From assembly GCF_003589925.1 (NCBI RefSeq), contig NZ_CP032382.1, positions 1,922,001 to 1,986,000 of the forward strand: a DNA stretch of 64,000 nt. Direction: 5' to 3'. Source of the DNA: Chryseolinea soli. Its GTDB lineage: Bacteria > Bacteroidota > Bacteroidia > Cytophagales > Cyclobacteriaceae. Of the stretch, positions 1 to 64,000 are shown in pieces. The notes beneath the pieces were generated by a model. That model had not been told where the DNA came from. It ran no database searches and saw only the letters and a program-made list of their open reading frames with translations. The position numbers were made by a program, and so were the translations under genes. The first letter of the stretch is position 1; each line of letters begins with the position of its first letter.

Positions 1-39
1 CTGCCGGCAAATAAGCTGACCTTCAAATTATTAAATGCC

Positions 40-72
40 AAAGCAGTGCGGATTCGCACTGCTTTCTTTATT
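40..72 (+). terminator. Rho-independent terminator of an upstream gene
   Basis: A perfect 11-bp stem (40-50 with 55-65, AAAGCAGTGCG and its complement) closes a 4-nt GATT loop and is followed by a T-rich tail (CTTTATTT). It probably ends transcription of a gene lying left of the window and insulates the recJ operon. Confidence 0.7.
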
Positions 73-119
73 TCTCCGGATTCGCGCCGAAACTAATTTT
101 CTTAAGAAGAATACTGGAT

Positions 120-127
120 TATTTTTG
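120..127 (+). promoter_or_regulatory. Candidate -7 box (TATTTTTG) for the Gly-rich protein/recJ operon
   Basis: TATTTTTG matches the Bacteroidota -7 consensus TAnnTTTG exactly. No TTTG lies at the expected -33 position. The box ends 4 nt before the ATG at 132, so transcription would begin at or next to the start codon. Confidence 0.4.
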
Positions 128-131
128 TGAG

Positions 132-914
132 ATGGGTCGAGTAGTATTTTGGTTTTTGGCTATGATTTTATCCTCCACCGTGACAGCGCAAGTCAGGGTG
201 AGCAAACTCGTCATCAAAACCAACCAATCCTACGACCTGGGTCAGTCCGATATCCTCGTGGCCGACACGCTGGTGATGATGGATTCCTCCCGTTTGATCC
301 TGAATAAACTGAAACCCGAAAATTTTATCCGCGTCAAAGTAGCCGCCATCGGCAACCATTGTGTCATCGACGGCAAGGGCATCGACGGCCAGCCAGGCCG
401 CAATGGCAAGCCGGGCATCACCCCCATTGGTCCTTGTTTAGACGGCACGGCGGGAAGAGATGGCACCAAAGGTCTTGATGGTACAGCAGGGATAAATCTT
501 TTTCTGTATCTTGAAAGAGTTAGCCTGAAGGGCGTACTCACCATCGACATTTCCGGAGGCAACGGCGGTCGCGGGGGGAACGGCGGAAACGGCGGCGGCG
601 GCAGTCCGGGCACCTTGCACTGTAATGGTGGCAATGGCTCGAACGGCGGCAACGCAGGGCAGGGCGGAAACGGCGCAAACGGCGGCGTGCTCACCTTGAC
701 CAGCAAAAAGACACAGCTTCTACGCGATATGTTAGGCACAAAGATCCTCGTTAACAACAATGGCGGCGCCGCGGGCCTCAGCGGCAAAGCCGGATACCAC
801 GGCGGCGCAGGCCTGGGCCCTTCACGCAAGAATGGCAAAGACGGCTCTCCGGGGTTGGACAGCATCAGCGGCGTTACAGGTATTAAAGGCAGTGTAAAAA
901 TCGAAGCAAACTAG
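132..914 (+). CDS. Secreted Gly-rich, collagen-like repeat protein
   Basis: This 260-aa protein has a clear signal peptide (about residues 1-19, ending STVTAQ), a short non-repetitive region to about residue 75, then long Gly-rich stretches. The first resembles collagen-type Gly-X-Y runs (GQPGRNGKPG, GRDGTKGLDG). The second is made of GGN triplets around residues 140-185, and a third lies near the C-terminus. No enzymatic motif is visible. It precedes recJ by only 3 nt and is probably cotranscribed with recJ and lptB, although a functional link is not obvious. The start is supported by the signal peptide and by a -7 box just upstream. It may be an extracellular or surface structural protein; the function is unknown to me. 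Confidence 0.8.
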   Translation: MGRVVFWFLAMILSSTVTAQVRVSKLVIKTNQSYDLGQSDILVADTLVMMDSSRLILNKLKPENFIRVKVAAIGNHCVIDGKGIDGQPGRNGKPGITPIGPCLDGTAGRDGTKGLDGTAGINLFLYLERVSLKGVLTIDISGGNGGRGGNGGNGGGGSPGTLHCNGGNGSNGGNAGQGGNGANGGVLTLTSKKTQLLRDMLGTKILVNNNGGAAGLSGKAGYHGGAGLGPSRKNGKDGSPGLDSISGVTGIKGSVKIEAN

Positions 915-917
915 TTC

Positions 918-2618
918 ATGGATAAAAGATGGTTGTCAAGGGATATTCCTGCTCCCGAGCAGATCGAGCAGTTATCGAAGGCCATCAACATCAATTCCTA
1001 CCTATCGTCCATCCTAATCCAGCGCGGCATCGCCGACTTCGAAAGCGCTAAACTTTTCTTTCGCCCATCGCTAGAACATCTTCACGATCCTTTTCTCATG
1101 AAGGGCATGGAGCAGGCCGTGAGCCGCTTGAAACAGGCCATCGACCGCGAGGAAAAAATTCTTATTTACGGCGACTACGATGTAGACGGAACCACTTCGG
1201 TGGCGTTGGTCTATAGCTACCTGCGCAATTTCTATCCGCATTGCAAAATTTATATCCCCGACCGGTATGCCGAGGGTTATGGCGTTTCGCTGGCCGGTGT
1301 GGAGTGGGCCGAACAAAATCAGTGCACGCTGATCATCGCGCTGGACTGTGGCATTAAGTCGTCGGAGCTGGTGAACATTGCCCTCCTGAAAGGCATCGAT
1401 TTTATCATCTGCGACCATCACTTGCCCGACGAATCCATTCCGCAAGCTGTGGCCGTGCTCGATCCAAAGCAAAGCGATTGTCCCTATCCCTATAAAGAAC
1501 TGAGCGGATGTGGTCTCGGCTTCAAATTCATGCAAGCTTTTGCCCGGCGTTTCCGCGACGAAAAAGAAGTGTACTCCTTCCTCGATCTTGTCGCGGTTAG
1601 CATCGCTTCCGACATTGTTCCCATCACCGGCGAGAACCGCATCCTGACCAATTTCGGATTGAAGAAATTGAACGAAGATCCCCGTCCGGGTCTCAAGGCC
1701 CTCAAGGACATCGCCGGCTTGCGCAATGAACTGGATGTTTCCGGCATCGTGTTCACGCTGGGTCCGCGCATCAACGCCGCCGGTCGTGTGGCCCATGGCA
1801 GTGCCGCCGTAGAACTCCTCATCGCCGAAACGGAAGAAGAGGCCAACATGATGGCCGAAAAGGTGAACCTCAAAAACGAGGTACGCAAGCAATTCGACTC
1901 CGATATCACCGAGGAAGCTATCGCCATGATCGAGGGCGATGCCACCCTACGGGCAGCAAAATCTACCGTGCTTTTCAAAAACACCTGGCATAAAGGCGTG
2001 ATTGGCATAGTTGCTGCTAGATGTGTGGAGAAATATTATCGGCCCACCGTGATCTTGACCGAATCGAACAATAAAATAACCGGCTCCGCCCGCAGCGTGA
2101 ATGGCTTTGACCTTTATGGCGCCATCCTCGAGTGCAGCGACCTGCTCGAAAAATTCGGCGGCCATAAATATGCCGCAGGGCTCACCCTGGACATCAACAA
2201 CCTGGAGCTGTTCCAGCAAAAATTTGAACAGGTAGTTTCCTCCACCATCACAGAGGAAATGCTCACGCCGGTGATCGACGTGGACATGCCGCTTCATTTC
2301 GACATGATCACGCCAAAATTTATCACCGTGCTCAAGCAAATGGCCCCCTTCGGACCCGAAAATCAACGTCCTGTTTTCGAAGCCAGCGGGTTGTATGTTT
2401 TCAATTCCCTGTCGAGTTTCAAGGACCGTCACGTTCGCTTTCTCGTGGCACAGCACAAAAATGAAAGCGTTTTTCAGGCCGTGGGCTTCGACCTGGCCGA
2501 TCGCTATGATCGACTGGCCAAAGGCGACATGTTCAAGATGGTGTTCACCATCGAGGAGAACACGTTCAATGGCACCACTTCCATTCAGTTGCGTATAAAA
2601 GACATCAAATTTCATTGA
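918..2618 (+). CDS. recJ: Single-stranded-DNA-specific exonuclease RecJ
   Basis: RecJ degrades single-stranded DNA 5'->3' in recombinational and mismatch repair and at stalled forks. The 566-aa length is normal for the family. The DHH phosphoesterase motifs are intact: DYDVDG at 86-91, ALDCG at 141-145, the DHH triad at 166-168, and GPRINAAGR at 282-290. The DHHA1 nucleic-acid-binding domain carries GSARS (389-393) and GGHKYAAG (414-421), and an OB-type domain follows at the C-terminus. The gene starts 3 nt after the preceding stop and ends 3 nt before lptB, so the three genes look like one operon. Confidence 0.95.
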   Translation: MDKRWLSRDIPAPEQIEQLSKAININSYLSSILIQRGIADFESAKLFFRPSLEHLHDPFLMKGMEQAVSRLKQAIDREEKILIYGDYDVDGTTSVALVYSYLRNFYPHCKIYIPDRYAEGYGVSLAGVEWAEQNQCTLIIALDCGIKSSELVNIALLKGIDFIICDHHLPDESIPQAVAVLDPKQSDCPYPYKELSGCGLGFKFMQAFARRFRDEKEVYSFLDLVAVSIASDIVPITGENRILTNFGLKKLNEDPRPGLKALKDIAGLRNELDVSGIVFTLGPRINAAGRVAHGSAAVELLIAETEEEANMMAEKVNLKNEVRKQFDSDITEEAIAMIEGDATLRAAKSTVLFKNTWHKGVIGIVAARCVEKYYRPTVILTESNNKITGSARSVNGFDLYGAILECSDLLEKFGGHKYAAGLTLDINNLELFQQKFEQVVSSTITEEMLTPVIDVDMPLHFDMITPKFITVLKQMAPFGPENQRPVFEASGLYVFNSLSSFKDRHVRFLVAQHKNESVFQAVGFDLADRYDRLAKGDMFKMVFTIEENTFNGTTSIQLRIKDIKFH

Positions 2619-2621
2619 GGC

Positions 2622-3413
2622 ATGATCCTTCGGGCAGAACATCTGATCAAAAAATATAAAACACGCACCGTGGTGAACGACGTTTCCGTCCAGGTGAGCC
2701 AGGGCGAGATCGTGGGATTGCTGGGACCCAATGGCGCCGGAAAGACCACGTCGTTCTACATGATGGTGGGCCTGATCAAACCAAACGAAGGCCGCATTTT
2801 TCTGGATGATGAAGAGATCACGCCGCTGCCCATGTACCAGCGCGCCCGAAAAGGCATCGGCTATCTTGCGCAAGAGGCTTCGGTCTTTCGCAAGCTCACC
2901 GTAGAAGAAAACATCATGTCTGTGTTGGAGATGCGCAACTTCAACAAGCAGCAGCGCAAGGAGAAGGTGGATATGCTCATCGAGGAATTCAGTTTGCATA
3001 AGGTCCGAAAAAACCGGGGCATGTCGCTTTCGGGTGGCGAACGCCGTCGCACAGAAATTGCCCGCGCCCTGGCCGTGGACCCCCACTTCGTTTTATTGGA
3101 CGAACCCTTTGCCGGCGTGGATCCCATTGCCGTGGAGGAGATCCAGTCGATCGTATCAAAGCTGAAAAATAAGAACATCGGCATCCTCATCACCGACCAC
3201 AACGTGGACGAGACCCTTTCCATCACCGACCGCGCCTACCTGATGGTGGATGGAAAATTATTCAAGGCCGGCACCGCCGAAGAACTGGCCAGCGATCCGC
3301 AAGTGCGCAAAGTATATCTCGGCCAGAATTTCGAACTACGACGCTCCAAACTCGCATCCAAAGCAGTCGACACCAACGACAACTGGCCAGACCCATCGGA
3401 ACCGAACATCTGA
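2622..3413 (+). CDS. lptB: LPS export ABC transporter ATP-binding protein LptB
   Basis: LptB powers extraction of lipopolysaccharide from the inner membrane together with LptF and LptG. The 263-aa protein has Walker A GPNGAGKT (35-42), the Q-loop YLAQEAS (81-87), an LSGGE signature (136-140), Walker B FVLLDEP (156-162) and the switch His193 in ITDHNV. The Q-loop variant and the sequence around the signature match LptB rather than branched-amino-acid transporters. The C-terminal tail after about residue 240 is longer than in E. coli. It follows recJ by 3 nt. Its partner genes are not in the window. Confidence 0.92.
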
Positions 3414-3467
3414 TTTTTTGCTATCTTTTGTTGCTTAAGGCGCAGAACAAGTAACTGCAAGTTTGTT

Positions 3468-3475
3468 TATTTTTG
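3468..3475 (+). promoter_or_regulatory. Candidate -7 box for the GH3-family gene
   Basis: TATTTTTG matches TAnnTTTG exactly and lies 17 nt before the ATG at 3493. There is no good -33 TTG. Its position within the upstream part of the open frame favours ATG 3493 over the earlier in-frame TTG at 3463. Confidence 0.35.
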
Positions 3476-3492
3476 ACGTTCACACGTTTTCA

Positions 3493-5016
3493 ATGGGGTT
3501 GATCAATTCGATATTGACATGGGTAATGCAAAAGCGCATTCATCAGATTGAGCTTTTCATCAAGTACCCTATTGAGGTTCAGGATGAGCTTTTAAAGAAG
3601 TTGATCCAAACCGCCCGGTTCACGGAATTCGGCCAGCAATATGACTTTGGCAGCATTCAGACCTACGACCAGTTTCGCGAACGCATTCCCATCCACACCT
3701 ACGAGGAGACCTATCCCTACATCGAACGGCTCATGAAAGGTGAGCAAAACATTTTGTGGCCTTCGGAGATCAAATGGTTCTCCAAGTCGTCGGGCACCAC
3801 CAACGCGCGCAGCAAGTTCATTCCCGTGTCGCAGGAGGCATTAGAGGATTGTCATTTCAAAGGGGGCAAGGATTTGCTTTCCATCTACGTGAACAATTTT
3901 CCGGAAACGAAATTGTTCGACGGCAAAGGCCTGGCCGTGGGAGGAAGTCACCAGATCAATGAATTGGATCCAAGCGCCTCGTCCTACTACGGCGACGTGT
4001 CGGCCGTGATCATGCAGAATCTTCCGCCTTGGGCACAGTTTATCCGCACGCCAAGCCTCGAAACGGCGTTGATGGGCAACTGGGAAGAGAAGATTGAAAA
4101 ACTGGCCCGCGAAACCGCCAAGACGAACGTCACCAACATCGCGGGCGTGCCGACATGGACGGTGCTGCTCATTCAAAAAATTGTAGAACTGGAAAAGAAG
4201 AGCAGTATCCTCGAAGTGTGGCCCAATCTTGAAGTTTTCTTTCACGGCGCCGTATCGTTCGCACCCTACCGCTCCCTTTTTCAATCGCTTATTCCCACTG
4301 AAAAAATGCAGTATTGGGAGACCTACAATGCCAGTGAAGGCTTTTTTGGGATTCAGGATCAGAAAAATTCCGAAGAGCTGTTGTTGATGCTGGACTATGG
4401 CATCTTCTACGAATTCATTCCCGCCCATGAGTTGGACAAGGAACATCCGCGTGCGCTGCGTTTGGGGGAAGTGGAGTTGGATAAAAATTATGCGATGGTC
4501 ATCTCCACCAATTCGGGTCTGTGGCGCTACAACCTGGGGGATACTGTAAAGTTCACATCACTGTCGCCCTACCGGATAAAGATCACGGGACGCACCAAGC
4601 ATTTCATGAATGCATTCGGCGAAGAGGTGATTGTGGAGAACGCCGAGGCGGCCATCACAAAAGCCTGCGAAGCCACCGGCGCCGTGATCGACAACTTTAC
4701 GGCAGCACCGGTCTATCTCGAAGAAGGCAAGCAAGGCCGTCACGAATGGATCATTGAATTTAAAGTCGAGCCGCCAACCCTGCCGGCTTTCGCTCACGAG
4801 CTCGATGAAGCGTTGCGCTCCATCAACTCCGACTACGACGCCAAGCGCCACCACAACCTGGCACTCATCGCACCAAAGATCCACAGCGTGCGCGAAGGCA
4901 CATTCTACAATTGGATGAAGCGCCGCGGAAAGTTGGGCGGTCAAAACAAGGTTCCCCGCCTTGCCAATTCACGCGAGTATGTCGACGACATCCTCAGCAT
5001 GATGCGCGAATCCTGA
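3493..5016 (+). CDS. GH3-family acyl-adenylating enzyme
   Basis: This 507-aa protein belongs to the GH3 branch of adenylate-forming enzymes, known in plants for coupling amino acids to jasmonate or auxin. Bacterial substrates are mostly unknown. Visible motifs are the ATP phosphate-binding loop SSGTTNARSKFIP (99-111), YNASEG (278-283), and the hinge region NLGDTVKF followed by TGRTKHFMNAFGEE, which leads into the mobile C-terminal domain. The open frame extends upstream to a TTG at 3463, but the ATG at 3493 is preferred because a promoter box overlaps the extension. It stands alone, with a convergent gene downstream. In this phylum it could couple an acid to an amine or thiol in lipid or secondary metabolism; that is inference. 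Confidence 0.85.
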   Translation: MGLINSILTWVMQKRIHQIELFIKYPIEVQDELLKKLIQTARFTEFGQQYDFGSIQTYDQFRERIPIHTYEETYPYIERLMKGEQNILWPSEIKWFSKSSGTTNARSKFIPVSQEALEDCHFKGGKDLLSIYVNNFPETKLFDGKGLAVGGSHQINELDPSASSYYGDVSAVIMQNLPPWAQFIRTPSLETALMGNWEEKIEKLARETAKTNVTNIAGVPTWTVLLIQKIVELEKKSSILEVWPNLEVFFHGAVSFAPYRSLFQSLIPTEKMQYWETYNASEGFFGIQDQKNSEELLLMLDYGIFYEFIPAHELDKEHPRALRLGEVELDKNYAMVISTNSGLWRYNLGDTVKFTSLSPYRIKITGRTKHFMNAFGEEVIVENAEAAITKACEATGAVIDNFTAAPVYLEEGKQGRHEWIIEFKVEPPTLPAFAHELDEALRSINSDYDAKRHHNLALIAPKIHSVREGTFYNWMKRRGKLGGQNKVPRLANSREYVDDILSMMRES

Positions 5017-5025
5017 CATCAAGAT

Positions 5026-5946
5026 TTATTTCTTCACGATGGTGTAGGTGATCTGTGTTAAGATCTCCATGGGAACGTCCATGTCTGTTGGAATCATGCC
5101 ACCGGCCAGGAGGGTCATTTTACCTTTTAATGTCGAGGAAATACGTATTTCGGTGGGCCATCCTGTCTTGGCATTCACGTCTGCCTTTGTAGCTTGTTTG
5201 CCCGCCAGATCCATCTTGGCCTGAATGCCGCCCGGCATGTTCACGGTTTTGTTTTTGTCGAGGGTGGCAAAGGTCGCGTCGCCATTCACCTTCGCCGCAT
5301 CGCCGGCCAGGCTGGCGAGGCTCCAGGTGTTGTTGGTTTCGATCGGAAAATCCATGGGGAAGGCATTTTTTGAGAACCAGGTGTCGCCTTGCTTAACTTT
5401 CTTGTCGGTGTAATACACCATCGCTTGTTCCAGGCTGTTCTTCAGTGATTTTTTTCCCATCATTTGCTCCATGACAATTTTCATTTGCGCCAAGGTAGCC
5501 TCATCCAGGCCGAGGTCGTTCATGCCGGTCCAGAGGTTGTCTGAATTTTCTACTTCCACGATCCCCTGTTTGCTGATGCTGACCAGGACAACCTTGTTCA
5601 TCATCGATTTCAAAACTTTATTCTCCGCGTTTTCGCTATCGCCTTCCGTGTCCATCGCCTTTTCACCCATAACCGATTTGAGGCTGGACTTTAGTTTCAA
5701 AAATTGCATCTCCAGCTTTGCTCCCGTTTCGGTGACAGCAGTCACTTTATATTTCATTTGTCCCGAGATCAAATTTTCAGCAACCTGGTCCATGCCCATA
5801 ATGGTCTGCTTAATGGTTTGATTTGTGGTTTGATTCAGCGTGTATTCGTCGCCCACTTTAAAAACATATTCCAACTTCACATCCTTCGCCGGAAACGTAA
5901 AGGCCGACGCTGCCAGAATTATCAAAACGAAACCAAGTCTTCTCAT
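5026..5946 (-). CDS. Secreted DUF6263-like protein
   Basis: The chosen start at 5946 gives a 306-aa protein beginning with a good signal peptide (MRRLGFVLIILAASAFTFPA). The open frame continues 29 codons further upstream, nearly into radA, but those residues do not look like an N-terminus. The mature part is rich in Lys, Thr and Met and contains a long beta-type pattern with LEYVFKVGDEYTL near the start, resembling the Bacteroidota family DUF6263. No catalytic motif is visible. It lies 79 nt downstream of radA on the same strand and converges on the GH3 gene. The function is unknown. Confidence 0.75.
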   Translation of the reverse strand: MRRLGFVLIILAASAFTFPAKDVKLEYVFKVGDEYTLNQTTNQTIKQTIMGMDQVAENLISGQMKYKVTAVTETGAKLEMQFLKLKSSLKSVMGEKAMDTEGDSENAENKVLKSMMNKVVLVSISKQGIVEVENSDNLWTGMNDLGLDEATLAQMKIVMEQMMGKKSLKNSLEQAMVYYTDKKVKQGDTWFSKNAFPMDFPIETNNTWSLASLAGDAAKVNGDATFATLDKNKTVNMPGGIQAKMDLAGKQATKADVNAKTGWPTEIRISSTLKGKMTLLAGGMIPTDMDVPMEILTQITYTIVKK

Positions 5947-6025
5947 TTGTAAAAAATTTATATAGGATAACGAATTACGATAAAAATAGCATTCAAAACT
6001 ATCCCCCAAAGGGTCCATAGAAACA

Positions 6026-7399
6026 TTAACCAAACAGGTCCTGAAAAACTTCCGTCAGTTTCCCGAATGACTTGACGACAATTTTTGTGTTCTTCAACCC
6101 AATCGCCTTCTGGCTATATTTTGAAATATAGATTTCCTGAAAGCCCAGCTTCTCCGCTTCGGAGATGCGCTGGTCAATTTTGTTTACCGCCCGCAGCTCG
6201 CCACCCAATCCGACCTCGGCCGCAAAACAAATTTTATCGGATATGGAGATCTCCTCCATCGACGAGATGATGGAGATGCACACTGCCAGGTCAATGGCCG
6301 GGTCTTCCACTTTAATGCCACCCGCCATGTTGAGAAAAACATCCTGTGTGCCCATGCGAAAGCCGCAGCGTTTTTCGAGCACGGCCAGCAGCATGTTCAA
6401 ACGCTTCTGATCAAAACCGGTAGGCGTACGCTGCGGTGTGCCATAGGACGCCGGACTTACCAGCGATTGTATTTCGATGAGCAGGGGCCGGTTGCCTTCA
6501 ATGGTTGCACCAATGGTGACGCCACTGATGGGTCCGTCTTTTTGTGATATGAGTATTTCGGAAGGATTGCTCACCTCGCGCAATCCCGTGCCCAACATTT
6601 CATAGATGCCGATCTCCGACGTGGAACCGAAGCGATTCTTGGTCGTTCGCAAAATGCGATAGGCCAAATGGCGGTCACCTTCAAATTGCAGTACGGTGTC
6701 GACCATGTGCTCCAGGACTTTGGGGCCGGCCAGGATGCCGTCTTTCGTGATGTGACCGATCAGAAATACGGGCGTGGCCGTTTCCTTGGCAAACTTCATC
6801 AACTCGCCCGTGCATTGCCGCACTTGCCCGATGCTGCCGGCAGTGGAATCCAGTTGTGCCGAATGCAATGTTTGAATGGAGTCGATGATCAGGACGTCGG
6901 GCTCTACGGTTTCGATCGCTAAAAAAATGCTCTTCGTGTTGGTCTCTGTCAGGATATAAAAGTTCTCCGATGTGCTGCCCAATCGTTCGGCGCGCATCTT
7001 GATCTGCTGTTCGCTTTCCTCGCCTGACACATAGAGCACCCGTTGCTTTTTCAACAGCAAGCCCACTTGCAACATGAGCGTGGATTTGCCAATACCAGGC
7101 TCGCCTCCGATGAGTACGAGCGATCCCGGAACAATGCCGCCACCCAATACCCGGTTTAGTTCTTCATCGATGGAGTGGATGCGGATCTCCTCCGTGGATT
7201 CAATTTCGTTTAGCGTCTTTGCCTTTATGGCCTTGGACCGCGTCGACTCCTGACGCCACTCTGTTTTGGGGCCTTCGTCTTTTGTGATCACTTCCTCCAC
7301 GAACGTGTTCCAGGCGCTGCACGAAGGACATTTTCCAAGCCATTTGGCCGACTCGTAGCCACAGGATTGACAAAAAAAGGTTGTTTTAGTTTTCGCCAT
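6026..7399 (-). CDS. radA: DNA repair protein RadA (Sms)
   Basis: RadA is a RecA-like helicase that promotes branch migration and processing of recombination intermediates. The 457-aa protein has an N-terminal C4 zinc finger (Cys10, 13, 24, 27), Walker A GGEPGIGKST (98-107), Walker B around VLIIDS (169-174), the RadA-specific KNRFG motif (254-258), and a C-terminal Lon-protease-like domain that serves as a DNA-binding scaffold. Length and domain order are typical. It is transcribed leftward with a secreted protein downstream, and divergently from the DUF3857 pair. Confidence 0.95.
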   Translation of the reverse strand: MAKTKTTFFCQSCGYESAKWLGKCPSCSAWNTFVEEVITKDEGPKTEWRQESTRSKAIKAKTLNEIESTEEIRIHSIDEELNRVLGGGIVPGSLVLIGGEPGIGKSTLMLQVGLLLKKQRVLYVSGEESEQQIKMRAERLGSTSENFYILTETNTKSIFLAIETVEPDVLIIDSIQTLHSAQLDSTAGSIGQVRQCTGELMKFAKETATPVFLIGHITKDGILAGPKVLEHMVDTVLQFEGDRHLAYRILRTTKNRFGSTSEIGIYEMLGTGLREVSNPSEILISQKDGPISGVTIGATIEGNRPLLIEIQSLVSPASYGTPQRTPTGFDQKRLNMLLAVLEKRCGFRMGTQDVFLNMAGGIKVEDPAIDLAVCISIISSMEEISISDKICFAAEVGLGGELRAVNKIDQRISEAEKLGFQEIYISKYSQKAIGLKNTKIVVKSFGKLTEVFQDLFG

Positions 7400-7497
7400 G
7401 TTGGGGTGTAAACTTACTAAAGTATCCCAGGTGAAAAGTAGAAATATTTTAATTGAATAATTTTTTTAATCTTGCATTTTCTAAACCTAAAAGTTAC

Positions 7498-9435
7498 ATG
7501 AAATCGTTGTTTTCGGGACTATTTGTCCTTGTTGTGTGCACTGTCTACGCACAAAAATCGCCCATCAAATTTGGCGTAATTCCCCAAGAAGATCTTAAAA
7601 TGACAACCTACGCAGAGGATACGTCTGCCGCGGCGGTTATTCTCGCGGACTATGGCTCGGCCTACATTGACATCAATACCGGTGGCGCCTCTCTGGTCTA
7701 CGAACGCCACAGACGCATCAAAATCTTAAAAAAGGAAGGTTTGCATTGGGCCGATGTGGCCGTTGCCTTGTATCAATCCGGCAGCAATGAGGAACATCTC
7801 TCGCGGTTGAAAGCGACTACCTATAACCTGGAGAATGGAAAAATAGTAGAGACCGAAATCGAAAAGTCCGGCATGTTCAAAGAGAAGCGTAGCCGCAACA
7901 TAAACCTGCAAAAATTCACGTTGCCAAATGTGAAAGTAGGATCCGTCATCGAATACAGCTACACCCTCAATTCCGATTTTCTCGCGTCCTTCCCGAACTG
8001 GCAATTTCAGTATAGCGTCCCCGTTCGTTGGAGCGAATACTGGGCCGCTTTGCCTGACTTCTTCGTTTTCGAAAAATACATGCAAGGCTATCTTGCTCCC
8101 TCACTGTATGAGGTGAAAAACACGTCGAAAGATAACTACCAGGAAGCCCGTCATCATTGGGTTTCCAAGAATGTGCCTGCCTTTAAAGAGGAACCCTTTA
8201 TGACCTGCGAAGACGATTATGTTTCGAAAGTAAACATGGCCCTTTCTCACGTCACGTTTCCAGGTCAAATGGTACAAGAGATTATGGGAAGCTGGAAAGG
8301 CCTGAACGACAAATTGGTCGACAGCGACGACTTTGGCAAAGTGATCTCCGGGTCAGGATTCTTAAAAACGAAAGCAAAAGAACTCACCGCCGGCATGACC
8401 GACCCTACGCAAAAGGTAACGGCCATCTTCAACTACGTGCAGCAGACCCTGGAATGGGATGGCACTGCAGACAAGTATCCCGACAACCTGAAGAAGGTAT
8501 TCGACGACAAAAAAGGTACTGCCGCGGACATCAACTTTGTGGTGGCCGCGATGTTGGAAAAAGTGGACGTGCCCGCCGACATGGTTCTGCTAAGCACGCG
8601 CGATCATGGTTTCATCCGTCAGCAATACCCGATGAGCGAGCAATTGAATTATGCGATCGTATCGGTCATACTCGGCGATAAAGCGTTGTTGCTGGATGCC
8701 ACTGAAAAATATTTGCCCATGGGCATTTTACCCGAACGCTGTCTCAACGGCGACGGCCTCGTGATCTCCAAAACACGTCACGGGTGGATGGAAATTAAAC
8801 CAAAGGCGAAGTCACGCACATCGATAAATTCTGAGCTCGTGATCAACGCCGAGGGAGAGCTGAAGGGGAAGATGTCATTCTCCTATGACGGTTACGCCGC
8901 TCAAAAACTGCGCAAAGACTATTTCAAAAAAGGCGAAACCGACTATCTGAAGGAATTCCTGTCGGACAAGACCTGGGAGGTTGAGAAAAGTGAATTTCAA
9001 AATATTAAAGAGATCGACAAAGCGCCAAAGCAATTGCACGAACTGGTGATACGCGAACACGCGACAACGGCCGGCGATGTGATCTATTTGAATCCCATGC
9101 TTTCCGAGCAACTCACCGACAACATCTTTAAAACCGAGAAGCGCGAATACCCGGTGGATTTCGGCAAGCCTGTAGAGCAGACCTACATGGCCCGGTTCAC
9201 ACTTCCTGAAAACTATGTGGTAGACGAAATGCCAAAACCAAAAGTAGTGACGTTGCCAAACAACGCGGCCAAGTATACCTACAACGTAACGCAAGTGGGC
9301 AACGTCGTGAGCGTGGTGAGCATGCTGCAAATAAACAAAAGCCTGTTCGTGCAGGAGGAATATCCCCATCTCCGGGAATTGTATAACCTGGTGATCGCCA
9401 AACAGGCGGAGCAGATTGTATTAAAGAAAAAATAG
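7498..9435 (+). CDS. DUF3857/transglutaminase-like protein with lost catalytic residues
   Basis: This 645-aa secreted protein starts at ATG 7498, which gives a clean signal peptide (MKSLFSGLFVLVVCTVYAQ); an upstream in-frame TTG is less likely. It has an N-terminal DUF3857 domain, a transglutaminase-like domain in the middle and a C-terminal DUF2569/3858-type beta region. Where the active-site Cys should be (GDCK in its neighbour) it reads GTAAD. Where the catalytic His should be (FNHA) it reads LNYA. Numbered from the upstream TTG these are about residues 342 and 385; subtract 15 for the chosen start. The Asp-containing LLLDAT segment remains. It is probably a non-enzymatic paralogue or binding protein. 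The next gene follows after 4 nt, so the pair is cotranscribed. Confidence 0.85.
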   Translation: MKSLFSGLFVLVVCTVYAQKSPIKFGVIPQEDLKMTTYAEDTSAAAVILADYGSAYIDINTGGASLVYERHRRIKILKKEGLHWADVAVALYQSGSNEEHLSRLKATTYNLENGKIVETEIEKSGMFKEKRSRNINLQKFTLPNVKVGSVIEYSYTLNSDFLASFPNWQFQYSVPVRWSEYWAALPDFFVFEKYMQGYLAPSLYEVKNTSKDNYQEARHHWVSKNVPAFKEEPFMTCEDDYVSKVNMALSHVTFPGQMVQEIMGSWKGLNDKLVDSDDFGKVISGSGFLKTKAKELTAGMTDPTQKVTAIFNYVQQTLEWDGTADKYPDNLKKVFDDKKGTAADINFVVAAMLEKVDVPADMVLLSTRDHGFIRQQYPMSEQLNYAIVSVILGDKALLLDATEKYLPMGILPERCLNGDGLVISKTRHGWMEIKPKAKSRTSINSELVINAEGELKGKMSFSYDGYAAQKLRKDYFKKGETDYLKEFLSDKTWEVEKSEFQNIKEIDKAPKQLHELVIREHATTAGDVIYLNPMLSEQLTDNIFKTEKREYPVDFGKPVEQTYMARFTLPENYVVDEMPKPKVVTLPNNAAKYTYNVTQVGNVVSVVSMLQINKSLFVQEEYPHLRELYNLVIAKQAEQIVLKKK

Positions 9436-9439
9436 GAAT

Positions 9440-11350
9440 ATGAAGAGGCTTGTTTTTGTCCTGGCGTGTTCTGTCGCCGTGGTTGCGTTCGCTAAGGAAA
9501 CACCGAAGTTCCCTGTAAGCGCTATACCCGAGGAGTTGAAGAAGGATGTGAATGCCGTGTATCGCGAAGATCAGTCCGTATTCTCCATCATTTCCAGAAG
9601 CCGGGCTTCGCACTACGTATATCAGGTTATTACCATTCTCAATTCGAATGCTAACAGTTATGCCAGCGATGCCGTCGGCTACGATAAACTGACGAAGATC
9701 AACACATTGAAAGTAACTGTTTATGACGCAGAGGGTTTTGTGGTTTCCCGGCTGAAAAACAGCGAGATCGCAGACCGGAGTGTCTTCGACGGCTTTACGC
9801 TATTCAGCGACGATCGCATGAAGACGTTTGACGTATCGCAAGGCAGTTATCCCTACACCGTAGAAATTGAGTACGAATTGGAGTACAAGTTCTTATTTTA
9901 TATTCCGCCATTCTGGGTGCAGAACGATGATAAAACGTCGGTGGAGCACTCTCTTTACAGGTTGAAGTATGCCCCAGGCCTGGAACCGCGTTACAAAACC
10001 TATCACATCGACACCGCCCCTTCTATTGAAAAAGCCGCAGACGGTAGTGGAACGATCACGTTTGAGCATAAAAATGTAAGACCGATTAGAATTGAACCGC
10101 TTAGCAAGCGACAGGGTCAGCTTCCATCCATTGAGGCCGCACCCACCAATTTTGAATACGAAAACTATGTCGGCGTAATGGACACCTGGAGCAACTATGG
10201 TCTTTGGATAAACTCATTGATCAAGGGACGTGACGCTTTACCCGATGCCACGCGGCAAAAGATAAAAAGCCTGACAGCCCAGGCGAAGACCGATGAAGAG
10301 AAGATCAAGATCTTGTACGAATATCTTCAAAGCCGCACACGCTACGTCGGCATCCAGGTCGGTATTGGGGGCCACCAGCCGTTTGAGGCAACCGTGGTAG
10401 ACCAAAACGGTTACGGCGACTGCAAAGCGCTTTCTAACTATATGATTGCGATGCTGAAAGAGATAGGCATCAAAGGATACTACACCCTCATCGATGCTGG
10501 TAACAGCCCCCGTGAAATCGATCCGAAATTTCCGCGTGTGCAATTTAATCACGCGATTGTTTGCGTACCGCAGAAAATCGATACCATCTGGCTGGAGTGT
10601 ACCAACCAGACAAATCCCTTCGGCTATCAGGGCCGTTTTACGGGCGACCGCAAGGCACTGGTAATAACGGATAATGGCGCGAAAGTGGTGAACACCATCC
10701 GCTATCCAGCCGAAAAGAATCTGCAATCACGCACGGCCGACGTTTTTCTTCAACCAAATGGAGATGCCAGTGCCAAAATAAAGACTTCGTATAGCGGGTT
10801 GCAATATGAAAACGGGAATCTTGATGGCATTCTCACCAGCCAATTTGACGAGCAAAAGAAATGGCTGCAAGGGGAAATCGATATTCCCAGCTTCGATATC
10901 ACAACCTTTAAAATGGAGAACCACAAAAGCAAAATACCCTCGGCACAGGTAGCGGTGGATCTTACTTTAAAACGATTTGCCACGCTAAGCGGCAAACGTG
11001 TATTCGTTACCCCCAATCTCATGAATCGCTCCAGCTATGTTCCCGAGAAAGTGGAGTCACGCAAGACCAAGGTTTTGTTGAACATGGGCTTCACAGATTT
11101 CGATACCATCCGATACCATTTACCCGAAGGCATTTACCCGGAATTTATTCCCAAACCAATTTTACTGAAATCACGGTTTGGTGAGTACGAGGCTACGTTT
11201 ACCCTCGATCAAAACGACCTCATCTACATCCGGAGGTTCAAACTGCAACGGGGCGAGTATCCGTCAGAGTCCTACTCGGAATTGATCGACTTCTACAAAG
11301 GTCTGAACAAAGCCGACAACACCAAGCTTGTCTTCCTGAGCAAAACTTAG
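9440..11350 (+). CDS. DUF3857 domain protein with intact transglutaminase-like triad
   Basis: This 636-aa protein has a signal peptide (to about residue 18, VVAFAKE) and the same DUF3857-transglutaminase architecture as the gene before it. Here the catalytic centre looks intact: Cys328 in GYGDCKALSNYM, His371 in FNHAIV, and an acidic residue in the following WLECT segment (Asp381 or Glu386). Such proteins are periplasmic in Bacteroidota and are thought to act as Cys proteases or acyl transferases; the substrate is unknown. It starts 4 nt after the degenerate paralogue and converges with the SDR gene after a 10-nt gap. Confidence 0.87.
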   Translation: MKRLVFVLACSVAVVAFAKETPKFPVSAIPEELKKDVNAVYREDQSVFSIISRSRASHYVYQVITILNSNANSYASDAVGYDKLTKINTLKVTVYDAEGFVVSRLKNSEIADRSVFDGFTLFSDDRMKTFDVSQGSYPYTVEIEYELEYKFLFYIPPFWVQNDDKTSVEHSLYRLKYAPGLEPRYKTYHIDTAPSIEKAADGSGTITFEHKNVRPIRIEPLSKRQGQLPSIEAAPTNFEYENYVGVMDTWSNYGLWINSLIKGRDALPDATRQKIKSLTAQAKTDEEKIKILYEYLQSRTRYVGIQVGIGGHQPFEATVVDQNGYGDCKALSNYMIAMLKEIGIKGYYTLIDAGNSPREIDPKFPRVQFNHAIVCVPQKIDTIWLECTNQTNPFGYQGRFTGDRKALVITDNGAKVVNTIRYPAEKNLQSRTADVFLQPNGDASAKIKTSYSGLQYENGNLDGILTSQFDEQKKWLQGEIDIPSFDITTFKMENHKSKIPSAQVAVDLTLKRFATLSGKRVFVTPNLMNRSSYVPEKVESRKTKVLLNMGFTDFDTIRYHLPEGIYPEFIPKPILLKSRFGEYEATFTLDQNDLIYIRRFKLQRGEYPSESYSELIDFYKGLNKADNTKLVFLSKT

Positions 11351-11360
11351 AAGAACTGAA

Positions 11361-12167
11361 TTATTTGATCGGAGCATCCGTCTCCCGGGCCATCGCCTCG
11401 TAGACGATCTTGTCCGACAAGCTGGGCAGCCATTTGCTGAGGAACACGGCTATTTTTCCTTCGGTGGTGAGCACGATGTTGCGCTTGCGTTTCACGGTGG
11501 CCTTGTAGATGTGGCGGGCGCATTCTTCGGCCGTCATCATCTTGCCTTCTTCGCGGGGCGATTCACCCTGGGCCTTTCCGTTTTTCGTGAGGGACCGCTT
11601 GCGTATGTTAGACGATGTGAATCCCGGACAGGCCGTGAGCACGTGGACATCCCTTTTCAGATACTCCGTGCGCAACACTTCCAGAAAGCCGTTCAAGGCA
11701 AACTTGGAGGCCGAATAACCCGTGCGCCCGGGCAAACCACAATAGCCGGCAATGGACGAGATGCCCACAATAGATCCCTTGTTTTTCACGATCTCCGGAA
11801 GGCAGTATTTGGTGGCATACAGCACACCATAAAAATTGATGTCCATCACTTTCTTCACCACCTCCAGGTCCACATCCTCAAACAAAGCCCGCATGGATAT
11901 ACCCGCATTGTTGATGAGCACATCGATGGTCCCATAGCGTTTGATCACCTCTTCCGCCATTCGTTTGTTGTCGTCCTCTTGGCTGACGTCGGCTTGCAGT
12001 CCATACACCAGGATCCCCTTGTCGCGAAGCTCTGCCATGGCCTTGTCGAGACCCGTCTGATCCCTTCCGGTGATAAAGATCTTGGAACCCTTCAGCCCAA
12101 ACTCCTGGGCCAGGGCAAGTCCAATACCGGAGGTTCCCCCGGTGATCACGACAACTTTGTGCTTCAT
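11361..12167 (-). CDS. Short-chain dehydrogenase/reductase
   Basis: This is a classical SDR of 268 aa. It shows the nucleotide-binding motif TGGTSGIG (9-16), NNAG (86-89), the catalytic Ser at 137-138, and YSASK with Tyr151 and Lys155. It most resembles membrane-associated SDRs that reduce keto groups in lipid-type substrates (DHRS7-like). The start at 12167 puts the Rossmann fold at the N-terminus; an upstream ATG would add 13 residues without a domain. A -7 promoter box ends 4 nt before this start. The specific substrate cannot be read from the sequence. Confidence 0.87.
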   Translation of the reverse strand: MKHKVVVITGGTSGIGLALAQEFGLKGSKIFITGRDQTGLDKAMAELRDKGILVYGLQADVSQEDDNKRMAEEVIKRYGTIDVLINNAGISMRALFEDVDLEVVKKVMDINFYGVLYATKYCLPEIVKNKGSIVGISSIAGYCGLPGRTGYSASKFALNGFLEVLRTEYLKRDVHVLTACPGFTSSNIRKRSLTKNGKAQGESPREEGKMMTAEECARHIYKATVKRKRNIVLTTEGKIAVFLSKWLPSLSDKIVYEAMARETDAPIK

Positions 12168-12171
12168 GCGC

Positions 12172-12179
12172 CAAAAGTA
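12172..12179 (-). promoter_or_regulatory. Candidate -7 box for the SDR gene
   Basis: On the minus strand this reads TACTTTTG, an exact TAnnTTTG match. It ends 4 nt before the ATG at 12167, suggesting a leaderless transcript. No -33 TTG at normal spacing. Confidence 0.4.
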
Positions 12180-12215
12180 ACAATAGTTGTTTAACTTGCC
12201 CGGCACAAACCTGCT

Positions 12216-13067
12216 ATGTTTTTCATACGCTTGCTCTCCCGGTTACCCCTCCCGGTGCTTTACGCATTTTCCGATTTCCTCTTTGCCGTGAGCTTCTACC
12301 TGGTGCGCTACCGGCGGGCCATGGTGCAGAAGAATCTCAAAAATTCGTTTCCCGAAAAAACCGATGCCGAACGCAGCCGGATCGAAAAGCAGTTTTTCAA
12401 GGATCTTTGCGACTATGCCGTGGAGATGTTAAAGCTGCTCACGATCAGCCAGGAAGAGCTGGGCCGACGGGTGGTCTTTAAAAATCCGGACGTATCCAAC
12501 CGCTACATCCTCAACGGGCAATCGCTGTTGAACCTGGCCTCGCACAATTTCAATTGGGAATGGCTGCTGGTGGCCGGTTCGTTCACGCTGCCGGGGCAAA
12601 TGGACTTTGTGTACCAATCGGTGAACAGTAAATTCTTTGACGATTTTTCGTATGCCTGCCGGACACGCTTTGGCGCCCATGGCATCAAGCGCGATGAGGT
12701 GGCCCGTGAGATCGTGAAGCGCAGACACATCGTGCGCAATATCGCTTTGGTGGGCGATCAATACCCGGGCTACAAACACGATAAAAAATATGCCACCCGT
12801 TTCCTGAACCAGGACACCGTTTTTTTCTACGGCTCAAACCAGTTGGCACAACTTACGCAGTATCCGGTCATGTACTATGCCATGAAGAAAGTGAAACGTG
12901 GCTACTACGAAACCCACATCGTGGAACTGGCCCAGCCACCCTATGCAAAAGACAGCGACGTGGTAATGGAACACTATGTGCGCGAACTCGAAAAGGTGAT
13001 CCGCGAAAATCCATCGCAGTGGCTATGGTCGCACAACCGGTGGAAGACCCGTCATCTTGAAGCTTAG
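12216..13067 (+). CDS. Lysophospholipid/lipid A acyltransferase (LpxL/HtrB family)
   Basis: The 283-aa protein has an N-terminal hydrophobic anchor (about residues 10-30) and the family's HX4(D/E) catalytic motif as HNFNWE (His110, Glu115). A GDQYPG segment follows around 170-180. Enzymes of this family add secondary acyl chains to lipid A or related lipids at the inner membrane. It is divergent from the SDR gene (48-nt gap) and overlaps the convergent DoxX gene by 4 nt. The exact acceptor is not certain; in Bacteroidota, members also act in ornithine/glycine lipid synthesis. Confidence 0.85.
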   Translation: MFFIRLLSRLPLPVLYAFSDFLFAVSFYLVRYRRAMVQKNLKNSFPEKTDAERSRIEKQFFKDLCDYAVEMLKLLTISQEELGRRVVFKNPDVSNRYILNGQSLLNLASHNFNWEWLLVAGSFTLPGQMDFVYQSVNSKFFDDFSYACRTRFGAHGIKRDEVAREIVKRRHIVRNIALVGDQYPGYKHDKKYATRFLNQDTVFFYGSNQLAQLTQYPVMYYAMKKVKRGYYETHIVELAQPPYAKDSDVVMEHYVRELEKVIRENPSQWLWSHNRWKTRHLEA

Positions 13068-13459
13068 TTGCGCCCCTTGCTTTGGGCAGCGATCACGATC
13101 ATGCACGTGATCAATAGTACGCTGTACTCCACACCATTCGATCCTCCCCCTACAACGAACCAACCATTTTTCGCATGGACCAATAGGATGCCCATGGTTA
13201 ACTCCAGGGCAAATGCGGCCGCGATCCACCGGGTGTAACGGCCCAGGGCCATGAGCAGACCACCAGCGATCTCAAAGAGCGTGATTCCCCACGCAACAAC
13301 GGTGCCGGCGGGGATGCCCTGCGAGTCGAGGAAGCCACCAAAGCCGCCCACGCCATCGTGGAGAATGCGTGTGACGCCGTGAATGATGAGCAAGAGGGCT
13401 ACAATTACCCGGAGCAGGATCACGGCCTGCGAGGCGCTTAGGAAAGGGAAGTTCTTCAT
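13064..13459 (-). CDS. DoxX-family membrane protein
   Basis: A 131-aa protein with four predicted membrane helices (roughly 12-30, 50-72, 78-95 and 110-126) and the DoxX-type pattern of small residues after the first helix. DoxX proteins are small integral membrane proteins sometimes linked to quinol or thiol redox functions. The chosen start (13459) gives a standard N-terminus; the upstream extension is not hydrophobic. Its stop overlaps the stop of the acyltransferase gene on the other strand by 4 nt. Confidence 0.8.
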   Translation of the reverse strand: MKNFPFLSASQAVILLRVIVALLLIIHGVTRILHDGVGGFGGFLDSQGIPAGTVVAWGITLFEIAGGLLMALGRYTRWIAAAFALELTMGILLVHAKNGWFVVGGGSNGVEYSVLLITCMIVIAAQSKGRN

Positions 13460-13597
13460 AGGGGATAGGTTTACCCTAAAATAGCAAATTGAAAGATGCA
13501 CCGGGTTTTTGTACCTTGTTCTCACCCGAAAAATACCCCGTCTGGGGCGGCAGTTGGCCTGAGCATTCTTCCTAAGATTGTAATAAAACCTTTGCCT

Positions 13598-14551
13598 ATG
13601 AAAGCCTGTCTACCCATGCTTGTGATGAGCCTTTCCACGATGCTGGCACAATCCCAAACCCTGCAACCTCCCGCCCAGCTTAGCCTGTTTATGGAGGGCA
13701 CCGTGAGCACAAACCTCAACGAGCGCGACATGGCCCTATCGCCCGATGGAAGCGAAATGTACTATACCCTCGAAGCGGCTCAAAATGCGTTCTCTACCAT
13801 TCTGTATCGTCACAAATTGCCTGGCAATAAATGGTCGGCACCGGAAGTGGCTCCTTTCTCGGGGCAATTCAAAGACCTTGAGCCGGCCTTCAGCGCCGAC
13901 GGTCGCAGATTATTCTTTAGCTCCAATCGGCCCCTCAGCGGCACACAGGCAAAGGACTTCGACATCTGGGTGGTTGAACGAGCCAAAGATGGATCCTGGT
14001 CTTCGCCCCGCAACGTGGGCGCGCCCGTAAACACCAACGCCAATGAATTCTATCCCTCGGTTGCCCTGTCGGGAAATCTCTACTTCACTTCAGAATATGA
14101 AAAAGGCGTGGGCAAGGAAGACATCTACGTGTGCCAATGGCAGGATGGAAAATACACAGAGAGTGTAGCGCTCGATACGGCCGTGAATTCCAAGCTATGG
14201 GAATTCAATGCCTTTGTTTCGCCCGATGAAAAATTCATTCTCTTCACCTCCTACGGGCGCAAAGACGATCATGGCGGCGGCGATTTGTACATCAGCTTTC
14301 GCGATGCCGCCGGCGTCTGGCAGCCTGCTAAAAATATGAGCATGCTCAACTCGCCGAGGTTGGACTATTGTCCTTTTGTTTCCTTCGATCAGAAAATTCT
14401 CTTCTTCACCAGCGGCCGGCACGATCTCCCGTCGACCTATGAAAAACCAACCACACATGCTGCACTCGTCAAAGCCTACAACAGCGTGCGCAATGGTTCG
14501 GAAAATATTTATTGGGTAGATTTTCAGGCCCTTGTGGGTTCCCTGAAGTGA
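13598..14551 (+). CDS. Secreted PD40 beta-propeller protein
   Basis: The 318-aa product starts with a signal peptide (MKACLPMLVMSLSTMLAQSQ) and contains five WD40-like PD40 blades, recognisable by repeats such as LSPDGSEMYYT, FSADGRRLFFSS and VSPDEKFILFTS. Such TolB-like propellers bind peptides or peptidoglycan-associated proteins in the periplasm. No OmpA domain follows, unlike many Bacteroidota relatives. The ATG at 13598 was chosen over an earlier in-frame ATG because it begins the signal peptide. It ends 2 nt before the convergent helicase gene. Confidence 0.8.
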   Translation: MKACLPMLVMSLSTMLAQSQTLQPPAQLSLFMEGTVSTNLNERDMALSPDGSEMYYTLEAAQNAFSTILYRHKLPGNKWSAPEVAPFSGQFKDLEPAFSADGRRLFFSSNRPLSGTQAKDFDIWVVERAKDGSWSSPRNVGAPVNTNANEFYPSVALSGNLYFTSEYEKGVGKEDIYVCQWQDGKYTESVALDTAVNSKLWEFNAFVSPDEKFILFTSYGRKDDHGGGDLYISFRDAAGVWQPAKNMSMLNSPRLDYCPFVSFDQKILFFTSGRHDLPSTYEKPTTHAALVKAYNSVRNGSENIYWVDFQALVGSLK

Positions 14552-14553
14552 GC

Positions 14554-17499
14554 TTACAACAACATCTGTTCGATGTCTTCTTTGGTGAGCTGTTTCATGA
14601 AGCTTTCTTCGGTGGTGATCAGCTCGGTAGTGAGGCGCAGCTTGCGTTGTTGCAGCGTGAGGATCTTTTCCTCCACGGTGTTGCGGGTAATGAATTTATA
14701 GGTGAACACTTTTCGCTTCTGGCCGATGCGATGCGCACGGTCAACGGCTTGCGCCTCCACGGCGGGGTTCCACCACGGATCGAGAATGAAGACGTAGTCT
14801 GCTTCGGTCAGGTTCAATCCGAGGCCACCTGCCTTTATAGAAATCAAAAATACTTTTAGCGAGGTGTCTTTGTTGAAGCGCTCCACCTGCTCCTTGCGAT
14901 CGGTGCTGGAGCCATCGAGATAGGTGTAGTCTATTTTGTTCGACTTCAAATATTGACGTACGATTTCGAGGTGCTTCACATATTGGCTAAACACCAGCAC
15001 CTTGTGACCTTCGGCAATGGCGTTCTCCAGCATGTGCGTGATGTCCTCCATTTTACCGGAATCGCCCGAGTAGCCTTGTTCAACCATGCGCGGGTGGTTC
15101 GCGATCTGGCGAAGCTTGGTGAGTCCTTCCAGGATCATGAAGCGGCTGTTGCCCAGGCCTTCCTGCTCGATGAGCTTGAAGATCTTCTCGCGGTAGTGGG
15201 CTTTCACTTCCTCGTAGCGTTTCTCCTGATCGTTGGTCATGGAACAATATTGAATGTTCTCCACTTTTTCGGGAAGCTCCGTAGCGACTTGTGATTTATG
15301 ACGGCGCAAGATGAAAGGCTTGATCACCGAGTGAAGTTTCTTCGAACGCGCCTCATCGTTTTTCTTTTCGATGGGATTCTGAAACTCGTTCCGGAAATAC
15401 GTTTGCGTTCCCAGAATGCCCGGGTTGATAAACGACATCTGCGACCAGAGGTCCATCGTCGTGTTCTCAATGGGCGTTCCCGTCAACACCAATTTATGCC
15501 GCGACTTCAATTCGCGCACCGCCTTGGCAATGTTCGACGTGGGGTTCTTGATCACCTGCGACTCGTCGAGGATCACATAGTTAAAATAAAACTCGCGCAG
15601 CAACTCTACGTCCAGGCGGGTAATGCCATAGGAAGTGAGCACCAAATCATATTTTTCAAAACGGCGCACATCCTTGTTGCGCATCGTGCCGGTGTAGTTC
15701 AGCAAACGCAATCCCGGCGTGAACTTGCTGGCCTCCATCTCCCAGTTGTAGATGAGCGATGTGGGCATGATGAGCAGCGTCGTGCCCGAGCCGTTTTCTT
15801 TTTCGGCTTGCAGCATGGATAAGGTTTGAACGGTCTTACCCAAACCCATGTCGTCGGCAAGGCATCCACCGAGTCTGTATTCGTTGAGAAAACGCAGCCA
15901 ATTATAACCAGCCTTTTGATAGGGGCGAAGCTCGCCTTCAAAGCCTTGCGGCGGCGGATAATTTTTTATACCACTAAACGAATTGAGTGAACGCAATTTT
16001 TCGCTGAGATGAACCTTGGCCAGGTTGCCTTCTTCCAATTCCTTCACCAGGTTAAGGTGGTGTTTGCGCAGCACGGGTTTTTCATTGTCGCCATCCGTCT
16101 CGCTCAAGGCAAAGAGATCGGCATATTTGGTGAGCCATGCTTCGGGGATAATAGCGATCTCGCCGTTGGGTAATTTGAATTCCACTTTTTTGCGGAGGAT
16201 CAGTTTTCGCAGATCCTTGAACGGAATTTCAAACTCACCGAAACGGATCTTGGCGTGAATATCGAACCAGTCGATGTTCTCTTTCACCTCCACTTCGATC
16301 ACGGCCTTTCCCACAAAATATTTTTTGTCGCGGCTCTCGGGCTGGCTCACTTCAAAACCGAGGTTGAGCAGGTTCACGCGGTTCTCGTTCAACCAAGAGA
16401 ATGCCTCAGACTTGGGTATGGCCACACGAAATCCCTTCATCGGCAATCCCAATTTTTGCAGCGTGTGCAAAAAGTTTTTCTCGTCATCGTTGCGTCGCGA
16501 CACGCGATGGAACACATAGCCTTCGCCTTGCTTTTCCAACGTCACGCTCACCGGTCCCAGGTGATCGCCGCGGAAACGATGCTTGCCGTATTTGAACGAA
16601 AGGTCAAAAACAATTTTACCGGCCTCGTCGGTGGCCGCCTCTTCTGCGGGACGCCGGTCTTCAAAAAGCGAGGGGGCGGATGTGGTTTGCGCCGAGTGAA
16701 GCTCCGAAAGCGTGAGCACCGGGTGGGGATCGTAGGTGCTCTTGTTGATCTCAAAACCGCTCGCCTCCACATCGTCGAACGAAGCGATGAGCGGGGCAAC
16801 AAAACGGTTGTAGTAAGTTTCTTCTACGTTCTTGGGGATGACCACATATTTTTTTGTGAAGAACGGGATCAGCTTTTTGCCGTCGACGTGTTTTTCAAAA
16901 CCGTGGAGGCGGCCGTTCAATACCATCCAGGCCGGGCTCTTGCAAATGAGGTAGGCCGATGGGTTGGGCAGATCCAGTTTTTTTCCCTGGTAGAATATAG
17001 TGGGGTAATAGTTCGTGTGATCGTCCGTTCGCATGAAGTGGAACTGGATGGTCGCGCGCTTGTCGAGCACTTCTATTTTGCGCCACGTGGGCTCGCCATC
17101 GTTGCCCATTTCGAAAAGCACTTTGCCTTTCATTTTCTCCAGGATCTTGGCCCGGCGTTTTTCCATGTAGTCTTCGATCTGCTCTTGGAGCATTTCGTTG
17201 CCTTTGGCTTTGTCGTAGGTCTTGGAGAAGAACTCCTCCGGCTTCATGAACTTGGCGGAGAATTTCTTTACGATCGATTCCTGTGTCATCGAGTCCATGA
17301 GTTCGATCAATTCGAAATCACGGTCGTCGAGGCCCTTCGAAAATTCGCGGGCGTTTTTCGAGGAAATGTTCTGATGTTGGTAAGTGAGCTTGCCTTTTTC
17401 GTCGAGATGGACAATATAGGATTCAAACACGAATCCCAGGTATTCGTGTTGATACAGCGAATAGATAATTTGAAACGGTTGTGAAGCAGACACTTTCAT
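14554..17499 (-). CDS. SNF2-family DEAD/DEAH helicase (bacterial RapA/SWI2-like)
   Basis: The 981-aa protein has an N-terminal region of about 530 residues unrelated to the motor, then a complete SNF2 ATPase. Walker A is DDMGLGKT (549-556), the Walker B variant is DESQ (645-648), motif III is LTGTP (672-676), and the second RecA lobe ends in QAVDRAHRIGQ (917-927). These enzymes translocate on double-stranded DNA and remodel protein-DNA complexes. No SWIM zinc finger is obvious at the N-terminus. It is transcribed alone. Its bacterial role could be recycling RNA polymerase or assisting repair. Confidence 0.9.
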   Translation of the reverse strand: MKVSASQPFQIIYSLYQHEYLGFVFESYIVHLDEKGKLTYQHQNISSKNAREFSKGLDDRDFELIELMDSMTQESIVKKFSAKFMKPEEFFSKTYDKAKGNEMLQEQIEDYMEKRRAKILEKMKGKVLFEMGNDGEPTWRKIEVLDKRATIQFHFMRTDDHTNYYPTIFYQGKKLDLPNPSAYLICKSPAWMVLNGRLHGFEKHVDGKKLIPFFTKKYVVIPKNVEETYYNRFVAPLIASFDDVEASGFEINKSTYDPHPVLTLSELHSAQTTSAPSLFEDRRPAEEAATDEAGKIVFDLSFKYGKHRFRGDHLGPVSVTLEKQGEGYVFHRVSRRNDDEKNFLHTLQKLGLPMKGFRVAIPKSEAFSWLNENRVNLLNLGFEVSQPESRDKKYFVGKAVIEVEVKENIDWFDIHAKIRFGEFEIPFKDLRKLILRKKVEFKLPNGEIAIIPEAWLTKYADLFALSETDGDNEKPVLRKHHLNLVKELEEGNLAKVHLSEKLRSLNSFSGIKNYPPPQGFEGELRPYQKAGYNWLRFLNEYRLGGCLADDMGLGKTVQTLSMLQAEKENGSGTTLLIMPTSLIYNWEMEASKFTPGLRLLNYTGTMRNKDVRRFEKYDLVLTSYGITRLDVELLREFYFNYVILDESQVIKNPTSNIAKAVRELKSRHKLVLTGTPIENTTMDLWSQMSFINPGILGTQTYFRNEFQNPIEKKNDEARSKKLHSVIKPFILRRHKSQVATELPEKVENIQYCSMTNDQEKRYEEVKAHYREKIFKLIEQEGLGNSRFMILEGLTKLRQIANHPRMVEQGYSGDSGKMEDITHMLENAIAEGHKVLVFSQYVKHLEIVRQYLKSNKIDYTYLDGSSTDRKEQVERFNKDTSLKVFLISIKAGGLGLNLTEADYVFILDPWWNPAVEAQAVDRAHRIGQKRKVFTYKFITRNTVEEKILTLQQRKLRLTTELITTEESFMKQLTKEDIEQMLL

Positions 17500-17593
17500 C
17501 TCGAAACCTGCATTTTGATGAAAACGGAATCTGAAAATTAGGGATTATCCAGCAGAAAAAACTGCCTTTTTTGGGATATTTAGTACATGGATA

Positions 17594-18820
17594 TTACAGG
17601 TTTTGAACGGAAGCAAACCGTGACGCGAGGGCGGCTGGTCGCGAAGAGATGGCCAATGTGACTACGGCCATGATGGAAAACACGTAGAGGAAGTCGGAAA
17701 ACAACATTTTCACAGGATAACCATCCACCACCGACGAATTCATACCCATCGAAACAAAGCCAAATTGTTGTTGCAACAATAGAATAAACCCACCGAAAAA
17801 AAGACCCGCCCCGGTGCCAATCGCCGCGATGAGCAAGCCTTCCGTGATGAAAATCCTTCTTAACAACCCACTGTCGGCACCCATGGCGGCCAATATGGTG
17901 ATGTCTCGCTTCTTGTCGATGGCCAGCATCATGAGGCTGAAATAGATATTGATGGAGCCGATCACGAGCAACAGGATGGCCGCTACGGAGGCGAACAATT
18001 TTTCCAGTTTCAACACGCGATACAGATCCTCGTGTTGCTCTTCGCCGTTGAGCACATTGAAATTTTTTCCGAGCGCTTGTTGCAGGGCATCCTCCACGGT
18101 CCGGAGGTCGGCACCGGGATCCGCTTTTATTTCCAACGACGTGCGCTTGTTGCCGTAGCTGAACAGCTCCTGGGCAAAGTCCAACGGAACGATCACATAG
18201 TTTTCGTCAAAGGTTTGAATGATGGAGAAGACGCCGGCGGGCTGAATGTTCTTTTGCGTATACATTTTCGACGGATCGAAACTTCCACTCTTCACGCTTT
18301 TTACCGAGTACAATTGCAACGCATAAAAATCCTGGTCCACCGCAATGGACAACGTACTCCGCACACCATAGCCGACGAGCGCGCGTGGCTTCCCATTTTT
18401 CTTTAACACCAAATCCCCTTCGATAATGCTCTCCGGAGGTATGCGATCCTGCTGCATAAAGTTGTCGCTCACTCCCTTCAACATCACCACTTGTGTGGCA
18501 TCGTTGTAGCGGGCGTAGGCATAGTCCTCGATCACCTCCGTTACGATCTTTACGCCTTGCACATCTTTTACTTTTTTCAACAGGGCGTCACTCACCTCAA
18601 ACGATTTCCCAACGCTGGCTTCTATTTTGATCTCGGGGTCGAACGAATTGTTGATGGCGTGCAGCAAATCGCCCAGGCCGTTAAAGATGGAGAGCACGAT
18701 GATGATGGCGGCCGAGAGGATGGCCACGGCCACCATGGAGATGATGGAGATCACGTTGATGAAATTCTTCTTCCGCTTCGAAAGCAAATAGCGCCGGGCA
18801 ATGAAGTAGGGGACGTTCAA
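17594..18820 (-). CDS. LolC/LolE-like ABC transporter permease
   Basis: This 408-aa permease has the four-helix MacB/LolC topology: one N-terminal helix (about 22-47), a large periplasmic domain, and three C-terminal helices (about 275-300, 315-345 and 370-395). The N-terminal PYFIARRYLLSKRKKNFINV pattern is typical of the LolC/E group, which sends lipoproteins to the outer membrane. The start codon is TTG at 18818-18820. The only in-frame codons between the rbfA stop and this TTG contain no other initiator, so the start is well fixed. It lies 15 nt downstream of rbfA. No LolD ATPase is adjacent. Confidence 0.85.
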   Translation of the reverse strand: MNVPYFIARRYLLSKRKKNFINVISIISMVAVAILSAAIIIVLSIFNGLGDLLHAINNSFDPEIKIEASVGKSFEVSDALLKKVKDVQGVKIVTEVIEDYAYARYNDATQVVMLKGVSDNFMQQDRIPPESIIEGDLVLKKNGKPRALVGYGVRSTLSIAVDQDFYALQLYSVKSVKSGSFDPSKMYTQKNIQPAGVFSIIQTFDENYVIVPLDFAQELFSYGNKRTSLEIKADPGADLRTVEDALQQALGKNFNVLNGEEQHEDLYRVLKLEKLFASVAAILLLVIGSINIYFSLMMLAIDKKRDITILAAMGADSGLLRRIFITEGLLIAAIGTGAGLFFGGFILLLQQQFGFVSMGMNSSVVDGYPVKMLFSDFLYVFSIMAVVTLAISSRPAALASRFASVQNL

Positions 18821-18835
18821 CGTTTTGAGGATTGG

Positions 18836-19204
18836 TTAGCTTTTTTGTTCCGGCGGGATGTGAAGGTTCTTGATAAGGTCGTCCATGCGGGTTGCATTCT
18901 CCTCTACCTCGTCTTTGAAGAAGATCAGTTCCGGCACAATGCGTACTTGCTTGCCGATCTTGTCGCCCAGGGCTTTGCGGATCTCGCTTTTGTGTTTGTT
19001 TATCTTCTCCAGTACTTTCTCTTTGTCTTTTGCCAGCAGCATGCTGATGTAGATCTTGGCCACGCTCAGATCGGGATTGATGCGTACGTCGGCAATGCTA
19101 ATGAAGGCGTTGTCGAGGATGCCCCGTTTGTCGCGCTGAAAGATGTCGCTCAATTCTTTCTGGATCAGCTTCGCGTATTTTTGTTGTCGGGTCGTGCCAC
19201 TCAT
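18836..19204 (-). CDS. rbfA: 30S ribosome-binding factor RbfA
   Basis: RbfA binds immature 30S subunits and helps 16S rRNA 5'-end maturation, especially in the cold. The 122-aa product starts at ATG 19204 (MSGTTRQQKYAKLIQKELSD), followed by the KH-like fold with ADVRINPDLSVAKIYIS. An upstream in-frame start would add 12 residues lacking similarity. It heads an apparent two-gene unit with the LolC/E-like permease and shares an intergenic region with the divergent membrane-protein gene. Confidence 0.92.
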   Translation of the reverse strand: MSGTTRQQKYAKLIQKELSDIFQRDKRGILDNAFISIADVRINPDLSVAKIYISMLLAKDKEKVLEKINKHKSEIRKALGDKIGKQVRIVPELIFFKDEVEENATRMDDLIKNLHIPPEQKS

Positions 19205-19209
19205 AGGGA

Positions 19210-19240
19210 CAAATATCTCGCATCCCTCAACAATTAGCAA
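19210..19240 (-). promoter_or_regulatory. Candidate rbfA promoter
   Basis: On the minus strand, TTG (19240-19238) is followed after 20 nt by GATATTTG (19217-19210), a one-mismatch match to TAnnTTTG. The box ends 5 nt before the rbfA ATG. Confidence 0.4.
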
Positions 19241-19247
19241 TGAACCA

Positions 19248-19278
19248 TTGGCAATTATAAAAACCTTGGTCTATTTTG
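19248..19278 (+). promoter_or_regulatory. Candidate promoter for the polytopic membrane protein
   Basis: TTG at 19248-19250 is followed after 21 nt by TATTTTG, which is one nucleotide short of the -7 consensus. It lies 18 nt before the TTG start codon. It is the weaker of the two divergent promoters in this gap. Confidence 0.3.
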
Positions 19279-19296
19279 TGCGCTTAACGCGTCGCC

Positions 19297-20691
19297 TTGT
19301 TACAATATTTCCGCATCAACGACCCTTACCGCCTGCTGGGCGTGCTGGTGATCATGCTTTTGATCGGCCTGCCTTTGCTGATCGACTCACCGGGCATGAC
19401 CTATCCCGAGTTGAAAAACCTGGTGGTGGGGGAAAAAGTCCACAACGGAAGCGCACTCTATACCGGGCTGGTGGATTCGGGTGGGCCGCTGGCCGGTTGG
19501 TTCAATGCCTTGCTGGACATGGTTTTCGGCCGGTCGCTATTGGCGCGGCATATCCTGGCATTTATCGTCATCTTCTTTCAGGCTTCCTACCTGGGCATCG
19601 TTTTCGCGAACAAAAAAGCCTTCTCCGAAAACACCTACATCCCGTCCCTGCTCTTCGCCATCTTTTCGTTCTTTTCGTTCGACACCCTTTCGCTGACCCC
19701 CGAATTGCTGGGCGCCGGGTTCCTGTTGCTGGCGCTGAACAACTTGTTTACCGAGATCGAATTCCGTGCACAGCGCAACGAGACGATCTTCAACCTGGGA
19801 TTGTATATCGGGTTGGCATCCCTGTTCTCATTCTCCTACAGCGTTTACTTGATCGGCGCATTGATTATGCTGATCATCTTCACCCGTCATACCTCGCGCA
19901 AATATGTGCTGCTCGTGGTGGGCTTTTTCATTCCTCATTTTTTCCTGATCACGGTCTACTATTTGAAGGAAGGCCTCTCGCCCTTGTGGCAATACTACTA
20001 CTTGCCAAACCTCGGCTTTCATGCCACGAACTATGTCACGTCGGGCAGCCTCTGGTTTCTTTCGGCCGTGCCGCTGTTCTTTCTTGTCATTTCCCTGATC
20101 ATGCTGAATCGCGAAGCGCGCTTCACAAAATACCAGTCCCAATTGGTACAGAGCATGTTTCTTTGGTTGCTCTTTTCCATCCTCCAGGTTTTCTATTCCA
20201 AAGACTGGCGCCCGCAAAGCTTCATCACGCTCATCCCAAGCCTGAGTTTTTTCATCGCCCAGTTTTTGTTGCTGATCCGCCGGCGAAAGTTTGCTGAAAT
20301 GAGCACCTGGATCATCCTGGTGGGCGTGGTCTCGATCAGCTACCTGGCGCGCTACAATAACATCGGCAACGTGGATTATACACGCCTTTTTGTACCCGAC
20401 CCCCCAGCACTGCCGCAGGCCACCCGGGTGCTGGTTTTGGATGACGACTGGAATGTTTACAAGCAACATCCGCTCGGTTCGGCATTCTTCAACTGGTCGC
20501 TCAGCAAGGATATTTTTGCCCATGCTGAATACTACGACAATGTGATCCAGGTATACGAAGGCATAAAGTCCGATCCGCCGTCGGTGATTCGCGACAAAAA
20601 CGATCTGTTTGGTCCCTTCCTGGAAAGGATCCCCGAGTTTAAAAAAATGTACGTGAGAAAGGGCGAGTACTACACCGTGGTCAGCAACTGA
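19297..20691 (+). CDS. Polytopic membrane protein (DUF6427-like)
   Basis: The 464-aa protein is mostly hydrophobic with about ten predicted helices, from residue 11 to about 370, followed by a soluble C-terminal segment of about 90 residues. Sequence character resembles the Bacteroidota family DUF6427; no enzymatic motif is recognisable. Translation most likely begins at TTG 19297: an in-frame stop lies 12 nt upstream and no ATG is available before the first helix. The 3' end overlaps the convergent rpiB gene by 11 nt. Confidence 0.75.
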   Translation: MLQYFRINDPYRLLGVLVIMLLIGLPLLIDSPGMTYPELKNLVVGEKVHNGSALYTGLVDSGGPLAGWFNALLDMVFGRSLLARHILAFIVIFFQASYLGIVFANKKAFSENTYIPSLLFAIFSFFSFDTLSLTPELLGAGFLLLALNNLFTEIEFRAQRNETIFNLGLYIGLASLFSFSYSVYLIGALIMLIIFTRHTSRKYVLLVVGFFIPHFFLITVYYLKEGLSPLWQYYYLPNLGFHATNYVTSGSLWFLSAVPLFFLVISLIMLNREARFTKYQSQLVQSMFLWLLFSILQVFYSKDWRPQSFITLIPSLSFFIAQFLLLIRRRKFAEMSTWIILVGVVSISYLARYNNIGNVDYTRLFVPDPPALPQATRVLVLDDDWNVYKQHPLGSAFFNWSLSKDIFAHAEYYDNVIQVYEGIKSDPPSVIRDKNDLFGPFLERIPEFKKMYVRKGEYYTVVSN

Positions 20692-21109
20692 TCTTACCGA
20701 CTCTCCGGGCGTGGCGGCCGCCTTCAAAGGCCGTGGTCAGGAAAGTGCCCGTGATCTTTTCCGCCGTGTCCATCGACACAAAGCGGGCGGGAATGCACAC
20801 CACATTGGCGTCGTTGTGCTGGCGCGCCAGGGCGGCTAGTTCTTCGGCCCAGCAAATGGCAGCGCGAATGCCTTGATGTTTGTTGGCCGTGATGGCCACA
20901 CCATTGGCACTGCCGCAAACCAAAAGACCGAAGTCGCATGTTTTGTTCTCCACCGCTTCGGCCACCGGGTGGGCAAAGTCGGCGTAGTCAGCGGCTTCGG
21001 CGCTGTGGGTGCCAAAATCTTTCAAGCTGTAGCCATTCGTCTCCAGCCATTTTTTCAGTGCTTCTTTATATTCGAATCCGGCGTGGTCGCTACCGATGGC
21101 TATGGTCAT
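20681..21109 (-). CDS. rpiB: Ribose-5-phosphate isomerase B
   Basis: RpiB interconverts ribose 5-phosphate and ribulose 5-phosphate in the pentose phosphate pathway. The 142-aa protein carries the family pattern: SDHAG near the N-terminus (Asp8, His9), the catalytic Cys65 in CGSANGVAITANK, and His98/Asn99 in QHNDANVV. Its ATG overlaps the tatC stop by 4 nt (ATGA), so it is translationally coupled to tatC in the glyA-tatC-rpiB operon. Confidence 0.93.
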   Translation of the reverse strand: MTIAIGSDHAGFEYKEALKKWLETNGYSLKDFGTHSAEAADYADFAHPVAEAVENKTCDFGLLVCGSANGVAITANKHQGIRAAICWAEELAALARQHNDANVVCIPARFVSMDTAEKITGTFLTTAFEGGRHARRVGKISC

Positions 21110-21969
21110 GATGCGGAAGATTGTTCACGGAGTAATTCTTCGGCTTCGTCTTTCGCTTTCTGGCGCGCTACGATGGCCGAAATGACAATGCTGATCTCAA
21201 AAAGGATATAGAGCGGGATCGTGATCATGATCTGGCTCAACGGATCGGGAGGCGTCACGATCGCGGCAATGATCAGAATCACCACCACCGAGTGCTTCCG
21301 GTATTTGCGCAGAAATTGGGGTGTAACAATGCCCATCTTGGACAAAAAGAAGATCACCACCGGCAGCTGAAACAACAAGCCGGATCCCAACACCAGCAAC
21401 ACCACCGTAGAAACGTACGACGTGATGTCGAACTCGTTCACGATCATATCGCTGATGCTATAGTTCGCCAGGAAGTAGACCATCCAGGGAGCGATGATAA
21501 AATAGCCAAAGAGTACGCCCGAGAAAAACAAAAGCGAAACGGCCGCCACCGCACCACGCGAATACCGGCGCTCCTTTACTTGCAGGCCCGGCTTGATAAA
21601 ACGCCAGATCTCCCACACCACATAGGGAAAGGCAATGACCAACCCGATGATGAACGAGGCCATGATGTGCATCGTGAACTGCCCGGTCATAAAACGGCTT
21701 TGCACCTTGAAGGGAATTTCCTTCACACAAAGCGCCTCGTGGCCAATGAGATCACCTAGCTTGCAAAGCCATTTGAAGGTGGCAAAATCAACACGGGCGG
21801 GAGCAAATACGATGTTCTGAAATATCCACGGCGCCAAAACAAATGCTACGATGGTGAATATCACCACGGCAATCAACGATCGGATAACGTGCCAACGCAA
21901 CTCCTCGAGGTGGTCCAGAAAACTCATCTCTTTTTCTCCACCATTCGACTCTTCTTGATCCAGCGGCAT
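21106..21969 (-). CDS. tatC: Sec-independent translocase subunit TatC
   Basis: TatC recognises twin-arginine signal peptides and forms the core of the Tat export complex. The 287-aa protein has a hydrophilic N-terminal extension, the signature SFLDHLEELRWHVIRS (about 16-31) and six predicted membrane helices. A second possible start at Met15 (21927) would match the length of other TatC proteins better. tatA/tatB genes are not adjacent. It lies 61 nt after glyA and overlaps rpiB by 4 nt. Confidence 0.94.
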   Translation of the reverse strand: MPLDQEESNGGEKEMSFLDHLEELRWHVIRSLIAVVIFTIVAFVLAPWIFQNIVFAPARVDFATFKWLCKLGDLIGHEALCVKEIPFKVQSRFMTGQFTMHIMASFIIGLVIAFPYVVWEIWRFIKPGLQVKERRYSRGAVAAVSLLFFSGVLFGYFIIAPWMVYFLANYSISDMIVNEFDITSYVSTVVLLVLGSGLLFQLPVVIFFLSKMGIVTPQFLRKYRKHSVVVILIIAAIVTPPDPLSQIMITIPLYILFEISIVISAIVARQKAKDEAEELLREQSSAS

Positions 21970-22030
21970 GATTTCAGTTTGTTAAATTCTTTGTTTGGCG
22001 TTTCGTTATCGTGGGGGATTTAGAGGGTTT

Positions 22031-23299
22031 TTAGTACAAGGGGAATTTTTCCATGAAGCGGTTCACTTTGCGTTTCACAGCTTTCAGGTGTTTGGGGTCT
22101 TCCGGTTTTTGAAGGGCCTCGTCGATCAGGTCAACCACCTTCTCAACGTCCTTTTCTTTCAGACCGCGGGTGGTGATGGCCGGCGTGCCGATGCGCATAC
22201 CCGAAGTGATCATGGGCGATTGCGTATCGAACGGCACCATGTTCTTGTTGATGGTGATGTCGGCCTGGATAAGACCTTCTTCCGCTTGTTTGCCGGTGAG
22301 TTTCTTCGAACGAAGATCGATCAGCATCAGGTGATTGTCGGTGCCGCCGGAGATGATCTTGTATCCTTTGTTCAGGAATGCCTGCGCCATAACCTTCGCA
22401 TTTTTCGATACCTGGAGAATGTATTCCATGTAGTCGTCCGACAGGGCTTCCTGGAACGATACGGCCTTTGCGGCAATAACGTGCTCCAGGGGTCCGCCTT
22501 GTGTTCCGGGGAACACGCCTGAGTCGAGCACGGAAGTTATTTTTCTCAATTCGCCTTTAGGCGTCTTCAGTCCCCAGGGGTTGTCAAAGTTTTTACCTAC
22601 CAGGATCATACCGCCGCGGGGACCGCGAAGGGTCTTGTGCGTGGTGGTGGTCACGATATGGCAATGTTCCATGGGGTCGTTCAGCAGTCCGCGGGCAATA
22701 AGGCCGGCGGGGTGCGATATGTCGGCCAACAATAAGGCGCCCACGTTGTCGGCGGCCTCTCTTAGTTTCTTATAATCCCAGTCACGGCTGTAGGCGGAAG
22801 CGCCGCAGATGATCATCTTGGGCTGTTCGCGTTCAGCGGTTTCAATCACTTTGTCGAAATCGATGAGACCGGTGGCTTGCTCGACGCCGTAAAACGACGG
22901 CTGGTATAATTTTCCGGAAAAGTTTACGGGCGAGCCATGAGTAAGGTGACCGCCGTGAGACAGGTCAAAGCCGAGAATTCTGTCGCCGGGTTTGAGACAT
23001 GCCAACATAACGGCCGCGTTTGCCTGGGCGCCGGAGTGCGGCTGTACGTTTGCCCATTCGGCACCGAAAAGCTCTTTGGCGCGGTCGATGGCCAATTGTT
23101 CTACCTCATCCACCACTTCGCAGCCGCCATAATAGCGCTTGCCCGGGAGGCCTTCGGCATATTTGTTGGTCAGCACCGAGCCCTGTGCCTTCATCACCTG
23201 TGGCGAGGTGAAGTTCTCGGAGGCAATCAGTTCAATTCCGGCTTCCTGACGCTGTTTTTCTTTCTCAATGAGGTCGAAAATGGCTTTGTCGCGTTTCAT
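22031..23299 (-). CDS. glyA: Serine hydroxymethyltransferase
   Basis: GlyA converts serine and tetrahydrofolate to glycine and methylene-tetrahydrofolate, the main one-carbon source. The 422-aa length is standard. Visible active-site elements are [14 protein letters not shown] (about 47-60), LADISHPAG with Asp193 and His196, and the PLP-binding Lys222 in [15 protein letters not shown] strong Bacteroidota-type promoter lies 30 nt upstream, making glyA the first gene of an operon with tatC and rpiB. Confidence 0.96.
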
Positions 23300-23330
23300 G
23301 TTCTGGATGGGGTGTTTTTAAAAGAAGCGT

Positions 23331-23361
23331 CAAAAATAGTCTAGCCAGCCGAGAACGCAAA
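23331..23361 (-). promoter_or_regulatory. glyA promoter
   Basis: On the minus strand, TTTG (23361-23358) is followed after exactly 19 nt by TATTTTTG (23338-23331). Both boxes match the Bacteroidota -33/-7 consensus (TTTG, TAnnTTTG) perfectly. The expected leader is about 25 nt. This is one of the best promoters in the window. Confidence 0.7.
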
Positions 23362-23720
23362 TTTTTGTTTGTGGGTTATTCACAGGCTTTTTTGGGGAGG
23401 AAAAGAACCTTTGAAAAAAGGGGGGTAGAGTGCCCATTTGTCTCGATTAGGCGGGATCACCGTCTATCAAATTTAAATACCGGATGCTGTGTTCTGATCG
23501 ATTCAACCCGACAGACAGGGTAATCAACCTAAGTCAAAAACCCTCTCTGCACATTATGTCTGGGGCTTTGACTTCCAAGCTCCTCAAAAAATGCATGTAC
23601 ACCCCATGCCTGTGGTGAACCATCAGGTGACCTGCTTTTTAATTGTCTCGGGGGACACCGAGGGGTATGCAAGTGATTGGTTATCAGAAATTTGCATTGA
23701 CCTGGCAGCTCATGAAAATC
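23362..23720. other. Intergenic region without recognisable gene
   Basis: These 359 bases lie between the glyA promoter and the 3' end of the permease gene. I see no convincing coding frame, tRNA-like fold, terminator hairpin or repeat. The short open frame at 23591-23788 runs into the permease gene and is not credible. Confidence 0.5.
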
Positions 23721-26138
23721 TTACTCACTTCGCAAGCTCTTCACGGGGTTTGCGGTGGCTGCCCTTATTCCGTGAAAGCTTACGGTGAGTAACGTGATCA
23801 ATAAGACTGCACCACCGGCAGCCGTAAATATCCACCCATTGAGCGCGGTGTGATAATGGAAAGTCAACAGCCATTGATTCAGATAGTAGTAGGCTATCGG
23901 CATCGCCATCAGCAATGCGATCGATACCAGGACGACAAACTCTTTCGATAACAACATCCAGATATTTAACAGCGACGCTCCGATAACTTTTCTGACACCG
24001 ATCTCTTTCGTCTTTTGTTCCGCGATGAACGACGACAAGCCAAACAAGCCCAGGCACGAGATAAATATGGCGAGCGCCGCGAATACCGACGCCAGGTTTC
24101 CGATCCGTTGCTCGGCGTTGAATTTATTTCCATATTCTTCATCTACGAAACTGTATTCGAAAGGCGATGAAGTCACCAGCTTCTTATGAATGGCTTCCAC
24201 GGCAGACAAAGATTCAGCCGTGCCTTTGCCGGGGTCGAGCCTTACGATCATTTGCCCGAGACTGTTGTTGGTTAAATTTTTGTCCAACCAATAGAAACCT
24301 GGACTAACGGCCTCGTAAGGACTTCCGACGATCAGGTCCTCCACCACTCCGATAATTTCCCGTCCTGCATCACCGTTCGAGATCACTTCACCAACAGGAT
24401 TTTCGAGTCCCAGAAAATCAGCCGCAGCCTTGTTAATGATCACGCCGTTTACGTCTGTCGAATGTGTGAGAGAGAAATCTCTCCCTTTCAATATTTTCCA
24501 TTGAACCGTTTTCCCGTACGCCTCATCAATCCAGGTTACCGTGAAATTCGGATCGGAGTCGGGATCTTTTCCCCGCCAGTTAAATCCGCTCCAGTTATCC
24601 CAAATAGCCGTCAATGGACTACTCGAAAACGTCACATCGGTCGCCACGCCACTCGAAAGCAGTTGATCGCGCATGACGAGCTTGATCTTGTCGAATTCCA
24701 TATCGTGAATAGCGATGCGGATCAAATTTTGTCTATCGTAACCGACCGGACGTTGCTGCGTGAATTGAATTTGTTGATACACGATGATCGTTCCGATGAT
24801 GAGTATCACCGAAACACCAACCTGGATCACGACAAGGACCTTGCGGGGCAGCGAAGCAAATTTGCCAACCCGAAAGGTTCCCTTCAAAACTTTAACCGGT
24901 TGGAACGACGAAAGATAAAAAGCAGGGTACAGCCCTGCGAAGAATGCCGTGATGATGATGAAGACAAGACTCGATATCCAGAAATAGCTATTGGCAAAGG
25001 GCAGCGCGATCTTTTTATCTGCCAACTGGTTGAAAGCGGGAAATGCTAAAGAAACAATAAGCAATGCCACGGCGAATGCCAGCGCAACAATCAGGAACGA
25101 TTCGCTCAGGAATTGACTGACGAGCTGTGATCGCATGGAGCCGATCGCTTTACGCACACCCACTTCGCGTGCGCGTTTCTCGCTGCGTGCCGTACTCAAA
25201 TTCATGAAGTTGATGCAGGCGAGCAGCAACACGAATGCTCCAACAATTCCAAACAACCATACGAAGGTGATGCGTCCGGTGGCAGGATAGCCATTTTTGA
25301 ATTCTGAAAACAAGTACCAGTTCTTCATGGGATTCAACCAGACACGCATCTGATATTTTTTAGAGTATTCCGCCACGCCTTCCGGTGTATCTTTAATATA
25401 GAGATCGGCAATGGCAGCACTGGCTTGTTCAATCGAGACATTGTCGACCGTTTGAACGATAATGCGACAGGCGTTATTCCCCCAATTTGTTTCATTAGCT
25501 TTTAATTGGGGAACGCTGTTCTTCAGTCCTTCAAAATTTCCAAAGAACTGAATGTCCCCGAACATTGCGTTAGGCGCAATGTCTTCATATACGCCCGTAA
25601 CCGTTGCGTCCCGTGATGCACTTATCCTGACCACCTGGCCGATCGGATCCTTGTCACCGAAAATTGACTCCGCGGTTGACCTTGAGATAATGATCGCATT
25701 CGGGTCGTTCATGCTTTCTATATTTCCGCGGATCATTTGCAGCGAAAACAGGTCGATCACTGATTTATCGATGTATTCTCCCTTCTTGAAAAAATTGCGA
25801 TCGCCAACACTCAATGGGTAATCCGTTTCCCACCACATGATGGCGACGTTCTTGAAAAGGTGGCCGTATTTTTCTGTTAAGACCTTTGCCACAGGCTGAG
25901 GCGTACCGAACCAACTATCAGCTTTTTTTGGGTCGGAGGGGTCGATGATATGACGATAGAACGACGCGATATGATCGTGGTTGCTGTAGCTGCGGTTGTA
26001 GCTCACCTCGTCATACACCCATAATCCGATCACGATGGCCACAGCCATGCCGACGGCGAGACCGCCGATGTTGATCAGGCTATACATTTTATGCCTGAGT
26101 AAATTTCTGAGGGCGACTCTAAAATGATTGCGGATCAT
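23721..26138 (-). CDS. FtsX/MacB-type ABC transporter permease (orphan)
   Basis: This 805-aa protein carries two copies of the MacB periplasmic core plus FtsX module, the form common in Bacteroidota. The N-terminal helix follows MIRNHFRVALRNLLRHK. Helix clusters lie around residues 290-440 and 680-790, and EIGVRKVIGAS precedes the final FtsX domain. Such proteins export small molecules or take part in envelope stress responses. No ATP-binding subunit is next to it, so it is an orphan permease. It is 38% or so longer than typical single-module MacB permeases because of the duplication. A second gene of the same type sits at 43084-45513. Confidence 0.88.
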   Translation of the reverse strand: MIRNHFRVALRNLLRHKMYSLINIGGLAVGMAVAIVIGLWVYDEVSYNRSYSNHDHIASFYRHIIDPSDPKKADSWFGTPQPVAKVLTEKYGHLFKNVAIMWWETDYPLSVGDRNFFKKGEYIDKSVIDLFSLQMIRGNIESMNDPNAIIISRSTAESIFGDKDPIGQVVRISASRDATVTGVYEDIAPNAMFGDIQFFGNFEGLKNSVPQLKANETNWGNNACRIIVQTVDNVSIEQASAAIADLYIKDTPEGVAEYSKKYQMRVWLNPMKNWYLFSEFKNGYPATGRITFVWLFGIVGAFVLLLACINFMNLSTARSEKRAREVGVRKAIGSMRSQLVSQFLSESFLIVALAFAVALLIVSLAFPAFNQLADKKIALPFANSYFWISSLVFIIITAFFAGLYPAFYLSSFQPVKVLKGTFRVGKFASLPRKVLVVIQVGVSVILIIGTIIVYQQIQFTQQRPVGYDRQNLIRIAIHDMEFDKIKLVMRDQLLSSGVATDVTFSSSPLTAIWDNWSGFNWRGKDPDSDPNFTVTWIDEAYGKTVQWKILKGRDFSLTHSTDVNGVIINKAAADFLGLENPVGEVISNGDAGREIIGVVEDLIVGSPYEAVSPGFYWLDKNLTNNSLGQMIVRLDPGKGTAESLSAVEAIHKKLVTSSPFEYSFVDEEYGNKFNAEQRIGNLASVFAALAIFISCLGLFGLSSFIAEQKTKEIGVRKVIGASLLNIWMLLSKEFVVLVSIALLMAMPIAYYYLNQWLLTFHYHTALNGWIFTAAGGAVLLITLLTVSFHGIRAATANPVKSLRSE

Positions 26139-26401
26139 GGCATTGGCAGTTTGGTACGGAAATACTACCAGATAACATGGAAATGGTTACAACTATCTTT
26201 TTAGAATTAAAAGTTGTCGCAAGCGAGGGCTACTTTTCTTTGCAGACGAAGGGCTTGTGTAAAGCTCAGGGGGGTAATGATTCAATAAAATTATTGATTC
26301 ACGCTGACTTTAAACGTTCGGTGAACTATTCGGTGATCTCCAAAAGGTGTTCTTATTAAGTTACTGTAATATAGTGGATTGTAAGAAAGACTATCATCTT
26401 C
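26139..26401. other. Intergenic region upstream of the permease gene
   Basis: These 263 bases separate the permease start from the end of the TPM operon. I see no clear promoter match, hairpin or gene. The 60-codon frame at 26177-26359 has no family-like features. Confidence 0.4.
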
Positions 26402-27394
26402 TCACCAGGAGCCGCTGCTACCGCCTCCACCAAAGCTACCGCCACCTCCCGAGAAGCCGCCACCGCTACTGCCCGAAGACCAGCTGCTGCTAGACGACGA
26501 ACCGCTTGACGATCCCGACCCAGAAGACCAGCCGCCACCACCGCTAATCCCTCCACCTTTACCTCCTTTTCCGATCTTGCCGCCCGCCTTTTTGCCCCAT
26601 GTCGATTTGGGTAAGGTGAACCGGAGGATGGGGAAACCCACCAGATAGCAAACCAGGATCACCAGCCCGGCCGTTAGCCCGTAGATGGCCATCGGAAAAA
26701 TGGCATAAAAAGGAATGAGGAACAGGTACAAGAACCAGCCCATGTTGTCGGGAATGAAAATGCCGAGACCCGTGAACACACCCAGGATGCCGAAAATAAA
26801 AAGCCCCAAAACAACTTTCTCCACCCAGCCCAGCTCCTCACTATTACCTTCGCCACCATCGGCTGTATATTCTCCGCCGATCGCAGCCACGATAGCATTG
26901 ACAGCCTCCTTTATGCCCGTGTCAAAGTCGTCTTTGCGAAAATTGGGTGCCAGTTCGTTCCGGATGATGCGTGCGCTCACGGCATCCGTCAATGTGCCCT
27001 CCACGCCCCGGCCCGTTTCGATGCGCATCTTGTGATCCTGAATGGCCACCAGCAACAACACACCATTGTCTTTTCCTTTTTGGCCCAGCTTCCATTTCTC
27101 CGCTACCTTTAGCGAATACTCTTCGATCGATTCGCCGTCAAGCGACGAAAGGATCAGAATGGCGATCTGGTTGGACGTGGAGTCTTCGTATTGTTTGAGT
27201 TGCTGTTCGAGCGCATCTTCGGTTTGTTGCGAAAGCACGTCGGCATCGTCGTGAACATGAAGGCCCCAGAGTTCCGGCACAGCCTTTTGCGCCGATACCG
27301 GCAGATCGATCAGCAGAAACAACAGGAAAAAAGCAAACAGACTCGATAGATTCCTGCAACCGGAGATCACCCCATGAAAATGGACCATATTCAT
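26402..27394 (-). CDS. TPM-domain membrane protein with Gly/Ser-rich tail
   Basis: The 330-aa product has an N-terminal signal or anchor (about residues 12-34), a TPM (DUF477, thylakoid-acid-phosphatase-like) domain with DDADVLSQQTEDAL and a GRGVEGTLTDA motif, two or three membrane helices (about 195-270), and a long tail of Gly and Ser ending SSGSW. Proteins of this type sit in the envelope; phosphatase activity is known for some plant members only. It is the last gene of a three-gene TPM operon, 23 nt after its paralogue. Confidence 0.85.
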   Translation of the reverse strand: MNMVHFHGVISGCRNLSSLFAFFLLFLLIDLPVSAQKAVPELWGLHVHDDADVLSQQTEDALEQQLKQYEDSTSNQIAILILSSLDGESIEEYSLKVAEKWKLGQKGKDNGVLLLVAIQDHKMRIETGRGVEGTLTDAVSARIIRNELAPNFRKDDFDTGIKEAVNAIVAAIGGEYTADGGEGNSEELGWVEKVVLGLFIFGILGVFTGLGIFIPDNMGWFLYLFLIPFYAIFPMAIYGLTAGLVILVCYLVGFPILRFTLPKSTWGKKAGGKIGKGGKGGGISGGGGWSSGSGSSSGSSSSSSWSSGSSGGGFSGGGGSFGGGGSSGSW

Positions 27395-27417
27395 TTTTTC
27401 TACTGTTCTATTATTTT

Positions 27418-28155
27418 TTACCAGGAATCGCTGGAGCCGCCACCACCGAAACCTCCTCCTCCTCCAAAATCACTGCCGCCACCGGAGCCACCGCCCCAGC
27501 CGCCACCACCCCCAAAACCACCGCCACCGATCCAGCCGCCCGTCGACCAATAGCCACCACGTCGGCCGCCACCTCCGCCTCGCCGGGAAGCAAAAAGAAT
27601 GACCAAAATAATGACGATGATAGTGACCAAGGGTGACGATCGGCGCGAGACCTTTCTGCGCGGCGGTTCATCGTTCTTGTATTCGCCTTTAATGGTTTGA
27701 ATGATGGCGTGCGTGCCGGCGTACACCCCTTCGTCATATTTTCCCTGGCGGAAATAGGGTGCCACTTCGTTCCGGTTTATCCGGCTCGACATGGCGTCCG
27801 TGAGCACACCTTCCAGGCCATAGCCCGTCTCGATGCGCATCCGACGGTCTTGCAGGGCAATGAGAAACAACACGCCGTTGCTTTTGGTCTTTTGACCAAC
27901 GCCCCACTTCTCGGCTACACGCAGTGAATAGTCTTCGATCGCTTCGCCCTCCAGCGAAGGAATGATGAGCACGGCAATCTGGTTGCTCGTGCTGTCGCGC
28001 TCCGCCTGGAGCATGGCTTCGATCTGTGCTTTTCCGGAGGCAGAGAGAACATTGGCTTCATCGTGCACCCATACACCACTGTGTTCTGGAATGCTCAGCT
28101 GTGCAAACACGGTGGCCGGCAGCAGGAGCAAAAGGAAAAAGTACAAGGATTTCAT
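27418..28155 (-). CDS. TPM-domain protein with Gly-rich tail
   Basis: Starting at ATG 28155, this 245-aa protein has a near-perfect signal peptide (MKSLYFFLLLLLPATVFAQ), a TPM domain containing HDEANVLSASGKAQIEAML and GYGLEGVLTDAMSS, one C-terminal membrane helix (about 180-200), and a Gly-rich tail ending GGSSDSW. Earlier in-frame starts at 28182 and 28215 would add non-hydrophobic residues and overlap the upstream gene. It is paralogous to the following gene: same domain and tail, but fewer helices. Confidence 0.85.
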   Translation of the reverse strand: MKSLYFFLLLLLPATVFAQLSIPEHSGVWVHDEANVLSASGKAQIEAMLQAERDSTSNQIAVLIIPSLEGEAIEDYSLRVAEKWGVGQKTKSNGVLFLIALQDRRMRIETGYGLEGVLTDAMSSRINRNEVAPYFRQGKYDEGVYAGTHAIIQTIKGEYKNDEPPRRKVSRRSSPLVTIIVIILVILFASRRGGGGGRRGGYWSTGGWIGGGGFGGGGGWGGGSGGGSDFGGGGGFGGGGSSDSW

Positions 28156-28211
28156 GCAAGGAGGGCAGATAGGTTGTTTCATCGATACGCGTGGCGACAG
28201 GAGGGTGTTCA

Positions 28212-28874
28212 TCAATCTATTCTCAGATCGTCGCTCAATTCATTCACATCGTCGTCGGCTTTATGAAATCCTTTTTCCAACAAAATTTCGCCACATCGTT
28301 TTATGCCGGCTTCAAGGCCTTCCACAATTTTGCCGGCGCGTATTTGTCCCACGAGGTCTGCCACGATCTTGTCCCATTGTTTTTGCTCCACCACTTTGCT
28401 AATGCCCCGGTCGGCCATCACAATCACCTCGTGTTCGAAAAAAGAAATGAAGATCATGATGCCCGTGCGGTGTTTCGTGTTGAAAACTTCTTCCTCTAAG
28501 AAAGCCGTCTCAGCCCGTTGCCGTGTCACCTGGTCAAGTTGTACCTGCCCGACGAGTTGGCGCTTCAGCGCTTCCACAAAATTGGGCAACAAGCCGCCCA
28601 CCAGGCCACCGAGGATGACCACGAAGAAAATGAACACCGGGTCGTAAAAAAGCGTATTGCTGTAATCGGAAATGATATAACGATCCAAAATGATCATCAG
28701 AATAAAGGCCAGCGACCCGCCCATAATGCCGGCTTTGTAGTTGGCCGTCATGTATTGCCCACTGCGTTCTACGATGACCGGCACAATTTCGCCGGAGATG
28801 CTGTTCTCCGCGTCCTTCACTGCCGTTTTTATGCGTTGCAGATCCTGATCGGAAAATCGTTCTTTAATTTTCAT
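28212..28874 (-). CDS. TPM-domain membrane protein, short form
   Basis: The 220-aa protein has no signal peptide. An N-terminal segment (SGEIVPVIVERSGQYM, about 27-42) is followed by two helices (about 52-70 and 82-100) and a cytoplasmic TPM-type domain with EHEVIVMADRGISKVV. It lacks the Gly-rich tail seen in the two downstream paralogues. It appears to be the first gene of the TPM operon; the usual LemA neighbour is absent here. No clear -7 box was found upstream. Confidence 0.83.
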   Translation of the reverse strand: MKIKERFSDQDLQRIKTAVKDAENSISGEIVPVIVERSGQYMTANYKAGIMGGSLAFILMIILDRYIISDYSNTLFYDPVFIFFVVILGGLVGGLLPNFVEALKRQLVGQVQLDQVTRQRAETAFLEEEVFNTKHRTGIMIFISFFEHEVIVMADRGISKVVEQKQWDKIVADLVGQIRAGKIVEGLEAGIKRCGEILLEKGFHKADDDVNELSDDLRID

Positions 28875-28985
28875 AACGCTACAGTTATTGGTTTTCTCCG
28901 GAATATCCGGCGGGCTCCTAAGTTTATATTGACGCGGTGAAGATAGCCCTTAAAATTCAGGGACGAACTTTCACCCGGTTTTATT

Positions 28986-29699
28986 CTATTTCAGCGCTTT
29001 CAGATAGAGTTGAATGGTGTTCTCCAATCCATAGTAAAGGGCGTCGCAAATGAGCGCATGCCCGATGGAGACTTCATCCAGGGCGGGGATGCTTTGGGCC
29101 AGGAAGCGGAGGTTTTCCAGGTCCAGGTCGTGGCCGGCATTGAGGCCCAGACCGGCTTCTTTGGCCACCCGCGCGCTTTCTACATAGGGTTTGACCGCGA
29201 TGTCGCGGTTCACCTTATATTCATGTGCATAGGGTTCTGTATACAGTTCCACACGATGGGCGCCAAGCCGTGCAGCGCCTTCTACCATGCGCGGCTGGGG
29301 ATCAACAAAAACAGACACGCGCACACCGTGCGATTTGATTTCGTCGATGATGTCCTTCAGCAAGGCTGCGTGCTTCAGTGTGTCCCAACCGGCGTTGGAG
29401 GTGATAGCGTCAGGGGCATCGGGCACGAGTGTGGCTTGCCCCGGTTTCACTTCACGGATGATCTTCATGTAGCGTGCGTCCGGGTAGCCTTCGATGTTGA
29501 ACTCCGTGGTCACCTTGTCTTTCAACGCCATGACATCGGCATAGCGGATGTGGCGTTCGTCGGGCCGGGGATGTACGGTGATGCCTTCGGCGCCAAACCG
29601 TTCACAGTCAAGTGCCGTTTTTACTACATCGGGATTATTTCCCCCCCGTGCATTCCGGAGTGTGGCAATTTTATTAATATTGACGCTGAGTCTGGTCAT
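28986..29699 (-). CDS. pdxJ: Pyridoxine 5'-phosphate synthase
   Basis: PdxJ condenses 1-deoxyxylulose 5-phosphate with 3-amino-2-oxopropyl phosphate in the last ring-forming step of vitamin B6 synthesis. The 237-aa protein is a TIM barrel starting [19 protein letters not shown], with His43 in [11 protein letters not shown] and a [13 protein letters not shown] segment near the C-terminus. It is divergent from yqeY across a 101-nt gap. A -7 box lies 19 nt upstream of its start. Its pathway partner pdxA is not nearby. Confidence 0.95.
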
Positions 29700-29718
29700 A
29701 TTGTCTTTACACGAAGCA

Positions 29719-29726
29719 CAAATATA
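29719..29726 (-). promoter_or_regulatory. Candidate -7 box for pdxJ
   Basis: On the minus strand, TATATTTG matches TAnnTTTG exactly and ends 19 nt before the pdxJ ATG. The -33 element is not recognisable. Confidence 0.4.
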
Positions 29727-29800
29727 TTTCCGGTAGAACGAACCCGTTATCGTTTCGGTCTAAAATCGTTCGAAATTAAACATTAACAAAAAAATAATGT

Positions 29801-30253
29801 ATGAGTCTGAAGCAACAAATTGACAACGATATTAAAAAAGCCATGTTGGCCAAGCAGAAGGAAGAACTGGAGGCGCTGCGCAGCATCAAATCCATGATCC
29901 TGTTGGCCGAAACAGACAAAAGTGCTTCGGGCGAAATTTCGGGCGATGCCGAAAACAAGATCCTCATGAAAGCCGCCAAGCAACGCAAGGAGTCGGCCGA
30001 CATTTTTCAGCAACAAAATCGCCAGGACCTTGCCGAAAAGGAACTGTTCCAACTGGAAGTGATCAGCCGCTATTTGCCCAAGCAGCTTTCGGAAGAAGAG
30101 ATCGCTTCCAAAGTGAAGGAAATCATCGCCCAGGTAGGGGCAAAAGGTCCTCAAGACATGGGCAAAGTTATGGGCACCGCCACCAAAGTGCTGGCGGGCC
30201 AGGCCGATGGCAAAGTGATCTCTGAACTTGTAAAAAGACTTCTGACCGCGTGA
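29801..30253 (+). CDS. GatB/YqeY domain protein
   Basis: The 150-aa protein covers the YqeY family completely. It begins MSLKQQIDNDIKKAMLAKQ, has a helical first half and ends in the small GatB-like tail domain (PQDMGKVMGTATKVLAGQADGK). The family is related to the tRNA-binding tail of the amidotransferase subunit GatB, but its own role is not settled. It overlaps the next gene by GTGA (4 nt), so the two are translationally coupled. Confidence 0.9.
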   Translation: MSLKQQIDNDIKKAMLAKQKEELEALRSIKSMILLAETDKSASGEISGDAENKILMKAAKQRKESADIFQQQNRQDLAEKELFQLEVISRYLPKQLSEEEIASKVKEIIAQVGAKGPQDMGKVMGTATKVLAGQADGKVISELVKRLLTA

Positions 30254-30747
30254 GTATTGTCGACATTGCCCTCATCATTTTCATAGTGCTTGGCGCCTAC
30301 GGCGGATATAAGGATGGGTTTGTTGTGGAGATTTTTTCGCTGATCGGCATCGTGCTGGGCGTGTTGGGTGGCTTTAAGCTCATGGGATGGGCTATGGTCA
30401 GGTTGGCCGATCGTTTTAACGTAGACGAAAAAGTGTTGCCGTACGTCGCTTTCGGAGCTGTATTCATCGCCATTGTTGTGGCGGTGAGCCTCGCAGCCCG
30501 GCTCATCAAGGCGTCGTTGAACAAAACATTGTTGGGCGCTGCCGATCAGGGTGCCGGTGCCGTGCTGGGTGCGATGAAGACAACTTTTATGCTCAGCATT
30601 ATGTTGTGGATCATCGATTCACTGGAAATAAAGTTACCCGGGCGATGGACGGACCATTCTTGGGTTTATCCCTTTGTGGCCGGTGTAGCACCAAAAATTA
30701 CCCACTGGATCGGTGGAATTTTGCCCTTTTTCAAAGATGTGTTTTAG
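30250..30747 (+). CDS. cvpA: CvpA family membrane protein
   Basis: A 165-aa protein with four predicted helices. It starts SIVDIALIIFIVLGAYGGYKDGFV, the standard CvpA N-terminus, and ends with a short amphipathic helix. CvpA is tied to colicin V production in E. coli and more generally to envelope homeostasis. The GTG start at 30250 overlaps the yqeY stop, which fixes the start. Confidence 0.85.
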   Translation: MSIVDIALIIFIVLGAYGGYKDGFVVEIFSLIGIVLGVLGGFKLMGWAMVRLADRFNVDEKVLPYVAFGAVFIAIVVAVSLAARLIKASLNKTLLGAADQGAGAVLGAMKTTFMLSIMLWIIDSLEIKLPGRWTDHSWVYPFVAGVAPKITHWIGGILPFFKDVF

Positions 30748-30821
30748 CACGTTCCGGCCTGGGGTAAAAACTTTTCTTTCTCATTATTTTTTTTCCTTAC
30801 TTATCGCCGATAAAGAAGATC

Positions 30822-31574
30822 ATGGCCATTTCAGTTAAAGAAGAAAACGGAATTCGATATGTAGAAGAAGGTGAAGGACCCGTCCTGTTGTTGCTGCACG
30901 GATTGTTCGGTGCGTTGAGCAATTGGGAAGGCGTGGTCAACCGTTTTTCAAAAAATTTCCGCGTGCTCATTCCCATGCTTCCCATCTACGAAATGCCTAT
31001 CCGTGAAGCCGGTCTCGATGGCTTACGAAAGTTCGTGGAGGATTTTGTAGCGCTAAAAAAATTAAACGACATGATCATCATGGGCAACAGCCTGGGCGGT
31101 CACATCGCTTTGATCTATACGCTCAACAATTCCGACAAGGTGAAGAAGCTCATCCTCACCGGCAGCTCCGGGCTGTTTGAAGATTCCATGGGAGGCTCTT
31201 ACCCCAAACGCGGCAACTACCAGTACATTAAAGAGCGGGTGTCTTATACTTTCTACGATCCGGAGGTTGCGACGAAAGACCTGATCGACGAAGTCTTCGA
31301 GATCACCAACAGCATTCCCAAATGTTTGCGCATTGTGGCCATCGCCAAGTCTGCGCAGCGAAATAACATGGCCGACGAAATTCCCAATATAAAAATACCT
31401 ACTTTGCTGGTGTGGGGACTGAACGATACCATAACTCCCCCTATGGTAGCCCATGAATTTAACCGGCTTATTCCCAATTCGGACCTTAAGTTTATAGACA
31501 AATGTTGTCATGCACCCATGATGGAGCATCCAGAGACGTTTAATGAGCTGGTGGCAGACTTTTTGATAACATAA
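30822..31574 (+). CDS. Alpha/beta-fold hydrolase
   Basis: The 250-aa protein has an oxyanion-hole HGLFG (26-30), the nucleophile Ser90 in GNSLGG, Asp202 in GLNDTITP and His230 in CCHAPMMEHP, forming a full catalytic triad. A short lid region lies between about residues 115 and 170. It most resembles bacterial ester or C-C bond hydrolases of the BioH/MhpC type, but the substrate cannot be told. It is followed after 46 nt by the CBS-domain gene. Confidence 0.87.
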   Translation: MAISVKEENGIRYVEEGEGPVLLLLHGLFGALSNWEGVVNRFSKNFRVLIPMLPIYEMPIREAGLDGLRKFVEDFVALKKLNDMIIMGNSLGGHIALIYTLNNSDKVKKLILTGSSGLFEDSMGGSYPKRGNYQYIKERVSYTFYDPEVATKDLIDEVFEITNSIPKCLRIVAIAKSAQRNNMADEIPNIKIPTLLVWGLNDTITPPMVAHEFNRLIPNSDLKFIDKCCHAPMMEHPETFNELVADFLIT

Positions 31575-31620
31575 AACCAAATCCAATCGCACCACCAAAA
31601 GCGTACGTATAACAAACCTT

Positions 31621-32286
31621 ATGATTGCCGAAGATCTTATCAACCACATGATCCCTCCCCTGAAAGGATCCGATGATGCCCACAAGGCGATCGTGTGGAT
31701 GGAAGAATTCCGTTGCAATTTTCTCCCCGTTGTGGAAGAGGGCAAATTGCTCGGTTTCATTTCGGAAGAGATCATTTTGGAGGCCAACGACATCGACAAA
31801 CGGGTAAAGGACTTCAACCTCGTGGGGCAAAACTGTTTTGTTCACCTCGACACGCACTTCTACGACATTCTGAAAGTAGCGGCCGACAACAAATTGCAGG
31901 TCGTGGCCGTGCTGAACGAAGAGCAAAGCTACACCGGCCTCATCACGGTACAGGATACCCTCACCTCTTTTGCCCAAACAGCCGCCGTGCAACTCCCGGG
32001 CGGTATTTTGGTGCTGTCCATGAACCACGTGGACTATTCCCTGGCCGAGATCAGCCGCCTGGTGGAGGAAAACCACGCCAAGATCCTCAGCAGCATCGTG
32101 AAGGAAGATCCACTCGATCCCGGCAAACTTCGTCTCACCCTCAAAATCAACCAGTTGGACTTGTCGCGCATTGTGGCTACCCTGGAGCGTTTTGGCTATA
32201 AGGTCATTGGTCGTTACCACGAAACCAAGGCGTTGGGCGACGAAAAAGACCGCATCGACATGCTGCTCCGCTACCTGGATATTTAA
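31621..32286 (+). CDS. CBS-domain protein
   Basis: The 221-aa protein has a pair of CBS motifs (about residues 1-55 and 62-115), which typically bind adenosyl ligands, and an ACT-like C-terminal domain (about 125-205) with NQLDLSRIVATLERFGYKV. It lacks a channel, kinase or dehydrogenase domain and is probably a small regulatory subunit. It precedes nadK by 97 nt, an arrangement often seen in Bacteroidota. Confidence 0.85.
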   Translation: MIAEDLINHMIPPLKGSDDAHKAIVWMEEFRCNFLPVVEEGKLLGFISEEIILEANDIDKRVKDFNLVGQNCFVHLDTHFYDILKVAADNKLQVVAVLNEEQSYTGLITVQDTLTSFAQTAAVQLPGGILVLSMNHVDYSLAEISRLVEENHAKILSSIVKEDPLDPGKLRLTLKINQLDLSRIVATLERFGYKVIGRYHETKALGDEKDRIDMLLRYLDI

Positions 32287-32383
32287 AATCCGCACGCTCT
32301 TTTTGCGCCTTCCACTGCCCTTCCTATCTTTAAACTAGATTCGGAAAAACCGGCTTAACCAACTTTAAAAAACCACGGGCTGC

Positions 32384-33256
32384 ATGAGAGTTGCTGTGCA
32401 TGGAAAGGATTTTAATCGTGCATCGGCACCCTTCATCGCGCAGATCTTCGAGGTTCTGAGCCGATACAAGATCGACCTCTGCGTCTCCGAGAAATTCAGC
32501 GCCTACCTCGGCAAGGCCGGCATCAAAACTAAATTCAAAACCTACAGTTCGGCCAAGGATCTTAAGAACGTCCAGATCTTCCTCAGCATCGGGGGCGACG
32601 GCACCTTGCTCGAGTCCGTGACGCACATCAGCCGGTTGGAGATTCCCATATTGGGCATCAACACGGGACGGCTGGGGTTCCTGGCAACCATCAGCAAAGA
32701 AGAAACGGAAAAATCGCTCCAGCATTTGTTCGACGGAGCCTACACGCTGGATCAACGCGCGTTGCTAAAGCTGGACACGGAGAAAGACATTTTCGGACCC
32801 CTGAATTTTGCATTGAATGATTTCACGGTCGTAAAGAAAGACAGCTCGGCCATGATCACCATTCACACCTACATCGATGGGGAATTTTTAAATTCCTATT
32901 GGGCCGACGGCATCATCATTTCTACGCCGACAGGATCCACCGGGTACTCACTGAGTTGCGGGGGACCATTGATCTTCCCGCGCTCCGGAAACTTTGTCAT
33001 CACTCCCGTAAGCCCCCACAATTTGACCGTCCGTCCTATCGTCGTTTCCGATCAATCAGAAATAACCTTCCAGGTGGAGGGCAGGAGCAAACGTTTTCTG
33101 GTTTCATTGGATTCGCGCATGGCGCCGGTTGACCCGTCCGTAAAATTGAAAGTCACCAAAGCCGATTTTAAGGTCAACCTTATTCAGCTCGAAGGCACGC
33201 ATTATTTTAAGACCTTGCGTCAGAAGTTGAATTGGGGGTTGGATATTCGGAATTGA
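32384..33256 (+). CDS. nadK: NAD kinase
   Basis: NadK phosphorylates NAD to NADP. The 290-aa protein has the GGDGT motif (70-74, catalytic Asp72), LND (144-146) corresponding to the NE/D substrate motif, and the glycine-rich TPTGSTGYSLS (181-191). The length is typical. It begins the block nadK-DUF6089-DUF6089-uppS-bamA-ompH-ompH, a conserved Bacteroidota gene order, although a separate promoter box follows it. Confidence 0.95.
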   Translation: MRVAVHGKDFNRASAPFIAQIFEVLSRYKIDLCVSEKFSAYLGKAGIKTKFKTYSSAKDLKNVQIFLSIGGDGTLLESVTHISRLEIPILGINTGRLGFLATISKEETEKSLQHLFDGAYTLDQRALLKLDTEKDIFGPLNFALNDFTVVKKDSSAMITIHTYIDGEFLNSYWADGIIISTPTGSTGYSLSCGGPLIFPRSGNFVITPVSPHNLTVRPIVVSDQSEITFQVEGRSKRFLVSLDSRMAPVDPSVKLKVTKADFKVNLIQLEGTHYFKTLRQKLNWGLDIRN

Positions 33257-33264
33257 TTTTTTAT

Positions 33265-33272
33265 TACCTTTG
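33265..33272 (+). promoter_or_regulatory. Candidate -7 box for the DUF6089 genes
   Basis: TACCTTTG matches TAnnTTTG exactly and lies 36 nt before the ATG at 33309. A possible TTG is 23 nt upstream, which is too far to be convincing. Confidence 0.35.
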
Positions 33273-33308
33273 TAGTTCACTGATTGATAAATACTTATTC
33301 CTGACTCA

Positions 33309-34364
33309 ATGAGAAAGCTTCTTTACGTAGTGCTGGCCGTTTTCATGATCTCAGTTGCCCATCAGGCAGAGGCTCAAATGAGCCGAAGAAACATCAAAAA
33401 GAACAACAAACGCATCTCCACTTTCCGTGGACGCAAAGCCTGGTTCGCCAAAGAAAAAGTATATAACGCAATTGGTTTCTCGGTGAGCGCCTTGAACTAT
33501 TACGGCGACCTGGCGCCACGCCCCAGCAAGTTCAGCACCGATATTTCTTTTACCAAACCCGCCCTCGCGTTTTCCTTCTCGCACCGCTTCGGCCCCCGCT
33601 ATACACTGACGGCCGCGTTCATGTATGGAACCCTGAAGGGCTCCGATGCCGAGTCGGCTGACAAGAACGACACGGGAAATGGCGTTTTTCGCTATCAAAG
33701 AAATCTATCGTTCCGGAACCGGATAAAAGAGTTCTCCGTCATAGGGACGTTCGATCTGTTCCCCAACAGCGCGACCTACATCAGCCGCGTGAAATGGACG
33801 CCGTATGCTTTTGTGGGCGTTGCCGTTTTTCTGCACAACCCCCAGGCACAGGCACCGGCCGTCGACCCACAGGGCAATCCCCTCCCCGAAGCCGGAAAAT
33901 GGGTTGACTTGCAACCTCTTGGCACCGAAGGGCAATATGCCACCCTGCAGGAAGGCGATGCTAACTACGGCATTAAACCCTACAAAAAAATTCAGCCTGC
34001 CATACCTTTTGGTATAGGCGCGCGTTTCAGACTAAACGAAGTGATGGATTTGGCCGCAGAGATTGGATTCCGCTATACATTCACCGATTACCTGGACGAC
34101 GTCAGTAAAAACTACGTCGATCTCGGCGTATTCCAGGGCAACCAGTTAGCCAAGGCCATGTCATACCGCTCGTCGGAGGTGGCCACACCCGGCACAACCT
34201 ACGTCGGTCGCGACGGAGGAACATACACCGTGGTTTCCGGCTATGGTCAAGAATTTCCCGATAATGTGAGAGGCAATAAAAACAACCGTGACATCTACAT
34301 GGTCACTACGGTGCGTGTGACCTACATCCTTGGCAAGAACTTCCACCGGGCTAAATTCAGATGA
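33309..34364 (+). CDS. DUF6089-type outer-membrane beta-barrel protein
   Basis: The 351-aa protein has a signal peptide (to about residue 22, HQAEAQ), a basic stretch (SRRNIKKNNKRIST), and then alternating beta strands typical of a small outer-membrane barrel, including NAIGFSVSALNYYGDLAPRP. The family (DUF6089) is confined to Bacteroidota and usually sits in this spot before uppS and bamA. It overlaps the second copy by 4 nt (ATGA). Length and domain differ from the shorter neighbour, so this is a divergent pair, not a recent duplication. Confidence 0.82.
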   Translation: MRKLLYVVLAVFMISVAHQAEAQMSRRNIKKNNKRISTFRGRKAWFAKEKVYNAIGFSVSALNYYGDLAPRPSKFSTDISFTKPALAFSFSHRFGPRYTLTAAFMYGTLKGSDAESADKNDTGNGVFRYQRNLSFRNRIKEFSVIGTFDLFPNSATYISRVKWTPYAFVGVAVFLHNPQAQAPAVDPQGNPLPEAGKWVDLQPLGTEGQYATLQEGDANYGIKPYKKIQPAIPFGIGARFRLNEVMDLAAEIGFRYTFTDYLDDVSKNYVDLGVFQGNQLAKAMSYRSSEVATPGTTYVGRDGGTYTVVSGYGQEFPDNVRGNKNNRDIYMVTTVRVTYILGKNFHRAKFR

Positions 34365-35065
34365 TGCGGTCCCTCATAAAGAACCTCATTTGTCTAACGC
34401 TTTTCATCTCGGCTTTCACGGCCGCCCATGCTCAGAGTGCAGAAGTCAATAGTGCCGAAGTAGGATTCGGCCTGGGCACATTCAACTACACTGGCGACCT
34501 GGTTCGCTTCTATAATTTCAAATACTCAAAGCCGGCGGCAACCGTCTTTTACAAGTCCAACCTGAGCCGCGTGGTGAGCTTCCGTGTTTCCATCACCGGC
34601 GGACAACTCGGCGCCAGCGAAAAACCCATCGACGCTTTTGCCACCCAGCGCGATGCCTCGTTCAATATTTTTTTATTGGAGGCCTCCACGGGCGTGGAGT
34701 ATCATTTCCTGAACTGGCGCGACCCCAAACGCTTTATCCGTTTCTCGCCGTATTTGTTTGGAGGCGTCGGCATCTTTAGCATGTCGGGCGTTGCCACCAA
34801 AACAGCCGACTACAGCAACGTGCAGGCGGTCATTCCTTTTGGCGGGGGCATCAAATACGTCTATAATCCCAAGTGGTATTTTTCACTGGAATTCGGAGTC
34901 CGCAAAACCTTCACCGATTACCTGGACAACATTTCCGACGGCGACCCGCGCTATAAGAATTATCAGTATGGCAACCCCAACGATAACGACAACTACTACT
35001 TCCTGGGGGTGAGCATCACGCGCACATTCTACTCCATACCTTGTCCCTCCAATCCATACAAGTAA
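34361..35065 (+). CDS. DUF6089-type outer-membrane protein, second copy
   Basis: A 234-aa protein with a signal peptide (to about residue 25, TAAHAQ) and an eight-stranded-barrel pattern: GFGLGTFNYTGDLVRF near the start, ending YYFLGVSITRTF. It shares the FTDYLD segment with the preceding protein, indicating common ancestry. Start at 34361, overlapping the previous stop, or at the adjacent ATG 34364. Its role in the envelope is unknown. Confidence 0.82.
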   Translation: MMRSLIKNLICLTLFISAFTAAHAQSAEVNSAEVGFGLGTFNYTGDLVRFYNFKYSKPAATVFYKSNLSRVVSFRVSITGGQLGASEKPIDAFATQRDASFNIFLLEASTGVEYHFLNWRDPKRFIRFSPYLFGGVGIFSMSGVATKTADYSNVQAVIPFGGGIKYVYNPKWYFSLEFGVRKTFTDYLDNISDGDPRYKNYQYGNPNDNDNYYFLGVSITRTFYSIPCPSNPYK

Positions 35066-35123
35066 AAATTCCCATTTCGTCTACACTCGGCTCCTCAATC
35101 CATTAATAACCAATATCTTTTAT

Positions 35124-35131
35124 TAATTTTG
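35124..35131 (+). promoter_or_regulatory. Candidate -7 box for uppS
   Basis: TAATTTTG matches TAnnTTTG exactly, with 7 nt between it and the uppS GTG. No -33 element is visible. Confidence 0.35.
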
Positions 35132-35138
35132 AACCCCT

Positions 35139-35891
35139 GTGGCTTCATATAAGGAACATATCGACTTTAATAATATGCCCCAACACGTGGCGGTTATTAT
35201 GGATGGCAATGGCCGGTGGGCCAAGAAGAAAGGAGCCATGCGCATTTTCGGCCACCGCAACGCCGTTCAGGCCGTTCGCGACGTGACCGAAGGGTGCGGC
35301 GAGCTGGGTATAAAGTATCTGACCCTGTACGCCTTTTCTACCGAAAACTGGAATCGCCCCAAGGCTGAGATCGACGGTCTGATGGAGCTGTTGGTGAACA
35401 CCCTGAAACAGGAAATCAAGACCCTTTCCGAAAACCAGGTACGCCTGGTCACGATCGGCGAAACTTCGCATTTACCGGGCGACTGCCAGGCTAACCTGCA
35501 GTGGGCAATCGACCAAACAAAAAATAATAGCGGCCTCACCCTCATCCTGGCACTGAGCTACAGCGGCCGGTGGGAGATCATGAAGGCCGTAAAAGCCCTG
35601 GCCAAAGATGTTTCCGATGGAAAAGTGGCAGCCGACGCCATAAATGAGGCCGTATTTGAAAACTATTTGCAGACTTCCGGCATCCCTGATCCGGAGTTGC
35701 TCATCCGCACCAGTGGCGAGATGCGCGTCAGCAATTTTTTGCTGTGGCAAATTGCCTATACGGAACTCTATATCACACCCACACTCTGGCCAGACTTTCG
35801 AAAAGAGCACTTGTACGAAGCCATCTGGGCCTATCAACAACGTGAACGTAGATTCGGAAAGACAAGTGAACAATTGAACCCTGTAAGTTGA
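35139..35891 (+). CDS. uppS: Undecaprenyl diphosphate synthase (isoprenyl transferase)
   Basis: UppS adds eight isopentenyl units to farnesyl diphosphate to give the lipid carrier for peptidoglycan and other wall polymers. The 250-aa protein has the catalytic MDGNGRWAKKKG (about 21-32), the GHRNAVQAVRD segment, and the RTSGEMRVSNFLLWQ region (about 189-203) of cis-prenyltransferases. The start is GTG; the family's N-terminal residues before MPQHVAVIMDG require it rather than the later ATG. The stop and the bamA start overlap by one base (TGATG). Confidence 0.95.
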   Translation: MASYKEHIDFNNMPQHVAVIMDGNGRWAKKKGAMRIFGHRNAVQAVRDVTEGCGELGIKYLTLYAFSTENWNRPKAEIDGLMELLVNTLKQEIKTLSENQVRLVTIGETSHLPGDCQANLQWAIDQTKNNSGLTLILALSYSGRWEIMKAVKALAKDVSDGKVAADAINEAVFENYLQTSGIPDPELLIRTSGEMRVSNFLLWQIAYTELYITPTLWPDFRKEHLYEAIWAYQQRERRFGKTSEQLNPVS

Positions 35892-38578
35892 TGAAGCGAG
35901 TTTTATTCCTGATTATTCTTTTAAGTGTTGCTGCTGACGGCTGGGCTCAATTCAGGGGAAGGCGTTCGGGAACGGCTACGAATGCCCCCGGGGAAAATAA
36001 TTTGAATTATGCCAACCCGGCCGAATATACCATCGGCGGTATTGAAGTGACAGGATTGAACGTGCTCGATAAAAACGCCATGGTCTCCCTGACCGGTTTA
36101 AAAGTTGGCGACAAAATAAAAATCCCTGGCGACGCCATCTCCAGCGCCATCCGCAGTTTGTGGAAACACGGGCTGGTGGGCGATGTGACCATAAAGGTAG
36201 ACCGGATTGAAGGTCAGACGGTATTTCTGAACATCACCCTTTCCGAACGTCCACGCCTCACCGGGTTTTATTTTACAGGGATCTCTAAATCTCAGGAAAG
36301 CGGTCTGAAAGACGATCTGAAACTCATTCGCGGTAAGATTGTCACCGAGACCATGATCCGGAATACGGAAACCGGAGTAAAAAAATATTTTATCAAGAAG
36401 GGATTTCTCAACACCGCGGTGAAGATCACGCAACAGCGCGACACGCTGAACCGCGATGGGATCAAACTCAAAATAGCCGTCAATCCAAAGTCGAAGGTCA
36501 AGATCAATCACATCTCCTTTGTGGGCAACGAAGCCATGTCGGATGCGGTGTTGAAAAAGAAGCTGAAGAAAACCCACGAGCGCCCGCGCTTTGCCTTGCA
36601 TCGCACCATCCTCAACAGCGTCGTTAACCTCAAGCCGAAAGAGTTTATCGACTCCAGTTACAAAGTGAGCCCGAAGCAGCTCAAAGAATTTTTCAGCCAG
36701 AATGTTAAGCTCAACATCTTTGCCGGATCAAAATTCATCAAGACCGATTACGAGGAAGACAAAAAGAAACTGCTCGCCTACTACAACACCAAGGGTTATC
36801 GCGATGCTGAAATTGTTTCCGACTCGATCTATTCGCATAGCGAAAACACCATCAACATAGATTTCGTCATCTCGGAAGGACCGAAGTACTACTTCCGCAA
36901 CATCATCTGGACGGGTAACTACATCTACACCGACAAGCAATTGTCGGCCGTGTTGGGCATCAATAAAGGCGATGTTTTCAACCGCGAGTTGATTGACAAA
37001 AAATTACAATTCAATCCGAAAGGACTTGACATCAGCGGGCTCTACATGGACGATGGTTATCTGTTCTTCCAAATCCACCCCGTTGAAGTGGCCGTAGCCG
37101 GCGACTCGATCGACATCGAGATGCGTATCAACGAAGGCGAGCAAGCCACCATCAATGAAGTGACCATCACGGGCAACCAACGCACCAGCGATCACGTGAT
37201 CCGCCGCGAGTTGAGCACCGTGCCCGGACAAAAATTCCGTCGCTCCGATATCATCCGCACACAACAACGCCTGGGACAATTGGGCTACTTTGCGCCCGAC
37301 AAGATCGGCCAGAACCTCGTGCCCAACCCTGCCAAAGGAACCGTGGACATCGAATGGCAAGTGGAAGAACAATCCAACGACCAGGTGGAATTGTCGGGTG
37401 GTTGGGGCGGTTACTACGGCTTTGTGGGAACGTTGGGTTTAACGTTCAATAACTTCTCGCTGCGCAATATCCCGCACCTCAAAAACTGGAAGCCTCTGCC
37501 TGTGGGCGACGGTCAGCGTTTGTCGCTGCGTATGCAAGCCAACGGCCGGTCCTTCCAGAGCTACAGCTTCTCATTCACCGAACCCTGGTTGGGCGGACGC
37601 AAGCCTCACTCGCTTAGCGTGAGCTATGTTCGGTCCCTTTCGCGCTATGCCGGCGCGGGTGCGACCAGCTACAACGACTTGAACTCCGGAATAAAGGCCG
37701 ACAACATTTCCGTCGGTTTGGGACGCATGTTGGAATGGCCCGACAACTATTTTACACTCACCAACTCGTTGTCGTATGCGGTGTATTCCTTGAAAAACAT
37801 CAACTACGGATTGGGATGTACGACGTGTAAATCCTATGCGGTGACGTTCAACACCACCATTTCACGGAACAGCATCGACAACCAGATGTATCCTTCGTCC
37901 GGGTCTTCGGTTTCGCTGAGCCTTACGCTGACCCCGCCGTATTCGGCGTTCAATGGCCTTGATTATACTACGGCTACAGCCGAGCAAAAGAACAAATGGC
38001 AGGAGTATCACAAATGGATGTTCGATGCAAAGTATTATCTTCCCCTCGACAGCAAGAAAAAACTGGTGTTGGAAGCTAAAGCGCACTTCGGCTTCCTGGG
38101 GGCCTATAACAAGGAGAAAACCGGCATCGGACCCTTCGAGCGCTTTGTGCTCGGCGGAAGCGGTCTGGCAGGGGGCTTCAACTCCTTTGTTTTGGGCAAG
38201 GAAATCATCGGTTTGCGAGGCTACCAGGACAACCAGATCACGCCACCGACCTATGCGGTGGGCAACAGCACTTCGCAACAGGGTGGTGTGGTTTACGAGA
38301 AATTGGGCCTGGAATTGCGCTACCCCGTCACCACCGGCAACGCCGCAACGATCTACGGCTTAGTTTTCACGGAGGCCGGCAACAACTGGGGTACTTATGA
38401 GAACTTTAATCCGTTTAGTATGTATAAATCGGCCGGCTTTGGGGCCAGAATCTTTATGCCTGCGTTTGGATTGATTGGCTTGAACTGGGCATATGGATTT
38501 GATCCTGTTCCGCTGGGAAGCAGGGGGCCGGTCAGTGGATCGCAATTCCACTTCACCATCGGTCAGCAAATCAGATAG
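35891..38578 (+). CDS. bamA: Outer-membrane protein assembly factor BamA
   Basis: BamA folds beta-barrel proteins into the outer membrane. The 895-aa protein has a signal peptide (to about residue 20, DGWAQ), five POTRA repeats (about 45-440) and a 16-stranded Omp85 barrel from about residue 490. In the barrel, the L6 motif usually read as VRGF is GLRGY (774-778), a common variant in this phylum. It begins on the uppS stop and is followed 2 nt later by ompH, consistent with coordinated supply of chaperones and the assembly machine. Confidence 0.95.
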   Translation: MKRVLFLIILLSVAADGWAQFRGRRSGTATNAPGENNLNYANPAEYTIGGIEVTGLNVLDKNAMVSLTGLKVGDKIKIPGDAISSAIRSLWKHGLVGDVTIKVDRIEGQTVFLNITLSERPRLTGFYFTGISKSQESGLKDDLKLIRGKIVTETMIRNTETGVKKYFIKKGFLNTAVKITQQRDTLNRDGIKLKIAVNPKSKVKINHISFVGNEAMSDAVLKKKLKKTHERPRFALHRTILNSVVNLKPKEFIDSSYKVSPKQLKEFFSQNVKLNIFAGSKFIKTDYEEDKKKLLAYYNTKGYRDAEIVSDSIYSHSENTINIDFVISEGPKYYFRNIIWTGNYIYTDKQLSAVLGINKGDVFNRELIDKKLQFNPKGLDISGLYMDDGYLFFQIHPVEVAVAGDSIDIEMRINEGEQATINEVTITGNQRTSDHVIRRELSTVPGQKFRRSDIIRTQQRLGQLGYFAPDKIGQNLVPNPAKGTVDIEWQVEEQSNDQVELSGGWGGYYGFVGTLGLTFNNFSLRNIPHLKNWKPLPVGDGQRLSLRMQANGRSFQSYSFSFTEPWLGGRKPHSLSVSYVRSLSRYAGAGATSYNDLNSGIKADNISVGLGRMLEWPDNYFTLTNSLSYAVYSLKNINYGLGCTTCKSYAVTFNTTISRNSIDNQMYPSSGSSVSLSLTLTPPYSAFNGLDYTTATAEQKNKWQEYHKWMFDAKYYLPLDSKKKLVLEAKAHFGFLGAYNKEKTGIGPFERFVLGGSGLAGGFNSFVLGKEIIGLRGYQDNQITPPTYAVGNSTSQQGGVVYEKLGLELRYPVTTGNAATIYGLVFTEAGNNWGTYENFNPFSMYKSAGFGARIFMPAFGLIGLNWAYGFDPVPLGSRGPVSGSQFHFTIGQQIR

Positions 38579-38580
38579 TT

Positions 38581-39117
38581 ATGCGTCTTTATATTTTTAC
38601 GATTTTTTTTCTCATTTTCGGCCTGAATTTTGGCTATGCTCAGAGGTTCGGCTACATTGACACGGACTTCATCCTGAATAAAATGCCCGAATACAAAAAG
38701 GCGCAGGAAGAGATCAACCAGCTGTCGCAGGCTTGGGAGAAGGAAATTCAGGAGATGAGCAAGAAGCGGGACGAGATGTACAGCGCGTTCCAGGCCGAAC
38801 AAGTGCTGCTGACCGAAACCATGAAAAAGGAGCGGACAGAGGCCCTTCAGAAAAAAGAAACCGAGCTGAAAGAATACCAGAAAAAGGTCTTCGGTTTTGG
38901 CGGGTTATTTTTCCTGAAAAAGCAGGAGTTGATCAAGCCCATTCAGGACAAAGTGTGGGATGCTGTCGACAAGGTTTGCAAGGAAAACAGCCTTGCCATC
39001 ATGTTCGACAAAGCCGGTGAACTGGTGATGATTTACACCGATCCCCGCTATGATTACACCGATTTTGTACTAGACCAATTGGGCCTTGGAGACCCAAATG
39101 ATAAGATTAAAAACTAA
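38581..39117 (+). CDS. OmpH/Skp periplasmic chaperone, first copy
   Basis: This 178-aa protein has a signal peptide (to about residue 20, NFGYAQ) and the long charged coiled coil typical of Skp (about residues 45-125), ending in the tip domain with FDKAGELVMIYTDPRYDYTDFVL. Skp captures unfolded outer-membrane proteins in the periplasm. It lies 2 nt after bamA and 14 nt before the second copy. The two copies differ substantially in length and sequence, so the duplication is old. Confidence 0.9.
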   Translation: MRLYIFTIFFLIFGLNFGYAQRFGYIDTDFILNKMPEYKKAQEEINQLSQAWEKEIQEMSKKRDEMYSAFQAEQVLLTETMKKERTEALQKKETELKEYQKKVFGFGGLFFLKKQELIKPIQDKVWDAVDKVCKENSLAIMFDKAGELVMIYTDPRYDYTDFVLDQLGLGDPNDKIKN

Positions 39118-39131
39118 ATTGAATTACTGTA

Positions 39132-39707
39132 ATGAGAAAACTCGTTTTATTCGTGGCCTTGGCACTAGCAGCCTTTGTATCCCATGCACAGGCACCAGCG
39201 ACAACTACCACCACCAAAGTAGGCTATGCGGATGTTGACTATATCTTCAGCCAGTTGCCGGAGGCAAAGCAAATTGATTCCGATCTCAAATCGCTTCAAA
39301 CCCAACTGAAAAACCAGGTTGATACCAAATACCAGGAATTTCAGAAAAAGCTTGCCGACTACCAGGCCAATCTCAATACGATGATCGACGCCGTTCGTGC
39401 CAACACGGAACGCGAGCTTCAGCAAATGCAGCAAAACATCGAAAAACTGCAGCAAGATGCACAAACTACGATCCAGGCAAAACAAACCGCATTGATGGAC
39501 CCCGTCTACAAAAAGGTGGGCAAAGGCATTGAAGACGTGGCCAAGGAAAACGGCTACACGTTCATCCTCAACCAGCAAATCGGCGGCCTCGACGTGATCT
39601 TGTACGGCGACGAGAAAATGGACATTTCTGACCTGGTGTTGAAAAAACTGGGGGTTACCCCTAAACCGGCCGGTACACCTGCTACCACCCCGGTAAAACC
39701 CAAGTAA
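39132..39707 (+). CDS. OmpH/Skp periplasmic chaperone, second copy
   Basis: A 191-aa Skp homologue with a signal peptide (to about residue 20, FVSHAQ), a Gln-rich coiled coil (about 50-120), and a C-terminal tail rich in Pro and Thr (PKPAGTPATTPVKPK). It is the final gene of the bamA operon and is followed by a strong terminator. The usual glutamate racemase gene does not follow here. Confidence 0.9.
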   Translation: MRKLVLFVALALAAFVSHAQAPATTTTTKVGYADVDYIFSQLPEAKQIDSDLKSLQTQLKNQVDTKYQEFQKKLADYQANLNTMIDAVRANTERELQQMQQNIEKLQQDAQTTIQAKQTALMDPVYKKVGKGIEDVAKENGYTFILNQQIGGLDVILYGDEKMDISDLVLKKLGVTPKPAGTPATTPVKPK

Positions 39708-39732
39708 AGATTACACGGCTTTTATAATCACC

Positions 39733-39766
39733 AACCCTCCCGGATAAATCCCGGGAGGGTTTTTTA
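39733..39766 (+). terminator. Rho-independent terminator of the bamA operon
   Basis: An 11-bp perfect stem (39733-39743 with 39751-39761, AACCCTCCCGG) with a 7-nt loop and a run of Ts. It lies 26 nt after the ompH stop. Confidence 0.85.
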
Positions 39767-39772
39767 TTTTTG
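39765..39772 (+). promoter_or_regulatory. Candidate -7 box inside the terminator's T tract
   Basis: TATTTTTG matches TAnnTTTG exactly. It starts in the T run of the bamA-operon terminator and ends 4 nt before the ATG of the next gene. Confidence 0.45.
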
Positions 39773-39776
39773 GTAG

Positions 39777-40727
39777 ATGATCAGACCTACTTTTCTTTCG
39801 GCAGGAAACACCGTGGCACTTGCCGCCACCGGGAGAAAAGTTTCCACAGCGCAAATGCAAAAGGCCCTCGAAGTGTTTTCTTCTTGGGGATTGAATGTGC
39901 TGCGCGCACCCCATCTTTTCAGCGAGAAGCATGGTTACCTGGCCGGCACCGACGACGAACGCCGGCGCGATTTTCAGCAAATGCTGGACGACAAAAACGT
40001 GCGCGCCATTTTCTGCGCTCGTGGCGGCTATGGTACGACGCGCATTCTCGATGGTTTGGATTTCACCTCCTTCCTGGAAAATCCAAAATGGATCATCGGC
40101 TTCAGCGACGTGACCGCCTTGCATCTCAAACTGTTGCAGCTGCAAGTTGAAAGCATTCACAGTACGATGCCGATCTTATTTTCAAGCACCGGTATAGAAC
40201 CTTCGCTGGAGAGCTTGAAGAAAGTAGTTTTTGGAGAGGATTTCACGATACAAGCTGCCGCGCACAGGGCCAATCGTTTAGGCCAGGCAACCGGCCCCGT
40301 TTTAGGCGGCAATCTTTCTTTGTTAACCGATGCCTTGGGCACATCGAGTGATCCCGATACGGCAGGAAAAATTCTCGTCATCGAAGAAATTGACGAGTAC
40401 AAATACCGCTTCGATCGCATGCTCACGCATCTCAAACGCGCAGGTAAATTCAATCAGTTAGCAGGATTGATCATTGGACACATGACGGACATGAAGGATC
40501 CTGAACCCGCTTTTGAAGAAGACTTTGCTGACATGGTGATGGATAAAATTGCTGGCACGCAATACCCTGTAGCTTTCAATTTTCCCATCGGACACGAAAA
40601 TCCAAACCTGGCTTGGCGGCACGGTTCGCTCATGTCGCTGGATGTGAATCCCACCGGCAGCATGCTGCAACCGGCAACGGGATTATTGCGCGAGGCGTAT
40701 ATTATCGGACCAGGTTCAAAAAAGTAG
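39777..40727 (+). CDS. LD-carboxypeptidase (peptidase S66)
   Basis: The enzyme removes the terminal D-Ala from murein tetrapeptides during peptidoglycan recycling in the cytoplasm. The 316-aa protein has the nucleophile Ser110 in GFSDVTALHL, the catalytic Glu in VIEEIDEYKY (203-204) and His273 in PIGHENPN, with no signal peptide, as expected for cytoplasmic members. Its 3' end overlaps the convergent solute-binding gene by 26 nt, unusually long for a convergent pair. Confidence 0.92.
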   Translation: MIRPTFLSAGNTVALAATGRKVSTAQMQKALEVFSSWGLNVLRAPHLFSEKHGYLAGTDDERRRDFQQMLDDKNVRAIFCARGGYGTTRILDGLDFTSFLENPKWIIGFSDVTALHLKLLQLQVESIHSTMPILFSSTGIEPSLESLKKVVFGEDFTIQAAAHRANRLGQATGPVLGGNLSLLTDALGTSSDPDTAGKILVIEEIDEYKYRFDRMLTHLKRAGKFNQLAGLIIGHMTDMKDPEPAFEEDFADMVMDKIAGTQYPVAFNFPIGHENPNLAWRHGSLMSLDVNPTGSMLQPATGLLREAYIIGPGSKK

Positions 40728-41535
40728 AGCCAAGATTGTCGGCAATAATTTTTTTATAGCGAACGCCCTTGCGATAGTCGTCCGTTAAAAATTCTTTCCA
40801 GAGGCCATCCCAATCGGATTGCTTTGCCATAATGAATCCCAATTCTTCGGCATTACCCAAATCGACATCTTGGCGTTTTATGGGAAGTTTTTTTCTTACA
40901 ACCCCCACATACTCCGTGAAGTCAAGGATGGAGAAGATTTTTGGGTTGGCGGTGAGGCTCTTGATCACCGTTTCGCTGGAAGGTGCATAGGTGATGTTGA
41001 GGTCGGGGTAGTATTGTTTTTTGAGCATGTCGGCATATTTCATATGCGTGCTTCCCGTGATCACTAAAGCTGAAAACCCGGCATATACTTTTGGCAAATC
41101 CTTGAGGTTGGTCAGGGCAGGCGAGTTTTGATTGGTGAGCAGCACCAATTGCGTGGTCATGAACGGTGGGGTGAACTTCAAGATTTTTTTGCGCTCTTCC
41201 GTGATGCTCGTGTTGGTAACACCCAGGATGTTGGGTGTCGACTGAACGACCTTCAAAAATCCTGAAAATTCACGCTCTTCGCCCGCATAGTTGACGGTAA
41301 CGGTCTTACTATACTTTTCCTGAATGAACTTTGCGAAGTCGGAAAGAATGTCGACGCAAACGCCTTTCATTTGTCCGTTGTCTTTGTAGATCAGACCGGG
41401 TTGTTCGTAGTATACAATCGTTAGCGTTCCTTTGCCCGCGGCTTTCACATCGGCCCAACTGTTGCCTTGATATTTCTGACCGGCTGCCGACAGGGAGATC
41501 AACAACACAACGGCTGCGCTAAACCATGTTTTCAT
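40702..41535 (-). CDS. Periplasmic solute-binding protein (SBP_bac_3 type), orphan
   Basis: The 277-aa protein has a signal peptide (to about residue 19, SLSAAGQ) and the type-3 solute-binding fold, starting TLTIVYYEQPGLIYKDNGQMKGVCVDIL. This family binds amino acids or similar small ligands. No permease or ATPase is next to it, so it may act in sensing rather than transport. The promoter is one of the clearest in the window. The 3' end overlaps the LD-carboxypeptidase gene on the other strand by 26 nt. Confidence 0.83.
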   Translation of the reverse strand: MKTWFSAAVVLLISLSAAGQKYQGNSWADVKAAGKGTLTIVYYEQPGLIYKDNGQMKGVCVDILSDFAKFIQEKYSKTVTVNYAGEEREFSGFLKVVQSTPNILGVTNTSITEERKKILKFTPPFMTTQLVLLTNQNSPALTNLKDLPKVYAGFSALVITGSTHMKYADMLKKQYYPDLNITYAPSSETVIKSLTANPKIFSILDFTEYVGVVRKKLPIKRQDVDLGNAEELGFIMAKQSDWDGLWKEFLTDDYRKGVRYKKIIADNLGSTFLNLVR

Positions 41536-41554
41536 AAGGATAAAATTTCTCTCA

Positions 41555-41585
41555 CGAAGATAGAAGAGAAATGTTGTTGCGCAAA
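41555..41585 (-). promoter_or_regulatory. Promoter of the solute-binding protein gene
   Basis: On the minus strand, TTTG (41585-41582) is followed after exactly 19 nt by TATCTTCG (41562-41555), one mismatch from TAnnTTTG. It ends 19 nt before the ATG at 41535 and lies just after the anti-sigma gene's stop. Confidence 0.6.
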
Positions 41586-41588
41586 TAA

Positions 41589-41990
41589 TCAGTTTGCCGT
41601 TCGCTTGTTCCGGAGCAAACGTCTGTCGAGAAGGTGAAGCAGGGTTATGAATACAATGGCGAATAAAAATAGACCTCTATAGCTTCTCAAAGCGCTAAAA
41701 ACACCGATGTTAAATTTGAAATCCGTCAGCACAATCGCGGTGATGAATGCGGCCAGGAGTAACACAATACCCACACCAAACCAAACGTATTCGCGCACCG
41801 TCGTCTTTTCGGTTTGCTGTTGGACCAACGCTCTCACTACGCGATTTGCAAAGGCGTGAGGCAAAACAAATTCCGGCTCCTGCCGGAGGGCATCAAACAC
41901 ATGCCGGTAGGCCTTCGCATCGACTTCGTCTCCCGTGGCAGGTTGTCCGGCCTCGAGGTTTTTCTGCATTTCTTCGTCGTGGATGTTCAT
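41589..41990 (-). CDS. Putative anti-sigma factor, two-helix membrane protein
   Basis: The 133-aa protein has a soluble N-terminal half (about 1-65) and two predicted helices (about 69-90 and 105-121). It lacks the zinc-binding HxxxCxxC motif of ZAS-type anti-sigma factors. The anti-sigma call rests on its position: its ATG overlaps the ECF sigma stop by 4 nt (ATGA), so it is translationally coupled to it. The function is inferred; no family is recognised with certainty. Confidence 0.7.
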   Translation of the reverse strand: MNIHDEEMQKNLEAGQPATGDEVDAKAYRHVFDALRQEPEFVLPHAFANRVVRALVQQQTEKTTVREYVWFGVGIVLLLAAFITAIVLTDFKFNIGVFSALRSYRGLFLFAIVFITLLHLLDRRLLRNKRTAN

Positions 41991-42550
41991 AGTAACTCTT
42001 CTTTACCGATACATTTCTTCACCTTCTCTTTCAACAAATTCCGGCCCCGGAACAAATAACTCTTCACGGTACCTTCCGGAAGGCCGGTCACTTCACCAAT
42101 TTCGGCATAGCTCATGGCATCGACATGGTAAAGCGTCAGAATGGTCTTGTACTGCGGCGGCAGGGCATCGACCAACGTCATCACAAAACCGTTCATGTCC
42201 TGGTCCGACAAAAGTGACTCCGGATTTTCCTCCTCCACAAACGCCGCCTTGAAGTGATCTTCTTCGGCCAGGTCGGTCATGGGCATCTTCCGTTTTCGCA
42301 TCCAGTTGATGGCATGCCGGTAGGCGATGGTGGCAACCCAGGTCGACAGTTTCGATTGAAAGCTGAAATCCGAAAGCTTTTCGTACACTTTCAGGAACAC
42401 GTCCTGACACAGCTCCTCCCGTTCCTCGTTGTTCTTGACCAAACGCCCGACCATGTGGGCCACAAGCCTCTCATGCTGCCTGATCAGCAACCTGAAAGCT
42501 TGCATATCTCCCTGCAAAACCCGGGATACAAGCGTTTTGTCATCCGTCAT
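41987..42550 (-). CDS. ECF-type RNA polymerase sigma factor
   Basis: The protein (187 aa from the chosen start) has sigma region 2 (about residues 15-80, with ELCQDVFLKVYEKLSDF and FQSKLSTWVATIAYRHAINWMRK) and region 4 with a helix-turn-helix (MSYAEIGEVTGLPEGTVKSYLFRGR). An in-frame ATG at 42574 would add 8 residues. It probably directs transcription of an envelope-stress or surface-response regulon; the target promoters are unknown. It is divergent from the DUF6249-like gene and is coupled to the downstream anti-sigma-like gene. Confidence 0.9.
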   Translation of the reverse strand: MTDDKTLVSRVLQGDMQAFRLLIRQHERLVAHMVGRLVKNNEEREELCQDVFLKVYEKLSDFSFQSKLSTWVATIAYRHAINWMRKRKMPMTDLAEEDHFKAAFVEEENPESLLSDQDMNGFVMTLVDALPPQYKTILTLYHVDAMSYAEIGEVTGLPEGTVKSYLFRGRNLLKEKVKKCIGKEELL

Positions 42551-42700
42551 GGATGGGTGAGACACGTTTTCCACAGGCGATGTTGCAGCAAAAGGTAATT
42601 AATTTTTTCGAAGGAATTTTCTTTCCAAGTCTGCAACATTCCGGCAAAGGATCGTGTCATACGCACCATAAACCGAAAACAACACTTAAATATCCAGGTT

Positions 42701-43054
42701 ATGAACGAAAACTTAAAACAAGTATTGATGCCCCTCACGATTATCGGGACCTTTGGGGTGTCACTGCTATTCTTTGCCCGCACCATCACCGACTACATCC
42801 TGAAAAAGAAAATGATCGAAAAGGGATTTGTCAACGACGACACGCAAGCCATTTTCAAACGCCACACGGAAGAGAATAAATTCAGCAGTTTAAAGTGGGG
42901 ACTCATCATTTTGACCGGCGGCATTGCCCTGATCATCCTGGAGTATGTGCCCTATGAACGCGAGTCTCCCCTGCCGTATGGCATCTTCGCCGTCGCGGTA
43001 TCGTTAGGCTTCCTGGTGTATTATTTCCTGGTCCGTAAAGACCTCAACAAGTAG
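42701..43054 (+). CDS. Small membrane protein (DUF6249-like)
   Basis: A 117-aa protein with three predicted helices (about 9-27, 65-82 and 91-109) and a soluble loop carrying KKKMIEKGFVNDDTQAIF. It resembles the Bacteroidota family DUF6249, which is often next to ECF sigma genes, as here (divergent, 150 nt apart). No biochemical function is known. It is followed after 29 nt by an orphan permease. Confidence 0.78.
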   Translation: MNENLKQVLMPLTIIGTFGVSLLFFARTITDYILKKKMIEKGFVNDDTQAIFKRHTEENKFSSLKWGLIILTGGIALIILEYVPYERESPLPYGIFAVAVSLGFLVYYFLVRKDLNK

Positions 43055-43083
43055 TCCGTTTTCCGACACTTTATCTCTAAAAA

Positions 43084-45513
43084 ATGATCCGAAACTATAT
43101 CCTGGTGGCGCTGCGAAATATCCGGCGCCACAAGTTTTTCTCGCTCATTAATATTTTGGGTTTGGCCGTGAGCATGTCGGTTTGCCTGGGCATCATTATG
43201 CTGGTGGCCGATCAAATGATGTACGATCAATACAATACCAAACGCGATCGCATCTACCGTGTCGTTACCCGGCATCTCAATCCCGACGGCTCGGGGGCGG
43301 GCAATGATTACTCCACATCGCCTCAACCTCTGGCAGCGTCATTGCTCGACGACTACACCGGCGTTGAAAAAGCCGTGCGATTGCGACGAGGCTTTGGCAA
43401 CACCTGGATGGAAATGGAACCCGGGTTTGATGTGAACATACCACTGGGCGGACTTTTTGCCGACCCCGATGCGCTCGATGTTTTTGAATGGGAGCTGGAG
43501 CATGGCGATGCCAAAACAGCATTGACAAAACCGTATAGCGTAGTGCTCACGCGCAAGGCCGCGAATAAATTGTTCAAGCAACCCAATCCTGTGGGCGAGG
43601 TGATCAAAGTTGGCCACTTGGGAGAATATACAGTTACCGGGGTGCTAAAAGAAAAAAATCAAAAATCACACATCGTCTTTGAAGCGCTCGCATCCTACAG
43701 TACTATCAAAAGCCTCGAAGCCGATAGCATCTTTTCCAAGGAGGATGGTGAATATGGAAACTGGACTTCCGGCTGGGTATACATGCTGCTGGAAAAAGGT
43801 CATTCACCAAAGGAGATAGAGCGGCACCTGCACGACATCACGAAAAAAAATCTCCCGGAAAAACAGTCCGCGGGCGACGAGCACATCTATCAATTCTACT
43901 TACAAAATCTTACGAGCATCACACCCGGGCCCTTCATCAACAATCCCATCGGCCCGTTTATGCCGATGATCTTTGTCTATTTTTTCGGAGGCCTTGCGCT
44001 GTTGATCATGCTCACGTCGTGTTTCAATTATACGAATCTCAGCATTGCCCGCTCACTAACACGGGCGCGTGAAATTGGCGTGCGAAAAGTAAATGGCGCC
44101 AATCGTCTGCAAATATTTTCGCAATTCATGTCGGAGTCCGTAGTGATCGCTCTGTTTGCGTTGGGGCTTGCGCTGCTTTTGCTGATGGTGGTGAAGCCCT
44201 TTATGCTCCACCTCAAGTTTGCACAAGTCTTGAAGTGGGACCTGGAAGCCAACTATCTGGTGTTTGGCGTCTTTGTCGTATTCAGTCTGGCGGTCGGCCT
44301 GCTGGCGGGACTTTTTCCGGCGGTGGTGCTTTCCAAATTCAAGCCGGTTAAAGTCTTGAAGGGCGCCGGCTCCATGAAGTTGTTTTCGCGTATGGGCCTG
44401 CGCAAATCTTTGTTGGTCGGCCAATTTGCGCTTTCGCTTCTTTTCATCATCTCGGTGCTGCTGCTCTACAATCAGTTGAAGCTTTTTGTAAAAGCCGATC
44501 ACGGTTTCGACATGGCGAATAAAATAAACGTCCGCGTGAAAGACATCCCCCTGCAGGCCATGCAATCGGAGTTGAACAAATATTCCAACATCCAAAACGT
44601 GGCCGCCTCCTCACACATTCCCGCCACCGGCGTCACCTATGGAGACGGTTTTAAGCGAGCGCTCGACGATGCCGAAGACACCGGTATGGATTATTTCTAT
44701 GTCGATGAAAACTACCTCGTGAACATGAACATCGAACTCTTGGCCGGCCGGAACTTCAGGGATGCCGATGGCGAGTCGAACAAGAATTTTCTCGTCATCA
44801 ACGAAACGGCCGTAAAGAAATTTCAATTCACTTCACCCTCCGACGCGCTGGGTCAGGAGATCTATGCCGCGCGTGACTCTGTCAAGTTTGAGATCATTGG
44901 CGTCGTGAAAGACTACAACCATCAATTCATGATGGCGAAGATCGACCCCATGGCCTTGCGTTTTGATACCAAAGAATTCAAGGTGTTGCAAGTGAAATAT
45001 TCCGGCAGCCACGATCAGGCCGTGAAAACCATCGAGACAGCCTGGAGCAAGGTGAATCCTAATCTTAAACTCGACTACAAAGATTTTGAGGAAGAGGTGC
45101 GGTTTTTTTACAATACGATCTTTAGTGATTTTGTCACCATCGTCGGCGTCATTGCTTTCATGGCCATTTTTATTTCGTGCTTGGGTTTGTTGGGTATGGC
45201 TACCTATGCTACGGAGACGCGATTGAAAGAAATCTCCATCCGGAAAGTATTGGGGTCGAGTGATAGCGCGTTGATCATGCTTTTATCAAAGGGATTCCTG
45301 ATCTTGCTTTGCATTGCGGTATTCATTGCTGTTCCAATAGCATGGTTTGTCAACAATTTGTGGTTGGAGCTGATTGCTTACCGGACAGCGTTTAGTGCCG
45401 GCGTCATAGGCCTTGGCATTTTGATCTTGCTTTTGTTGGGCGGCCTCACGGTCGGCTCCCAAACCATTCGGGCCGCGTTTACAAATCCCGTTGACAATCT
45501 GAAGAACGAATAA
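43084..45513 (+). CDS. FtsX/MacB-type ABC transporter permease (orphan), second copy
   Basis: The 809-aa protein has the same duplicated MacB-FtsX layout as the gene at 23721-26138. The N-terminal helix follows MIRNYILVALRNIRRHK. The first FtsX segment includes REIGVRKVNGANRLQ (about 337-351), and the second has RLKEISIRKVLGSSDSA near the C-terminus. No ATPase gene is adjacent. A strong bidirectional terminator follows. It may export an antimicrobial or signal molecule; the substrate is unknown. Confidence 0.88.
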   Translation: MIRNYILVALRNIRRHKFFSLINILGLAVSMSVCLGIIMLVADQMMYDQYNTKRDRIYRVVTRHLNPDGSGAGNDYSTSPQPLAASLLDDYTGVEKAVRLRRGFGNTWMEMEPGFDVNIPLGGLFADPDALDVFEWELEHGDAKTALTKPYSVVLTRKAANKLFKQPNPVGEVIKVGHLGEYTVTGVLKEKNQKSHIVFEALASYSTIKSLEADSIFSKEDGEYGNWTSGWVYMLLEKGHSPKEIERHLHDITKKNLPEKQSAGDEHIYQFYLQNLTSITPGPFINNPIGPFMPMIFVYFFGGLALLIMLTSCFNYTNLSIARSLTRAREIGVRKVNGANRLQIFSQFMSESVVIALFALGLALLLLMVVKPFMLHLKFAQVLKWDLEANYLVFGVFVVFSLAVGLLAGLFPAVVLSKFKPVKVLKGAGSMKLFSRMGLRKSLLVGQFALSLLFIISVLLLYNQLKLFVKADHGFDMANKINVRVKDIPLQAMQSELNKYSNIQNVAASSHIPATGVTYGDGFKRALDDAEDTGMDYFYVDENYLVNMNIELLAGRNFRDADGESNKNFLVINETAVKKFQFTSPSDALGQEIYAARDSVKFEIIGVVKDYNHQFMMAKIDPMALRFDTKEFKVLQVKYSGSHDQAVKTIETAWSKVNPNLKLDYKDFEEEVRFFYNTIFSDFVTIVGVIAFMAIFISCLGLLGMATYATETRLKEISIRKVLGSSDSALIMLLSKGFLILLCIAVFIAVPIAWFVNNLWLELIAYRTAFSAGVIGLGILILLLLGGLTVGSQTIRAAFTNPVDNLKNE

Positions 45514-45535
45514 GTCATTCAAAATTGAGTCAAAG

Positions 45536-45568
45536 AAAAAGGTGGTCATCACAACGACCACCTTTTTT
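45536..45568 (+). terminator. Bidirectional Rho-independent terminator
   Basis: A 12-bp perfect stem (45536-45547 with 45556-45567) closes an 8-nt loop. It has A's on the left and T's on the right, so it works in both directions, for the permease and for the convergent flavoprotein gene. Confidence 0.85.
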
Positions 45569-45606
45569 CTTTTAGGTGTTCATGAACTCAGCTCCTGCAA
45601 ATAGCC

Positions 45607-46824
45607 CTATGAGGCAATGGTCCTCGCCGCAACATATGCCGTTGTCCATGCCGCCTGAAAATTGAAGCCGCCGGTTTCGCCGTCAATGTGTAAAACCTCG
45701 CCGGCAAAAAACAAACCGGGCACTAACTTGCTCTGCAGCGTTTCCAGATCGATCTCTTTCAGATCCACGCCACCGCAGGTGACAAACTCCTCCTTAAAGG
45801 TGGTCTTGCCTTTGATTTGAAACGGACAGCGAATCGTGTTTTCCATGAGCTTGTTCATATTTTTCTGTGGCACTTCCGCCCAGATCTTCGTCTCTTCAAT
45901 TTCCGAAAGCTCACATAACTTTTGCCACAAACGCTGCGGCAATCCAAACAATGGGTTGGTGGTCACTTTTTGTTTACCCCTTTGTTTCTTGTGTTCTTGC
46001 AAGCCCTCCATAAATTCCATCTCCTTCATCGGGCCGATCCAACTCACCAAGGCTTGGAAGGTGTAGTGAATGCCATTTAAATATTCGGCCGCCCATGCGG
46101 AAAGTTTTATAACGGCCGGTCCACTCAAACCCCAATGCGTGATCAGCAATGGGCCCTGCTGCACAAATTTTGTCCCGGCAATTTTCACCTCCGCCTGGGG
46201 CACGGAAACACCCATAAGGTCTTTGAATTTTTTTTCACTTTCGTTGAATGTGAACAAAGAGGGGATCGGTTTTATGATCGTGTGACCAATATCGGCTATC
46301 CACTGATACGCCTGTGCCTGCGCATTTCCGCCGGCCGCAATCAAGACCTTGTCCGCTTCAAAAACACCCTGACTGGTTTCGACCACGAAAATGTTATTTT
46401 GTTTCTTCACAGACGAAACCGGAGCACTAAGCTCCAGCCGGATCTTTCTGGAGAGAGCCTGTTCCATGAGGCAATCGATAATGGTTTGCGAGTCGTCCGT
46501 GGTGGGAAACATCCGGCCATCCTCCTCCGCTTTGAGTGCCACGCCCTTTGACTCGAACCACCGCACGGTGTCTTCTGCCTGGAAGGATTTGAACAAACCT
46601 TTCAGCGCTTTTTCTCCCCGCGGATAGTGCCGGGCCAGCTCGAAGGGGTTGAAATTGTTGTGGGTAACATTGCACCGGCCCCCACCCGAAACCCTCACCT
46701 TTGTTAACAGCTTAGTGGTTTTCTCGAGGATCAACACCTTTAGGCCCGGCTTTCGCTCGGCCGCCTGGATGGCCCCAAAGAAACCAGCCGCGCCGCCACC
46801 GATAACAACCAGATCGAATTTCAT
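45607..46824 (-). CDS. HI0933/YhiN-family flavoprotein
   Basis: The 405-aa protein binds FAD through the GxGxxG motif at 9-14 (GGGAAG) and has the family-specific VSGGGRCN (45-52) and a C-terminal GGVDLKEIDLETLQSK plus GETGGFNFQAAWTTAY segment. Members are called NAD(P)/FAD-dependent oxidoreductases, but their substrates remain unknown. A TATATTTG box lies 22 nt upstream. It is convergent with the permease and divergent from the methyltransferase gene. Confidence 0.9.
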   Translation of the reverse strand: MKFDLVVIGGGAAGFFGAIQAAERKPGLKVLILEKTTKLLTKVRVSGGGRCNVTHNNFNPFELARHYPRGEKALKGLFKSFQAEDTVRWFESKGVALKAEEDGRMFPTTDDSQTIIDCLMEQALSRKIRLELSAPVSSVKKQNNIFVVETSQGVFEADKVLIAAGGNAQAQAYQWIADIGHTIIKPIPSLFTFNESEKKFKDLMGVSVPQAEVKIAGTKFVQQGPLLITHWGLSGPAVIKLSAWAAEYLNGIHYTFQALVSWIGPMKEMEFMEGLQEHKKQRGKQKVTTNPLFGLPQRLWQKLCELSEIEETKIWAEVPQKNMNKLMENTIRCPFQIKGKTTFKEEFVTCGGVDLKEIDLETLQSKLVPGLFFAGEVLHIDGETGGFNFQAAWTTAYVAARTIAS

Positions 46825-46846
46825 TTATAGATGCCTCTTTTTTCGT

Positions 46847-46854
46847 CAAATATA
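46847..46854 (-). promoter_or_regulatory. Candidate -7 box for the HI0933 gene
   Basis: On the minus strand, TATATTTG matches TAnnTTTG exactly and ends 22 nt before the ATG. No -33 element is visible. Confidence 0.4.
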
Positions 46855-46932
46855 AACCGCCCAGACCATAAGTTGATGCTGTCTCACCGTCTGCAGACGC
46901 CGGATAAAATAAGCTTGCTAAAGGATCCTGTT

Positions 46933-46940
46933 TATCTTTG
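46933..46940 (+). promoter_or_regulatory. Candidate -7 box for the methyltransferase gene
   Basis: TATCTTTG matches TAnnTTTG exactly and ends 8 nt before the TTG start at 46949. Confidence 0.4.
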
Positions 46941-46948
46941 GAAAAAAA

Positions 46949-48163
46949 TTGTCCTTGCTTCACGACATCCTGTCCTCCGACGTCCAACAATTCATTCACG
47001 AACACGAACGTGACGACGTGCGCGCATTGGTTTTGAAGCAGTCCGCCGTGAAGGGGGTTCCCATGTCCATTATTGCCGAACAAATCTCCGGGCGAAAAAA
47101 AGCAAAAGAAAAAATTCCGCTCCTCGCCGATACCGCCGGCATCGTCTATCCGCCGAACCTGAACCTGGAGCAAAGCTCTTCCCAAAAGACAGCGCTCTAT
47201 AAAAATGCGCTACTCAAAGATGTTCAACCGAAAGATCGCTGTGTCGATCTCACCGGCGGGTTTGGGATAGACGCTTTCTTTTTCAGCAAGGTCTTTCGGG
47301 AAGTGCTGTATGTTGAACCGAATGAAGATCTTCTTCAACTGGTGCAACATAACCACGAGCAGTTGGGCGCAAAGAATATTGTCCACCAGGTAAACACCGC
47401 GGAACAATTCTTAAGCAAAGCCCTATTGAGTCAACCGAAGCTGGATCTTGTCTACATCGATCCATCCCGCAGAAATAAGATCAACAAGAAAGTCTTCTCC
47501 CTAACGGAGTGCGAACCCGATGTCACCACACTGGTGGATACAATTTTTCAGATAACAGATGTGCTCTTGATCAAGACGTCGCCCTTGCTGGACCTTCATC
47601 AAGGCCTCGTGGAGTTGAAATTCGTTCAAAAGATCATTGTGGTTGCTGTGGACAACGAGGTGAGGGAAGTCCTCTTTTTGTGTGTTAAGGATTTCGACGG
47701 CGAGCCTTTGATCCAGGCAACCAATCTTTTAAAGAATGAAAGAGAAGAATCGTTGTCCTTTTCATTTTCTGAGGAGCGCGCTGCGGCATCAACTTTCTCG
47801 CCGCCACAAAAATTTCTCTACGAACCCAACGCGGCCATCCTGAAGGCCGGCGCTTTCAAAACGATCTCACAAAAGTTTCAACTGGCAAAACTCCATCCGA
47901 GCACACACCTCTATACCTCTTCCACATTTCTTGAAAATTTTCCGGGGAGGGTATTTGAGATCCTGGAACCGCTCAAAGCTTCCCCAAAGTCAGTGGCCAC
48001 CCAATTCCTGGAGGGAAAAGCAAACATCACCACGCGCAACTATCCGTTGTCCGTAGAAGAGCTCAAGAAAAAAACAGGACTGAAAGACGGCGGAACAAAC
48101 TACCTCATGGGCTTTTCGGGTCAGCAAGAAAAATTTCTCGTAGCGGCAAAGCGTCTGCAATAG
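46949..48163 (+). CDS. THUMP-like class I SAM methyltransferase
   Basis: The 404-aa protein has an N-terminal helical region, a Rossmann methyltransferase fold with DLTGGFGID (100-108) as SAM-binding motif I and IDPSRR (170-175) in place of motif IV, and a C-terminal THUMP-like domain. Such enzymes are thought to modify RNA. The start appears to be TTG 46949 because no ATG or GTG precedes the conserved N-terminus. It converges on the lipoprotein gene with only a 1-nt gap. Confidence 0.82.
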   Translation: MSLLHDILSSDVQQFIHEHERDDVRALVLKQSAVKGVPMSIIAEQISGRKKAKEKIPLLADTAGIVYPPNLNLEQSSSQKTALYKNALLKDVQPKDRCVDLTGGFGIDAFFFSKVFREVLYVEPNEDLLQLVQHNHEQLGAKNIVHQVNTAEQFLSKALLSQPKLDLVYIDPSRRNKINKKVFSLTECEPDVTTLVDTIFQITDVLLIKTSPLLDLHQGLVELKFVQKIIVVAVDNEVREVLFLCVKDFDGEPLIQATNLLKNEREESLSFSFSEERAAASTFSPPQKFLYEPNAAILKAGAFKTISQKFQLAKLHPSTHLYTSSTFLENFPGRVFEILEPLKASPKSVATQFLEGKANITTRNYPLSVEELKKKTGLKDGGTNYLMGFSGQQEKFLVAAKRLQ

Positions 48164-48164
48164 C

Positions 48165-48698
48165 TTACAATACTTTCAGGATATCCTCCACCGGTGTCTC
48201 GCCGTTGAAATGTTTCACAAGCGCATGATCTTCCGAGTAAACATATAGCGAAGGAGCGGAAATGGGCCCAAACGTGTTGATGATCTTTTCAACCGGGGTC
48301 AACGCAAAATGAACATTTATTTGATCATTGAATTTATACGCCTTGGCAAAGGCCTCCGATTCCTGTACCGTGGAGGCCGTAATAAAGTAGACCTCATAGG
48401 GCTGCAGGGTCTCGATGTGCTCACGCAGTGCCGTGGACTCCCGCTGACAATGGTCGCAATCCGGTTGATATAAAATCAAAATGACTTTTCCCTTCAGCGT
48501 CCGCAAGTTCACGGGTGTGCCGTTCAGGAGATTGACGGTTAATTCGGGCAGCTCATTCTTTGCAGGTTTGGGTGCGGAAACGGCCGCAACGCTGTCTACG
48601 CTGGCCTGTTCATTGCCGGTTTCTGTGGAGGCTTGCTTTCCACAGGCTGCAAAAAGCGCGATCGAAAATAGAACGAATAGTTGGGTTAGTGTCCTCAT
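48165..48698 (-). CDS. Lipoprotein with thioredoxin-like (TlpA/AhpC-type) domain
   Basis: The 177-aa protein has a lipoprotein-type signal with Cys19 in LFAACGKQ (Phe at -3 is unusual), a Thr/Glu/Ala-rich linker, and a redoxin-like fold with Cys81 and Cys84 in a CDHC motif. It probably reduces or exchanges disulfides at the outer face of the membrane. The start at 48698 overlaps the stop of the upstream small gene by 4 nt (ATGA). A much longer in-frame extension exists but runs over that gene. Confidence 0.85.
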   Translation of the reverse strand: MRTLTQLFVLFSIALFAACGKQASTETGNEQASVDSVAAVSAPKPAKNELPELTVNLLNGTPVNLRTLKGKVILILYQPDCDHCQRESTALREHIETLQPYEVYFITASTVQESEAFAKAYKFNDQINVHFALTPVEKIINTFGPISAPSLYVYSEDHALVKHFNGETPVEDILKVL

Positions 48699-48889
48699 GG
48701 CATCATCCATATAAAAAGCCAATATACCAGATAACTCACGATCCCCACACTGCCGTATAACTTTATCACCTTGCGCCGGTTCTGAACACCCTCCCACCAA
48801 AGCATCGCCCAAGGTTTGAAAAGTCCGATCACCATGAAAAGGAACGCCGTTACACTGCAAAAGAGGAAAATCTGAGGGAAGAATTTCAT
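48695..48889 (-). CDS. Small membrane protein coupled to the thioredoxin-fold lipoprotein
   Basis: A 64-aa protein with two hydrophobic helices (about 6-24 and 45-62) separated by a basic loop (NRRKVIKLYGS). It begins MKFFPQIFLFCSV and ends WLFIWMMP. The stop overlaps the next start by ATGA, strongly suggesting translational coupling. A perfect -7 box ends 4 nt before the ATG. I do not recognise a named family. It is easily missed because an alternative long frame of the downstream gene covers it. Confidence 0.7.
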   Translation of the reverse strand: MKFFPQIFLFCSVTAFLFMVIGLFKPWAMLWWEGVQNRRKVIKLYGSVGIVSYLVYWLFIWMMP

Positions 48890-48893
48890 GGAT

Positions 48894-48901
48894 CAAAAAT
48901 A
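48894..48901 (-). promoter_or_regulatory. Candidate -7 box for the small membrane protein gene
   Basis: On the minus strand, TATTTTTG matches TAnnTTTG exactly and ends 4 nt before the ATG at 48889, which predicts a leaderless transcript. Confidence 0.45.
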
Positions 48902-48921
48902 AAGGAATTTTCGTTCTTCCT

Positions 48922-48954
48922 TTTGGATCGGCATAGACCCCAGCCCTATCTTTG
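48922..48954 (+). promoter_or_regulatory. Candidate mfd promoter
   Basis: TTTG at 48922-48925 is followed after 21 nt by TATCTTTG (48947-48954), an exact -7 match. It overlaps the in-frame GTG at 48954, which argues against that GTG as the start. Confidence 0.4.
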
Positions 48955-49001
48955 TGGCCTTTGCCGCTTTCCCCAAGCAGCAGATAGTAAAGACACCGAT
49001 A

Positions 49002-52000
49002 TTGAGGGCGAATGATTTCTTAAGTATCTACGCCGCGGATGGTTTCATCAAGACCGTAGCCGCAGGGATAAAAGCGTCCGATCACAAGAATACCCAACTG
49101 AAAGGTTTATCCGGAAGCCTGGACGCCCTGGTCATGGCCGCCGTCTTCAAGCTCCACCACCTCGACCACGTGGTCATTCTCCACGATCGCGAAGAAGCCG
49201 CCTATTTTCAAAACGACCTCCAGAACTTGTTGGGACGGGAAATCCTTATTTTCCCCATGTCCTACAAACGGCCCTACGAATACGACGAAACGGAAAACGC
49301 CAACATCCTCATGCGGGCGGAAGTGCTGAACAAGCTGGCCAACAAAACATCGCCCGAGATCATCGTCACCTATCCGGAAGCGCTTAGCGAAAAAGTTATC
49401 AATAAACGATCGCTCGCTTCCAATACCTTCACCGTTACCCTCGGCGAAAAGCTGGATCTGGCGTTCCTGGAAGAATTCCTTCACAACTACGATTTCGAAA
49501 AAACGGACTTTGTTTACGAAGCCGGGCAGTTTGCCATACGCGGGGGCATCATCGATATCTTTTCGTTTGCCTATGAGTTGCCTTATCGCATCGAACTCTT
49601 CGGCCCCGAAGTAGATAGCATCCGCACCTTCGACCCGGGCTCGCAGCTCTCGGTGGATACGTTGGAAAAAGTGAACATCATTCCCAACGTCCAGTCCAAG
49701 CTGATGCAGGAAGAGCGCCAGTCCTTTTTGGAATTCATCTCGCCGGCCACTCGCCTTTGGTACAAGGATGTGCAACTCACCCGCGATGTGATCCAGAAGA
49801 GTTTTGAAAAAGCAGAGCAGTCTTTCCAAAACATCAAAAAATCAAGCGGCACGCCGGTGATCTCCACAGCCGACAAACTGTTTGATAACGGCGAAGCTTT
49901 CGCAGAAAAAGCCGCAAGCTTTCACGCCATCGAATTCGGCAGTCGCTTTCGTTTTAGCGACGCGCAACGATTCGATTTCCATTCGTCGGCACAGCCGTCG
50001 TTCAACAAAAATTTCGAATTGCTAGCCAAAGATCTGTACGATCAGCAAGTGCAGGGCTTTAGCAATTTCATTACCGCCGATGTGCCCCGTCAGACCGAGC
50101 GTTTGAAGGGCATCTTCGAGGAGATCAATGCACAACTCCGTTTTCAACCGCTCGATTTCGCGATGCGACAGGGCTTTATCGATGCCCAACTAAAGATTGT
50201 TTGTTATACGGATCACCAGATCTTCGAACGCTTTCACCGCTATCGCAGCAAAGAAAAATTCACAAAATCGAAAGCGCTTACCCTGCGCGAGCTGCAAACC
50301 CTGCAGCCCGGCGACTTTGTGACACACATCGATTATGGCATCGGCAAATTTGCCGGCCTGGAAAAAAAAGAAGTGAACGGCCACGACCAGGAAGCCATTC
50401 GCCTGGTGTTCCGCGACGACGATTTGCTTTATGTAAGCATTCACTCCCTTCATAAGATCTCAAAGTATTCCGGCAAAGACGGGTCACCCCCCGTTATCAG
50501 CAAGCTGGGCTCGCAGGAATGGGAAAACAAAAAATCCAAGGCGAAGAAACGCGTAAAGGACATTGCGAAGGAATTGATCTCGCTCTACGCAAAACGAAAA
50601 TCCGCCCCCGGCTATGCATTCCCTCCCGACGGATTCCTGCAAGCGGAATTGGAATCGTCCTTCATGTATGAGGACACCGCCGACCAGGCCCGCGCCACAG
50701 AAGATGTGAAGCGCGATATGCAGCAGCCTCATCCCATGGACCGGCTCGTTTGTGGCGACGTTGGTTTTGGTAAAACCGAAGTAGCCGTGCGCGCTGCATT
50801 CAAAGCCGCCACTGAAGGAAAACAAGTGGCCGTGCTGGTACCCACCACCATCCTGGCCATGCAACACTATCGCACGTTCAGCGAACGTCTTTCCGCTTTC
50901 CCGGTAAAGATCGATTACGTTTCCCGGTTCAAAACCGAAAAAGAGATCAAACAGATTCTGGACGAAGTAAAAACGGGCGACATCAACATTCTCATCGGCA
51001 CACACCGGGTCGTGAGCAAGGACATCGTGTTTAAAGACCTGGGACTTTTAGTCATTGACGAAGAACAAAAATTTGGCGTGAAAGTAAAGGACCGGTTAAA
51101 AGAACTGAAAGTAAACGTGGACGTGCTCACCCTCACGGCTACACCCATACCCAGGACGTTGCACTTCTCCCTGATGGGTGCACGCGATCTCAGCATCATC
51201 TCCACCCCGCCACCCAACCGCCAACCGGTAACCACCGAGTTGCACACGTTTGATGAAGCCCTCATTCGCGATGCGGTCAGCCACGAATTGCGCCGCGGCG
51301 GGCAGGTCTTTTTTGTGCACAACCGCGTGAGCGATATCGAAGCCATCGCCAACGTCATCTACCGTCTTGTCCCCGACTCGCGTATCGGCATAGCGCACGG
51401 ACAAATGGAGGGCGACAAATTGGAGAAGGTGATGATGCGGTTTATTGACGGTGAATATGACGTGCTGGTATCGACGAACATCATCGAATCGGGATTGGAC
51501 ATTCCCAATGCCAACACCATCATGATCAACCACGCCCACATGTTCGGACTTTCGGACCTGCACCAGATGCGCGGCCGCGTGGGGCGGTCGAACAAAAAAG
51601 CATTTTGTTATTTGCTCACTCCGCCTACTTCACTTCTGACCGCAGATTCGCGCAAGCGGCTTGGGGCCCTGGAAGAATTCTCCGAATTGGGCGATGGCTT
51701 CAAAGTGGCCATGCGCGACCTCGACATCCGCGGTGCCGGCAACTTGCTTGGTGGAGAGCAAAGCGGTTTCATCACCGACCTTGGTTTCGACACCTATCAC
51801 AAGATTCTGGACGATGCTATCCAGGAATTAAAAGAAACGGATTTCAAAGATCTCTTCACGGCAGAATTGGAGGAAAAGGCCAAGCTTATTGTCCAGGATT
51901 GTGTGATCGAGACCGACCTGGAAATACTGATCCCCGACAACTATGTGAACAACATTAGCGAACGGCTCCAGTTGTATTCACGGTTGGACAACATCAAGGA

Positions 52001-52376
52001 CGAAAAACAGTTGAAAGAATTTTCAGACGAGGTGCGCGACCGATTCGGGCCGTTGCCGCCGGCCACCGAAGAGCTGGTCAACACGGTGCGTCTGCGTTGG
52101 TTAGGGGAGAAGTTGGGATTCGAAAAACTAAGCTTGAAAAGCGACAAGATGCGCGCTTTCTTCGTAAGCGGCAACGACAAGTATTTCAGCTCCGATGTGT
52201 TTGGGCACATCCTCGCTTTTGTCCAAAAACATCCGCGGCAATGCAAGATGAAAGACAGTGCCGGAAAAGCGATGCTGGTGATTGAAAGCATTAAGACCGT
52301 GGACGCCGCCATCGACCTCCTGGGTCAAATGACCATTCAAACCCCCAAGTCGGCCAAGGAAATTCTGTCCAAATAG
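49002..52376 (+). CDS. mfd: Transcription-repair coupling factor Mfd
   Basis: Mfd removes stalled RNA polymerase and recruits UvrA to lesions. The 1124-aa product (from TTG 49002) has the N-terminal UvrB-like region, the RNA-polymerase-interacting domain with GDFVTHIDYGIG (437-448), Walker A GDVGFGKTE (585-593), the DEEQ box (686-689), LTATPIPRTL (711-720), and a C-terminal TRCF domain. An in-frame GTG at 48954 would add 16 residues, but it overlaps the promoter box and lacks similarity; MRANDFLSIYAADGF matches the family N-terminus. The 3' end overlaps the convergent small gene by 40 nt. Confidence 0.95.
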   Translation: MRANDFLSIYAADGFIKTVAAGIKASDHKNTQLKGLSGSLDALVMAAVFKLHHLDHVVILHDREEAAYFQNDLQNLLGREILIFPMSYKRPYEYDETENANILMRAEVLNKLANKTSPEIIVTYPEALSEKVINKRSLASNTFTVTLGEKLDLAFLEEFLHNYDFEKTDFVYEAGQFAIRGGIIDIFSFAYELPYRIELFGPEVDSIRTFDPGSQLSVDTLEKVNIIPNVQSKLMQEERQSFLEFISPATRLWYKDVQLTRDVIQKSFEKAEQSFQNIKKSSGTPVISTADKLFDNGEAFAEKAASFHAIEFGSRFRFSDAQRFDFHSSAQPSFNKNFELLAKDLYDQQVQGFSNFITADVPRQTERLKGIFEEINAQLRFQPLDFAMRQGFIDAQLKIVCYTDHQIFERFHRYRSKEKFTKSKALTLRELQTLQPGDFVTHIDYGIGKFAGLEKKEVNGHDQEAIRLVFRDDDLLYVSIHSLHKISKYSGKDGSPPVISKLGSQEWENKKSKAKKRVKDIAKELISLYAKRKSAPGYAFPPDGFLQAELESSFMYEDTADQARATEDVKRDMQQPHPMDRLVCGDVGFGKTEVAVRAAFKAATEGKQVAVLVPTTILAMQHYRTFSERLSAFPVKIDYVSRFKTEKEIKQILDEVKTGDINILIGTHRVVSKDIVFKDLGLLVIDEEQKFGVKVKDRLKELKVNVDVLTLTATPIPRTLHFSLMGARDLSIISTPPPNRQPVTTELHTFDEALIRDAVSHELRRGGQVFFVHNRVSDIEAIANVIYRLVPDSRIGIAHGQMEGDKLEKVMMRFIDGEYDVLVSTNIIESGLDIPNANTIMINHAHMFGLSDLHQMRGRVGRSNKKAFCYLLTPPTSLLTADSRKRLGALEEFSELGDGFKVAMRDLDIRGAGNLLGGEQSGFITDLGFDTYHKILDDAIQELKETDFKDLFTAELEEKAKLIVQDCVIETDLEILIPDNYVNNISERLQLYSRLDNIKDEKQLKEFSDEVRDRFGPLPPATEELVNTVRLRWLGEKLGFEKLSLKSDKMRAFFVSGNDKYFSSDVFGHILAFVQKHPRQCKMKDSAGKAMLVIESIKTVDAAIDLLGQMTIQTPKSAKEILSK

Positions 52377-52588
52377 GGCTCCAGCCCGAGGGGTTTCTCA
52401 AAGGCATTGATCATGAGCACCTTTTGGTAGCGGGGAGAATAGAAAACTTCGATGAAAAAACCATCTGTAAAGTACAAGAAAACCTTACAGTCAGAAAGCG
52501 TGCGTTGAGACAGGTAGTTGCCCGAAAACGTAATCACATCACATTTCTTCTCGAAGGGCATTACTCTAAAATCTTCCAGGGTGTACAT
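52337..52588 (-). CDS. Small conserved-looking protein of unknown function
   Basis: An 83-aa protein, convergent with mfd and overlapping its last 40 nt. It begins MYTLEDFRVMPFEKKCDVIT and ends LEPYLDRISLADLGV, a pattern I associate with short Bacteroidota hypothetical proteins. No signal, helix or catalytic motif is visible. The frame has reasonable amino-acid use, which makes it more than a random shadow. Confidence 0.6.
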   Translation of the reverse strand: MYTLEDFRVMPFEKKCDVITFSGNYLSQRTLSDCKVFLYFTDGFFIEVFYSPRYQKVLMINAFEKPLGLEPYLDRISLADLGV

Positions 52589-52845
52589 ACGTTGTGTGCT
52601 TTGCCCCAGCTATTAGAAATTCTGTGCCACTCGCTTTGGCCCTTCAAAATGTTCACTAAACGCCATTAGCTAAACTTCGGCTTCCCAAATCTGGAGACAA
52701 CTTTCCCGAAACAATAACGCCTTGCGCAAAGCGTTCTTATTCCGCGTGTTTCTGTTCCATTACTAGTTGATCAATAAACTTGCACCAACTTGGAAAACAT
52801 CCGATTATCCATTTAATTAGCATTCTGTTTAAACTCGAAAATCAA

Positions 52846-54078
52846 ATGAGGTATTCACTCAGGGTTGTTTTGTATGTAATAGGCGGTTCAGTTGCCCTGA
52901 CCTCCTGTTCACTTTTTGGAGGCAAAGGCGGTAAGCCGAATGCCCAGAACCCAGGTCAGAACAGTACGGCCACAGGCTTGGCGTACAATGACGAAGATCA
53001 GGGCGGTTTCATGGTGAATCCTTACGAAGGCCAACCCGATGCACCCAACATGGTGTTCATCGAAGGTGGTCGTGCCGTAATGGGTTCCTTTGAAGAAGAT
53101 GTTATGTCGTATCGCGACAACATTGAAAGAACAGTTTCCGTCGCTTCCTTCTATATGGACGAAACGGAAATTGCAAACGTGCACTGGTTGGAATACATGC
53201 ACTACCTCGCGAAAGATTCTTCGCAGGAAGCCTACCAAGCTGCCCTTCCCGATACTACCGTATGGGTTGGAAAGCTGGCCTTCAACGATCCTTATGTAGA
53301 ACACTATCTCCGCTACCCCGGCTTCCGCTATTTCCCTGTTGTGGGGATCACCTGGAACCAGGCTAGCAAATATGCTATCTGGAGAACCCGTGCCGTAAAC
53401 ATCAAACTGGCTGAAGACGCCGGCGAAGAATATGCAGAAAGCGATGGCCGCATTCCCCTGGAATCTGGTATCGTGGTGCCTGCTTACCGCCTGCCTACTG
53501 AAGCAGAGTGGGAATACGCAGCCCAAGCCCTCATCGGCACCCAGTGGCTGGAAGAACTGCAAACCCACCAACGCATTTATCCTTGGGACGGCCACGCGGT
53601 TCGTAACCCTTATGGAAAACAAATGGGCTTCATGCTGGCCAACTTCAAACGCGGCCGCGGTGACTATGCTGGTATCGCCGGAAGACTGAACGATGCTGCG
53701 CTGATCACTTCATATATATATGAGTATCCTCCGAACGACTACGGTCTGTACAACATGGCCGGTAACGTAAGCGAGTGGGTGCAAGATATCTACCGCCCGA
53801 TGTCCTTCCAGGATTTCGACGATCTGAACCCTATCCGTCGCGATGGTTTCCTCGATCCCGCTTCCGGAAGCAACTCTGGCTATAACAGCGATTTCGAAAA
53901 GAACCCTGAATCGTTCACGTCGCTCATCACCGACCGTGCCCGCGTTTACAAAGGCGGTTCATGGAAAGATGTAGCCTACTGGATGTCGCCTGGTACCAGA
54001 AGATACCTCGACCAGGATTCTGCCACGGCAACCATCGGTTTCCGTTGCGCCATGATCCGTGCCGGTTCGAACTACTAA
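52846..54078 (+). CDS. gldJ: Gliding-motility lipoprotein GldJ-like (SUMF1 fold)
   Basis: The 410-aa protein has a lipoprotein signal with Cys21 (ALTSCSL) and a formylglycine-generating-enzyme/SUMF1 domain (about 75-405), containing MVFIEGGRAVMGS, the GldJ-like YMDETEIANVHWLEYMHYL and a C-terminal GFRCAM. In Flavobacterium, GldJ is part of the gliding and type IX secretion machinery and lacks the enzymatic Cys pair, as here. ATG 52846 was chosen because an earlier in-frame start adds residues before the signal peptide. A strong terminator follows. Confidence 0.8.
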   Translation: MRYSLRVVLYVIGGSVALTSCSLFGGKGGKPNAQNPGQNSTATGLAYNDEDQGGFMVNPYEGQPDAPNMVFIEGGRAVMGSFEEDVMSYRDNIERTVSVASFYMDETEIANVHWLEYMHYLAKDSSQEAYQAALPDTTVWVGKLAFNDPYVEHYLRYPGFRYFPVVGITWNQASKYAIWRTRAVNIKLAEDAGEEYAESDGRIPLESGIVVPAYRLPTEAEWEYAAQALIGTQWLEELQTHQRIYPWDGHAVRNPYGKQMGFMLANFKRGRGDYAGIAGRLNDAALITSYIYEYPPNDYGLYNMAGNVSEWVQDIYRPMSFQDFDDLNPIRRDGFLDPASGSNSGYNSDFEKNPESFTSLITDRARVYKGGSWKDVAYWMSPGTRRYLDQDSATATIGFRCAMIRAGSNY

Positions 54079-54100
54079 GCCTCACAAGATTAAAAAATAT

Positions 54101-54130
54101 AAAACCCCGGCTAACCCCCGGGGTTTTTTT
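54101..54130 (+). terminator. Rho-independent terminator of gldJ
   Basis: A 10-bp stem (54101-54110 with 54118-54127, AAAACCCCGG) with a 7-nt loop and a T run. It lies 22 nt after the gldJ stop and abuts the end of comF, so it probably serves both genes. Confidence 0.85.
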
Positions 54131-54827
54131 ATGTCTCGGCAATACAAGCGATGCTCAACTCCGAGCATCCCTCTTTGAACAAAAGTTGACCGCAGGCCTC
54201 CAACGTGGCGCCCGTCGTAACGACATCGTCCACTAAAAGAATCCGTTTGCCGGCGAGGCTTTCGCGACGATTTACCTGGAAGACACCTTTCATATTTTCC
54301 AGCCGATCCAATTTGCTTTTACGGGTTTGTGTCTCCGTTTTTATTCCGCGCTCCAGCGTGCTGTCGGAAAACGGAATGCCTAATTTCTCGGACAAGCCCT
54401 CGGCAAACTTGGCACTTTGGTTATAGCCTCGTCTTCTTCGACGGGCCGGGTGCAGCGGCACCGGCAGGATAAGGTCGAACGCCTGGCCAAGACCGCCGGC
54501 GATCATTCGCTCGCCGTACACTCTCCCCAGCACGACGCCGATCTCGGGGTGATTTTTGTATTTCAATTGGTGGAGCACCTGCTGAACCCGGCCGTTCTTG
54601 CTGAATTTAAACAGGGCCATCGCCCGCGCCAGGGGCATTTGCAGCGAAAGCCTTTTATATAGAGCATTCTCCTGGTATAGGTAATCGTCCGTTTTGGCCA
54701 TCTCCAGCATACAGTTGGTGCAGATCGTTTCTTCGCCTTTCACCAGGGCGTCGTTGCACCCGAGGCAATAGCGCGGGAAAAAGAGATAGACAAAATCAAG
54801 CAGGATCTCCGTGAATCTTGAATTCAT
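54129..54827 (-). CDS. ComF-family phosphoribosyltransferase
   Basis: The 232-aa protein has an N-terminal zinc-binding region (Cys21, 24, 36 and 39) and a C-terminal phosphoribosyltransferase fold with the PRPP-binding VDDVVTTGAT (199-208). The family is linked to competence and DNA uptake (ComFC), though it is widespread in non-competent bacteria. The stop lies within the gldJ terminator. It is divergent from the AhpD-like gene. Confidence 0.9.
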   Translation of the reverse strand: MNSRFTEILLDFVYLFFPRYCLGCNDALVKGEETICTNCMLEMAKTDDYLYQENALYKRLSLQMPLARAMALFKFSKNGRVQQVLHQLKYKNHPEIGVVLGRVYGERMIAGGLGQAFDLILPVPLHPARRRRRGYNQSAKFAEGLSEKLGIPFSDSTLERGIKTETQTRKSKLDRLENMKGVFQVNRRESLAGKRILLVDDVVTTGATLEACGQLLFKEGCSELSIACIAET

Positions 54828-54846
54828 GGTTTAGGGATTATATTTG
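54818..54846 (+). promoter_or_regulatory. Candidate promoter for the AhpD-like gene
   Basis: TTG at 54818-54820 and, after 18 nt, TATATTTG (54839-54846), an exact -7 match. The leader to the ATG at 54894 would be about 40 nt. The -33 element is in the start of comF. Confidence 0.45.
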
Positions 54847-54893
54847 CCGCTAACAGTGTTTCTAAGTTAATTCAAAATCAAAGTTTTTTCTAT

Positions 54894-55235
54894 ATGGGAT
54901 TAGTGGAAGATTTCAATGGCTACCGGAGCAAAATGAACGAAAAGATCATGGACTCCGACAGCCTCATCATCAAACGTATATTCAACCTCGACACCAACGC
55001 ATACACCGAAGGACACCTCGACCTCAAATCCAAGGAATTGATCGGGCTCACCTGCTCGCTGGTGCTGCGATGCGACGACTGTGTGAAATATCACCTGGGC
55101 AAAAGCAAGGAGGTCGGGCTCACCACCGACCAGGTGAATGAAGCCATGGGAATTGCCACCCTGATTGGGGGAACCATTGTAATACCACACCTGCGCCGGG
55201 CGTTTGAATACTGGGAAGAGTTGAACCATGTTTAA
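54894..55235 (+). CDS. Carboxymuconolactone decarboxylase/AhpD-like protein
   Basis: The 113-aa protein has the redox motif CxxCxxxH (Cys60, Cys63, His67 in RCDDCVKYH) and an all-helical fold with MNEAMGIATLIGGTIVIPHLRR-type C-terminal helices. AhpD relatives act as thiol reductants for peroxiredoxins. It overlaps the next gene by 8 nt, so both are probably made together. Confidence 0.88.
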   Translation: MGLVEDFNGYRSKMNEKIMDSDSLIIKRIFNLDTNAYTEGHLDLKSKELIGLTCSLVLRCDDCVKYHLGKSKEVGLTTDQVNEAMGIATLIGGTIVIPHLRRAFEYWEELNHV

Positions 55236-55614
55236 GCGCGACCTCGACTTGGAACGAAGCTGGGCCGCCCTCACCGCGAGCCTGGAATCGCTCATGGGCA
55301 AAAAACCCAAAGACCTCAATGGCGTGCTCTTTCTCATCGGCGTTCAAGAGCTGGGAAAAGGAAAGCGGTTTTTTAGCAAGGAGGAAAAACAGGACCTCAT
55401 GCATATTGGTATTTGCAAGGTGTTGAGCCTGGCGGGCTATTATGAATTGGAGGGATTGGATCAGGATGGATGGCCCCATTGGAAAATGGTGAAAAAGCTT
55501 CCGCACTTCGACCTGCTGGAACAGGAGAAATTGCTCAAGCTGCAGGTCCTCGAATATTTCGAAAAGGAATTTGAATGGTCATTCGAAAAACCGCCCCAGT
55601 CACCGGACGCCTGA
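55228..55614 (+). CDS. Conserved hypothetical protein coupled to the AhpD-like gene
   Basis: The 128-aa protein begins MFKRDLDLERSWAALTASLE and has no signal or membrane segment. It contains VLFLIGVQELGKGKRFFS and a basic, aromatic-rich middle (about 65-95). Its ATG lies 8 nt before the AhpD-like stop. I do not recognise the family; the pairing with a thiol reductase suggests a redox or stress role, which is inference only. Confidence 0.75.
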   Translation: MFKRDLDLERSWAALTASLESLMGKKPKDLNGVLFLIGVQELGKGKRFFSKEEKQDLMHIGICKVLSLAGYYELEGLDQDGWPHWKMVKKLPHFDLLEQEKLLKLQVLEYFEKEFEWSFEKPPQSPDA

Positions 55615-55634
55615 GACGCAATCCTGTCCGTGGT

Positions 55635-55666
55635 TTTGTGAAACGCGGAGAAAGCCACTATCTTAG
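55635..55666 (+). promoter_or_regulatory. Weak candidate promoter for the DUF4175 gene
   Basis: TTTG at 55635-55638, 20 nt, then TATCTTAG (one mismatch from TAnnTTTG). It is 58 nt before the ATG at 55725. Confidence 0.3.
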
Positions 55667-55724
55667 GAGTGTTTCAACTTTGAATGATATTGTTGCGTTT
55701 TTGATCATATAAATACTATTGGTT

Positions 55725-58700
55725 ATGGGAGCAGGAGTGGAGCGCATTCATGAAAAGATAGGGTCATTCAAGAAAAAGTACTACCTCAACATTTTTGTGC
55801 GGGGTGCTATTCTCACCTTGTCGATTCTCATCTCGTATTTTCTTATTGCCGTTTTGCTGGAGTACAATCTCTGGCTTGGGCCCGTAGCACGCTTCTCGAT
55901 ATTCCTGGCTTTTTTTGCCGTGGTTGTTTTTTGCCTTTACCGGTTTTTGAAAGATCCGTTGAGATGGTGGTTTGCCAAGCAGGGTCTTTCCGAGGAACAA
56001 AGTGCCCAGGTGATCGGAAAACACACACCCACTGTGAAGGACGGGTTGCTCAACCTCATCCAACTCTCGGCTACGCAAAAAGATTCTGCCTTGGCCTACG
56101 CCAGCGTCGAACAGAAGTCCAGGGAATTTGAGTCGGTTTCGTTCGATAGCTTTATCGATCTGCAGCAAAACAAGCAGTATGTCAAATACCTCATTGTGCC
56201 CTTGTTGGTCATCGTCGGTATCATCGCCATCAACCGGAGCATCCTCACGCAAAGCACCGAACGGATCGTCCACTTCACCCGCCACTATTCTCCACAGGCT
56301 CCCTTCAAATTTTTAGTCGATCCCGAATCCCTCACGGCATTTCACAATGAAAAGCTGACGCTGAACGTGCAACTGCAAGGGGAGGCGTTGCCGGAAAGTG
56401 TCTACCTGCTTTCGGGAAACCAACGGCTGAAGCTGGAGCATCTGTCGGCGGACCAATATTCCTATGCCTTTGAAAATGTTCAGGAAGCATTCGATCTTCA
56501 ATTTGAGGCGGCCGGATTTTTCTCGGACGTCTATCACGTAACGGTTTCAAGCCGGCCGGAACTTTCGAACTTTAGTGTCGACCTCCAGTACCCGCGCTAC
56601 CTGCAACGGAAGAATGAACGGCTCAACAACGCAGGAAATCTGGAAGTGCCCGAAGGCACGGTGGTGAGGTGGAACCTGGCAACCCGCGACGCACAGCAAG
56701 CCAGTATTCTTTTTTCTTCCGAGAAAACACCGTTCGACATGCAGGAGTCCGGCGGCGATCTGTTTAGCTACGGAAAAGAATTCAGGAATCCCGATCAGTA
56801 TGAGATCATCCTGAAAAACAACAAAACGAAAAATAAGGAACGCATCGCCTATCATGTGGATGTGATCAAAGACGAGTTTCCCAAAATCCAGGTCAACAAT
56901 TTCAAAGACTCGGTGCTCTATAAAATGGTGGTGCTGAGCGGACTTGTCGGCGACGACTACGGCGTAAGCCAATTGGCACTTCATTTCAAGATCAGAAATG
57001 AAAATCAAAAAGAGATTCTCAGCGAAACGTCCAACATTCCGATAGCTAAAAATCAGTTACAACAAAGCTTCTTCCATCCCTGGCGGCTGGACTCCCTCGA
57101 TCTGAAGCCCGGCAACCAGTTGGAGTATTACCTCGAGGTTTGGGATAACGACGGGGTGAACGGAAGAAAGTCGACCAAGACCGCGCGCTACACCTTCATG
57201 GTTCCTTCGGAAGACAACCTGGTGGCCGAGATCAAAAGCTCACAAAATAAAACACAACAGAAGATCGACCAGAGCGCCGGCAAAGCCAACAAGCTTCATG
57301 AAAAAGTACAAGAGGCCAACCAAAAGCTGAAAGGCAAACAAAGCCTCGACTGGCAAGACAAGAAAATGCTGGAAGACATCGTGGACCAAAAGCAGGGTCT
57401 CGACAAGCTGGTGGAAGAACTGAAGGAACAGAACAAACTGCTGGAGCAGAAAAAAGAAGCCTTCACCAAACAAGACGAGCGGATCAAAGAAAAGGCCGAG
57501 CAGATCCAAAAGCTGATGAACGAACTGCTGGACGACGAAACCAAGAAGCTGTTCGAAGAACTTCAAAAACTTTTGCAGGAAAACAAAGATGTGTCGCAAA
57601 TCCAGAAGATCCTGGACAAGCTGAACCAGAACACCAACAACCTGGAGAAAGAGCTGGAGCGGACATTGGAATTATTCAAGCAACTGCAATACGAATTCAA
57701 GCTCGACCAGGCCGCCCAGGATCTGAAGAAATCCGTGGAAGAGCAAAAGGCCTTACTGGAGAAAACCGAGGCACTTGAAAAAAATACCGAAGCCAAAGCC
57801 AACAAAGATCAAAAGTCCGATAACAAAAAGGACAAAAATAAAGAGGCCAAAAACCAGGACTCCAAGAATCAGGACAATAAAAACCAGGACGGAAAAGATC
57901 AGGACGGCAAGGACAAGGACGGTAAAAACCAAGACAGCAAGAACCAAGACAGCAAGAATCAGGATCAAAAGAACGACGGCGGCCAAAGCAGCGAAAGCCA
58001 GGAGCTGGCCAAAGAGCAGGACAAGCTGAAACAGGATTTCCAGAAAACAGCCGAGCAAATAGAGGAGCTAAAGAAACTGGGCAACGAACTGCAAAAGGAC
58101 GACGACCTGCCGTCCGAAAAATCTTCGGAGGAAGTAGAGCAAGATCAGGAAGAAAGCAAAGACCAACTCGAGCAGGACAGCCCTTCGAAGTCGAAGAGCT
58201 CACAACAAAAAGCCGTTCAAAAAATGCAGAAGATGCAACAGCAGATGGAAGGTGCGCAAGAGGGGATGGCCATAGAAATGGACATGCAAAACCTGGAGGC
58301 ACTCCGGCAGATCATCCACGGCTTGGTAAAACTTTCGTTCGATGAAGAGGGTTTGATGAAAGGATTTAGCGAGCTGAATCAGAACGACCCCAACTTCAAC
58401 ACCATTGCGCAAAAGCAATTGAAGCTCAAGGATGATGCTAAAGTGTTGGAAGACAGTTTGTTAGCTCTTGGAAAGCGCGATCCCTATATGAATTCCATTG
58501 TCACGAAAGAAGTCGGGGACCTGAACGAGCATCTCGATAAAGTGATTGAAGCCAACCGTGAGCGCCGCCGGCCACAGGCCGCCAGCGAAATGCAGATGAC
58601 GATGACGTCCATCAACAACCTGGCGCTTATGCTCGATGATCATTTCGACATGATGACCCAAATGATGCAAAACGCAAAGCCGTCGATGGGCAAGTCGAAA

Positions 58701-59210
58701 AAGAAAGGACAGAAACAGAGCCTCAGTCAGATGCAGCAACAATTGAATCAGAAAATTCAAGAGCTGAAGGGAAGCGGAAAGCAGGGGCGGCAGCTCTCTG
58801 AGGAATTAGCTGAAATGGCAGCAGAGCAAGAGCGCATCCGCAAGGCACTCCAGGAAATGCAGGAAAAGATGAAGGACGGAAAAATGCCGGGTGGCGATCT
58901 GCAGGGCAAGATGGAGCAATCGGAAATGGACCTAGTGAACAAGCAGCTCTCGGAACAGTTGATCAAGCGCCAGCAGGAAATCGTGACGCGATTGCTGGAG
59001 ACCGAGAAGTCGGCGCGCGAACAGGACATGGACGAAGAGCGCAAGGGCGAAACGGCCAAGGACTACGAAAAAGAAATACCCAAGGCCTTTGAAGATTATT
59101 TGCGTCTAAAGGAAAAAGAAGTAGAATTGCTTAAAACAGTGCCACCTAAGCTTTACCCTTATTATAAGAAAGAAGTGAGCGAGTATTTTAAAAGAGTGGG
59201 TGAGCAATAA
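55725..59210 (+). CDS. DUF4175 family large membrane protein
   Basis: The 1161-aa protein has three N-terminal helices (about 23-45, 53-72 and 153-170), a beta-rich extracytoplasmic region (about 190-500), and a huge coiled-coil, charged second half with a low-complexity Lys-Asn-Gln-Asp tract near residue 709. It is built like Bacteroidota DUF4175 proteins, whose role is unknown. ATG 55725 is preferred over the TTG two codons earlier. It precedes the RsbW-like ATPase by 47 nt. Confidence 0.85.
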   Translation: MGAGVERIHEKIGSFKKKYYLNIFVRGAILTLSILISYFLIAVLLEYNLWLGPVARFSIFLAFFAVVVFCLYRFLKDPLRWWFAKQGLSEEQSAQVIGKHTPTVKDGLLNLIQLSATQKDSALAYASVEQKSREFESVSFDSFIDLQQNKQYVKYLIVPLLVIVGIIAINRSILTQSTERIVHFTRHYSPQAPFKFLVDPESLTAFHNEKLTLNVQLQGEALPESVYLLSGNQRLKLEHLSADQYSYAFENVQEAFDLQFEAAGFFSDVYHVTVSSRPELSNFSVDLQYPRYLQRKNERLNNAGNLEVPEGTVVRWNLATRDAQQASILFSSEKTPFDMQESGGDLFSYGKEFRNPDQYEIILKNNKTKNKERIAYHVDVIKDEFPKIQVNNFKDSVLYKMVVLSGLVGDDYGVSQLALHFKIRNENQKEILSETSNIPIAKNQLQQSFFHPWRLDSLDLKPGNQLEYYLEVWDNDGVNGRKSTKTARYTFMVPSEDNLVAEIKSSQNKTQQKIDQSAGKANKLHEKVQEANQKLKGKQSLDWQDKKMLEDIVDQKQGLDKLVEELKEQNKLLEQKKEAFTKQDERIKEKAEQIQKLMNELLDDETKKLFEELQKLLQENKDVSQIQKILDKLNQNTNNLEKELERTLELFKQLQYEFKLDQAAQDLKKSVEEQKALLEKTEALEKNTEAKANKDQKSDNKKDKNKEAKNQDSKNQDNKNQDGKDQDGKDKDGKNQDSKNQDSKNQDQKNDGGQSSESQELAKEQDKLKQDFQKTAEQIEELKKLGNELQKDDDLPSEKSSEEVEQDQEESKDQLEQDSPSKSKSSQQKAVQKMQKMQQQMEGAQEGMAIEMDMQNLEALRQIIHGLVKLSFDEEGLMKGFSELNQNDPNFNTIAQKQLKLKDDAKVLEDSLLALGKRDPYMNSIVTKEVGDLNEHLDKVIEANRERRRPQAASEMQMTMTSINNLALMLDDHFDMMTQMMQNAKPSMGKSKKKGQKQSLSQMQQQLNQKIQELKGSGKQGRQLSEELAEMAAEQERIRKALQEMQEKMKDGKMPGGDLQGKMEQSEMDLVNKQLSEQLIKRQQEIVTRLLETEKSAREQDMDEERKGETAKDYEKEIPKAFEDYLRLKEKEVELLKTVPPKLYPYYKKEVSEYFKRVGEQ
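57849..57974 (+). repeat. Imperfect 15-nt tandem repeat coding KNQDx units
   Basis: Within the DUF4175 gene, about eight imperfect copies of a 5-codon unit (KNQDS, KNQDN, KNQDG, KDQDG, KDKDG and so on), starting near residue 709. The codons vary between copies, so the tract is not a very recent expansion. Confidence 0.8.
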
Positions 59211-59257
59211 ACCCCTAATGCCAAACAAATAGTAAAGAGAAACGTACAAAACTCAGC

Positions 59258-59662
59258 ATGAACACGATTAACATCCAGGTTCCGTCTATCGGAGAGAACA
59301 TTAGAATGATTGAGAGTTTTATTGACAATGCGAAGGAGAAATTTCACCTGGACGACGATATGTACGGCAACATTATGATCGCTGTGACCGAAGCCGTGAA
59401 CAACGCCATCAAACACGGAAATGCTAACGACAAATCGAAGAACGTATTTCTGAGCCTTTTCCTGGACGACACGATGTTGAAATTTATCATAAAGGACGAA
59501 GGCACTGGATTTGACTATGCCAACTTACCCGATCCCACCGCTCCTGAAAATCTGGAGAAACTGGGTGGCCGCGGCATCTTCTTGATGAAGCACCTTTCTG
59601 ACGAAGTGAACTTCAAGGAAAACGGCCGCATCGTTGAGCTAAGCTTTTACATGAATTCCTAA
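59258..59662 (+). CDS. RsbW-like ATP-binding protein (HATPase)
   Basis: The 134-aa protein is a single GHKL ATPase domain with the N box EAVNNAIKHGN (45-55), G1 box DEGTGFD (80-86) and G2 box GGRGIFLM (103-110). Proteins of this size are anti-sigma kinases (RsbW/SpoIIAB type) that phosphorylate STAS anti-sigma antagonists. No STAS or PP2C partner is in the window. It abuts ybeY with zero spacing (TAAATG). Confidence 0.87.
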   Translation: MNTINIQVPSIGENIRMIESFIDNAKEKFHLDDDMYGNIMIAVTEAVNNAIKHGNANDKSKNVFLSLFLDDTMLKFIIKDEGTGFDYANLPDPTAPENLEKLGGRGIFLMKHLSDEVNFKENGRIVELSFYMNS

Positions 59663-60085
59663 ATGTCGTCCATCCGTTTCTTTGAGGAGGACGTCACATT
59701 CCAAATTCCGCATCCGCGGAAGACATCAACCTGGATCAAGTCTGCAATAGCAAAAGAGAAGAGAACGCTCGGTGAGCTGAATTTTATCTTTTGCTCAGAC
59801 AACCACCTTCGCGAGATCAATATCCAGTATCTCAACCACCACACCTTTACCGATATCGTGACCTTCGACACCAGTGAGGTGAAAGGTCAGATCTCCGGCG
59901 ACATCTTTATCAGTATTGACCGGGTACAAGAAAACGCTCAAAAGTTTAAGACCACATTTGATCACGAGCTCCACCGGGTCCTTATTCATGGGGTACTTCA
60001 CTTGGTTGGCTATTCCGACAAGGGAACCGAGAAGAAAGCCACCATGCGCAAAAAAGAGGATGCTTATCTATCTTTGCGGAAGTAA
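59663..60085 (+). CDS. ybeY: rRNA maturation factor YbeY
   Basis: YbeY is a metal-dependent endoribonuclease needed for 16S rRNA 3'-end maturation. The 140-aa protein has His109 and His113 in HGVLHLVGYSDK; the usual third metal ligand, His in GYDH, is replaced by Ser118/Asp119. The change is also seen in relatives of this phylum as far as I recall, so activity may be kept with Asp. It is adjacent to the RsbW-like gene and followed immediately by the parS cluster. Confidence 0.92.
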   Translation: MSSIRFFEEDVTFQIPHPRKTSTWIKSAIAKEKRTLGELNFIFCSDNHLREINIQYLNHHTFTDIVTFDTSEVKGQISGDIFISIDRVQENAQKFKTTFDHELHRVLIHGVLHLVGYSDKGTEKKATMRKKEDAYLSLRK

Positions 60086-60099
60086 GTTCCACGTGGAAC
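60086..60099. promoter_or_regulatory. parS site 1 (GTTCCACGTGGAAC)
   Basis: A perfect 14-bp palindrome matching the ParB-binding consensus GTTnCACGTGnAAC. It starts on the base after the ybeY stop codon. Confidence 0.85.
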
Positions 60100-60130
60100 C
60101 TAATCTTGCCCTTATTGCTTGTGAAGTAGC

Positions 60131-60144
60131 GTTCCACGTGAAAC
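60131..60144. promoter_or_regulatory. parS site 2 (GTTCCACGTGAAAC)
   Basis: Matches the parS consensus, with the T/C choice at position 4 differing between the arms. It lies 45 nt from site 1. Confidence 0.85.
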
Positions 60145-60185
60145 AAATTGTGGAATTGTTGATGGATTTTGTGGGTAAGTATCGG

Positions 60186-60199
60186 GTTCCACGTGAAAC
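60186..60199. promoter_or_regulatory. parS site 3 (GTTCCACGTGAAAC)
   Basis: Identical core to site 2 and 55 nt from it. It lies 18 nt before the mnmG start. Confidence 0.85.
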
Positions 60200-60217
60200 C
60201 TTTTTAAAAACACGCAT

Positions 60218-62080
60218 ATGTTTCAGGAATACGATGTAATTGTGGTGGGGGCAGGCCATGCGGGCTGCGAAGCGGCAGCAGCCGCGGCCAGTATGGGGTC
60301 GAAGACTCTACTGGTGACCATGAATATGAATACGATCGCCCAGATGTCGTGCAACCCCGCTATGGGCGGGGTGGCCAAGGGTCAAATCGTGAGAGAAATA
60401 GATGCCTTGGGGGGAATGTCTGGGATTGTGTCCGATAAGTCCATGATCCAGTTCAGAATGCTGAATCGATCGAAGGGTCCCGCTATGTGGAGCCCCAGAA
60501 CTCAGAACGACCGGATGAGATTCTCCGAAGAGTGGAGACTGGCCCTGGAGCGAACCCCGAATCTTGATTTCTGGCAGGAAATGGTCAAAGAGATCCTGGT
60601 GGAGAACGGCAAAGCAGTAGGAGTGAAGACTGCCCTTGGACTGGACATCCGGGCTAAGGCTGTTGTCCTCACAAATGGCACTTTCCTGAATGGAAAGATC
60701 CATATCGGGGAAAAGAACTTCGGAGGAGGCCGTACAGCCGAAAAATCGGCCACAGGATTGACCGAACAACTCATTACCCTGGGATTTGAAGCGGGAAGAA
60801 TGAAAACAGGCACGCCTCCCCGTGTAGACGGCAGAAGCCTCGACTATTCCAAGATGGAAGAACAGCCTGGGGACGCAGCGCCCGGAAAGTTCTCCTATTC
60901 CGACACTCAGCCCCTTCAAAAACAAATCAGTTGCTGGATCACCTATACCAACGACACTGTCCACAAGGAACTTCAAAAAGGGTTTGAGAAATCGCCAATG
61001 TTTCAGGGCCGAATCAAAGGTTTGGGGCCCCGGTATTGTCCTTCCATTGAGGATAAGATAAACCGGTTCGCTGAAAGGGACCGTCATCAGATCTTCGTTG
61101 AGCCTGAGGGATGGAACACGGTGGAGATCTATGTGAATGGCTTTTCCACGTCCCTACCCGAAGATGTCCAATACAAAGCGCTTACCCGCATCCCTGGTTT
61201 TGAAAAGGCAAAGATGTTCCGGCCAGGATATGCTATTGAATACGATTTCTTTCCGCCCACCCAGCTAAGTCTGAGCCTGGAGACCCAACTGATTCAAAAC
61301 CTGTACTTCGCGGGACAGATCAACGGCACCACCGGCTATGAAGAGGCAGCCTGTCAAGGGCTCATGGCAGGCATCAATGCTCACCAGAAAGTTCATGGAA
61401 AAGACCCCTTCATATTGAAACGATCCGATGCCTATATCGGCGTATTGATAGATGACCTTGTTAGCAAGGGTACACAGGAGCCCTATCGGATGTTTACATC
61501 CCGGGCTGAGTATCGTATCCTTCTCCGCCAGGACAATGCCGACATCCGGCTAACGGAGCTTGGCCATTCCATTGGACTTGCCAGCGACGAACGAAACGAC
61601 AAGGTTCTGGCCAAGAAACGAGACGTGGAAGCTCTCACTAATGAGCTCAACAAGACAAAGCTCGAGCCCGATATGATAAACGAAGGATTGGAAGGACTCC
61701 AAACCTCGGCCATTCGGGAAAAAGTCGCCGCAAGCCATCTGCTTAAACGGCCACAAATCGACGTTGCCTCCTTGAAAAGCATAAATGCCGATCTCGAAAA
61801 GCTTCTGAATAAATACTCCATTGAAGTACAAGAGCAGGCCGAGATCAATATCAAATACGATAGTTATATCGAGCGGGAGGAACAACTGGTACAAAAGCTT
61901 GGCAACCTTGAGAACTTCAAGATCCGAACCGACTTCGATTATGACCGTGTGAAAGCCTTGTCATCGGAAGCCCGCGAGAAATTAAAGCGAATAAAACCCG
62001 AAACCGTTGGGCAGGCATCGCGCATTAGCGGCGTCTCTCCGGCCGACGTTTCTGTACTTACAATCTATATGGGTAAATGA
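60218..62080 (+). CDS. mnmG: tRNA uridine-5-carboxymethylaminomethyl modification enzyme MnmG
   Basis: MnmG (GidA), with MnmE, installs the cmnm5 group on wobble U34 of several tRNAs. The 620-aa protein has the FAD-binding GAGHAGCEAA (11-20), the catalytic-region CNPAMGGVAKGQ segment, and the C-terminal helical domain. The start at 60218 puts the Rossmann fold at the N-terminus. mnmG is often origin-proximal, which fits the parS sites just upstream. Its stop overlaps the next start by ATGA. Confidence 0.96.
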   Translation: MFQEYDVIVVGAGHAGCEAAAAAASMGSKTLLVTMNMNTIAQMSCNPAMGGVAKGQIVREIDALGGMSGIVSDKSMIQFRMLNRSKGPAMWSPRTQNDRMRFSEEWRLALERTPNLDFWQEMVKEILVENGKAVGVKTALGLDIRAKAVVLTNGTFLNGKIHIGEKNFGGGRTAEKSATGLTEQLITLGFEAGRMKTGTPPRVDGRSLDYSKMEEQPGDAAPGKFSYSDTQPLQKQISCWITYTNDTVHKELQKGFEKSPMFQGRIKGLGPRYCPSIEDKINRFAERDRHQIFVEPEGWNTVEIYVNGFSTSLPEDVQYKALTRIPGFEKAKMFRPGYAIEYDFFPPTQLSLSLETQLIQNLYFAGQINGTTGYEEAACQGLMAGINAHQKVHGKDPFILKRSDAYIGVLIDDLVSKGTQEPYRMFTSRAEYRILLRQDNADIRLTELGHSIGLASDERNDKVLAKKRDVEALTNELNKTKLEPDMINEGLEGLQTSAIREKVAASHLLKRPQIDVASLKSINADLEKLLNKYSIEVQEQAEINIKYDSYIEREEQLVQKLGNLENFKIRTDFDYDRVKALSSEAREKLKRIKPETVGQASRISGVSPADVSVLTIYMGK

Positions 62081-62967
62081 AAGAATTGAAGCGCTGCCCC
62101 GTCTGCCAAAGTATCTCGTTCCAAAAATTTATTACCGCTAAAGACTACACCGTTTCACGGGAAACATTTGACCTGGTCAAATGCGACAACTGTGGGTTTG
62201 TCTTCACCAATCCCATTCCCGATCCTGAGCGGTTGGGAGACTATTACCTTTCCGACGATTACATCTCTCACTCAAAAAAGGCGACAGGCCTGATCGACAA
62301 GATCTATGTCGTGGCCAGAAGCTTCACATTGAAATGGAAGCTGGATCTGATCCGGAAATACACCGGGAACCTAGACAAAACAATTCTCGACTACGGCTGT
62401 GGCACCGGCGACTTCCTGAAAGCCTGCAAAGAAAATGGCTGGGCCGTAACTGGCGTCGAGCCTTCGGAAAAGGCCAGGCAGTTGGCAAGTGATCAGACTC
62501 ACAAAAAAATCGCTGCGTCGTTGAAGGATGTGGAAACAAAGGAATTCAATACCATCACCTTATGGCACGTGCTTGAGCACATCGAGGATCTGAACAATAC
62601 GCTTCAGCAATTAAAAAACAAGCTCAGCCCGAACGGCACTCTGCTAATCGCAGTTCCCAATCATGCTGCCTGGGACGGAAGTCACTATGGACAATATTGG
62701 GCTGGCTATGATGTTCCCCGGCATCTCTGGCATTTCACCCAAGAAACCATGAAGACCTTGTTGGCGAACAACCACCTTAAACTTGACGCCATCGTGCCCA
62801 TGAAACTTGACGCCTACTACATTAGCTTGCTGAGCGAAAAATATAAAGCCAACGGTAAGGCTGGGGTGCCTGGCATGATAATCGCAGCCGTCAACGGGCT
62901 TCGGTCGAACCTGAACGCCCGGAAAAACAAAAACTATTCGAGCCTTATTTATATTGTGAGAAAATGA
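62077..62967 (+). CDS. SAM-dependent methyltransferase with zinc ribbon
   Basis: The 296-aa protein has an N-terminal zinc ribbon (Cys7, 10, 36, 39) and a class I methyltransferase fold with motif I DYGCGTGDF (105-113), followed by a WHVLEH segment. This architecture resembles methyltransferases that act on lipids or sugars, but the substrate is unknown. It overlaps both mnmG and the following gene by 4 nt (ATGA), giving a coupled three-gene unit. A one-mismatch parS-like sequence lies near its start. Confidence 0.87.
   Translation: MKELKRCPVCQSISFQKFITAKDYTVSRETFDLVKCDNCGFVFTNPIPDPERLGDYYLSDDYISHSKKATGLIDKIYVVARSFTLKWKLDLIRKYTGNLDKTILDYGCGTGDFLKACKENGWAVTGVEPSEKARQLASDQTHKKIAASLKDVETKEFNTITLWHVLEHIEDLNNTLQQLKNKLSPNGTLLIAVPNHAAWDGSHYGQYWAGYDVPRHLWHFTQETMKTLLANNHLKLDAIVPMKLDAYYISLLSEKYKANGKAGVPGMIIAAVNGLRSNLNARKNKNYSSLIYIVRK
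62152..62165. promoter_or_regulatory. Degenerate parS-like site (GTTTCACGGGAAAC)
   Basis: One mismatch from parS GTTTCACGTGAAAC, located inside the methyltransferase gene about 2 kb from the main cluster. It may be a weaker ParB site or chance. Confidence 0.5.
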
Positions 62968-64000
62968 ATCTCCGAAAACAACTTCATTGGCTGATCTATC
63001 CATTGTTCTTTCTGGCGTGCGCCCGGCAAACTACTCCCACGGGTGGACCGAAAGACACGTTGGCCCCAGTGATGACCAATAGCCTTCCCAAACAAGGGCA
63101 AATCAAATTCCGGGGAAAAAGTGTAGAACTTACATTTAATGAGGCAATTCAGGTCAACAATCCGAAAGAGCAAATCATCATCATTCCGTCGGTTGGCAAA
63201 GACTTCGAGGCAACTGCCAAGAAAAATACGGTCGTAGTAACGTTCAAAAATTACCTCCAGGACAGCACTACCTACTCCCTCAATTTCCGCGAAAGTGTGC
63301 AGGATCTCACGGAAAAAAATCCAGCCAAAAATCTGAAGCTCGCCTTTAGTACCGGCGACTATATAGACTCGTTATCTATCGACGGCTACATCTACGATCC
63401 CCTCAAAGGAAAAGAAAGCAAGGATGCCACGGTTGCGCTTTTTCAGTCAGACACCTTCAACATCTTTAAACATAAACCGGTCTACCTCACCAAGACCAAT
63501 GAAAAGGGCGAATACATAATCGAGAATCTAAAACCCGGCGATTATTATCTATACGCCATGGAAGACAAGAACAAAAATCTCGTAGTCGACAGTAAATCAG
63601 AGACTTACGGATTCATTGCTCAAAAGATCACACTTACCGAAAACATCAAAAAGGAGGACATACCCGTCATTAAATTAGACACCCGGTCGCTAAAGCTCAC
63701 AAATTCAAGGCCTTACAATACCTATTTCAATATCAAAACCTCTAAAAACCTCGACCACTATCGCATTATCCCAACTGAGGGCGAAATTCTGCTCTCTGGG
63801 TTTGCAGAGGACCAAAGCAACATTCGCGTTTACAACACCATCGAAGACAAGGACAGCCTGGCGGTACGGTTCAACGCGTACGATAGCGTGAACAATTCCA
63901 TCGACACCACGATATACGTCAAATTCAGTAACCGCGAAGTGAAGAAGGACCCCTTCAAGGCAACAAGCTCCCAATTCAAAGTAATCGGAACAAAAGGACT
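62964..64000 (+). CDS. Ig-like domain lipoprotein (cut off by the window end)
   Basis: The visible 345 residues begin with a lipoprotein-like signal (Cys19 in FFLACARQ), then TPTGGPKDT, a segment typical of the Bacteroidota lipoproteins with a bacterial Ig-like (Big_5) domain at about 30-130. A carboxypeptidase-regulatory-like beta domain (LKPGDYYLYAMEDKNKNL) follows. The stop codon lies beyond 64000. Its start overlaps the methyltransferase stop by 4 nt (ATGA). It is probably an outer-membrane or surface-exposed binding protein. Confidence 0.82.
   Translation, partial: MNLRKQLHWLIYPLFFLACARQTTPTGGPKDTLAPVMTNSLPKQGQIKFRGKSVELTFNEAIQVNNPKEQIIIIPSVGKDFEATAKKNTVVVTFKNYLQDSTTYSLNFRESVQDLTEKNPAKNLKLAFSTGDYIDSLSIDGYIYDPLKGKESKDATVALFQSDTFNIFKHKPVYLTKTNEKGEYIIENLKPGDYYLYAMEDKNKNLVVDSKSETYGFIAQKITLTENIKKEDIPVIKLDTRSLKLTNSRPYNTYFNIKTSKNLDHYRIIPTEGEILLSGFAEDQSNIRVYNTIEDKDSLAVRFNAYDSVNNSIDTTIYVKFSNREVKKDPFKATSSQFKVIGTKG

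Follow-up and report, generated by a model that had tools for sequence, protein, structure and literature searches.

Introduction

Chromosomal ParABS systems with parS sites of the Spo0J/ParB type have been reviewed (excerpts of PMC7333895). In 12 mouse gut strains, including Bacteroides caecimuris and Muribaculum intestinale, parS clusters were located at the origin determined by Hi-C, dnaA was no systematic marker of the origin, and these two named strains, both Bacteroidetes, were without known condensin (excerpts of PMC10197239). On the evidence of the same excerpts, origin-located parS clusters are already known, including those of two Bacteroidetes (PMC10197239). The centromere of Caulobacter is bound by DnaA (Mera et al. 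2014, as described in excerpts of PMC6399470).

In this study, we analyzed a window, i.e., the whole stretch of 64,000 nucleotides at positions 1,922,001–1,986,000 of the 8,241,389-bp single contig of Chryseolinea soli, which contains a parS cluster upstream of mnmG. The locus agrees with the reviewed systems, as far as the excerpts of PMC7333895 go, in the palindrome, in its clustering near the origin, and in that ParA, ParB, and SMC are encoded in the genome, whereas parAB lies almost opposite parS on this chromosome. As in the gut strains, a parS cluster and GC skew mark the origin; unlike the two gut Bacteroidetes without known condensin, this genome encodes a full SMC (compared with excerpts of PMC10197239, in which no mention was found of mnmG linkage, DnaA-box spacing, or the position of parAB). 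Like Caulobacter, the locus has DnaA-box-like sequences within an origin-proximal parS cluster, whereas the phylum and the sequence are different and DnaA binding is here guessed from motifs (compared with excerpts of PMC6399470). With respect to the known origin gene set, gidA/mnmG is beside the origin, whereas the members parB (with parA) and dnaA lie elsewhere. This map layout, with parS by the origin and parAB far off, is unusual.

A fixed parS–mnmG–oriC unit, unlinked parAB in Bacteroidota, and a DnaA-box-like triplet embedded between parS sites were not found in the literature searched, which consisted of partial texts including, among the matches listed, PMC13342612, PMC2099444, PMC7022226, PMC7333895, PMC7383237, PMC6399470, and PMC10197239, with subscription journals mostly outside it. 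For the unit and the unlinked parAB, this absence is a weak sign of novelty.

Results and Discussion

Three exact sites between ybeY and mnmG

The sites and the two genes that enclose them are as follows.
59663–60085, plus strand: ybeY (endoribonuclease; Pfam PF02130, 97 bits)
60086–60099, no strand assigned: parS1, GTTCCACGTGGAAC, perfect palindrome, exact match
60131–60144, plus strand: parS2, GTTCCACGTGAAAC, exact match
60186–60199, plus strand: parS3, GTTCCACGTGAAAC, exact match with the same letters as parS2
60218–62080, plus strand: mnmG/gidA, the conserved parS neighbor (Pfam PF01134, 552 bits)

The gap from the ybeY stop codon (60085) to the mnmG ATG (60218) is 132 bp, of which parS1–3 span 114 bp, and parS1 starts on the very next base after the stop codon. 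The first-pass annotation had described three 14-bp sites of the ParB consensus within 114 bp, one of them a perfect palindrome and the other two identical, in a 132-bp gap. All three proved to be exact, with positions and letters as it gave them, and the palindrome, the identical pair, and the gap were also borne out. An even scatter of the motif round the chromosome, which it had raised as a possible objection, was not observed: when the whole 8,241,389-bp contig was scanned for the consensus GTTNCACGTGNAAC with the same pattern read backwards as the control, parS1–3 were the only three exact matches, all in this gap, and the control gave one.

When one mismatch was allowed, eight further sites spread round the chromosome were added. 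This dispersal would suit the explanation that short palindromes happened to fall in the gap, although the total of 11 sites was smaller than that of the backward control (31). However, the expected number of exact matches under an order-1 Markov model of the window was 0.004 per 64 kb and only 8.5e-6 per 132 bp, and the conservation of the sites among relatives is the decisive evidence against chance, which we consider to have a negligible probability. In an alignment of nine sequences, an exact site was present at the parS1 position in seven (missing in G003 and G004), parS2 was invariant outside its two degenerate positions, and parS3 was kept in all but G005, where it is lost.

One of the eight one-mismatch sites is found in the window, 2 kb from the cluster, inside the gene following mnmG.
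62077–62967, plus strand: class I SAM methyltransferase gene (Pfam PF13489), between mnmG and the candidate oriC
62152–62165, plus strand: parS-like sequence GTTTCACGGGAAAC with one mismatch, within the methyltransferase coding sequence

This site was considered as a fourth parS and rejected. A methyltransferase homologue covering it was present in 74 of 80 named loci (best 80 of 590; G001 and G002 were left out, their loci stopping within mnmG), and only two of these 74 relatives had a site with at most one mismatch, the other 72 having at least four. It is probably a coding coincidence of a VS-x-E-T peptide.

Conservation of the arrangement in relatives

Exact sites were detected in 35 of 39 genomes (its own and those of relatives), 28 of which had two or three, six had one, and one (G007) had four, and they were absent from the other four as well as from three of 19 chosen genomes. 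In 34 of the 35 genomes all sites were on the same contig, the exception being G023 with its third site on a different contig. Multiple sites spanned less than 600 bp save in G035 (2.8 kb) and G036 (27.5 kb).

The same picture was examined from the side of mnmG using 80 named loci (the best 80 of 590 confirmed), in which the nearest relatives were a MAG labelled Bacteroides (84%), Ohtaekwangia, Dawidia, and Chryseosolibacter. An exact site was located within 1 kb upstream of mnmG in 55 of these best 80 of 590. Among the remaining 25, 14 had a one-mismatch site (11 Dyadobacter, Fibrella, Fibrivirga, and Siphonobacter), and no upstream site, even with one mismatch, was found in 11 (10 Hymenobacter and the MAG L132). 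Conversely, mnmG was within 1 kb of parS in all 41 parS loci examined (L166–L205 and L001, from 46 genomes with exact sites; G026, G027, G029, G031, and G037 were not included), with the site 0.9 kb beyond the mnmG end in L193 and within or just downstream of mnmG in L195 and L200–L202. The named and unnamed locus sets overlap in genomes and are thus not independent.

Downstream of mnmG, at least three DnaA boxes in 300 bp were found in 64 of 78 named loci (those among the best 80 of 590 whose downstream sequence extended to 5 kb or more), and the other 14 had no such cluster. In 62 of the 78, the densest cluster began 4.0–6.0 kb from the mnmG start on its downstream side, with a median of 4.5 kb; this band was chosen after the clusters had been inspected. 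In a shuffle control (40 loci, three times each), any cluster of at least three boxes in 300 bp was observed in only 1 of 120. Taken together, a unit of parS, mnmG, and, after approximately 4.5 kb, oriC is conserved in the related genomes, with parAB and dnaA mostly elsewhere.

Two groups of relatives showed variations of this arrangement. In 11 Dyadobacter loci (L118, L119, L121, L122, L123, L127, L128, L129, L133, L134, and L136), TTTCCACGTGGAAC or ATTCCACGTGGAAC replaces the exact parS, and the same alternatives are upstream of mnmG in the Fibrivirga and Fibrella loci (L130 and L137), which are without exact parS; these forms might represent the drift of one half-site, tracking a change of ParB. 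In the 10 Hymenobacter loci (L139, L141, L143, L146, L147, L152, L153, L156, L157, and L162), no site with up to one mismatch was found in about 12 kb, and nine of them had a cluster of at least five DnaA boxes approximately 5.0–5.9 kb downstream of the mnmG start.

GC skew and DnaA boxes near the probable origin

GC skew was sampled in 83 stretches of 20 kb (three from the window), amounting to 1.66 Mb or about 20% of the genome, and the signal in this sample was weak. The sampled cumulative skew had its minimum at the right end of the window, where the value changed from −0.028 in the last window piece to +0.052 in the next. The window pieces add weight to this minimum, which without them lay at 1.874–1.986 Mb. 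On a fine scale, the minimum was at 1,987,073 of the genome (84 kb examined).

In the same 84 kb, 24 DnaA boxes with up to one mismatch were found, with one marked cluster just beyond the window.
62964–64000, plus strand: start of a gene, read by eye from the sequence and the ORF list, which continues beyond the window and stops shortly before the candidate oriC
L025:704–955, window-equivalent 64704–64955: candidate oriC, a 252-bp gap between ORFs with the DnaA-box cluster

This cluster consists of five boxes at 1,986,687–1,986,954 (about 270 bp) and is the densest in the 1.66 Mb sampled. Each of the five has one mismatch and none is exact; these 84 kb contain a single exact box, at 2,001,757. 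The cluster is 0.69–0.95 kb past the window end and 4.6 kb from parS1. It coincides with an intergenic region and has the skew minimum close by, and L025:704–955 is likely to be oriC. The parS cluster is near this likely origin, with the skew minimum and the DnaA boxes about 4.6–5 kb away; the earlier suggestion that the right end of the window is near the origin is supported by the sampled skew minimum and the box cluster.

In two related genomes, the skew and the box cluster were compared with the position of parS. G028 had a 13-box cluster approximately 4.6–4.9 kb from parS, and its sampled skew minimum was at about 2.25–2.70 Mb, more than 1 Mb from parS at 3.67 Mb, a mismatch that might be due to a recent inversion or to an error in the assembly. 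G017 had a seven-box cluster approximately 4.0–4.3 kb from parS, and its sampled minimum was at 2.20 Mb (cumulative −0.280) versus −0.271 at the parS stretch (1.75 Mb).

The sampled skew maximum was broad, extending over about 5.9–7.1 Mb; it peaked at 6.39 Mb and dipped at 6.70 Mb, and therefore the terminus was not sharply placed. A search for the terminus using a dif-like pattern of presumed form gave 29 matches (up to three mismatches, both strands) versus 25 for the control, with no clear site.

ParB, SMC, and DnaA and their map positions

The genome had one ParB_N match, at 6.043 Mb, in a protein that also has the ParB HTH and dimerization domains, and its gene adjoins that of a ParA-type ATPase. 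The HTH gave a gapless alignment with B. subtilis Spo0J and with another solved ParB family protein. R173 and G201 are conserved in all extant ParB, and S172 is listed as a conserved contact (excerpts of PMC7383237). With positions counted by hand, Arg and Gly are retained at the places corresponding to R173 and G201, and Asn, Tyr, and Lys occupy those of S172, T179, and A184, respectively; by the former two the protein belongs to the ParB proteins cognate to this type of parS, despite the Asn and Lys. SMC is encoded at 6.81 Mb (1056 bits versus a cut-off of 567). As a separate observation, a DUF5683 gene (L004:364–963) directly follows parB.

A location of oriC next to dnaA is common but not universal. 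The first-pass annotation had proposed comparing the sites with parA/parB and dnaA, and neither is near them: the parAB operon is not linked to parS and oriC, parB being 4.06 Mb from parS, i.e., 0.493 of the circumference and nearly antipodal, and dnaA, at 279 kb, is 1.70 Mb from parS and not beside oriC. Such distances are common in the related genomes rather than a refutation of the sites. The layout was compared in 15 single-contig genomes (12 plus G017, G028, and G033), 12 of which had exact sites; G267, G109, and G132 (single contig, without an exact site) and five multi-contig genomes were left out, and chromosome sizes were rounded to 0.1 Mb except for the window genome. In 11 of the 12 with exact sites, the parS–parB distance exceeded 0.2 of the circumference, and dnaA was likewise this far from parS in 11 of the 12, three of them barely (0.204–0.214). 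G073 was the exception for both genes, and the window genome was the extreme (0.493). In the multi-contig genomes G018, G069, G208, and G226, parS and parB were on the same contig, 1.25, 0.73, 2.36, and 0.58 Mb apart, respectively.

The mean parS–parB distance in the 12 single-contig genomes was 0.32 (uniform expectation, 0.25; Kolmogorov–Smirnov p = 0.04), which is weak evidence that parB tends to lie away from the origin in the related genomes. A rule placing parAB at the terminus was rejected, the distances being too variable (0.08–0.49) for a fixed terminal place.

With respect to SMC, no match above the curated cut-off was found in 8 of 13 single-contig genomes, in which up to 26 candidates per genome were scored (G152, G167, G180, G198, G247, G269, G271, and G267). 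Seven of these eight have exact parS and ParB.

Proposed centromere function

We propose, with a probability of roughly 0.93, that the three sites serve as the centromere (parS) of the chromosome in a ParABS system. ParB would be made from the single parAB operon found 4.06 Mb away, load on parS1–3, spread across the flanking DNA, and work with ParA and SMC. Replication would start at oriC, about 4.6 kb from parS and just past the window, and the origin region would be the first to be segregated thereafter. In this proposal, binding, spreading, and segregation at parS1–3 are inferred from the known ParABS systems, the observed part being the sites and their uniqueness, the sampled skew minimum, the DnaA-box cluster, and the genes for ParA, ParB, and SMC. 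Since the parS–mnmG–oriC unit is conserved in related genomes while parAB mostly lies elsewhere, ParB would act on a distant site.

These findings suggest a simple guide to the origin in this group, namely parS beside mnmG and DnaA boxes that follow the mnmG start at a distance of approximately 4.5 kb, whereas the position of dnaA or parAB is untrustworthy as a guide. The centromere stays by the origin and the genes for its proteins can be almost anywhere, and whether the position of parAB matters becomes testable.

A DnaA-box-like triplet in the parS2–parS3 spacer

The spacer between parS2 and parS3 contains a further element.
60149–60178, minus strand: DnaA-box-like TGTGG triplet between parS2 and parS3, in a conserved spacer

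Only one of the three repeats, the last 9-mer TGTGGGTAA (60170–60178), is within one mismatch of the DnaA box. The pattern of the genus is AATTGTGGAA-TGTnGATGnA-TTTTGTGGGTAA or near it. The identity of the parS2–parS3 spacer to that of the window was 0.93, 0.76, 0.76, and 0.72 in G001, L086, L087, and L088, respectively, and the corresponding values for the parS1–parS2 spacer were 0.47, 0.48, 0.55, and 0.47. In the closest relative (G002, with a ParB 97% identical), the values were 0.95 versus 0.84. With up to two mismatches, the pattern occurred once each in 4 of 12 genomes, always at this place, and never backwards. G003 has the triplet with a one-base deletion and G005 a decayed form, and L089 is without it. 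Between the parS sites of L090 and L109 there is an exact DnaA box TGTGGATAA close to TTGTGGAATTGTGGAA. Most substitutions altered the amino acid in the reading frame that overlaps the spacer, and therefore a peptide encoded in the spacer is unlikely.

DnaA binding is our best guess for the role of the triplet. We tentatively suggest that it could be a DnaA-binding element in the centromere, although we consider this rather doubtful; DnaA would then contact the centromere as well as oriC 4.6 kb off and couple the starts of replication and segregation, by a logic like that of Caulobacter that would have arisen separately in Bacteroidota, and with parAB replicating late. This putative element is the newest part of the findings. 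The triplet might instead be a second DnaA-box cluster of oriC, so that parS1–3 and the triplet would belong to one bipartite origin with initiation at or next to parS. Its conservation within the genus and in some close relatives is compatible with such an origin, as is the 9-mer TGTGGGTAA, which also occurs, reversed, in the candidate oriC. However, this 9-mer is not rare (11 occurrences in the 1.66 Mb sample), two of the three repeats in the window are more than one mismatch from the DnaA box, and most named relatives are without the triplet between their parS sites, yet the downstream box cluster persists. Hence, initiation at parS appears improbable, more so than a DnaA-binding element within a centromere.

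Possible promoter element, mnmG leader, and neighboring sequence

An element preceding parS1 may bear on the transcription of mnmG.
60069–60076, plus strand: TATCTTTG, a TAnnTTTG match inside the 3′ end of ybeY, before parS1

TAnnTTTG is the consensus of the −7 promoter element of Bacteroidota. In 33 of 67 relatives, TANNTTTG was present no more than 70 bp ahead of the first parS-type site, whereas control segments predicted 1.2; parS-type sites were here those with G, T, or A as the first base within 400 bp of mnmG, and loci with a short upstream region were dropped. The element is possibly the mnmG promoter, in which case the parS sites would be at the start of the transcript. From its position before the sites, ParB bound there may influence the transcription of mnmG.

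This position would put the sites in the 5′ leader, and the palindromes could then be primarily an element tuning mnmG expression, as RNA hairpins or a repressor target, with centromere use secondary or absent. The leader indeed folded better than its shuffles (z −4.07, with none of 200 equal). However, palindromes fold by construction, so the z-score cannot discriminate between the two uses. Moreover, site number and spacing differ among relatives while the 14-bp sequence remains exact, exact sites are inside or downstream of mnmG in five relatives (L193, L195, and L200–L202), and the motif is the known ParB consensus in a genome that encodes ParB. The RNA-leader explanation was rejected on the guaranteed folding and on the relatives with sites outside the leader, and a primary role in mnmG expression is very unlikely compared with that as a centromere.

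Upstream of ybeY, the predicted product of the ORF at 55719–59210 is a long protein whose middle is strongly repetitive and rich in K/N/Q/D, and the local AT skew at 57697–58302 was about +0.5.
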